32,049 bases of DNA from positions 1 to 32,049 of the forward strand of contig JAUNIR010000020.1 of the NCBI GenBank assembly GCA_030523345.1, read 5' to 3'. This DNA comes from Lachnospiraceae bacterium. Its GTDB lineage: Bacteria; Bacillota; Clostridia; Lachnospirales; Lachnospiraceae. Every line of letters begins with the position of its first letter. The first letter of the stretch is position 1. The notes beneath the pieces are model-generated. The model was not told the origin of the DNA. It did not search any database and saw nothing but the letters and a program-made list of their open reading frames with translations. The translations under genes and the position numbers were made by a program. This document shows, piece after piece, positions 1-32,049 of this stretch.

Positions 1-1172
1 CATATGACACAATGGATATGGATTTCATGAATGAAAACCAGTCAGCACATGGTGATAGAGAATATGGCCATATCGTTACAAGAATGGGCATTGAAAGAAA
101 GATCATCGTTGGTCACTGGGATAGCGAAGATGTTGTTAAGTCCTTAGCTAGCTGGATGAGAACAGCTATCGGTATTATGGAATCTTCACATATCAGAGTA
201 TGTCGTTTTGGTGACAACATGAATAACGTTGCTGTAACTGAAGGTGACAAGGTAGAAGCTCAGATTAAGTTTGGATGGGAAATTGATCATTACAATGTTA
301 ATGATTTAGTAGAATATGTAGATGCAGTTTCTAAGAGTGATGTAGATGCGCTTGTTGAAGAGTATTACAGCAAATATGATATTGCTCTTGAAGGAAGAGA
401 TGCTGATGAGTTTAAGCGTCATGTTGCAGTTCAGGCTCAGCAGGAAATCGGAATGGAGAAATTCCTCGAAGAAGGAAACTATCAGGCATTTGTTACACAC
501 TTTGGAATGCTTGGTGGACTTAAGCAGCTTCCAGGTCTTGCAGTTCAGAGACTTATGGAAAAAGGATATGGTTTCGGTGGTGAAGGTGACTGGAAGACAG
601 CAGCTATGGACCGTCTTATAAAGATTATGACAGCTGGAATGAAGGATGCTAAGGGATCTTCTTTCATGGAAGATTATACATACAATCTTGTTCCAGGTAA
701 GGAAGGAATTATCCAGGCTCATATGCTTGAAGTATCTCCAGCTATCGCTGAAGGAAAGCCACTTATTAAAGTTCAGCCTCTTTCAATGGGTAACAGAGAA
801 GATCCTGCACGTATTGTATTCCAGGCAAAGGAAGGATCGGGTATTGCTTGTTCACTTGTTGATTTAGGCCATAGATTCAGACTTATTATTAATGCTGTTG
901 ATTGTAAGAAGGTTGAAAAGCCACTTCCAAAGCTTCCAGTTGGTATTAACTTCTGGACACCACAGCCAAATCTTCAGGTTGGTGCTGAAGCATGGATTTT
1001 AGCAGGTGGAGCTCATCATACAGCATTTACATATGACTTAACAGTTGATCAGATGGTTGATTGGGCAGCGGCTATGGGTGTTGAAGCAGTTGTTATTGAC
1101 AACAATACAAATATTCGCGACTTCAAGAATGAACTTAGATGGAATGAAGTATCATATAGACTTGGATTATAA
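1..1172 (+). CDS. araA: L-arabinose isomerase, 5'-truncated by window edge
   Basis: Cytosolic Mn-dependent isomerase that converts L-arabinose to L-ribulose, the first step of arabinose catabolism. The frame is open from base 3, so the gene begins upstream; about 390 of the usual ~500 residues are visible. The first visible residues include the family motif MNENQSAHGDREYG. Metal-ligand motifs FMEDYTY and HMLEV (two Glu) and AGGAHHT (His) are present. The segment where relatives carry a third ligand His (VHPLGIGG or VQHLGIGG) reads VQPLSMGN, so that His appears absent. The end, LRWNEV, matches the family. It is followed after 37 bases by an FGGY kinase and then araD, as in ara operons. Identity is secure; only the metal site is odd. 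Confidence 0.96.
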   Translation, partial: YDTMDMDFMNENQSAHGDREYGHIVTRMGIERKIIVGHWDSEDVVKSLASWMRTAIGIMESSHIRVCRFGDNMNNVAVTEGDKVEAQIKFGWEIDHYNVNDLVEYVDAVSKSDVDALVEEYYSKYDIALEGRDADEFKRHVAVQAQQEIGMEKFLEEGNYQAFVTHFGMLGGLKQLPGLAVQRLMEKGYGFGGEGDWKTAAMDRLIKIMTAGMKDAKGSSFMEDYTYNLVPGKEGIIQAHMLEVSPAIAEGKPLIKVQPLSMGNREDPARIVFQAKEGSGIACSLVDLGHRFRLIINAVDCKKVEKPLPKLPVGINFWTPQPNLQVGAEAWILAGGAHHTAFTYDLTVDQMVDWAAAMGVEAVVIDNNTNIRDFKNELRWNEVSYRLGL

Positions 1173-1209
1173 AAGACAATTAGTTAGTCATATATAGAAA
1201 GGAAATAGT

Positions 1210-2805
1210 ATGGACGTAAAAGAATTAATTAAGTCAGGTAATGCAATACTTGGTATTGAATTTGGATCTACAAGAATTAAAGCAGTTCTTATTGGAGAAA
1301 ATAACGAGCCAATAGCTCAGGGTGCTCATGACTGGGAAAATGATTACGTAGATGGTGTATGGACATATAGCATGGAAAAGATTCATGCTGGTCTTCAGGA
1401 TTGTTACGCTTCATTATGCAAAGATGTTAATGACAAATATGGTGTTGAAATCACAAGCCTTAAAGCTCTTGGTTTCTCAGCAATGATGCATGGATATCTT
1501 GCATTTGATAAGGACGGAAAGCTTTTAGTTCCATTCAGAACATGGAGAAATACTATTACAGCTAAGGCATCTGAAGAATTAACAGCATTGTTTAATTTCC
1601 ATATTCCACAGAGATGGAGTATTGCACACCTTTATCAGGCAGTATTAAATGGTGAAGCACATGTTAAGGATGTTGCACATTTCACAACACTTGCTGGATA
1701 TATTCACTGGCAGTTAACAGGCGAAAAAGTTCTTGGTGTTGGCGAAGCATCAGGTATGTTCCCAATCGAGATGGCAAGTGGTCAGTTTGATAAGGGAATG
1801 ATTGCAAAATTTGACGAAGTTGTTGCAAAGAAGGGAATGCCTTGGAAGGTTGAAGATCTTCTTCCAGCAGTTGTATCAGCAGGTGCTGAAGCAGGAACAC
1901 TTACAGAGGCAGGAGCTAAATTACTTGATCCATCAGGAAAGCTTCAGGCAGGTATTCCTTTATGTCCTCCAGAAGGAGATGCTGGAACAGGAATGGTTGC
2001 TACAAACTCAGTTGCAGCTAGAACAGGTAATGTATCAGCAGGTACATCAGCATTTGGTATGCTTGTTCTTGAAAAAGATTTATCAAAGCCTTACGACGAA
2101 ATTGATATGGTTACAACACCAGATGGTTTCCCAGTTGCAATGGCTCATTGTAATAACTGTACATCAGACATTAACGCATGGGTAGGAATTCTTAAGGAAT
2201 TTGCTGATCTTATGGGCGCTAAAGTGGATATGGGCGATGTATATGTTAAGCTTTTTAATAAGGCTATGGAAGCTGATAAGGATTGTGGTGGATTACTTGC
2301 TTACAACTATTTATCAGGTGAGCATATTACAGGTATGGAATCAGGACGTCCTTTATTTGTAAGAACAGCTAATTCAAACTTTAATCTTGCAAACTTTATG
2401 AGAACACATATCATGTCATCTCTTTCAGTAGTAAAGACAGGTATGGATATCCTTCTTAAAGAGGAAAAAGCAAAAGTTGATAAGATTTATGGACATGGTG
2501 GATTATTCAAGACAAAGGGTGTTGGACAGTCAATTCTTGCAGCTGCTATGGATGCTCCAGTATATGTTATGGAGACAGCTGGTGAAGGTGGTGCATGGGG
2601 TATTGCACTTCTCGCTTCATACCTTGTAAACAAGAATGGTGATGAGAAGCTCCCAGAGTTCCTTGAAAGAGCAGTATTTGCTGGATCAGAGGGTGAAAAG
2701 GTTGATCCAGATAAGGAAGCAGTTAAGGGATTTGAAGAATATATTGAAAGATATACAAATGGTCTTGCAATTGAAAGAGCAGCTGTAGATAATCTTGCAG
2801 AATAA
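1210..2805 (+). CDS. araB: FGGY-family sugar kinase, probable L-ribulokinase
   Basis: Probably phosphorylates L-ribulose to L-ribulose-5-phosphate with ATP, in the cytosol. It has 531 residues. The N-terminal phosphate-binding strand [15 protein letters not shown] (about 13-27) and the C-terminal nucleotide-binding segment [13 protein letters not shown] (about 426-438) followed by [13 protein letters not shown] are typical of the FGGY fold. It is shorter than the E. coli AraB class (about 566) and looks like the separate clostridial kinase type, so the substrate is assigned mainly from its place between araA and araD. The start is supported by AGAAAGGAA about 7 bases upstream of ATG. Xylulokinase is the main alternative. 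Confidence 0.85.
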
Positions 2806-2841
2806 AATATATACATCATTAAATAATAAGGAGATGTAAAA

Positions 2842-3537
2842 ATGTTAGAACAGCTTAAAAAAGAGGTATATGAAGCTAATATGCTTCTTCCAAAATATGG
2901 TCTTGTTACATTTACATGGGGTAATGTTTCAGGAATTGACAGAGAGCAGGGATTATTCGTAATTAAGCCAAGTGGTGTTGATTACGACAAACTTACTCCA
3001 GACGATATGGTAGTAATGTCTCTTACAGGAGAAAAGATTGAAGGTAAGTATAAGCCATCTTCAGATACAGCTACACATATTGAAATTTATAAGGCTTTTC
3101 CTTATGTAGGTGGTGTTGTACATACTCATTCAAGTTATGCAACAAGCTGGGCTCAGGCTGGAAGAGGAATTCCATGTTACGGTACAACTCATGCAGATTA
3201 CCTTTATGGAGAAATTCCTTGTGTAAGAAACCTTACTCAGGAAGAAATTGATGAAGGTTATGAGATGAACACAGGTAAGCTCATTGTTAATTATTTCAAG
3301 GAAAATGATATCGATCCAGAAGCTATGCCTGCAGTATTATGTAAGAACCATGGTCCATTTACATGGGGTAAGGATGCTCATGATGCAGTTCATAACTCAG
3401 TAGTTCTTGATGAAGTAGCAAAAATGGCACTTAGATGTGAGATGATTAACCCAGATGTTAAGCCAGCTCCTCAGATGCTTCAGGACAAACATTACTTCAG
3501 AAAACATGGTGCAAATGCGTACTATGGACAGAACTAA
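2842..3537 (+). CDS. araD: L-ribulose-5-phosphate 4-epimerase
   Basis: Zinc-dependent class II aldolase-fold epimerase that turns L-ribulose-5-phosphate into D-xylulose-5-phosphate, feeding the pentose phosphate or phosphoketolase route. The length is 231 residues, the family norm. Visible residues: WGNVSG near 26-31, KPSSDT with Asp75, zinc ligands His94 and His96 ([10 protein letters not shown]), Asp119 after THA, and third ligand His170 in [11 protein letters not shown] clear AAGGAG precedes ATG, and the gene ends 26 bases before a strong terminator, so it closes the araA-araB-araD operon. Confidence 0.96.
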
Positions 3538-3562
3538 TTAAATATTAAAAATATTGTATTTT

Positions 3563-3597
3563 ACAACCCTGGAGAGAGTCTTCCAGGGTTGTTTTTT
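3563..3597 (+). terminator. Rho-independent terminator of the ara operon
   Basis: A perfect 11-bp stem (ACAACCCTGGA at 3563-3573 with TCCAGGGTTGT at 3582-3592), an 8-base loop, and then a T run. It lies 26 bases after the araD stop. Confidence 0.95.
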
Positions 3598-3618
3598 ATG
3601 TCAAAAAAATGGTAAAAT
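3589..3618 (+). promoter_or_regulatory. Candidate promoter for the glycan operon
   Basis: An extended -10 element, TG-G-TAAAAT (3610-3618), lies about 57 bases before the nucleotidyltransferase start. A weak -35 (TTGTTT, 3589-3594, 18-base spacer) would sit on the terminator's T tract. Recognition would rest mainly on the extended -10. Confidence 0.5.
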
Positions 3619-3675
3619 TAAACGATTATACCTATTAAATGTAATCGATTTATTTAAGATAAAAGGTGACTAAAA

Positions 3676-4869
3676 ATGAAACAAAAAATTGAACAGGCAG
3701 TAATACTTGCAGGTGGAAAAGGTGAAAGATTAAAACCTTTTACAGATAAGTCCCCAAAACCTATGTACCCGGTTCAGGGTGTACCATTTATAGATAGACT
3801 TGTAGACCAGGTTAAATCATTTGGAATAAACGAAATTGTTTTGTTGCTTGGATACATGGCGGATCAAGTTGTTGAAGAGCTTGGAGATGGTTCAAAATTT
3901 GGTGTAAAGATCATATATGACATTACTCCAGTAGAATATGACACAGGTGACAGACTAAAGCATGCACAGAGCCTATTAAAAGATAAGTTCCTTTTGATGT
4001 ATTGTGATAATTATTGCCCTATCGATTTTGAAAGCTTGGTTAATTCAAACGCTGAGAATGGATCACTTATTCAGTTAAGTGTATATTCAAATAAAGATGG
4101 ATATACAAAAAATAACCTTATTGTTGAAGAAGACGGTAGAGTATCTGTTTATGATAAGAAGAGAGTTACTCCTAATCTTCAGGGTGTAGATATAGGATAT
4201 GCTCTTGTAGATAAATGTACAGTTGAGGCTCTTGACGATGATATGCCAGGAAGTTTTGCAAAGGTTTATCCGCAGTTAGTAGAAAAAGGAAAGCTTTACG
4301 CAACAGTAACAGATCACAGATATTATTCTATTGGTGGATTTGAGAGAATGCCTCTTACAGAGGAATTCTTTAAAAATAAAAAGGCTGTATTTCTTGATAG
4401 AGATGGCACAATAAATGTCAGGGCACCAAAGGCATGCTATATAGAGAAGCCAGAAGATTTTGTATGGCTTGATGGTGCAATTGAAGCAATTAAAATGCTT
4501 AATGACAACAATATAATAATTATTTTAGTAAGTAATCAGCCAGGAATTGCAAGAGGCAACATGACAGAAGAAGATCTCAAACTTATTCATGACAAGATGA
4601 ATGCTGATCTTGCAAAGGCAGGTGCAAGAATAGACCATATTTATTACTGTCCTCATGGATGGGATGAGGGATGTGACTGTAGAAAGCCTAATCCGGGAAT
4701 GCTTTATATGGCACAGAGAGATTTATCACTTAATATCGATAACTGTATTTTATTTGGTGATGATGAAAGAGACATTGAAGCTGCAGACAGAGCAAGATGT
4801 AAATCAGAACTTATTACAGAGGAATATCCACTTATAGAAGCAGTTAAGAAATACATCAATAGTTTATAA
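3676..4869 (+). CDS. Bifunctional sugar-1-phosphate nucleotidyltransferase / HAD phosphatase (HddC-GmhB-like fusion)
   Basis: A two-domain cytosolic enzyme of 397 residues. The N-terminal part (about 6-230) is a nucleotidyltransferase with signature LAGGKGERLKPFTDKSPKPM. The C-terminal part (about 236-385) is a HAD-IIIA phosphatase with nucleophile motif DRDGT (Asp241, Asp243), VSNQPG, a zinc-type loop Cys325-x-His327-x5-Cys333-x-Cys335, and GDDERD. Heptose-bisphosphate phosphatase (GmhB) and HisB-N are the closest HAD types, and heptose-1-phosphate guanylyltransferase (HddC) is a likely type for the first half. A fusion could dephosphorylate C7 and then add the nucleotide. No heptose isomerase or kinase is nearby, so the actual sugar is inferred. 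The start has AAAGGTG upstream. It heads an operon with an epimerase and a glycosyltransferase. Confidence 0.85.
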   Translation: MKQKIEQAVILAGGKGERLKPFTDKSPKPMYPVQGVPFIDRLVDQVKSFGINEIVLLLGYMADQVVEELGDGSKFGVKIIYDITPVEYDTGDRLKHAQSLLKDKFLLMYCDNYCPIDFESLVNSNAENGSLIQLSVYSNKDGYTKNNLIVEEDGRVSVYDKKRVTPNLQGVDIGYALVDKCTVEALDDDMPGSFAKVYPQLVEKGKLYATVTDHRYYSIGGFERMPLTEEFFKNKKAVFLDRDGTINVRAPKACYIEKPEDFVWLDGAIEAIKMLNDNNIIIILVSNQPGIARGNMTEEDLKLIHDKMNADLAKAGARIDHIYYCPHGWDEGCDCRKPNPGMLYMAQRDLSLNIDNCILFGDDERDIEAADRARCKSELITEEYPLIEAVKKYINSL

Positions 4870-4887
4870 AAGAAATCAGGTGAAAAA

Positions 4888-5916
4888 ATGAGTAAAATTC
4901 TTATTACAGGAGCAGCAGGATTTATTGGATCACAGCTTGCATACAGATTATGGAACGATGGAGAGCAGGTTGTTTTAGTAGATAACTTTTCATATGGTTC
5001 AGAAGATAATCTTATTTTTGAAAAGAAAGACTTTAGAGAAGAAATCTATCATAAAGACATTAGAGATACTGAATTTATGGAAGATCTTTTTGCAAAAGAA
5101 AAATTTGATTATGTGTATCATATAGCGGGAATTACACCACTTCCTGACTGTCAGAATATGCCAGTTGATGCAGTCGATGTTAATGTGCGTGCAACAGTTA
5201 TTATTCTCGACTTAGTTAGAAGATATGGCGTTAAGAAGATGTTTTTCGCAAGTACTTCTGCAGTATATGAAAATAACAAAGATTTTCCATCAGTTGAAAG
5301 CCATGTTGAGAGTCCAAGTCTTCTATATCCAAGTACAAAATATACAGCAGAGCAGTTCTGTAAAGCTTATTCAGAAGCGTATGGTTTTCCAGTAGTATGC
5401 TTTAGATTTGCTAATGTATATGGTCCTCATATCGACTGTTTACGTACTCAGCCACCTGTAATGGGATATATAATTCGTGAATTTAGCAGAGGAAAGAGTC
5501 CGGTTCTTCATTCAACAGGTGAACAGGAAAGAGACTTTGTATTTGTTGATGATTTAATTGAACTTGCCGTAAGAGTACAGCAGGCAACGGGATATGATGT
5601 AGTAAATGTATCAACAGGAACTACTATTTCAATTAATAAGATTACAGGCATAATAGCAGAGGAAATGGGATGTTCAGATATTCCTATAGAATATGCAGAG
5701 ACTTCTCACTATTGGCATAATTATCCAGAACTTTACGCAGAGCCATATCCAATTAATAACGAACTTATGGAGCATGAAGTACTCAAGTATACTTGTCTTT
5801 CTAATGAACATGCAAAAGAAGTGTATGGATGGACTCCTGCTACAGATATCAGAGAAGGAATTAAAAAGACAATAGATTTTTCACTTAAGGTTTTAGCTGA
5901 AAGGGATAATAAATAA
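4888..5916 (+). CDS. NAD-dependent epimerase/dehydratase (extended SDR)
   Basis: Modifies a nucleotide-activated sugar (epimerisation, dehydration or reduction) in the cytosol. It has 342 residues. The Rossmann motif GAAGFIG spans residues 8-14; the catalytic set is Ser in ASTSAVY (121-127) plus Tyr147-x3-Lys151 (YPSTK); FRFANVYGP near 170 and the GEQERDFVFVDD region are typical of GalE/RmlB-like enzymes. Its substrate is probably the product of the preceding nucleotidyltransferase. AGGTG precedes ATG. Its stop overlaps the start of the glycosyltransferase by one base (TAATG), which suggests coupled translation. The exact reaction cannot be told from sequence. Confidence 0.88.
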   Translation: MSKILITGAAGFIGSQLAYRLWNDGEQVVLVDNFSYGSEDNLIFEKKDFREEIYHKDIRDTEFMEDLFAKEKFDYVYHIAGITPLPDCQNMPVDAVDVNVRATVIILDLVRRYGVKKMFFASTSAVYENNKDFPSVESHVESPSLLYPSTKYTAEQFCKAYSEAYGFPVVCFRFANVYGPHIDCLRTQPPVMGYIIREFSRGKSPVLHSTGEQERDFVFVDDLIELAVRVQQATGYDVVNVSTGTTISINKITGIIAEEMGCSDIPIEYAETSHYWHNYPELYAEPYPINNELMEHEVLKYTCLSNEHAKEVYGWTPATDIREGIKKTIDFSLKVLAERDNK

Positions 5917-6854
5917 TGGATAAAATATCAATTATAGTTCCATGCTATAACGAACAGGCATCTATTCCACATCTTATTCCAGAACTTAATAAACTAATGG
6001 AAAGTATGAAAGAGTGTGAATTTGAAGTCATTTTAATAGATAACTGTTCAGAAGATGACACATTAAATATGATGAAGGAAATCCATGAAAAGGATGACAG
6101 ATATCAGTATATTTCATTCTCAAGAAATTTTGGAAAAGATTCTTCAATGACAGCAGGTCTTCAGGCTAGTACAGGAGATTATGTTGCAATTATGGATGCA
6201 GACCTTCAGGATCCACCAGAGATTCTTCCTACTATGTATAAGACAATAAAGGAAGAAGGATATGATTGTGTAGCTGCTTATAGGGAGAATCGTAAAGGAG
6301 AACCTTTTATAAGATCTGCATTAGCTCGTATTTTTTACAAATTAATGGGAAAAATTTCAAATTATGAGGTAGTGAATGGGGCTCGTGATTACAGATTAAT
6401 GTCAAGACAGATGGTAGATGCTGTTATTTCTCTTGATGAAAGCATCAGATTCAGTAAAGGCATTTTCTCATGGGTTGGATTTAAAACAAAATGGATTGGA
6501 TTTGAAAATAGAGAAAGAGTTGCTGGAGATACAAAACTTCCTATGAAGAGTGCTTTCCAGTATGCCATAAGAGGTATAGTAGGATTTTCTACAGTTCCTT
6601 TGGTTATGGCGTCTATTTTAGGACTTGTTTTCTTTTTTGTAGCTATTATTTATACGTTATATGTAATCATTTCCCAGTCGTTATTCAGGGAAGCAGTTTC
6701 CGGATATCCATCACTTATGTGTGTAATGTTATTTGGATTTGGATTAACATTTTTAGTTTTAGGAATTATTGGACAATACCTTGCTCAGATGTATTTAGAA
6801 ATTAAGAGCAGACCAAAGTATATTATTAAAGAATCAAGTATGAAGGAAAAATAA
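5916..6854 (+). CDS. GT2 family membrane glycosyltransferase (GtrB / DPM1-like)
   Basis: Probably moves a sugar from its nucleotide donor to polyprenyl phosphate at the inner membrane face for later transfer to a surface glycan. It has 312 residues. The GT-A domain shows IIVPCYNEQ at the N-terminus, DXD at Asp94-Ala-Asp96 followed by LQDPP, and FSKGIFSWVG and RVAGDTKLPM motifs. Two C-terminal membrane helices lie near 227-252 and 269-295. This matches the GtrB/YfdH bactoprenol glucosyltransferase layout. The start overlaps the previous stop by one base and its own stop overlaps the Hsp33 start in the same way. Confidence 0.9.
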   Translation: MDKISIIVPCYNEQASIPHLIPELNKLMESMKECEFEVILIDNCSEDDTLNMMKEIHEKDDRYQYISFSRNFGKDSSMTAGLQASTGDYVAIMDADLQDPPEILPTMYKTIKEEGYDCVAAYRENRKGEPFIRSALARIFYKLMGKISNYEVVNGARDYRLMSRQMVDAVISLDESIRFSKGIFSWVGFKTKWIGFENRERVAGDTKLPMKSAFQYAIRGIVGFSTVPLVMASILGLVFFFVAIIYTLYVIISQSLFREAVSGYPSLMCVMLFGFGLTFLVLGIIGQYLAQMYLEIKSRPKYIIKESSMKEK

Positions 6855-7717
6855 TGGGCGATTATATAATTAGAGCAACTGCAGCAAATGACAGTATAAG
6901 AGCATTTGCCATTACGGGAAAAGAACTTGTTGAGGAAGCAAGAGTTAGACATGAAGCTTCACCTATAGTAACTGCAGCTCTAGGTAGAATGCTTATGGCT
7001 GGAGCTATGATGGGAGTAACATTAAAAGGAAAAGATGATGTTATGACTCTTCAGATACAGGGTGATGGTCCTTTGAAAGGAATTACTGTTACATCTTATC
7101 CAGATGGGTTTGTTAAGGGTTTTCCTCTTGTAAGTGATGTCATTTTACCTCCAAAGAATGGAAAACTTGACGTTGGGGGAGCTATTTTCCCAGGTTTTTT
7201 ACGTGTAATAAAAGATATGGGCCTTAAAGAGCCATATGTTGGAACTACGGAGTTACAGACAGGAGAAATAGCAGAAGATCTTACCTACTATTTTGCAGTA
7301 AGTGAGCAGGTTCCATCGTCTGTAGGTCTCGGAGTATTAGTGAACAAGGACTGTACTGTTAATTGTGCAGGTGGATTTATTATTCAGGTAATGCCAATGT
7401 GTCCTGACGAAGTTCTTGATAAAATCGAAGAAAATTTAAGATCAATACCTTCTGTTACAGAAATGATGTCTGATGGAATGACTCCAGAAGACATATTGAA
7501 TAAAGTTCTTGAAGGATTTGAGGTTGATATTAAAGAAAAAACAGAAACAGGATTTAGATGTGACTGTTCTAAGGAAAGGGTTGAAAGATCAATAGCAAGT
7601 CTTAATAAAAAAGACAAAGAAGAAATTATTGCAGATGGAAAACCTGTAGAGGTTAAGTGCCAGTTTTGTAATAAAAAATATGAATTTACTATTGATGATA
7701 TAAAGAAGCTGAAGTAA
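6854..7717 (+). CDS. hslO: Redox-regulated chaperone Hsp33
   Basis: A cytosolic holdase chaperone switched on by oxidative unfolding. Full length at 287 residues. The N-terminal substrate-binding domain begins DYIIRATAANDSIRAFA. The C-terminal zinc redox switch is complete: Cys236-Asp-Cys238 and Cys269-Gln-Phe-Cys272. It is in an unexpected place, between a glycan glycosyltransferase and a secreted protein, with one-base TAATG overlaps on both sides, so it is very likely translated from the glycan-operon mRNA. Confidence 0.97.
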   Translation: MGDYIIRATAANDSIRAFAITGKELVEEARVRHEASPIVTAALGRMLMAGAMMGVTLKGKDDVMTLQIQGDGPLKGITVTSYPDGFVKGFPLVSDVILPPKNGKLDVGGAIFPGFLRVIKDMGLKEPYVGTTELQTGEIAEDLTYYFAVSEQVPSSVGLGVLVNKDCTVNCAGGFIIQVMPMCPDEVLDKIEENLRSIPSVTEMMSDGMTPEDILNKVLEGFEVDIKEKTETGFRCDCSKERVERSIASLNKKDKEEIIADGKPVEVKCQFCNKKYEFTIDDIKKLK

Positions 7718-8889
7718 TGAAAGAAATTAGAAGAAAATCATTAAAAGTACTTTTATTATCGGTTATTATGATGGTTTTGTTTGTATTACCTATATATGGT
7801 GAAACAGGAGCCGACAATGTTAAAAAAAGCGATAAACAAAAAAATACAATAGAAAGAGATTCTACAAAAAGTACAGCAAGTATTCCTTCAAATGTGCCTT
7901 CACCGCAGCAGGCTTACAAAAAGGGTATATACAACGTTGCTTTAGATGGAACTGGTGATTTTACATCTATTGCGGCAGCAGTTGCACAGGTTCCAAGTGG
8001 AAGTACTCTTATTATTCATGAAGGAATATATAACGAAGCCTTAAATATACAGACAAAGCAAATTAACATGAAGGGTGTGTCAAAGGAGAGGTGTATAATT
8101 CAGTATGATACAGCTAATTATTCATTTGTTCCTCTTAATATTGCATCTGGTACTTATGACAATTTGACAATAAATGGATATCATAAGGCAAAACAGAAAG
8201 GTGCTTTTCCAGGGTATGCGATACATATTGATTGTGACTCGTTAACAGGTCAGGCTGTAATATTTAACAATTGTAATATCATTTCTGAAAACGCTTTTTG
8301 TGTAGGAATAGGTCTTAGAAAAGGTGCCAAAATTGCATTTAGAGGATGTAATTTTGTAGCTAAAAAACAAGGTGTAATGTTATTTCACGATTCACAAACA
8401 CCTAGCCTTGCAGGTAGTGCAAGCATTGATGTAGAAAACTGCGTCATGAATAACTATACAGATGGACTTATTATTACGCAGTGTATTTCACCAGCAAGTA
8501 CTACAAATCTTACTTTTAGAAATAATACAGTAATAGGAAATGGTGACGGATTCTGTCTTGCCTATGGATCATATGGTGGTTCAGGAACTGGCTGGATGGG
8601 TGCTCAGAATGTGGTTCTTACAAGCAGAAGTGCTGGCAACAACATAATGAGTTTTAATTATGCAGAAATGGCTAAGTATAGAGACAGCATAAATGCTACA
8701 AGTGTGGCAAATAGCGCTCAGATAGCAGCTTCAGCAGCAAATGTTGCTCCAAATGGTAAGAAGAAGGTAAATAAATTTTATACAATAATTGATGAACAGG
8801 GTAGAGAAGTTAACGTTCCTGCAGAAAATATAGATGGAGTTATATTCTACGAAGATGGTACGTATGAGCCTGTACCAAAGAACAATTAG
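7717..8889 (+). CDS. Secreted pectinesterase-like right-handed beta-helix protein, catalytic residues incomplete
   Basis: Residues 1-29 form a Sec signal peptide (RRK, then a hydrophobic core VLLLSVIMMVLFVLPIYG) without a lipobox. A Lys/Ser/Thr-rich linker to about 65 follows, then a beta-helix. YNVALDGTGDFTSIAAAVAQVP (72-93) and GIYNE (103-107) match the start of pectin methylesterases. By eye, KKQGVML (216-222) aligns with their GYQDTLY, keeping Gln218 but having Gly219 where the first catalytic Asp should be; TDGLII (248-253) aligns with VDFIFG, keeping Asp249. The LGRPW arginine motif is not evident. It may bind carbohydrate or act as an unusual esterase. The start overlaps hslO by one base. 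The C-terminus (about 340-390) is a Gly-poor tail of unknown role. Confidence 0.75.
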   Translation: MKEIRRKSLKVLLLSVIMMVLFVLPIYGETGADNVKKSDKQKNTIERDSTKSTASIPSNVPSPQQAYKKGIYNVALDGTGDFTSIAAAVAQVPSGSTLIIHEGIYNEALNIQTKQINMKGVSKERCIIQYDTANYSFVPLNIASGTYDNLTINGYHKAKQKGAFPGYAIHIDCDSLTGQAVIFNNCNIISENAFCVGIGLRKGAKIAFRGCNFVAKKQGVMLFHDSQTPSLAGSASIDVENCVMNNYTDGLIITQCISPASTTNLTFRNNTVIGNGDGFCLAYGSYGGSGTGWMGAQNVVLTSRSAGNNIMSFNYAEMAKYRDSINATSVANSAQIAASAANVAPNGKKKVNKFYTIIDEQGREVNVPAENIDGVIFYEDGTYEPVPKNN

Positions 8890-8909
8890 ACTTATTTGTA
8901 ATTCAAAAA

Positions 8910-9737
8910 ATGAGTATAGAAAAGAAAATCAGCCATTTTTCAATTAAACAGATATGTGAATCAGGACAATGTTTCAGAATGACAGAACTTGAAGATGGAT
9001 CTGTCGAAGTAATTGCATCTGGAAGATATATTAGAGTCAATCAGAATGATGATAATGTAACATTTTCCTGCGATGAAGAAGAGTATGAAACATTCTTTAA
9101 ATCTTATTTTGACATAGATTCAAATACAGATTATGACAAAATAATAAGTTCTATAGACAAAGATGATTTGTATCTTACTAATGCTGCAAAGTATGGTGAT
9201 GGTATAAGAATTCTGAACCAGGACTTATGGGAAATGATAATATCTTTTATCATTTCACAAAGAAATAATATAAAGAGAATACGAGGCTGTATTAAAAGAC
9301 TGTGTGAAAAATTTGGTGAGAAACACATTATAACATTTAATAATGGCGAGATAGTCACTTATTATGATTTTCCAACAGTTGAAGCACTGGCAAATGCAAG
9401 TATAGAGGATATAAAGGCATTAGGTGTTGGATATAGAGACGTATATATTAAGCGTGCAGCAGAAAGTGTACTAAGAGGAGACATTAATTTAGAAGCTATT
9501 AAATGTATGTCTTATGAAGAAGCAAAAGAAGAAATACTTAAGCTGTATGGTGCAGGTAATAAAGTGGCAGACTGTATTTGTCTATTTGCATTGCATCTAA
9601 CTGATGCTTTTCCAATGGATACACATATAATATCTATTGTAAATAATGAGTATAATGGCAATTTCCCTTTTGAAAAATATAGAGGGTATGCAGGAATTCT
9701 TCAACAGTACATGTTTTTCTATGATTTGAAATTGTAA
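8910..9737 (+). CDS. ogg: OGG1-type 8-oxoguanine DNA glycosylase/AP lyase
   Basis: Removes 8-oxoguanine from DNA and cuts at the abasic site. It has 275 residues with the OGG N-terminal domain (GQCFRM, 19-24) and an HhH-GPD domain. ISFIISQRNNIKRIRG (111-126) parallels the human OGG1 segment with the asparagine-rich lesion contact, YGAGNKVADC holds the Schiff-base lysine (Lys218), and FPMDTHI holds the catalytic aspartate (Asp237). It is the archaeal/eukaryotic-like OGG1 family also found in clostridia, not MutM. It starts 20 bases after the beta-helix gene with no clear Shine-Dalgarno, and no other in-frame start is nearby; expression may be low or coupled to the gene upstream. Confidence 0.92.
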   Translation: MSIEKKISHFSIKQICESGQCFRMTELEDGSVEVIASGRYIRVNQNDDNVTFSCDEEEYETFFKSYFDIDSNTDYDKIISSIDKDDLYLTNAAKYGDGIRILNQDLWEMIISFIISQRNNIKRIRGCIKRLCEKFGEKHIITFNNGEIVTYYDFPTVEALANASIEDIKALGVGYRDVYIKRAAESVLRGDINLEAIKCMSYEEAKEEILKLYGAGNKVADCICLFALHLTDAFPMDTHIISIVNNEYNGNFPFEKYRGYAGILQQYMFFYDLKL

Positions 9738-9765
9738 TGTTAATACATATAAAAAGGAGATGACA

Positions 9766-10950
9766 ATGGATAATTTTTTCTTTCACACACCAACAAAAGT
9801 ATATTTTGGAAAAGATGAAGAACTTAAAGTTGGTAAGCTTATCAAAGAATATGATGCAAAAAAAGTTCTTATTCACTATGGTGGAGGTTCAGCTGAAAAG
9901 AGTGGACTTTTAGCCAAGGTAAGAAAATGCCTTGATGAGGAAGGTATTTCATATGTAGAACTTGGTGGCGTTAGACCAAATCCAGAGTTATCACTTGTTA
10001 GAAAAGGAATAGAACTTTGCAAAAATGAGGGTGTTGATTTCATTCTTGCAGTAGGTGGTGGTTCAGTTCTTGATTCTACAAAGGATATTGCAAATGGTGT
10101 AGCAAATCCTGATGTAGATGTATGGGAATTTTCACTTGGAACAAAGCAACCTGCTAAGACTCTCAATAAAGGTGTAATTCTTACATTGGCAGCAGCTGGC
10201 TCAGAAATGTCAAATTCATGCGTTATTACAGATCTCGATAATAACGATAAGCGTGGATATGGTTCACAGATGAATAGAATGGATTTTGCAATTATGAATC
10301 CAGAACTTACTTATACTGTAAGTAAATATCAGACAGCATGTGGAGCAGTTGATATAGCAATGCATACGATGGAAAGATATTTCTGTCTTGGTGAGGATAC
10401 ATATCTTACAGATGCAATAGCAGAAGCAGTAATGAAGACAACTATTAAAGCAGGTATGGATTCTTACAATAATCCTGAAGATTACACAGCAAGAGCAAAT
10501 ATGATGTGGGCTTCATCGCTTGCACACAATGGGCTTACACAGTGTGGAAGATCATTCCTTCTTACGGTTCATCAGTTTGAACATGAGGTATCAGGAATGT
10601 ATCCAGAAGTAGCACATGGCGCTGGTCTTGCAGCATTATGGTGCAGCTGGGCAAGATATGTATACAAAGCTTCGCCTGAAAGGTTTAACCAGTGGGCAAA
10701 AAATGTTTGGAATGTAGATACTGATTTTGAACATCCTGAGGTATCTATAAACAAGGCAATTGATATGCAGGAGGAATACTATAAGAAACTTGGTATGCCA
10801 ACAAGTCTTAAGGAACTTAACGTTAAGGAAGAAGATCTTCCAGAGCTTGCACTTAAGTGCTCAAGAAATAGGACTCGTACACTTCCTGGATATATGCCAT
10901 TATCGTACGATGAAATGTTAGATATATACAAAATGGCTTACAATGCATAA
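9766..10950 (+). CDS. Iron-dependent alcohol dehydrogenase (butanol dehydrogenase / YqhD-like)
   Basis: Cytosolic NAD(P)H-dependent reductase of aldehydes to alcohols, probably for fermentation redox balance or aldehyde removal. The ATG at 9766 is preferred to that at 9760, because AAGGAG directly abuts the earlier ATG but lies six bases before the later one; this gives 394 residues beginning MDNFFFHTPT. Dinucleotide motif VGGGSVLDSTK is at 96-106. Likely iron ligands are Asp196 and His200 (AVDIAMHTMERYF), His273 (FEHEVSG) and His284 (AHGAGL). Stand-alone gene; its promoter may lie within ogg. Confidence 0.93.
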   Translation: MDNFFFHTPTKVYFGKDEELKVGKLIKEYDAKKVLIHYGGGSAEKSGLLAKVRKCLDEEGISYVELGGVRPNPELSLVRKGIELCKNEGVDFILAVGGGSVLDSTKDIANGVANPDVDVWEFSLGTKQPAKTLNKGVILTLAAAGSEMSNSCVITDLDNNDKRGYGSQMNRMDFAIMNPELTYTVSKYQTACGAVDIAMHTMERYFCLGEDTYLTDAIAEAVMKTTIKAGMDSYNNPEDYTARANMMWASSLAHNGLTQCGRSFLLTVHQFEHEVSGMYPEVAHGAGLAALWCSWARYVYKASPERFNQWAKNVWNVDTDFEHPEVSINKAIDMQEEYYKKLGMPTSLKELNVKEEDLPELALKCSRNRTRTLPGYMPLSYDEMLDIYKMAYNA

Positions 10951-10989
10951 ATAGTTAGGAAGAGTTATAGTATGTTGGCTTGCGCTTAG

Positions 10990-11018
10990 TTTACTTTAGC
11001 GTGCTAATATGTTAAAAT
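10990..11018 (+). promoter_or_regulatory. Promoter of the ABC importer operon
   Basis: TTTACT (10990-10995), 17-base spacer, TAAAAT (11013-11018) with an extended TG at 11010-11011. It leaves a leader of about 45 bases, rich in A/T, ending with GGAGG before the start of the binding protein. Confidence 0.65.
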
Positions 11019-11070
11019 CTCTCGAATAACTAAATATATATTTTATATTATATATTATGGAGGATATATT

Positions 11071-11859
11071 ATGAAAAAGACAGTAGCATTAATATTGGCA
11101 TTAACAATGGGACTTTCACTTACAGCATGTGGTGGAAAAAAGACAGCAGAAAAGGCACCAGCAGACATGGTATATGCTGTAGAAGCTGGATCAGCTGGAG
11201 AAGAAGCTGCACAGGACAACGGTTTTAAGATGAATTCAGTTGCTTCACAGGCAGATGCTTTAATGGAAGTAGCATCAGGAACATCAGATGCAGCAATTAT
11301 TGACCTTCTTATGGCAGGTGCAATGATTGGTGAAGGAACAAGTTATCCAAATCTTACACATACAGATGAGCTTACATCAGAGATGTACGGTGTTGGATGT
11401 CGTAAAGGTTCTGACCTTGCGGCTTATATCAATGATGTTTTTGCTGAGACATACGCAGACGGAACTATGAGTAAAATTGCAACTGAGTATGGCGTTCAGG
11501 ATTCACTTGTTGAGCAGAAATCAAATGGAGATTTTGCAGAAGGTGAAGATATCGCATACATTAAGGGTAAGGGATCTTTAGTAGTTGGTATTACTGACTT
11601 TGCTCCTATGGATTACAAGGATGACAATGGAAATTGGATTGGATTTGATGCTGATATGGCTAAGATTGTAGCTGATAAGTTAGGTGTTCAGTGTCAGTTT
11701 GTTGAAATTGACTGGGACAACAAGATTATGGAGCTTGATTCAAAGAATATCGACGTTGTATGGAATGGTATGACACTTACACCAGAAGTTACAGGTTCAA
11801 TGGAATGTTCAGTTGCTTATTGTAACAATGCGCAGGTTATAGTAGTTCCTGCAAAGTAA
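11071..11859 (+). CDS. Circularly permuted family-3 ABC solute-binding lipoprotein
   Basis: Membrane-anchored binding component of the amino-acid-type importer encoded next. Residues 1-20 are a lipoprotein signal with lipobox LTAC (Cys20). In normal family-3 proteins the lobe-1 half comes first. Here the order is reversed: residues about 33-147 are the usual second half (VYAVEAGSAGEEA, ASGTSDAAIID, YGVGCRKGSDLAAYIND, ADGTMSKIATEYG), and about 166-260 are the usual first half (GSLVVGITDFAPMDYKDD, IGFDADMAKIVADKLG, IDVVWNGMTLTPE, AYCNNAQVIVV). A 20-residue linker joins them. Both halves are complete, so the fold could close normally. The arginine that usually follows TPE and grips the ligand carboxylate is Val240; lobe-2 Asp78 is kept. 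The ligand is therefore uncertain. GGAGG precedes ATG. Confidence 0.93.
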   Translation: MKKTVALILALTMGLSLTACGGKKTAEKAPADMVYAVEAGSAGEEAAQDNGFKMNSVASQADALMEVASGTSDAAIIDLLMAGAMIGEGTSYPNLTHTDELTSEMYGVGCRKGSDLAAYINDVFAETYADGTMSKIATEYGVQDSLVEQKSNGDFAEGEDIAYIKGKGSLVVGITDFAPMDYKDDNGNWIGFDADMAKIVADKLGVQCQFVEIDWDNKIMELDSKNIDVVWNGMTLTPEVTGSMECSVAYCNNAQVIVVPAK

Positions 11860-11883
11860 TAGAATCTTCTCAGGAGATTAAAA

Positions 11884-12540
11884 ATGATTTTATCAGTAAC
11901 AGTTCAGCTTTTAAGCGGATTACTTACAACATTTAAAATATTTGCACTTACGCTGGTATTTGCCCTTCCTTTAGGGCTTATACTAGCGTTTGGCTGTATG
12001 AGCAAATTAAAATTATTAAGAAGTGTTCTTCAAATCTTTATCTGGATTATCAGAGGAACACCATTAATGTTACAGCTCATAATAATTTTTTATGGTCCAG
12101 GATTATGGTTATCTCATAATATATGGGCAGGAAATGAGAATGGAAGAATAGCAGCTACAGTAGTTGCTTTTGCAATTAACTATGCATGTTACTTCTCAGT
12201 AATATTCAGAGGTGGTATTGAGGGTGTGCCAGTTGGTCAGACTGAAGCAGGCTTAGTACTCGGTATGACGAAGTTACAAATATTCTTTAAAATCACCCTT
12301 CTTCAGATGATTAAAAGAATAATTCCACCTATGAGTAATGAAATAATTACTCTTGTAAAGGATACTTCTCTTGCAAGAATTATTGCAGCATATGAGCTTA
12401 CTTTTGCAGGTTATTCATTTATGAAATCAGATGGTATCACATGGCCGCTATTTTATACAGGCGTGTTCTATCTTTTATTTGTAGGTATACTTACTCTTCT
12501 TTTTAACTATATTGAAAAGAAACTTTCATATTTTAGATAA
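11884..12540 (+). CDS. Amino-acid-type ABC transporter permease
   Basis: Membrane-spanning subunit of a HisM/GlnP-family importer, 218 residues with about five transmembrane helices. The family motif RGTPLMLQLIIIFYG (about 58-72) and the ATPase-docking EAA loop (EAGLVLGMTKLQIFFKITLL, about 120-139) are clear, followed by NEIITLVKDTSLA. Only one permease is present, so it should act as a homodimer. AGGAG precedes ATG; it lies 24 bases after the binding protein and 18 before the ATPase. Confidence 0.95.
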   Translation: MILSVTVQLLSGLLTTFKIFALTLVFALPLGLILAFGCMSKLKLLRSVLQIFIWIIRGTPLMLQLIIIFYGPGLWLSHNIWAGNENGRIAATVVAFAINYACYFSVIFRGGIEGVPVGQTEAGLVLGMTKLQIFFKITLLQMIKRIIPPMSNEIITLVKDTSLARIIAAYELTFAGYSFMKSDGITWPLFYTGVFYLLFVGILTLLFNYIEKKLSYFR

Positions 12541-12558
12541 AATTATAAGGTTGGAAAA

Positions 12559-13344
12559 ATGGCTATATTAGAAGTAAAAAACATAGAAAAGAAATTTCAT
12601 AATACACCTGTTTTAAAAGACATCAGTTTCTCACTAGAAGAAGGAAATGCTCTTGCAATAATTGGATCATCAGGTTCTGGTAAAACAACTCTATTAAGAT
12701 GTCTTAACTTTTTGGAAACTCCAAATTCGGGAAAGATAATTGTTAAGGATGATATTTTATTTGATTCGTCAAATAAAAATAAGGTATCAGAAAGTGAGTT
12801 AAGAAACAGAAGACTTCATTTTGGAATGGTATTCCAAAGCTTTAATCTTTTTCCACAGTATACTGCACTAGAGAACGTAATGCTGGCGGAGGAACTTATT
12901 GCAAAAGAGAATCCGGATTATAAGAATAATAAAGCAGAAATAACCAATCAGATTAGAAAGCATGCAGAAGAGCTTCTTACAATGATGGGGCTTTCTGAGA
13001 GAATAAATCACTATCCACATCAGTTGTCAGGTGGGCAGCAGCAAAGAGTTGCCATAGCAAGAGCGCTTGCACTTAAGCCAGACATTTTGTGTTTTGATGA
13101 ACCTACATCAGCTCTAGACCCTGAATTAACAGGAGAAGTATTAAAGGTAATAAGATCATTAGCAGAACAAAACACTACTATGATAATAGTCACTCATGAA
13201 ATGGCATTTGCAAGAGATGTTGCAGATAAAGTCATTTTTATGGATGATGGTGTAATTGTAGAACAGGGCACTCCTGATGAGGTAATTAATAATCCTAAAG
13301 AAGAGAGAACAAAACAGTTCCTCATGAGATATGCAGAGGGATAA
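12559..13344 (+). CDS. Amino-acid-type ABC transporter ATP-binding protein (GlnQ/HisP family)
   Basis: Cytosolic ATPase that drives the importer. It has 261 residues with Walker [10 protein letters not shown] (36-44), Q-loop [12 protein letters not shown], signature [16 protein letters not shown], Walker [13 protein letters not shown] and H-loop VTHEM. It has a modest insertion (about 72-90) and ends 2 bases before the next start codon, so the CmpB-like gene is probably co-transcribed. Confidence 0.97.
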
Positions 13345-13346
13345 AT

Positions 13347-14228
13347 ATGTATAGTTACGATACATGGCAATGGTTTATGTTTTTTTATATATATTGCCTA
13401 ATCGGATGGATATGGGAAACAGCATATGTATCAGCTAAGAGCGGACGATTCGAAAACAGAGGTTTTATGAATGGTCCGTTTTTGCCAATCTATGGGTCGG
13501 GTGCGATAGTAATTTTATTTACAACTCTTCCGGCAAGAGATTATCCAATAATGGTGTTTTTTCTTGGAATGATATCTGCGACTATTCTTGAACTAATAAC
13601 AGGAATAGTTATGGAAAGACTGTTTCATGTAAGGTACTGGGATTATTCGTATAGAAAAATTCAGTATAAAGGGTATATATGCCTTGTATCTTCATTAGCG
13701 TGGGGTGTATTTTCATGCTTTATGGTATATGGATTTCATAAGCCTATTGAAAAGGTCGTTCTGTCTATTCCACATCAAATTGGTGATGTTATTACAATGG
13801 CTCTTACAGTTATCAATACTGCAGACTTTGCAACAAGCTTTAAGACTGCTCTCGAACTTAAGAATATGCTTATATCGGCAGAAGATATCAAAAAGCAAAT
13901 TGCTAAACTTGAAAGAAGGGCTGAAATCATGGAAGTATTTGCTGCAGATTCTGCTGAGAAGGCTAAGGAAGATCTTAGAGAACATATTTCGGATATTGCC
14001 GATAAAATACTTGAGTCAAAAGAAGAAGCTCAGGCTGAACTTTTAAGAATTAAGGCGGAACGAGATGAGATGATTGCTAGTCTTAAAAATAGGCTTTCGG
14101 AAAACAAAGCAGTATCTTCGTTGCTTAAAAGAAATCCGTATACTGTATCAACAAGGCATGCAGCAGCACTTTCGTCGTATAGAAAGCAATTTATTGATAC
14201 GGTGAAGGAAAAGGTAGGACATAAATAA
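13347..14228 (+). CDS. CmpB-like integral membrane protein with C-terminal coiled coil
   Basis: Belongs to the family called putative ABC transporter permease (ABC_trans_CmpB), whose function is not known. Of 293 residues, the first ~165 hold about four to five hydrophobic helices, with the family signature RGFMNGPFLPIYGSG (about 38-52). Residues ~175-260 are a highly charged coiled coil (KKQIAKLERRAEIMEV, EEAQAELLRIKAERDEM), and the tail is basic. AGAGGG precedes ATG. Location directly after the ABC ATPase suggests shared expression, but the ABC genes already make a full importer, so a transport role should not be assumed. Confidence 0.82.
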   Translation: MYSYDTWQWFMFFYIYCLIGWIWETAYVSAKSGRFENRGFMNGPFLPIYGSGAIVILFTTLPARDYPIMVFFLGMISATILELITGIVMERLFHVRYWDYSYRKIQYKGYICLVSSLAWGVFSCFMVYGFHKPIEKVVLSIPHQIGDVITMALTVINTADFATSFKTALELKNMLISAEDIKKQIAKLERRAEIMEVFAADSAEKAKEDLREHISDIADKILESKEEAQAELLRIKAERDEMIASLKNRLSENKAVSSLLKRNPYTVSTRHAAALSSYRKQFIDTVKEKVGHK

Positions 14229-14232
14229 AAAT

Positions 14233-14400
14233 ATGAATAAAGAAGCAATAATAAAACCACTAATTATCCTTTTAATAGTCATAATTGGAAGTACAATATT
14301 GATAAGATCCTTTAGTGGAGGTCAGACATTATCGGAATACGCTATAGAAAATAATATTCCAGCCCATGCAGATAATGCTGAGGATGGTGAAAATAAGTAG
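14233..14400 (+). CDS. Small single-pass membrane protein, 55 residues
   Basis: Open frame from ATG at 14233 to TAG at 14398-14400, four bases after the CmpB-like stop. Translation begins MNKEAIIKPLIILLIVIIGS: a short charged N-terminus, one transmembrane helix (about 7-22), then SFSGGQTLSEYAIENNIPAHADN and an acidic end. No clear Shine-Dalgarno; expression would need coupling to the gene upstream. Not recognised. The hydrophobic then polar pattern and the filling of an otherwise empty gap support it, but it could still be chance. Confidence 0.5.
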   Translation: MNKEAIIKPLIILLIVIIGSTILIRSFSGGQTLSEYAIENNIPAHADNAEDGENK

Positions 14401-14417
14401 CAACTTTGCAAAAAAAG

Positions 14418-14443
14418 TGTTAAAATTGTACTTAAATTAGTAC
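14418..14443 (+). promoter_or_regulatory. Candidate ispE promoter with an overlapping inverted repeat
   Basis: Extended -10 TG-T-TAAAAT (14418-14426) without a good -35. A short inverted repeat GTACT-TAAATT-AGTAC (14428-14443) covers the predicted start of transcription and could be an operator or a small RNA stem. Confidence 0.4.
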
Positions 14444-14476
14444 AATGTGGACGGAGTGCCTTTATATAAGTTAATT

Positions 14477-15337
14477 ATGGTTCTTAAATATAAAGCATAT
14501 GCAAAAGTAAATATTGGGTTAGATGTATTGAGAAGAAGAGAAGACGGGTATCATGATGTAAAAATGGTAATGCAGACTGTAAATCTCTTTGACGAACTGA
14601 CAATGGAAGATATGTCTTCAAATGGAATTATTATATCTACTAACGATGATTTTATTCCTACAAATGAAGATAATCTTATATATAAGGCAGCTAAGCTTTT
14701 AATGGACGAATTCCATATCGAAAAAGGTGTAAAAATAGATCTTGTAAAAAACATTCCAGTGGCAGCAGGAATGGCTGGTGGAAGTACAGACGCAGCAGCT
14801 ACGATGATTGGGATTAATGAACTTTTCAGTTTAGGTCTTTCAAAGGAGGATCTTATGAAAAGGGCTGTAAAAATTGGAGCGGATGTTCCATATTGTGTTA
14901 TGGGAGGTACTGCTCTTTCAGAAGGAATTGGAGAAGTACTCACTCCAATAAAAGGAATGCCACAGTGCCTTATTTTAATAGCAAAACCGGAAATAAATGT
15001 TTCTACTAAATTCGTATATGAAAATCTTCATGCCAACGAATTAAAGAATCATCCAGATATAGATGGACTTGTTGATTTTATTAAGAACTCAGATCTTGCA
15101 GGTATTGCTTCAAAAATGGAAAATGTTTTAGAGACAGTTACTGCTAAAGAGTATCCAATTATTGAGGATATAAAAAAATACATGAAAGAAAATGGAGCTC
15201 TTAATTCTATTATGAGTGGGTCAGGCCCTACTGTTTTTGGCTTATTTGATGACAAAGAAATAGCAGAAAAAGCATATAAAGGGCTTGTAGAAAAAAATAT
15301 AACACGCCAGGTATTCCTGACAGATCTATTTCTATAG
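14477..15337 (+). CDS. ispE: 4-diphosphocytidyl-2-C-methyl-D-erythritol kinase
   Basis: GHMP-family kinase of the MEP isoprenoid pathway; phosphorylates CDP-methylerythritol. The ATG at 14477 gives 286 residues beginning MVLKYKAYAKVNIGLDVL, which fits the family; an upstream GTG at 14447 would add ten unfamiliar residues. Motifs: AYAKVNIGLDVLRRREDGYHDVKM at the start, ATP loop IPVAAGMAGGSTDAAATM (near 92-109) and C-terminal MSGSGPTVFGLF. The Shine-Dalgarno is weak for either start (GGAG is about 20 bases before 14477). It is followed 10 bases later by a GntR regulator. Confidence 0.95.
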   Translation: MVLKYKAYAKVNIGLDVLRRREDGYHDVKMVMQTVNLFDELTMEDMSSNGIIISTNDDFIPTNEDNLIYKAAKLLMDEFHIEKGVKIDLVKNIPVAAGMAGGSTDAAATMIGINELFSLGLSKEDLMKRAVKIGADVPYCVMGGTALSEGIGEVLTPIKGMPQCLILIAKPEINVSTKFVYENLHANELKNHPDIDGLVDFIKNSDLAGIASKMENVLETVTAKEYPIIEDIKKYMKENGALNSIMSGSGPTVFGLFDDKEIAEKAYKGLVEKNITRQVFLTDLFL

Positions 15338-15347
15338 AGGGATAAAG

Positions 15348-16022
15348 ATGGGAGATAATAGCTTAAAACTTCAAACAGAAGAGTTTCTTCCTCTAAGAGA
15401 TGAGGTATTTAATACCTTGAGAGAAAGAATATTAAAAGGGTCACTTAAGCCAGGCGAAAGACTTATGGAAATACATCTCGCGGATCAGTTGGGTGTATCC
15501 AGAACGCCGATTCGTGAAGCCATAAGAATGTTAGAACTTGAGGGACTTGTGAAAATGGTTCCTAGAAGAGGCGCACAGGTTGCAAAAATTTCAAGGGAAG
15601 ATTTGCAGGATGTGCTAGAAGTGAGAAAAGCATTAGATACACTTGCTGTAAAGCTTGCGTGTGAGAGAATAACAGAAGAAGAAATAAGAAAATTAATAGA
15701 AGCAGAAGAGGAATTTGAAAAGACTCTTAAATCTGATGACACAACAGAAATAGCTGAAGCTGATGTAGCATTTCATGATGTAATTCAGGCGGCTTCAAAA
15801 AATAAAAGACTTAAATCTATGATTAGTAATCTTGCAGAAAGAATTTACAGATATAGATTTGAATATATCAAGCAGCAGTCTGATGGGGGAAAGACACTGG
15901 TTGAAGAGCACAGGGAAATAATCAGGTGCATAGAAAAAGGAGATGTGGAAGCGGCAATTAAAGCAATTGAACTTCACATTGATAATCAGGAAAAGAGTAT
16001 AGCAATGCAGCTTGAAATGTAA
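15348..16022 (+). CDS. GntR-family transcriptional regulator, FadR subgroup (FCD domain)
   Basis: DNA-binding regulator that answers to a small carboxylate-like ligand. It has 224 residues. The winged helix (about 13-78) carries LKPGERLMEIHLADQLGVS and RTPIREAIRMLELEGLV; the helical FCD domain (about 85-215) shows the metal-site pattern with an Asp and His in ADVAFHDVI, His in EEHREI and His in ELHIDNQ. AGAGGG precedes ATG. No obvious metabolic target lies beside it; the pairing with ispE may be only co-transcription. Confidence 0.92.
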   Translation: MGDNSLKLQTEEFLPLRDEVFNTLRERILKGSLKPGERLMEIHLADQLGVSRTPIREAIRMLELEGLVKMVPRRGAQVAKISREDLQDVLEVRKALDTLAVKLACERITEEEIRKLIEAEEEFEKTLKSDDTTEIAEADVAFHDVIQAASKNKRLKSMISNLAERIYRYRFEYIKQQSDGGKTLVEEHREIIRCIEKGDVEAAIKAIELHIDNQEKSIAMQLEM

Positions 16023-16051
16023 GGTGTATTACAGTTAATAAGGAGGATTTT

Positions 16052-17089
16052 ATGAAGAGATTATTATGTTTATTATTAAGTATTTCGCTCATAGTAGGAT
16101 TTAGCGTACCTTCTTTTGCAACAGATACTATTACTATTGTTGATAGTGATGAAAAATCTGATGAAAAAGAAGAAAAGGATGAAACAGATACAGAAAAGAA
16201 GGAAGCTTCAACAATTGAAGTAAAACAAACAACTACATTTGTGGCACTTGGAGCTGATTTAAATGCCAGTCAAAGAGCAACAGTTCTTTCTCTTATGGGT
16301 CTTACAGAGGAGAAACTTGCAAATTGTAATGTTGTATATGTTACGAATGCAGAAGAGCATAGTTATCTTGATGCATATGTAAGTGCAGACCGTATTGGAC
16401 ATAATTCATTGTCATCAGTTCTTGTCCGTCCTGCATCAACAGGCCATGGAGTTACTGTAAAGACTCAGAATATCAATTATTGTACAGAGGCAATGTATCA
16501 GAATGCACTCATTACAGCAGGTGTAACAGATGCTGAAGTATTGGTTGTAGGTCCATCACCTATTTCTGGAACAGCAGGTCTTATAGGAGCACTTAAGGCA
16601 TATTCTGAAATGTCAGGAGAACCTGTAGATAAAAAAGCACTTGATACAGCTTTGGATGAACTTGTAACAACTGGTGATGTAAAGGATGCTTTAGGCGATG
16701 ATGAGAAAGCATCAGAGCTTATTTCATATATTAAGGCACAAATAGCAGCTAATGATCTTAACACAAAAGAAGAAATAGAAGCTGCTGTTCGTAAGGGTAA
16801 TAAGGAACTTAATGCAAATCTTACAGAAGAGCAGATTAAGCAGATTGTAGAAGTAATGGTTAAAATCAAGGCTATGGGAATTGATTTTGACGTATTAGCG
16901 GAACAGGCTGATAAGCTTTATGCTAAATATGGTGATCAGATCAAAGCAGGAACATTTAATATAGAGGATGTTGACTGGAATGATTTAGGTATTGGAAAGG
17001 TAATATCAAACGCCGTTGGTAATTTCTTTAATGGTGTAGGAACAAGCGTTAAATCATTTTTCGGTGGATTCTTTGGTAAGAAGAAATAA
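16052..17089 (+). CDS. Secreted DUF1002 family protein
   Basis: 345 residues of unknown function. Signal peptide 1-24 (MKRLLCLLLSISLIVGFSVPSFA), then a very acidic Glu/Asp/Lys linker (about 30-55), and the DUF1002 body beginning VALGADLNASQRATVLSLMG and including YVTNAEEHSYLD and the Gly-rich VGPSPISGTAGLIGALKAY. The C-terminus is hydrophobic-aromatic (FFNGVGTSVKSFFGGFFGKKK), possibly membrane-associated or wall-associated. Start fixed by AAGGAGG eight bases upstream. Confidence 0.88.
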   Translation: MKRLLCLLLSISLIVGFSVPSFATDTITIVDSDEKSDEKEEKDETDTEKKEASTIEVKQTTTFVALGADLNASQRATVLSLMGLTEEKLANCNVVYVTNAEEHSYLDAYVSADRIGHNSLSSVLVRPASTGHGVTVKTQNINYCTEAMYQNALITAGVTDAEVLVVGPSPISGTAGLIGALKAYSEMSGEPVDKKALDTALDELVTTGDVKDALGDDEKASELISYIKAQIAANDLNTKEEIEAAVRKGNKELNANLTEEQIKQIVEVMVKIKAMGIDFDVLAEQADKLYAKYGDQIKAGTFNIEDVDWNDLGIGKVISNAVGNFFNGVGTSVKSFFGGFFGKKK

Positions 17090-17090
17090 A

Positions 17091-17558
17091 ATGGAAGATA
17101 TTGAAATAAGACCCATTAAATCTAATGAATGGGAAGAGGCGATGGGACTTGCCTGGGACACGTTTATTTTATTTGAAGCCCCTGAATATAGTAAGGAGGG
17201 AATAGAATCATTTAGGAATTTTGTGAATGATCCTATTTTGAAGAGGCTATTTTTAGAGGGAAAGTATCGCGCCGTAGCAGCATATGATAATGGCTTTATG
17301 GTAGGTATAATCGGAGTACGAAATGAGACACACATTTCTCTCTTATTTGTGGATAGTGAATATCACAGGAGAGGAATCGCAAAAAAATTGATGCATAAGA
17401 TATTTGAAATGACATATAATGACTATGGAAAAAGAGAGATGACAGTAAATTCATCACCTTATGCTGTAGGTTTTTACCATAAGATTGGATTTAAAGATAC
17501 AGACGTTGAACAGACAACAGATGGTATTAGATATACACCAATGATAATTAGATTTTAA
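17091..17558 (+). CDS. GNAT-family N-acetyltransferase
   Basis: Transfers an acyl group from acyl-CoA to an unknown amine. The ATG at 17091 (MEDIEIRPIKSNEW) is preferred over an in-frame TTG 27 bases earlier that lies in the DUF1002 gene. The protein has 155 residues with the acetyl-CoA motif A, LFVDSEYHRRGIAKKLM (about 84-100), and C-terminal VGFYHKIGFKDT. It starts one base after DUF1002 with only a weak purine-rich stretch upstream, which suggests coupling. Confidence 0.9.
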   Translation: MEDIEIRPIKSNEWEEAMGLAWDTFILFEAPEYSKEGIESFRNFVNDPILKRLFLEGKYRAVAAYDNGFMVGIIGVRNETHISLLFVDSEYHRRGIAKKLMHKIFEMTYNDYGKREMTVNSSPYAVGFYHKIGFKDTDVEQTTDGIRYTPMIIRF

Positions 17559-17574
17559 TAGATGGAAATAGTTT

Positions 17575-18252
17575 ATGAATAAGTTTTTTGATATTGATGG
17601 ACCATTTATAGTAGGCCTTACAAAAGTAGCAGATGTATTTATTTTGAATTTGCTATTCATATTGTGCTCGATACCAATTATTACAATTGGACCTGCAATG
17701 ACAGCAATGTATTATGTCACACTTAAAATGGTTAAGGATGAAGATTGTTATATTGTAAGAGGCTTCTTCAAATCATTTAAGCAAAATTTGAGACAAGGTA
17801 TTGTTATTTGGGTTATTATGGCAATTGTAGGTGCCATTATGTACTTTGACTCAAAATTCATGAATGGGTATTATTCTGATATTGTTGCGATATCTGATAA
17901 TTCTGCGAAGGTTATGGGCATTTTGGTTCTGGCAGCATTAGTTCTTTACTTATTTACTATATCTTATGTATTCCCAGTGCTTGCTAGATTTGATAATAGT
18001 ATCAAGAATACAATTAAAAATGCATTAATAATGAGCATTAGACATTTGCCATCAACAATTGCAATTGTACTGATAAATGTATTACCATTACTGTTAGTAT
18101 ATGCTGTACCAAGAGCATTTATTCTTTTATTTGTAATTTTCGGAATTAGTGCATATTGTAATTCTTCATTTTTTGTAAAGATATTTAAGAATTACATGCC
18201 AGAAGAAACTATTGTAAGTGATGAGAATTTTGAAATAAATATGGAAGAATAA
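17575..18252 (+). CDS. YesL/DUF624 membrane protein
   Basis: 225-residue integral membrane protein with about five hydrophobic helices. The N-terminus, MNKFFDIDGPFIVGLTKVAD, and the following LNLLFILCSIPIITIGPAMTAMYYV are typical of YesL/DUF624 proteins, which usually sit next to carbohydrate transport genes and have no proven biochemical role. GGAAA precedes ATG. Here the neighbours are GNAT and a diguanylate cyclase rather than sugar transport genes; the sugar-importer ATPase gene is 1.7 kb downstream. Confidence 0.88.
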   Translation: MNKFFDIDGPFIVGLTKVADVFILNLLFILCSIPIITIGPAMTAMYYVTLKMVKDEDCYIVRGFFKSFKQNLRQGIVIWVIMAIVGAIMYFDSKFMNGYYSDIVAISDNSAKVMGILVLAALVLYLFTISYVFPVLARFDNSIKNTIKNALIMSIRHLPSTIAIVLINVLPLLLVYAVPRAFILLFVIFGISAYCNSSFFVKIFKNYMPEETIVSDENFEINMEE

Positions 18253-18267
18253 TAAAGGAAAAAGGAA

Positions 18268-19794
18268 ATGAGCGGAAAAAAGACAGAAAAATTAAGGGAC
18301 AATTCGTACATAGTACCAGGAATACTTTTGATGATAATTATTATTGCAATATTATCTTCTTTTGGTATCAGAATGGTAGATGAGGCGAAGAGCCGAGTTG
18401 AAGAATATTACCAGATGGAAACAAAGGAAATCAGTAAGATATATGAAAAGAATTTCTATAATATTGAAAAAGTAACAAATATTATTGCCGCTGAACTCCT
18501 TGATAAAGATGACTTTTTTACTGATGAAGTTGTTGAGAATATTAAAATAGTAAAGGATACACTTGGTGTTGAAAATATATATGTTGTCAATGATGGATAT
18601 TCAGCAATAGATGTTAACAGACAAACATATGCGAATCTATTAGAAGATCAGAAATTTAAATCAATAATTGAATCAAAAGTTACTATGAATACATTTATAA
18701 AGGGAAAAGATGGAAAAGAGTACCTTTATTTTATGAGACCTATAGCATCTAAGATGACAACTAGAGGTTATGTAATAATTGAGTATATTCCAAATGTAAT
18801 GGAAACATTATTAAATAATCCTAAGTACTCAAGTAGAAAGACTTATGGACTTGTATCATCAGATGGTGAAGTTATTGAATCAACAGGAACAAAGTTCCAC
18901 TTACTTACTCATGGCGAAAACATGATTGAAAGTGCAAAGGATATCTTGTATTTAGATGGTTCTTTTAATGCATTTAGTCAGGCCGTTAATGACTGTAGAT
19001 CAGGTTCTCAGCAAATAGTTTATCAGGAAATTGGAAAAAATGTATATTACACACCTGTTGAAGGATGTAATGCAAATATTGTAATGCTTGTAGATACAGA
19101 AGACGTAGAAAGAAGCTTTGCAGCAGTGTCAAAAACAATGAGAAGTATGACATTGGGAATTGGTATTACAATCATCGCATTTATATTAATATTCCTTTGT
19201 ATGGCACTATTTAATAGAGCAAAATATAACATGGAGACAGAAGATCTTCAGAACAAGGCTGATACAGATCTTCTCACAGATTTGTATAATAAAGTTGCAA
19301 CAGAGCGTATGATTAAGGAATACTTAGCCGGAGAAGGTAAAGATTCTGTATCAATGCTGTTTGTACTGGATGTAGATGACTTTAAGAAGATTAATGATAC
19401 AAGAGGCCATGCTTTTGGTGATCAGGTTCTTTCGTCTTTAGGACATCAGATAAGAACATGGTTCAGACTTAACGACATTTTAGGACGTATTGGTGGAGAT
19501 GAGTTCATGATTTTTGTTAAGGATGTTAAGGATCCAGAAGTTATTAGACGTGAAGGATCACGTATTATGCAGTTCTTCGAAGGCTTTAATGTAGGTGAAT
19601 ATTCAAAGTATTCTCCTACAGCATCAGTTGGTGGAGCTGTATATCCTAATGATGGTAATGACTTTGAATCATTGTATAAAGCAGCTGATAAGGCTGTATA
19701 CAAATCAAAGAAAGAAGGAAAGAACAGAGTTTCCTTCTACGCTGATCTTAACAGAGTTGAAAAGGATGTTGTTATAGATAAAAAAGAAGATTAA
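18268..19794 (+). CDS. Membrane sensor diguanylate cyclase (GGDEF)
   Basis: Makes cyclic di-GMP from GTP in response to an extracellular cue. It has 508 residues: membrane helix about 14-36, an external sensory region about 37-290 (Cache-like by layout: EYYQMETKEISKIYEKNFY, then YVVNDGYSAI and YLYFMRPI), a second helix about 294-316, and the GGDEF domain to ~495. The active loop is intact GGDEF (409-413). An inhibitory I-site RLND (400-403) sits exactly five residues upstream, so product feedback is expected. GHAFGDQVL and the DVDDFKKIND metal segment are also present. It starts with AAAGGAAAAAGGAA upstream. Cyclic di-GMP often lowers motility, which is relevant to the flagellar-type operon at the other end of the window. 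Confidence 0.93.
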   Translation: MSGKKTEKLRDNSYIVPGILLMIIIIAILSSFGIRMVDEAKSRVEEYYQMETKEISKIYEKNFYNIEKVTNIIAAELLDKDDFFTDEVVENIKIVKDTLGVENIYVVNDGYSAIDVNRQTYANLLEDQKFKSIIESKVTMNTFIKGKDGKEYLYFMRPIASKMTTRGYVIIEYIPNVMETLLNNPKYSSRKTYGLVSSDGEVIESTGTKFHLLTHGENMIESAKDILYLDGSFNAFSQAVNDCRSGSQQIVYQEIGKNVYYTPVEGCNANIVMLVDTEDVERSFAAVSKTMRSMTLGIGITIIAFILIFLCMALFNRAKYNMETEDLQNKADTDLLTDLYNKVATERMIKEYLAGEGKDSVSMLFVLDVDDFKKINDTRGHAFGDQVLSSLGHQIRTWFRLNDILGRIGGDEFMIFVKDVKDPEVIRREGSRIMQFFEGFNVGEYSKYSPTASVGGAVYPNDGNDFESLYKAADKAVYKSKKEGKNRVSFYADLNRVEKDVVIDKKED

Positions 19795-19818
19795 AACAGA
19801 ATATACAATTTGCATAAT

Positions 19819-19868
19819 AAAGGGTGATTTTTTTGTTTAAACGTGTCATAGCAAAAGAATCACCCTTT
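19819..19868 (+). terminator. Long-loop inverted repeat, possible terminator
   Basis: An 11-bp perfect repeat, AAAGGGTGATT (19819-19829) and AATCACCCTTT (19858-19868), with a 28-base loop, 25 bases after the diguanylate cyclase stop and followed by TTG. The long loop and short T run make it a weak terminator. Confidence 0.5.
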
Positions 19869-19886
19869 TGTTATACTAACTTCAGT

Positions 19887-19902
19887 TGTGGTGAAAGCCA
19901 CA
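19887..19902 (+). promoter_or_regulatory. Leader hairpin with GAAA tetraloop upstream of the sugar ATPase
   Basis: TGTGGT-GAAA-GCCACA: six base pairs including one G-U, closed by a GNRA tetraloop. A possible extended -10, TG-T-TATACT (19869-19877), lies just upstream, so the hairpin would sit near the 5' end of the mRNA. Confidence 0.5.
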
Positions 19903-19937
19903 CTTTAGAAAAGGTATTTTTTAGGAGGATATTAAAA

Positions 19938-21050
19938 ATGGCAAGTTTATCACTTAAAAACATTTGCAAAGTTTATCCTAACGGCTTCCAGGCAGTTAAG
20001 GATTTCAACCTTGAAATCGAAGATAAAGAATTCATCATCTTCGTAGGACCTTCAGGTTGTGGTAAGTCAACAACACTTCGTATGATCGCTGGTCTTGAGG
20101 AGATTTCTTCAGGTGAATTAAGAATTGGCGACAAGCTCGTTAATGATGTAGAGCCTAAGGACAGAGATATCGCAATGGTATTCCAGAACTACGCTCTTTA
20201 CCCACATATGTCAGTATATGACAACATGGCATTTGGTCTTAAGCTTAGAAAAGTTCCTAGCGATGAAATCGATAAGATGGTTAAGGAAGCAGCTAAGATT
20301 CTTGACCTTACACAGCTTCTTGATCGTAAGCCAAAGGCTCTTTCAGGTGGACAGAGACAGAGAGTTGCTATGGGACGTGCTATCGTTCGTAATCCTAAGG
20401 TATTCCTTATGGACGAGCCTCTTTCAAACCTTGATGCTAAGCTTCGTGTACAGATGCGTGTAGAAATTTCAAAGCTTCATCAGAGACTTGAAACAACAAT
20501 CATCTACGTTACACATGACCAGACAGAGGCTATGACTCTTGGTACACGTATCGTAGTTATGAAGGATGGTGTTGTACAGCAGGTTGATACACCACAGAAC
20601 TTATATGAGAAGCCAGCTAATCTTTTCGTTGCAGGATTCATGGGATCACCTCAGATGAACTTCCTTGATGCAACAGTTAAGGTTGAAGGCGATGTTGCTA
20701 AGCTTTGCTTCGCAGGTAAGGAGATTCCACTTCCACCAGCTAAGTCTAAGAAGCTTATCGATGGCGGATACGATGGAAAGGTTGTTACATTCGGTATCAG
20801 ACCAGAAGACATCTATGATTCACAGATGTACATTGAGAGCTCACCACAGTCAGTATTCGAGTCAACAGTTAAGGTTTACGAACTTCTTGGTGCTGAAGTA
20901 TACTTATACTTCGATCTTGAAGAGTTCCCTATCACAGCTAGAGTTGATCCTCGTACAACATCAAGACCTGGCGATACAGTTAAGTTCGCTATGGATGTTG
21001 AGAAGATTCATGTATTTGATAAGGATACAGAGCTTACAATTACAAACTAG
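19938..21050 (+). CDS. Stand-alone carbohydrate ABC importer ATPase (MsmK/MsmX/UgpC type)
   Basis: 370-residue ATPase that can power CUT1-family sugar importers. True start at 19938 (MASLSLKNICKVYPNG) with TTAGGAGGATATT upstream; the frame is open further upstream but that part crosses the leader hairpin. Walker A GPSGCGKST (37-45), Q-loop MVFQNYALYPHMSVYDN, signature LSGGQRQRVAMGRAIVR, Walker B VFLMDEP, H-loop VTHDQTEAM, then an OB-like regulatory domain (about 240-370) with FGIRPEDI. No sugar permease or binding protein is nearby, so it is probably shared by several importers, as known for MsmX and MsmK. Codons are strongly biased (AAC, TTC, ATC, CTT, GCT), suggesting very high expression. 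Confidence 0.94.
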   Translation: MASLSLKNICKVYPNGFQAVKDFNLEIEDKEFIIFVGPSGCGKSTTLRMIAGLEEISSGELRIGDKLVNDVEPKDRDIAMVFQNYALYPHMSVYDNMAFGLKLRKVPSDEIDKMVKEAAKILDLTQLLDRKPKALSGGQRQRVAMGRAIVRNPKVFLMDEPLSNLDAKLRVQMRVEISKLHQRLETTIIYVTHDQTEAMTLGTRIVVMKDGVVQQVDTPQNLYEKPANLFVAGFMGSPQMNFLDATVKVEGDVAKLCFAGKEIPLPPAKSKKLIDGGYDGKVVTFGIRPEDIYDSQMYIESSPQSVFESTVKVYELLGAEVYLYFDLEEFPITARVDPRTTSRPGDTVKFAMDVEKIHVFDKDTELTITN

Positions 21051-21066
21051 TATTAAGCTAATTATG

Positions 21067-21095
21067 GCCCGAGGTTTATGCCTCGGGCTTTTTTT
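21067..21095 (+). terminator. Rho-independent terminator of the sugar ATPase gene
   Basis: GCCCGAGG (21067-21074) pairs with CCTCGGGC (21081-21088) around a six-base loop, followed by seven T. Confidence 0.95.
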
Positions 21096-21127
21096 GTATA
21101 GAAAATAGGTATGGGGCTTTTGTTTTG

Positions 21128-21136
21128 TGGTATAAT
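21128..21136 (+). promoter_or_regulatory. Extended -10 promoter of the CdaR-like regulator
   Basis: TG-G-TATAAT is a perfect extended -10. No convincing -35 is seen 16-18 bases upstream. The predicted leader is about 48 bases. Confidence 0.65.
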
Positions 21137-21190
21137 CATAAGTTAAGTAGATAAGCTATAATTGATTTAAAGGCTATTTGGTGAGGTAAT

Positions 21191-22273
21191 ATGATTTCTA
21201 ATCAGACATTAATAGGTTGTATAGAAGAAGCAAAGAAAATATCTGGACTAGACTTTATGCTTACTGATAATTTAGCAGTTACAATAGCATCAACTGCTGA
21301 CTTTTCCGAAGTAAAAAAGTCAAATATTACAGAATTTGTCAAATCTGATGAGGACAATAAAGAAATAAATAATGTTCTACTATTAAGAGTGACTGCAGAA
21401 GATGCTGAGGACTATGCTTTACTTATAAAGGGTGACGACAGCAAATTATTGGCTGGAAAACTTTTAGTATCGCAAATTCAAAATCTTATAATTGCATACA
21501 AAGATAAAATAGATAAAGATGGCTTCTTTCAGAATCTTTTGTTAGATAATTTATTACTTGTAGATATATATAATAAAGCACAGAAACTCAATATCGAAGC
21601 AGTAGCTTCAAGATGTGTTCTTGTTATAGAATTAAGCGCTATAAAGGATCCGGGAGCCATAGAAATGGTTAAGGAACTTTTTGATATAGAAAATGGCGAT
21701 TTTGTAACAACGGTTGATGAAGATCACATTATAGTTGTAAAAAATATTGAGAATGGTAACTCATATGATGAAATAGAAGCTGATGCAAGAATGCTTGTAG
21801 ATATGTTCAGATCAGAAACTATGACTAATGTAAGGGTTGCTTTTGGTACAATAGTTAATGACATTAAGGGCGTTTCTAAATCTTACAAGGAAGCTAATAT
21901 GGCTCTTGATGTAGGTAAAATATTCTATGCTGAAAAGTTTGTTATATCATATAGTACATTAGGTATCGGTAGACTTATTTATCAGTTACCAATTAATCTG
22001 TGTGAAATGTATATTGATGAAGTATTTGGTGGTGAATTATCAGAAGAAATTGATGAGGAAATACTCAATACGATCAATAAGTTCTTAGACAACAGCTTGA
22101 ATGTATCTGAAACATCGAGACAGTTATATATTCATAGAAATACACTAGTATATCGTATTGAAAAGCTTGAGAAAGCAACGGGAATGGATGTAAGAAACTT
22201 TGACGATGCTTTATCTTTCAGAATAGCAATGATGGTGCTTGGATATATAAATTACGTTAAGAATAATCAGTAA
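21191..22273 (+). CDS. CdaR/PucR-type transcriptional regulator
   Basis: 360 residues. The C-terminus (about 295-355) is the PucR/CdaR helix-turn-helix: LNVSETSRQLYIHRNTLVYRIEKLEK, then FDDALSFRIAMMVLGY. The central part (about 130-270) resembles the GGDEF-like CdaR module, with RVAFGTIVNDIKGVSKSYKEANMALDVG. The N-terminal ~100 residues are not recognised. It follows the sugar ATPase gene after a terminator, so the two are independent units; control of sugar uptake is only a guess from position. GAGGT precedes ATG. Confidence 0.88.
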   Translation: MISNQTLIGCIEEAKKISGLDFMLTDNLAVTIASTADFSEVKKSNITEFVKSDEDNKEINNVLLLRVTAEDAEDYALLIKGDDSKLLAGKLLVSQIQNLIIAYKDKIDKDGFFQNLLLDNLLLVDIYNKAQKLNIEAVASRCVLVIELSAIKDPGAIEMVKELFDIENGDFVTTVDEDHIIVVKNIENGNSYDEIEADARMLVDMFRSETMTNVRVAFGTIVNDIKGVSKSYKEANMALDVGKIFYAEKFVISYSTLGIGRLIYQLPINLCEMYIDEVFGGELSEEIDEEILNTINKFLDNSLNVSETSRQLYIHRNTLVYRIEKLEKATGMDVRNFDDALSFRIAMMVLGYINYVKNNQ

Positions 22274-22274
22274 A

Positions 22275-22757
22275 ATGAAGAAATACACCCAAGATGAAAA
22301 GTATATGAAGGCAGCCATAAAAGAAGCACAAAAGGCGAAAAAACTTGGTGAAGTGCCGATAGGTTGTGTAATTGTATACGAAGACAAAATCATAGGACGA
22401 GGCTATAATCGCCGAAGAACAGATAAAAACACTCTTTCGCATGCAGAACTTACAGCAATTAAAAAAGCAAGTAGATATATAGGCGACTGGCGACTTGAAG
22501 GCTGTACGATGTATGTTACGTTAGAGCCATGTCAGATGTGTGCGGGAGCAATTGTACAGGGAAGAGTGGACAAAGTTGTAATAGGCTGCATGAGTCCGAA
22601 GTCTGGATGTGCGGGTTCTATAATCAATATTCTGCAAATGTCAGAATTTAATCATCAGGTAGATATTGAAAAAGGAATATTGGAAGAAGAATGTTCTAAT
22701 ATGTTAAGTGAGTTCTTTTTAGAGCTAAGAGATAAGCAAAATACCAATCAGCCTTAA
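22275..22757 (+). CDS. tadA: tRNA(adenine-34) deaminase
   Basis: Deaminates wobble adenosine to inosine in tRNA-Arg(ACG). Zinc deaminase motifs: His56-Ala-Glu58 in LSHAELTAI, and Pro-Cys86-Gln-Met-Cys89 in TLEPCQMCAGAI. 160 residues, the usual size. It starts one base after the regulator's stop without a strong Shine-Dalgarno, so translation is probably coupled. tadA near the SRP RNA gene is common in Firmicutes. Confidence 0.96.
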   Translation: MKKYTQDEKYMKAAIKEAQKAKKLGEVPIGCVIVYEDKIIGRGYNRRRTDKNTLSHAELTAIKKASRYIGDWRLEGCTMYVTLEPCQMCAGAIVQGRVDKVVIGCMSPKSGCAGSIINILQMSEFNHQVDIEKGILEEECSNMLSEFFLELRDKQNTNQP

Positions 22758-22795
22758 TTATATAGGCATAATATATGGAAAAGAGGAAAAAAGAG

Positions 22796-23662
22796 ATGGC
22801 AGTACAGATTATTGTTGATTCAATTGCTGATATTACAGGTGAAGATAGAGATAAACTTATTATTTTACCTGTAACAATCAGATTTGATGATGGTAATGAA
22901 TATAAGGATGGAGAAACAATAACTCATAAGGAATTTTATGAAAAGTTAATTGAGTCTGATTCACTTCCAACAACTTCACAGGTTACGCCTTATGAATACG
23001 AAGAAGTATTTGAGAAAATAAAGCAGGCGGGAGATGAAGCAGTAGTAATAACTATGTCATCGAAGATTTCAGGAACTTATCAAAGTGCCTGTCTTGCTGC
23101 TCAGGATTATGAAGGAGTAATTACAGTAGTAGATAGTCTTAATGCTACAGTTGGAGAAAGAGCCTTAGTGGATATGGCTTTGGCACTCAGAGACGAAGGT
23201 AAGTCAGCTAAAGAAATTGCTGATGTAATAAATGAGGAAAGACACAATGTACAGCTTGTTGCAGTACTAGATACACTTGAGTACTTAAAAAAGGGTGGTC
23301 GTATATCATCTGCAGTCGCATTTGCTGGTGGTGTTTTAGCTATTAAGCCTGTTGTAGGCGTAGTAAATGGTGAAGTAATCATGTATGGAAAAGCAAGGGG
23401 ATCAAAAAATGCAGGAAATGCCCTTGTTACACAAATTAACGCATGTGGAGGAATTGATTTTACTAAGCCATACAGAGTAGGATATGCAGGACTCTCAGAT
23501 CATCTTCTTAAAAAATATATTGAAGATAGTTCTGACATGTGGGCAAAATATGTTGATGAAATACCTTATCAAACTGTAGGTTGTGGAATCGGAACACATG
23601 TAGGACCAGGTGCAGCAGCCGCCGCATTCTTCCCCAAGCATCCGGAAAGGCTTAAAAAGTAA
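22796..23662 (+). CDS. DegV family fatty-acid-binding protein
   Basis: DegV proteins bind fatty acids and in some Firmicutes hand them to the FakA kinase. ATG at 22796 (MAVQIIVDSIADIT) has GAGG about 9 bases upstream; an earlier in-frame ATG at 22775 would add seven charged residues. 288 residues with VDSIADIT, LPTTSQVTPYEYEEVF, ITMSSKISGTYQSA, YLKKGGRIS and a C-terminal GCGIGTHVGPGAAA. No fakA gene is nearby. Confidence 0.94.
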   Translation: MAVQIIVDSIADITGEDRDKLIILPVTIRFDDGNEYKDGETITHKEFYEKLIESDSLPTTSQVTPYEYEEVFEKIKQAGDEAVVITMSSKISGTYQSACLAAQDYEGVITVVDSLNATVGERALVDMALALRDEGKSAKEIADVINEERHNVQLVAVLDTLEYLKKGGRISSAVAFAGGVLAIKPVVGVVNGEVIMYGKARGSKNAGNALVTQINACGGIDFTKPYRVGYAGLSDHLLKKYIEDSSDMWAKYVDEIPYQTVGCGIGTHVGPGAAAAAFFPKHPERLKK

Positions 23663-23663
23663 A

Positions 23664-24386
23664 ATGGTATTTTACGGATTACAGAAAACAACTTTATTAG
23701 ATTATCCAGGACATGTAGCAGCCACCATATTTACGGGTGGCTGTAATTTTAGGTGCCCGTTTTGTCATAATATGAATCTCGTTAATTTGCAGGGAAAAGA
23801 TAGTATATCTACCATTAGTGAAGCTGATATTTTTTCTTTTTTGCAAAAGAGATGTGGAGTATTGGATGGTATATGCGTAACGGGTGGCGAGCCTACGCTT
23901 AATGATGGACTGGGAGAATTTTTGTCAAAAGTAAAAAAAATAAATACAAATAGTAATAGTTTATTAATAAAGCTTGATACAAATGGAACAAATCCGGAAA
24001 TGATAAAAGACCTTATAGATAAGGGTCTTATAGATTATGTTGCAATGGATATAAAGTCTTCAGAGGATGACTATTATAAAGCTGCAGGAATTAATGAAGA
24101 AGATAAGTTTATTGATAGCATAAAGCAGTCAGTATCCATCATTATTAATTCTAATATTGACTATGAATTCAGGACGACAGTAGTAGATGGACTTCATGAT
24201 ATTGATAGTATAAAAGGAATTGGACAGTTAATTAAAGGTGCTAAAAGACATTATTTACAAGCATTCAAGGAATCTGAATTTGTTTGTGATAAGAGCTTTT
24301 CTACGCCAGATGATATTACGATAACGAAATATAAAGAAATAATGAAAGACTATGTTGATGAGGCTTATATAAGAGGAGTTGACTAG
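23664..24386 (+). CDS. Anaerobic ribonucleotide-reductase activating protein (NrdG2-like radical SAM)
   Basis: Radical-SAM enzyme that would put the glycyl radical on anaerobic ribonucleoside-triphosphate reductase. Start at 23664 (MVFYGLQKTTLLDYPG) matches the family and is one base after the DegV stop; a longer frame reaching into degV is unlikely. 240 residues. The [4Fe-4S] motif Cys27-x3-Cys31-x2-Cys34 lies in GGCNFRCPFCHN; SAM-binding VTGGEPTL follows near 75. nrdD is not nearby. Its last codons (Val-Asp-stop, GTTGACTAG) hold the -35 box of the SRP RNA promoter. Confidence 0.92.
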   Translation: MVFYGLQKTTLLDYPGHVAATIFTGGCNFRCPFCHNMNLVNLQGKDSISTISEADIFSFLQKRCGVLDGICVTGGEPTLNDGLGEFLSKVKKINTNSNSLLIKLDTNGTNPEMIKDLIDKGLIDYVAMDIKSSEDDYYKAAGINEEDKFIDSIKQSVSIIINSNIDYEFRTTVVDGLHDIDSIKGIGQLIKGAKRHYLQAFKESEFVCDKSFSTPDDITITKYKEIMKDYVDEAYIRGVD

Positions 24387-24407
24387 TTATAAATCAAAAC
24401 GTATAAT
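24379..24407 (+). promoter_or_regulatory. Strong promoter of the SRP RNA
   Basis: TTGACT (24379-24384), exact 17-base spacer, TATAAT (24402-24407): five of six and six of six to the housekeeping consensus. The -35 lies inside the end of the upstream coding region. The start of transcription is expected near 24413. Confidence 0.92.
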
Positions 24408-24413
24408 GAAAAA

Positions 24414-24680
24414 TGCGCAGCTGGGGAATTAGCGGCTCCCTGTACCTGAAATCCGCTATAGCAGGGGTGATATCCCGTAGAGGGTGTTTTGGCGTATAGC
24501 AGTCTTTGGTTATCTGGTGTTGAGACTTGGGTCTCACGCGACGGAAATCCGTGAACCGTGTCAGGTCAGGAATGAAGCAGCACTAAGCGGAACCTTCTGG
24601 GTGCCGTGAGGGTGCCTGGGTTGAGTCAGAGGCCACTGTAACGTGTACGTTTTGGACATTCGAAGCGGGATGCGCTTTTT
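24414..24680 (+). ncRNA. ffs: Signal recognition particle RNA, Bacillus-type long form
   Basis: About 267 nt, the length of the Firmicute scRNA with an Alu domain. Segments match the B. subtilis RNA: GGAATTAGCGGCTCCCTGTACC and AATCCGCTATAGCAGGG in the Alu region, GTGTTGAGACTTGGGTC, and the conserved Ffh-binding helix 8 around GTCAGGTCAGGAATGAAGCA. The ends pair (GCGCA 24415-24419 with TGCGC 24671-24675) and a run of seven T follows, so the closing helix doubles as terminator. The T run reaches the stop codon of the convergent plsC gene. Confidence 0.96.
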
Positions 24681-25406
24681 TTATTCCATATCATCCATCA
24701 TATTCTGAATGATATCTCTTACTTTGGCTCCAAGGAATTTCTGTTCTTCCTTTGCTAGCTGATCTGTAAAAATTGGTTCTCCAAAACGAATTGAAACATT
24801 GGCGCCTTTTATGAAAGGCATGTGATTTTCAAGCAAGTCATCCATATGTGTCATAGCTACAGGGACAATAGGACATCCACTCTTAGTAGCAATCTTTAAA
24901 CTTCCTTCTTTAAATGGAAGCATCTCTTTATTATGATTGCGAGTACCTTCAGGGAAAATAGTATATGAAATACCTTTGTTTTTAACATTATCTATGGCTT
25001 CTAATATAGTCTGAAGACCAGCCTTTATATCTTTTCTGTCAAGGAATATTCCGTGAAGACATGAAATCCAGTGTCCAAGAACAGGAACTGATTTAAACTC
25101 CTTTTTGGCAATAAAACCAGTAGGTGTTTTTGCATATCTATATAAAACTATTATGTCGAAATAGCTTCTGTGATTTCCTACATATAATACAGGTCTATCC
25201 TTTGGAACATTTTCAAGACCTTCGACCTTAACTTTAGCTCCACACACAAAAAGAATAAATACAAAAGCTCCTCTCATAATTCCATAAGATATAGTATCGT
25301 GTAAGTTCATATTAATCTTACCAATGACCCATAAAATCATTAGTACAGGAATTGTAATTATAAAGAAAAAAATAATAAGTAAAGCAGCTAAAATTGTTCT
25401 AATCAT
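24681..25406 (-). CDS. plsC: 1-acyl-sn-glycerol-3-phosphate acyltransferase
   Basis: Membrane enzyme that acylates lysophosphatidate to phosphatidate in phospholipid synthesis. It has 241 residues with an N-terminal membrane anchor (about 4-28) and a second hydrophobic stretch (about 44-56). The catalytic HX4D is His79-x4-Asp84 in GNHRSYFDI, and the phosphate-binding motif FPEGTRN follows. GAGGT precedes ATG on the minus strand. Convergent with the SRP RNA; divergent from pyrC. Confidence 0.95.
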   Translation of the reverse strand: MIRTILAALLIIFFFIITIPVLMILWVIGKINMNLHDTISYGIMRGAFVFILFVCGAKVKVEGLENVPKDRPVLYVGNHRSYFDIIVLYRYAKTPTGFIAKKEFKSVPVLGHWISCLHGIFLDRKDIKAGLQTILEAIDNVKNKGISYTIFPEGTRNHNKEMLPFKEGSLKIATKSGCPIVPVAMTHMDDLLENHMPFIKGANVSIRFGEPIFTDQLAKEEQKFLGAKVRDIIQNMMDDME

Positions 25407-25438
25407 AATGACCTCGCATGTAAAATATCCTATCGATT

Positions 25439-25467
25439 ATTCTAATAAATATTTATTAAAGAATCAA
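25439..25467 (-). promoter_or_regulatory. plsC promoter
   Basis: On the minus strand: TTGATT (25467-25462), exact 17-base spacer, TAGAAT (25444-25439). It leaves a leader of about 25 bases. It overlaps the oppositely directed pyrC promoter. Confidence 0.8.
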
Positions 25468-25480
25468 CTTAAGATATAAT
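25452..25480 (+). promoter_or_regulatory. pyrC promoter
   Basis: Perfect -10 TATAAT (25475-25480) with a poor -35, TTTATT (25452-25457), at 17 bases. The leader to the pyrC start is only about 25 bases, too short for a PyrR attenuator. Confidence 0.65.
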
Positions 25481-25510
25481 TATTATCGTGTAATGGGAAG
25501 GGGTATTATC

Positions 25511-26782
25511 ATGAAAATCTCTAATATAAGAATAATAAACCCGGCTACAAATTATGATGATGTAGCAGATATCGCAATAAAGAATGGTGTAATTACAGAA
25601 ATAGGTAAAAACCTAATCTGCGACGATGAAGAAATAGATGGTACTGGATTATGTTGTGCACCGGGACTTGTGGATGTGCATGTGCACTTTAGAGATCCGG
25701 GATTTACACATAAAGAAGATATTTCATCTGGTGCGAAAGCGGCAGCAGCAGGTGGATTCACTACAGTTATTTTAATGGGTAATACAAAACCAACAGCTGA
25801 TAATGTTGACACTATAAAATATGTACTTAGTGAAGGAAAAAAAACAGACATAAATATTCATACAGTAGCAAATGTTACAAAAGGTATGAAGGGCAAGGAG
25901 CTTGTAAGCTATGAAGAGCTAATAGAGGCAGGTGCCATTGGATTATCAGATGATGGTATTCCTATTATGGATGAAAGTCTTTTAAGACAGGCTTTTATAA
26001 AAGCAAAAGCGCTTAATCAGCCTATTTCACTTCATGAAGAAAACCCAGAGTTGATTGAGAATAATGGGGTTAATGCTGGGGAAGTATCTAAGGAACTAGG
26101 AATTGGTGGTTCTAAAAGAGAGGCTGAGATATCTCTTATAGAGAGAGATGTAGAAATAGCAAAGGAAACAGGAGTAGAACTAAACGTACAGCATATTAGT
26201 ACTAAAGAAGGTGTAAACTTAATAAGAAAAGCAAGAAAGACTCATAAAAATATTCATGCAGAGGCAACACCTCATCATTTTACTCTTACGGAAAAAGCAG
26301 TTTTACAATATGGTACAAATGCAAAAATGAATCCTCCATTAAGGCTTGAAGAAGACAGATTAGCTATTATTGATGGATTAAAGGATGGTACTATAGAAAT
26401 AATAGCAACAGATCATGCACCTCATGCAAAAGAGGAGAAAGATCAGGAGATTACAAAAGCTCCGAGTGGAATAATTGGACTAGAAACCTCCCTTGCATTA
26501 GGAATTACGGAGCTTGTTGATAAAGGCTTTTTATCAATTAATGAGTTAATAGAAAAAATGACTTTAGGTCCTGCAAAATTGTATTCACTTCAGGATGAAA
26601 TTGCTTCAATCGAGGTAAACAGGAAAGCAGATTTAGTTATTTTTGACATGGACGAATGTTTTAAGATAGATACATTTAAATCAAAGTCTCAAAACTCTCC
26701 TTTCAGGGGGTGTGAGCTTAAAGGTAAAGTAAAATATACAATATGTAACGGAAGGGTAATATATTCAGATGGGAAAAATTAA
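25511..26782 (+). CDS. pyrC: Dihydroorotase, class I
   Basis: Zinc amidohydrolase that closes carbamoyl-aspartate to dihydroorotate. ATG at 25511 (MKISNIRIINP) has GGAAGGGG seven bases upstream, so the in-frame ATG at 25493, which would overlap that site, is rejected. 423 residues. Metal site His57-x-His59 and substrate arginine in VDVHVHFRDPGFTHKED; catalytic Asp301 in IATDHAPHAKEE; GLETSLAL and NRKADLVIFD follow. Its end overlaps pyrK by 14 bases. Confidence 0.96.
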   Translation: MKISNIRIINPATNYDDVADIAIKNGVITEIGKNLICDDEEIDGTGLCCAPGLVDVHVHFRDPGFTHKEDISSGAKAAAAGGFTTVILMGNTKPTADNVDTIKYVLSEGKKTDINIHTVANVTKGMKGKELVSYEELIEAGAIGLSDDGIPIMDESLLRQAFIKAKALNQPISLHEENPELIENNGVNAGEVSKELGIGGSKREAEISLIERDVEIAKETGVELNVQHISTKEGVNLIRKARKTHKNIHAEATPHHFTLTEKAVLQYGTNAKMNPPLRLEEDRLAIIDGLKDGTIEIIATDHAPHAKEEKDQEITKAPSGIIGLETSLALGITELVDKGFLSINELIEKMTLGPAKLYSLQDEIASIEVNRKADLVIFDMDECFKIDTFKSKSQNSPFRGCELKGKVKYTICNGRVIYSDGKN

Positions 26783-27533
26783 AGAGACAGCTATAATTTT
26801 GTCACAGGAAAAACTTTCAGAGGGCATATATAGTATGTGGATTAACACAACTATTGCAAAAGAAGCTAAGCCAGGTCAGTTTATTTCAGTGTATACAAAT
26901 AGTGATGCCAGACTTTTACCAAGACCAATTAGTATTTGTGAGGTTAATGAGCAGAAGTCTGCGCTTAGAATAGTATATAGAATTGCAGGAAAGGGTACAA
27001 AAGAATTCAGCTCATATAGAGGCGGAGAGTCACTGTCAATTCTAGGACCTCTTGGAAATGGCTTTCCTTTGAAAACAGAAAAAGCAATTCTTATAGGAGG
27101 TGGAATTGGAATACCTCCAATGCTTCAGCTAGCTAAGGAGCTTGAATGCGAAAAGACTATTGTAGTCGGATACAGAAACGCAGATATGTTCTTGGAAAAA
27201 GATCTTGAATGCTACGGAAAGGTTGTAATAGCAACAGAGGATGGAAGCGTAGGAACAAAGGGAAATGTAATCGATGCTATTAAAGAGCAGGGAGTAGAAG
27301 GAAGCATTATTTATTCATGTGGTCCAATTCCAATGCTTAAAGGTGTTAAAGCCTATGCTAAGGAGAATGGTATTACAGCTTATATATCTATGGAAGAAAA
27401 AATGGCATGTGGTGTCGGTGCTTGTCTTGGATGTGTTTGTAAGTCAAAAGATATAGATGATCATTCAAAGGTTAATAATAAGAGAGTATGCGCAGATGGA
27501 CCAGTGTTTAATGCGGAGGATATTGATTTATGA
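26769..27533 (+). CDS. pyrK: Dihydroorotate dehydrogenase B electron-transfer subunit
   Basis: FAD and [2Fe-2S] protein that passes electrons from dihydroorotate dehydrogenase to NAD. 254 residues. FAD motif RPISI (52-56), NAD-binding GGGIGIPPML (110-119), and iron-sulfur ligands Cys214, Cys219, Cys222 and Cys241. Start lies within the end of pyrC; ATGA overlap with pyrD (4 bases). Together they form the heterotetrameric 1B enzyme. Confidence 0.97.
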   Translation: MGKIKETAIILSQEKLSEGIYSMWINTTIAKEAKPGQFISVYTNSDARLLPRPISICEVNEQKSALRIVYRIAGKGTKEFSSYRGGESLSILGPLGNGFPLKTEKAILIGGGIGIPPMLQLAKELECEKTIVVGYRNADMFLEKDLECYGKVVIATEDGSVGTKGNVIDAIKEQGVEGSIIYSCGPIPMLKGVKAYAKENGITAYISMEEKMACGVGACLGCVCKSKDIDDHSKVNNKRVCADGPVFNAEDIDL

Positions 27534-28432
27534 ATACAAGCGTAAATATTGCAGGAGTAACATTTAAGAATCCAGTAATGACTGCATCAGGCACATTTGG
27601 ATCAGGAATGGAGTATGGCGAATTTGTAAATTTAAATGAGCTTGGAGCTGTTGTAACAAAAGGTGTAGCTCTTACTCCGTGGCCAGGTAATCCAACTCCA
27701 AGGGTGTGTGAGACTTCAGCAGGTATGATGAATGCCATAGGTCTTCAGAATCCAGGAATTGATACTTTTATAGAAAGAGATCTTGAGTTTTTAAAAGGCT
27801 ATGATACAAAAGTTATTGTTAATGTATGTGGAAAATCTGTAGAAGAGTATGTAGGTGTAGTTGAGAGATTGGCAGATACAGATGTGGCTATGCTTGAGAT
27901 AAATGTATCATGTCCAAATGTAAAAGAAGGTGCTATTGCCTTTGGTCAAAATGCAGATATGCTCTATAACGTAACAAAAGAAATAAAGAATCATGCAAAA
28001 CAGCCTATTATTATGAAGCTTTCACCGAATGTTACAGATATAACAGAAATGGCTAAGGCGGCAGAGGCAGCAGGTTCTGATGCCCTTTCACTAATTAATA
28101 CAATAACAGCAATGAAGATTGATATATATAAGAGAAGCTTCGCTCTTGCTAATAAGACAGGTGGTCTATCAGGTCCTGCGATTAAGCCTGTAGCCGTAAG
28201 AATGGTATATCAGGTTGCAAATGCAGTTAAGATTCCGGTTATAGGAATGGGTGGTATATCAAACTATGAAGACGCCATAGAATTTATGATGGCAGGTGCT
28301 AAAGCAATAGCTGTCGGAGCCATGAATTTCCATAATCCATATACAACAAAAGAAATTGTTAAAGGTATTGAACATTTTATGGAAAAGCAGGGCATAGAGG
28401 ATATCAATGACATTGTAGGATGTGTTAAATAA
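27530..28432 (+). CDS. pyrD: Dihydroorotate dehydrogenase B catalytic subunit (NAD-linked, type 1B)
   Basis: FMN enzyme that oxidises dihydroorotate to orotate. 300 residues with FMN-site TASGTFGSG (18-26), active-site base Cys128 in INVSCPNVKEG (Cys marks type 1B), KLSPNVTDI, and phosphate-binding GMGGISN and AVGAM. Overlaps pyrK by four bases. pyrE and pyrF do not follow, so the operon here is pyrC-pyrK-pyrD only. Confidence 0.97.
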   Translation: MNTSVNIAGVTFKNPVMTASGTFGSGMEYGEFVNLNELGAVVTKGVALTPWPGNPTPRVCETSAGMMNAIGLQNPGIDTFIERDLEFLKGYDTKVIVNVCGKSVEEYVGVVERLADTDVAMLEINVSCPNVKEGAIAFGQNADMLYNVTKEIKNHAKQPIIMKLSPNVTDITEMAKAAEAAGSDALSLINTITAMKIDIYKRSFALANKTGGLSGPAIKPVAVRMVYQVANAVKIPVIGMGGISNYEDAIEFMMAGAKAIAVGAMNFHNPYTTKEIVKGIEHFMEKQGIEDINDIVGCVK

Positions 28433-28503
28433 AACTATATATTGTGTTGGGTAACATAATCTCCAAAAGTTACTTTTATGTCTATAAATGTCCTAAAAAT
28501 GCC

Positions 28504-28532
28504 GAAAAATAGGGAAAAAAAGCTATTTTTCC
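28504..28532. repeat. Inverted repeat between pyrD and hup
   Basis: GAAAAATAG (28504-28512) and CTATTTTTC (28523-28531) form a perfect 9-bp repeat. A competing pairing GGAAAAA (28513-28519) with TTTTTCC (28526-28532) shares the right side. It lies directly before the hup -35 box. It may be a weak pyrD terminator or an operator. Confidence 0.5.
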
Positions 28533-28561
28533 TTGACTTATTAAGCTAAAAAGTATATAAC
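28533..28561 (+). promoter_or_regulatory. hup promoter
   Basis: TTGACT (28533-28538), exact 17-base spacer, TATAAC (28556-28561). A palindrome CTACATGTAG (28561-28570) covers the expected transcription start. Confidence 0.85.
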
Positions 28562-28570
28562 TACATGTAG

Positions 28571-28582
28571 GCACTACGGTGC
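28571..28582 (+). promoter_or_regulatory. hup leader hairpin with UACG tetraloop
   Basis: GCAC-TACG-GTGC: a C-G-closed UNCG tetraloop, a very stable RNA fold, within a few bases of the predicted 5' end of the HU mRNA. Probably protects the message. Confidence 0.55.
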
Positions 28583-28619
28583 GTTTTAATTCGCAATCAA
28601 TTAATAGGAGGAAATTATA

Positions 28620-28898
28620 ATGAACAAGACAGAATTAGTTGCAGCTATGGCTGACAATGCTGGTATTTCAAAGAAGGACGCTGAGAAGGCAGTTAAGGCT
28701 TTCACAGAGGTTGTTGCTAAAGAGCTTAAGAAGGGTGGAAAGGTTCAGTTAGTTGGATTCGGTACATTCGAAGTTTCAAAGAGAGCAGCTAGAGAAGGTA
28801 GAAACCCTCAGACAGGTAAGACAATGAAGATCGCTGCTTCAAAGGCACCTAAGTTCAAAGCTGGTAAGGCTCTTAAGGATCTTGTAAACAAGAAGTAA
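28620..28898 (+). CDS. hup: HU family nucleoid DNA-binding protein
   Basis: Dimeric histone-like protein that bends and compacts DNA. 92 residues, the standard size. [25 protein letters not shown] at the start; the DNA-binding arm [26 protein letters not shown] (about 46-71) carries the conserved RNPQTG. AGGAGG precedes ATG; codon use is strongly biased as in highly expressed genes. Confidence 0.98.
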
Positions 28899-28930
28899 TT
28901 AATACTTAACTATAATTAGTGTTAAAAATG

Positions 28931-28985
28931 AAACAGCTACCTCTGTTCCAAGCTTGCTTGAAGGACATGGTAGCTGTTTTATTTT
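28931..28985 (+). terminator. Rho-independent terminator of hup
   Basis: AAACAGCTACC (28931-28941) pairs with GGTAGCTGTTT (28969-28979), followed by TTATTTTA. A smaller inner helix (TCC/GGA and AAG/CTT) extends the stem. Confidence 0.88.
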
Positions 28986-29007
28986 ACAGTAAGGAAAGGA
29001 ATACATT

Positions 29008-29247
29008 ATGCGTTTAGATAAGTATTTAAAGGTCTCAAGAATTATTAAGAGACGTACAGTTGCAAACGAAGCATGTGATGCGGGAAGAGTAACAATTAAT
29101 GGAAGACCAGCTAAAGCATCTGCAGATGTTAAAGTTGGTGATGTACTAGAAATACAATTTGGAAATAAACCTGTAAAAGTTGAAGTTACAGATGTTAAAG
29201 AAACTGTAAAAAAAGACGAGGCTAAAGAGATGTATAAAACTCTCTAG
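29008..29247 (+). CDS. rqcP: S4-domain RNA-binding protein RqcP (YabO)
   Basis: Small S4 protein that works with RqcH in ribosome-associated quality control, helping to add alanine tails on stalled 50S subunits. 79 residues; S4 motif MRLDKYLKVSRIIKRRTVANEACDAGRV and then INGRPAKASADVKVGDVLEI. HU followed by yabO is a conserved Firmicute order. AAGGAAAGG precedes ATG. Its 3' end overlaps the terminator of the convergent gene. yabP and yabQ, which follow in many spore formers, are absent. Confidence 0.93.
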   Translation: MRLDKYLKVSRIIKRRTVANEACDAGRVTINGRPAKASADVKVGDVLEIQFGNKPVKVEVTDVKETVKKDEAKEMYKTL

Positions 29248-29255
29248 TAGCCTCG
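29208..29255 (-). terminator. Rho-independent terminator of the minus-strand DUF5662 gene, inside rqcP
   Basis: On the minus strand, CGAGGCTA/TAGCCTCG (29255-29248 with 29224-29217) plus an inner AGAGA/TCTCT helix and a ten-base loop, then TC and seven T (29214-29208). It starts 30 bases after the DUF5662 stop. Confidence 0.8.
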
Positions 29256-29284
29256 GCTATAAATTATTAATTTGAATTTGTTCT

Positions 29285-29815
29285 TTATAATGTCTTATGG
29301 GTGCGAAGATACTTAAATGTTTCTTTTTCCCCATTCTCTGCAAGCATTCTAAGTAGGAATTCAAGCTTTTTGCTTGTTTCTTCATGAATTAGTATGCCAC
29401 GTTTATCACGGCCTTGTTCAAAGTACTTTAATGATGAATCATCTGTATATTTGTTACCTTGATATATCTTAGATGCAGCAACACGATCACAAAACATTTC
29501 TTTAATATATTTATCAGGCATAGGCATACCTTGCATTTGTCTTGTGGCATGATTGTAATCGGTCCAGTATTCGAAATGGTGCCTATTACGTCCTTTATGG
29601 TGCATCCATGCCTTACTATAACCTATGGATTCACGTTCGCCTTCGTTAGGGGATCTAGTTCCTTGGTAATATATTGCTCCAGGAATAAACTCGGTAGGAG
29701 AATACTTTGATAGGTCATGAAATAGTCCTTGAAATCCAATACCAGCTTTAAAACAGTGTATGATAACCGCATGCCTGTGTTTTGTAATTGTTTTGAAATG
29801 TTTGATTGGATGCAT
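29285..29815 (-). CDS. DUF5662 family protein
   Basis: 176 residues of unknown function, rich in histidine. Conserved features of the family: HPIKHFKTITKHRHAV at the N-terminus, GLFHDLSKYS (about 30-39, HD-like), WMHHKGRNRHHFEYW (about 70-84) and MPMPDKYIKEMFCDR. The HD and His clusters suggest a metal-binding HD-like fold, possibly a hydrolase; that is inference only. Minus-strand extended -10 TG-A-TATAAT is at 29855-29850. The Shine-Dalgarno AAGGA is about 12 bases from ATG, rather far. Confidence 0.85.
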   Translation of the reverse strand: MHPIKHFKTITKHRHAVIIHCFKAGIGFQGLFHDLSKYSPTEFIPGAIYYQGTRSPNEGERESIGYSKAWMHHKGRNRHHFEYWTDYNHATRQMQGMPMPDKYIKEMFCDRVAASKIYQGNKYTDDSSLKYFEQGRDKRGILIHEETSKKLEFLLRMLAENGEKETFKYLRTHKTL

Positions 29816-29911
29816 TGTTATAGTTTTTCCTTATTTTTATTATGTGATTATTATATCATAAGGCTTTAAATTTAAAAATTTAGGTCATTTTAAAAAAATT
29901 TATAAAAGGGG

Positions 29912-29938
29912 TTAAGTTTATTAAAAATATGCCGATAC
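29912..29938 (+). promoter_or_regulatory. Sigma-28 (flagellar sigma) promoter
   Basis: TTAAGTTT (29912-29919), 11-base spacer, GCCGATAC (29931-29938). Against the known FliA consensus TAAAGTTT-N11-GCCGATAA it matches 14 of 16 bases with the exact spacer. No sigma-A promoter competes nearby. Transcription start expected near 29944. Confidence 0.85.
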
Positions 29939-29959
29939 AAAAGAAAACATATATTGTCT

Positions 29960-29983
29960 AAAAGTGAAAAGGAGTTCACTTTT
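29960..29983 (+). promoter_or_regulatory. Leader hairpin with AAGGAG hexaloop, candidate CsrA site
   Basis: AAAAGTGAA (29960-29968) pairs with TTCACTTTT (29975-29983); the six-base loop is AAGGAG. CsrA binds ANGGA in hexaloops. The real Shine-Dalgarno AAGGAGGG (30005-30012) lies 22 bases downstream and could be the second site, as in the flagellin leader of B. subtilis. Confidence 0.6.
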
Positions 29984-30018
29984 TATATTAATCACGAAAG
30001 ATCCAAGGAGGGAACGTT

Positions 30019-30810
30019 ATGAGTGATATTTCAAACATCTATTCAAAAGTGGGTGCTACTTATAGTCAGCCTAAGGTAGCCAAAGTAAAAGATGATAAGG
30101 CTGAGATAAAAGAAAACACATCTAATAAAAAGATACCAGGTAAAACAGTAGGAGATGTAAAATTATCAGATAAGGCTCAGAAATACTATGAAGAGCTTAG
30201 AAGCAAATTTCATAATATGGAATTTGTATTAGTTAGTGAGGATCAGAAGGAAAATGCTAAAGCAAGAGCAGCCTCTTTTGCGCAGCATGGAAAGATGGTA
30301 GTTCTTATCGATGAAGCAAAAATTGAAAGAATGGCCGAGGATTCATCATATAGAGCTCAGTATGAAGGACTTATAGAAAAATCAGCAGCTAGTTTTGCAA
30401 GTTTCGCAGAATCTGTTGCAGCAACTGGTGCCAACGTCAAGGGATACGGCATGCAGGTTAATGATAATGGAACGACATCGTTTTTTGCTGTATTAGAAAA
30501 GTCTTCAGAAGCGCAGGCTAAGCGTATTGCGGAGAAGCGTGAAGAGAAAAGAGCAGAGAAGAAGGCTGAGGATAAAAAGGCAGCTAAGGAAAGACTTGAA
30601 GAGCGAGTAGAAGAAGCTAGAGAGTCAAATAAAGCAAATAAGGTAAAGTTAGAGTCAAATAAGAATAAACCTGAAGAAACAGTAATAACAGCAAATTCTC
30701 TTGAGGAGCTTCTTCAGAAAATACAAGATCACGTGCAGCTTGAAAAAAGTGATTCAGTTATTACAGATGCGGAGAAAACACTAGGTCAGAATATAGATTT
30801 TTCCGCATAA
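30019..30810 (+). CDS. DUF6033 family protein, first gene of sigma-28 operon
   Basis: 263 residues, function unknown, common in Lachnospiraceae. No Sec signal peptide or membrane helix. The N-terminus has VGATYS (11-16), also found as VGALYS in the next protein. A globular part (about 45-170) contains LRSKFHNMEFVLVSEDQ, MVVLIDEAKIERMAED and VKGYGMQVNDNGTTSFFAVL; a long Lys/Glu-rich helix (about 172-225) follows. Start fixed by AAGGAGGG seven bases upstream. Driven by a sigma-28-type promoter, so it probably acts with the flagellum. It may be an export substrate, assembly factor or motility regulator. Confidence 0.88.
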   Translation: MSDISNIYSKVGATYSQPKVAKVKDDKAEIKENTSNKKIPGKTVGDVKLSDKAQKYYEELRSKFHNMEFVLVSEDQKENAKARAASFAQHGKMVVLIDEAKIERMAEDSSYRAQYEGLIEKSAASFASFAESVAATGANVKGYGMQVNDNGTTSFFAVLEKSSEAQAKRIAEKREEKRAEKKAEDKKAAKERLEERVEEARESNKANKVKLESNKNKPEETVITANSLEELLQKIQDHVQLEKSDSVITDAEKTLGQNIDFSA

Positions 30811-30822
30811 AGGAGAATTCTT

Positions 30823-31884
30823 ATGGTTGTTGATTCATTAAGGTCTGTAGGTGCTTTGTATTCTAACAAACAGACCACTGGTTCTCAAAATAGATATGGA
30901 AATCCTGTAAATTCTTCATATGCTGAAGCACAGGAATCTAAGGCTCAGACAGTTAATAATATAAAGAGCCTTCTTCGTGGTGATAAAAACCAACGTAAGC
31001 CTGCATCAATTGCAGACTCTTCAATAAGCTATGCTCAGAAATTAAGAGAGCAACGTACAAATACAAAAAGTACAGCAAATGAACTTAAGCAGCTTAAGTA
31101 TAACAGTAAGAATATATCTAGTCAGATAAGATCTGCTAAAAAATCCATTAACGCAAAACAGGTTGCATCAAAAGCAAGACGAGAAGTTATACAGCTAAAG
31201 CTTAAAATGTCATCAGGAAAGTATGATAAGGAAGAGTTGCAGGCTGCTATTGAACATGCAAAATCAATGGAAAGAGCGGCAAATAAAAAGGCACGTCATT
31301 TAGAAGAAGAGGAGCTTATCAAAATCACTGATAAGCCTGCAGGTGCAGGTTTAACTGCTGCGGAACTTGAGGAAAAGTTAGAAAATGAATCTGAAGAGGC
31401 TATTAATAAATTCGAAGAGGAGATGGCAGCAAAAGAGGAAGAGCTTGAGCAGTTCTCCGAAGAGCAGATAGCTGAAATGGAGCAAGCAATTGCTGAAAAT
31501 ATGGAAGAAGTCCAGCAGATGATACAAGAATCTATGGAAGAGTCAATGGAGGATATGTCAGAAGACATATATGATCTTCTTGCTGAGGCTATGGAAGATA
31601 TGATGGAAGAAACTCTAGAGGGTCTCATGGATGGGATGATGGTTATTACTGACTATGAAATGACTGAAGAGGAATTCAAATCTTTTAAATTAAAACACAG
31701 AACATCAGAAGACAAATCTCTTGTGGAAGCTGATACAAAGTATTTAAAGGCATTATTCGATATTTATGATAAAAGAATGAGTGGCGGCGGTGGTTCTGGT
31801 GCAGATATTAGTGGAGCTTCATCGGCTTCAGTGAGCGTAGATACAGGCAATAATATACCAAATGTTGTGGATATAAGTATATAG
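30823..31884 (+). CDS. Uncharacterised coiled-coil protein, second gene of sigma-28 operon
   Basis: 353 residues; not recognised. Starts MVVDSLRSVGALYSN with the VGAxYS motif shared with the neighbour. Residues about 35-165 are basic and helical (SYAQKLREQRTNTK, IRSAKKSINAKQVASKARR). Residues about 185-285 are an extreme Glu/Met-rich helix (EEMAAKEEELEQFSEE, MEEVQQMIQESMEESMEDM, LMDGMMVITDYEMTEEE). A Gly/Ser-rich, Ala-rich low-complexity tail (SGGGGSGADISGASSASVSV) ends the protein. No signal peptide or membrane helix. AAAGGAG precedes ATG, 12 bases after the DUF6033 stop, so one operon. The layout suggests a structural or partner-binding role. Confidence 0.82.
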   Translation: MVVDSLRSVGALYSNKQTTGSQNRYGNPVNSSYAEAQESKAQTVNNIKSLLRGDKNQRKPASIADSSISYAQKLREQRTNTKSTANELKQLKYNSKNISSQIRSAKKSINAKQVASKARREVIQLKLKMSSGKYDKEELQAAIEHAKSMERAANKKARHLEEEELIKITDKPAGAGLTAAELEEKLENESEEAINKFEEEMAAKEEELEQFSEEQIAEMEQAIAENMEEVQQMIQESMEESMEDMSEDIYDLLAEAMEDMMEETLEGLMDGMMVITDYEMTEEEFKSFKLKHRTSEDKSLVEADTKYLKALFDIYDKRMSGGGGSGADISGASSASVSVDTGNNIPNVVDISI

Positions 31885-31927
31885 ACCACAATTTGAATAA
31901 AAAATATAAAAAAATATCAAAAAATGC

Positions 31928-31956
31928 TTGAAATCATGGCTTTAAAGTGATATTAT
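31928..31956 (+). promoter_or_regulatory. tRNA promoter
   Basis: TTGAAA (31928-31933), exact 17-base spacer, TATTAT (31951-31956) with an extended TG at 31948-31949. The leader to the tRNA is about 33 bases. Confidence 0.85.
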
Positions 31957-31995
31957 CAATCGTGCGTTGTGTGAAACAGATGCACACGAGTATTC

Positions 31996-32049
31996 GCCCA
32001 GATAGCTCAGTTGGTAGAGCAAAGGACTGAAAATCCTTGTGTCGCTGGT
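31996..32049 (+). tRNA. tRNA-Phe (GAA), cut by window end
   Basis: First 54 bases of a tRNA: acceptor GCCCAGA, D arm AGCTCAGTTGGTAGAGC, anticodon stem-loop AAGGA-CTGAAAA-TCCTT with anticodon GAA at 32029-32031, then the variable loop. The T arm and 3' acceptor lie beyond the window. Confidence 0.96.

Follow-up and report, generated by a model that had tools for sequence, protein, structure and literature searches.

flgM is a classical target of sigma-28 (FliA), and FlxA and other E. coli genes under the same factor are accessory genes without known function. In Campylobacter jejuni, the Fed genes (flagellar co-expressed determinants) and FspA are described as having sigma-28 promoters and products that are not flagellar parts, and the Feds as not needed for motility (PMC9856085). 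The flagellin gene of Bacillus subtilis, hag, is controlled through its leader, which has two CsrA sites, one of them on the Shine-Dalgarno sequence; CsrA blocks its translation and FliW relieves the block (PMC7652899, PMC7430163). In the E. coli glgC leader, CsrA sits on the loop of a hairpin and from there bridges to the Shine-Dalgarno sequence (PMC7652899), and its homologue RsmE contacts loops of the form ANGGAN (PMC7652899, PMC7430163).

We analysed a 32,049-nt stretch of DNA from a Lachnospiraceae bacterium (the window), whose plus strand carries a putative operon that can be set beside these systems. A sigma-28 (FliA/SigD) type promoter at 29912-29938 comprises a -35 element, TTAAGTTT (29912-29919), an 11-nt spacer, ATTAAAAATAT, and a -10 element, GCCGATAC (29931-29938). 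It lies 80 nt upstream of a gene for a 263-residue DUF6033 protein (30019-30810; PF19498, E 2.7e-75) with the Shine-Dalgarno sequence AAGGAGGG at 30005-30012. The leader contains a hairpin at 29960-29983, formed by a 9-bp stem (29960-29968 with 29975-29983) and the hexaloop AAGGAG (29969-29974), which fits the ANGGAN pattern of loops bound by CsrA/RsmE proteins. After a gap of 12 nt follows gene 2 (30823-31884), whose ribosome-binding site AAGGAG (30810-30815) sits at the DUF6033 stop codon. Its 353-residue product is a helical, coiled-coil protein with a conserved core (about residues 89-167 and 291-312) between ends of low model confidence, and it gave no Pfam or NCBIfam match above the cut-off. 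A divergent DUF5662 gene (29285-29815, minus strand) lies upstream of the operon, and a similar divergent gene is found there in L061, the closest named relative among the matches listed. At the other edge, 31995-32049 resembles the first part of a tRNA gene running past the edge of the window; ARAGORN found none.

Where hag has its two CsrA sites, this leader has a GGA hairpin and a GGA in the Shine-Dalgarno sequence, and csrA and fliW are encoded in the genome. It differs in that DUF6033 is not a flagellin and that the action of CsrA is here predicted from the leader sequence, and the order of hairpin, then Shine-Dalgarno, is nearer to E. coli glgC than to hag. Likened by description only, DUF6033 shares with Fed/FspA, from a different phylum, the status of a flagella-linked sigma-28 gene, and with the FlxA-type genes that of a sigma-28 accessory gene; a CsrA leader is not mentioned for Fed/FspA in the sections of PMC9856085 that describe them. 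Our preferred reading, to which we give a probability of roughly 0.55, is a late flagellar operon that shares both kinds of control with flagellin and whose DUF6033 product would be exported.

The sigma-28 site that a first-pass annotation had reported is present and matches 14 of 16 consensus bases. A single match of this quality proves little beyond chance. The window holds two sites with at most three mismatches against 0.46 expected, a number reached by 7 of 100 shuffles, and the whole genome holds 58 against 73 with the reversed pattern. Four sites in the genome have at most two mismatches. The best of them, with one mismatch, immediately precedes flgM, and a second is the window site; the remaining two, ahead of non-flagellar-looking genes, may be due to chance. 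Across 11 genomes of the genus, pattern matches exceeded the reversed control in each of the other 10 and showed no excess in this genome (19 versus 28). The window site also fits the published Butyrivibrio sigma-28 consensus, TAAA-N16/17-MCGATAa (PMC3720852), with TTAA in place of TAAA and a spacing of N16. Its significance comes from relatives, in which the position is conserved.

This conservation was measured in the best 80 of at least 398 DUF6033 relatives, 78 of which had sufficient upstream DNA; their start codons were assigned mechanically. Scored against the consensus of the first-pass annotation at 12 or more of 16 bases, 38 of the 78 loci had a site, compared to 7 of 78 for the reversed consensus and roughly 5% among 1253 other ORFs. 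A regular expression, picked after viewing the consensus-scored sites in these same loci, matched 49/78, versus 21/797 other genes, 28/1560 shuffles and 1/78 reversed. In the flgM positive control, whose loci are independent of the choice of expression, it matched 27 of 29 (30 loci, less that of this genome, the site of which is counted separately above). Relatives of gene 2, likewise independent of that choice, have their own sigma-28 site in 10 of 21 cases where they stand apart from DUF6033, versus one of nine directly behind DUF6033, a scarcity that is expected if the linked genes are co-transcribed. Sites also precede the DUF6033-gene-2 pair of the congener G162 and the second DUF6033 gene of this genome (L208:1943-3032, contig C46), an open ORF with the site 262 nt upstream. 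The pattern is missing from 29 of the 78 loci; the aligned site of L061 is decayed, reading TTAATTAT / GCCGAAAT, and among four distant DUF6033 loci outside the family one has a close upstream site. Conservation of the promoter, the check named in the first-pass annotation, thus holds both for DUF6033 and for unlinked gene 2. The operon thus shows two of the features looked for in a class III (sigma-28 dependent) gene, the promoter at a conserved upstream place and a genome that encodes FliA and flagella.

We then consider what the operon encodes. The model of the DUF6033 protein (pLDDT 78; window protein aligned with 65 of the best 80 loci, the other 15 being near-duplicates or having doubtful starts) has a low-confidence, disordered segment at residues 1-40, a high-confidence alpha/beta core at 42-160 and, beyond the core, a charged helix and a C-terminal strand-helix. 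A search for a solved structural counterpart found none, the Pfam scan gave DUF6033 as the only match above the cut-off, without FlgM (PF04316), and no paper in the collection searched names DUF6033 or PF19498. The N-terminus is rich in S, T, N and Q, like that of FlgM. When 797 ORFs were ranked with a profile of 28 FlgM N-termini, gene 2 came within the top 0.13% and DUF6033 within the top 0.25%. Over the family, the FlgM-like score separated DUF6033 from other ORFs with an AUC of 0.875, which fell to 0.62 when scrambled versions of the family's N-termini were the reference; the likeness is therefore mostly one of composition. DUF6033 shares with FlgM the sigma-28 promoter and this N-terminus, and differs in its ordered alpha/beta core, in the missing FlgM Pfam match and in its leader, since flgM leaders mostly lack the hairpin. 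In a check for Sec signals, the highest 19-residue hydropathy values were 0.81 and 0.50.

Scarcity of cysteine was considered as proof of export and dropped. The window protein has neither Cys nor Trp, and Cys is absent from 72/80 DUF6033 proteins of the best-80 set versus 17/320 size-matched ORFs. The core was Cys-free in 66/66, versus 124/516 comparable background windows. Background ORFs of low hydrophobicity were Cys-free in 3/52, and those also charged in 3/14 (a partial count). FlgN, a cytosolic chaperone, was about equally Cys-free (24/27; 29 first genes after flgM, two of them not flgN by look) and the parts of FlgK that were seen frequently had Cys, so the property does not discriminate export. 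Relatives of gene 2 had Cys in 6 of 7.

Neighbours of DUF6033 in the best-80 set include a cluster of proteins present in 10 of 80 loci, FliS in one locus (E 2.7e-14), flagellin by look in three loci and other coiled-coil partners. The cluster (c4, with L111:6617-7453) consists of short proteins; the member tested ends in a FliD_C-like region (E 2.7e-9), and some start with MRITTQML, which we take to be FlgL-like. Profile comparison among the partner families found no relation, and an apparent one between DUF6033 and another family, c3 (E 1.5e-5), is distrusted, its score falling in charged coil.

Export of DUF6033 as cargo is, on these sequence properties, about an even bet. Under the same dual control, DUF6033 and gene 2 could instead be cytosolic regulators, chaperones or modulators of the motor or of export that are matched to flagellin flux. 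We regard this as a real but somewhat doubtful alternative: the first 40 residues of DUF6033 are low-confidence and FlgM-like in composition, which is not what it would lead one to look for, and the protein for which CsrA-FliW control is described, flagellin, is exported (PMC7652899). If DUF6033 is exported, it most likely works at the filament or surface.

The second element of the proposed dual control is the leader hairpin, which did not figure in the first-pass annotation and is a more specific tie to flagellin than the promoter. Over its full length the leader does not fold with unusual stability (z -1.19). We counted ANGGAN loops on stems of five or more pairs, up to 120 nt from the start codon. 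Such hairpins occur in 51 of the 78 DUF6033 leaders of the best-80 set, compared to a mean of 0.5 and a maximum of 3 in dinucleotide shuffles. They were also found in a second, partly overlapping DUF6033 set (19/29; window to +45, one of 30 dropped), in flagellin leaders (14/28; two of 30 dropped, no start found) and in leaders of unlinked gene 2 (12/21; window to +30). The counts were 2/29 for flgM leaders and 7/817 for other genes (6.0 in shuffles). An earlier, looser count gave 41/78 DUF6033 leaders versus 79/812 other genes. Promoter and hairpin occur together in 40 of the 78 loci and in none of 804 other genes, and the hairpin is downstream of the promoter in all 40; 27 of the 78 have no hairpin, and 18 have neither signal. 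The leader of L061 has an ANGGAN hairpin with the same inner stem, and that of the congener G162 one with a different stem. None was found in the leader of the second DUF6033 gene of this genome or at the four distant loci outside the family, and among the flagellin loci fetched from this genome the leader of one in four has it (seven Flagellin_N matches exist). In six of the 51 cases the loop ends just 8-16 nt before the assumed start; either the start was placed too early or the loop includes the Shine-Dalgarno sequence.

In the window, the hairpin GGA is 36 nt upstream of the Shine-Dalgarno GGA (30007-30009), which by analogy with the glgC and hag models (PMC7652899) is likely to be a second CsrA contact. 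The leader thus combines an ANGGAN hairpin with a GGA at the Shine-Dalgarno sequence, the pair of features looked for in a CsrA-repressed mRNA. The genome encodes FliA, FlgM, CsrA and FliW. Its csrA and fliW adjoin in the flagellar locus, downstream of flgM, flgK and a flagellin-N-domain gene (flgL by place), and the genes beyond them are fliD-like and fliS-like by look. From these features we judge the operon mRNA to be a probable CsrA target.

It is unlikely, in our estimate, that the operon is under sigma-28 and that the GGA hairpin is a transcript stabiliser or a ribosome standby site rather than a CsrA target. Many of the stems are longer than those of most selected E. coli CsrA ligands, which have four or fewer pairs (PMC7652899), and Rfam gave no family above the cut-off for the hairpin, as this alternative would have it. 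What is conserved, however, is the loop, while the stem varies freely: there are 34 distinct 5-nt arms among the 51, and pairs 3 to 5 include all six standard types (pairs 1 and 2 are mostly A-U). Over all 64 triplets in loops of the form A-N-XYZ-N in the same leaders, GGA accounted for 51 hairpins versus 32 for the other 63 combined. The alternative also leaves aside that flagellin, the described Gram-positive CsrA target, carries the hairpin in half of its leaders, and that csrA and fliW are encoded in the genome.

Similar elements were seen elsewhere. The last 300 bases of L356, read on the minus strand (the end of contig C164 of this genome, G000), contain a sigma-28 site and then two ANGGAN hairpins, the second of which contains a Shine-Dalgarno-like AAGGAG. 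Both stand behind the fliD-/fliS-like genes and ahead of an unseen gene, and the element is perhaps a flagellin leader lost to an assembly break. In the congener G162, L290:352-3501 holds a row of small genes, most of them without a family and one a divergent DUF6033 (E 8.4e-9); it also has a sigma-28 site and three ANGGAN hairpins, which precede different genes. L096:8931 and L105:8802 are long, near-perfect inverted repeats (18-20 bp) whose loops contain GGA. They stand some 100 nt upstream of genes of the uncharacterised family c88 and could be terminators.

To relate the operon to flagella, we surveyed 250 genomes of the family from 249 genera, each at least 90% complete. FlhA was matched in 125 at E 0.001, two of which (G085, G229) were unconvincing, and FliA was above the cut-off in 123. 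Taking FlhA (without those two) or FliA as the mark of a flagellar genome gave 125 flagellar and 125 non-flagellar genomes. DUF6033 was found in 81 (80 above the cut-off), all of them flagellar: 81/125 versus 0/125. Common occurrence of the pair without fliA, which the first-pass annotation had named as refuting its flagellar link, was thus not seen; 78 of the 81 have both markers, G033 lacks FliA, and G197 and G229 lack a convincing FlhA. The genome of the window has both FliA and FlhA, and a single genome may hold up to eight DUF6033 matches. Another 44 flagellar genomes have no DUF6033, so it is dispensable for having a flagellum; indirectly, this fits a Fed-like dispensability.

The same annotation had suggested that the genes may be a module of Lachnospiraceae, which is too narrow, as a few other families of the phylum have DUF6033 too. 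A sample of 299 genomes of the phylum gave 11 matches, four in the family (this genome included), four outside it above the cut-off and three outside it below. FlhA was present in all four of the former outside genomes; of the latter three, one had FlhA, one had none and one had a weak match. The gene-2 family, searched with a profile built from eight sequences, was found in 39 of the 250 genomes, all flagellar, 37 of which also have DUF6033. Gene 2 adjoins DUF6033 in 9 of 30 gene-2 loci fetched. The pair is therefore not an obligate unit.

Shared descent was considered with a gyrB tree of the genomes with a full gyrB match listed above the cut-off (73 of 80 genomes searched; that of the window excluded). 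On the best tree each trait changed at least 17 times. In simulations of unlinked evolution, none of the 1387 kept runs confined DUF6033 to flagellar tips; the number of other tips with DUF6033 averaged 10.3, with a minimum of 1. An underpowered test on supported branches gave eight pairs, with a mean of 3.8 changing the same way and none the opposite way (median p 0.125). The idea that DUF6033 is a lineage marker kept with flagella by chance, and the site and hairpin chance features of its leader, is highly improbable and largely refuted by these counts: a lone 14/16 match is not rare genome-wide, the tree has poor resolution, with 17 of its 70 inner branches starred, and the pair test misses 0.05, but the simulations, the many changes on the best tree, the excess of hairpins over shuffles and the failure of any other gene in the same loci to show both signals all go against it. 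Together, co-occurrence and promoter conservation support the late flagellar reading of the first-pass annotation, and the operon is very probably late-flagellar and sigma-28-linked.

A sequence of events can be proposed for this late flagellar operon. Sigma-28 would read the promoter, so that the operon would come on only after export of FlgM through the finished hook, and gene 2 would be expressed by co-transcription. A CsrA dimer would bind the leader hairpin, bridge to the Shine-Dalgarno sequence and block ribosomes, until flagellin export frees FliW and FliW removes CsrA from the leader. The DUF6033 protein, with its disordered, FlgM-like N-terminal 40 residues, may then leave through the flagellar export channel and act at or beyond the filament. 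The weights that we give to the whole of this scheme and to its cytosolic counterpart follow from those of its parts, the late flagellar link being the firmest, CsrA targeting the next and export the least certain.

Control of the flagellin type, in a family restricted to flagellar genomes among those surveyed, most likely marks a late flagellar product. A Pfam family of unknown function thereby gains a testable role and timing. The findings suggest that CsrA-FliW control in Gram-positives extends past flagellin; a second protein class under flagellin's checkpoint would escape studies centred on flagellin. More tentatively, DUF6033 and its partners, with up to eight DUF6033 matches per genome under sigma-28 and CsrA-FliW control, might be a large undescribed class of non-flagellin flagellar cargo in gut commensals that would leave by the flagellar channel and act on the surface of the filament, on neighbours or on the host.
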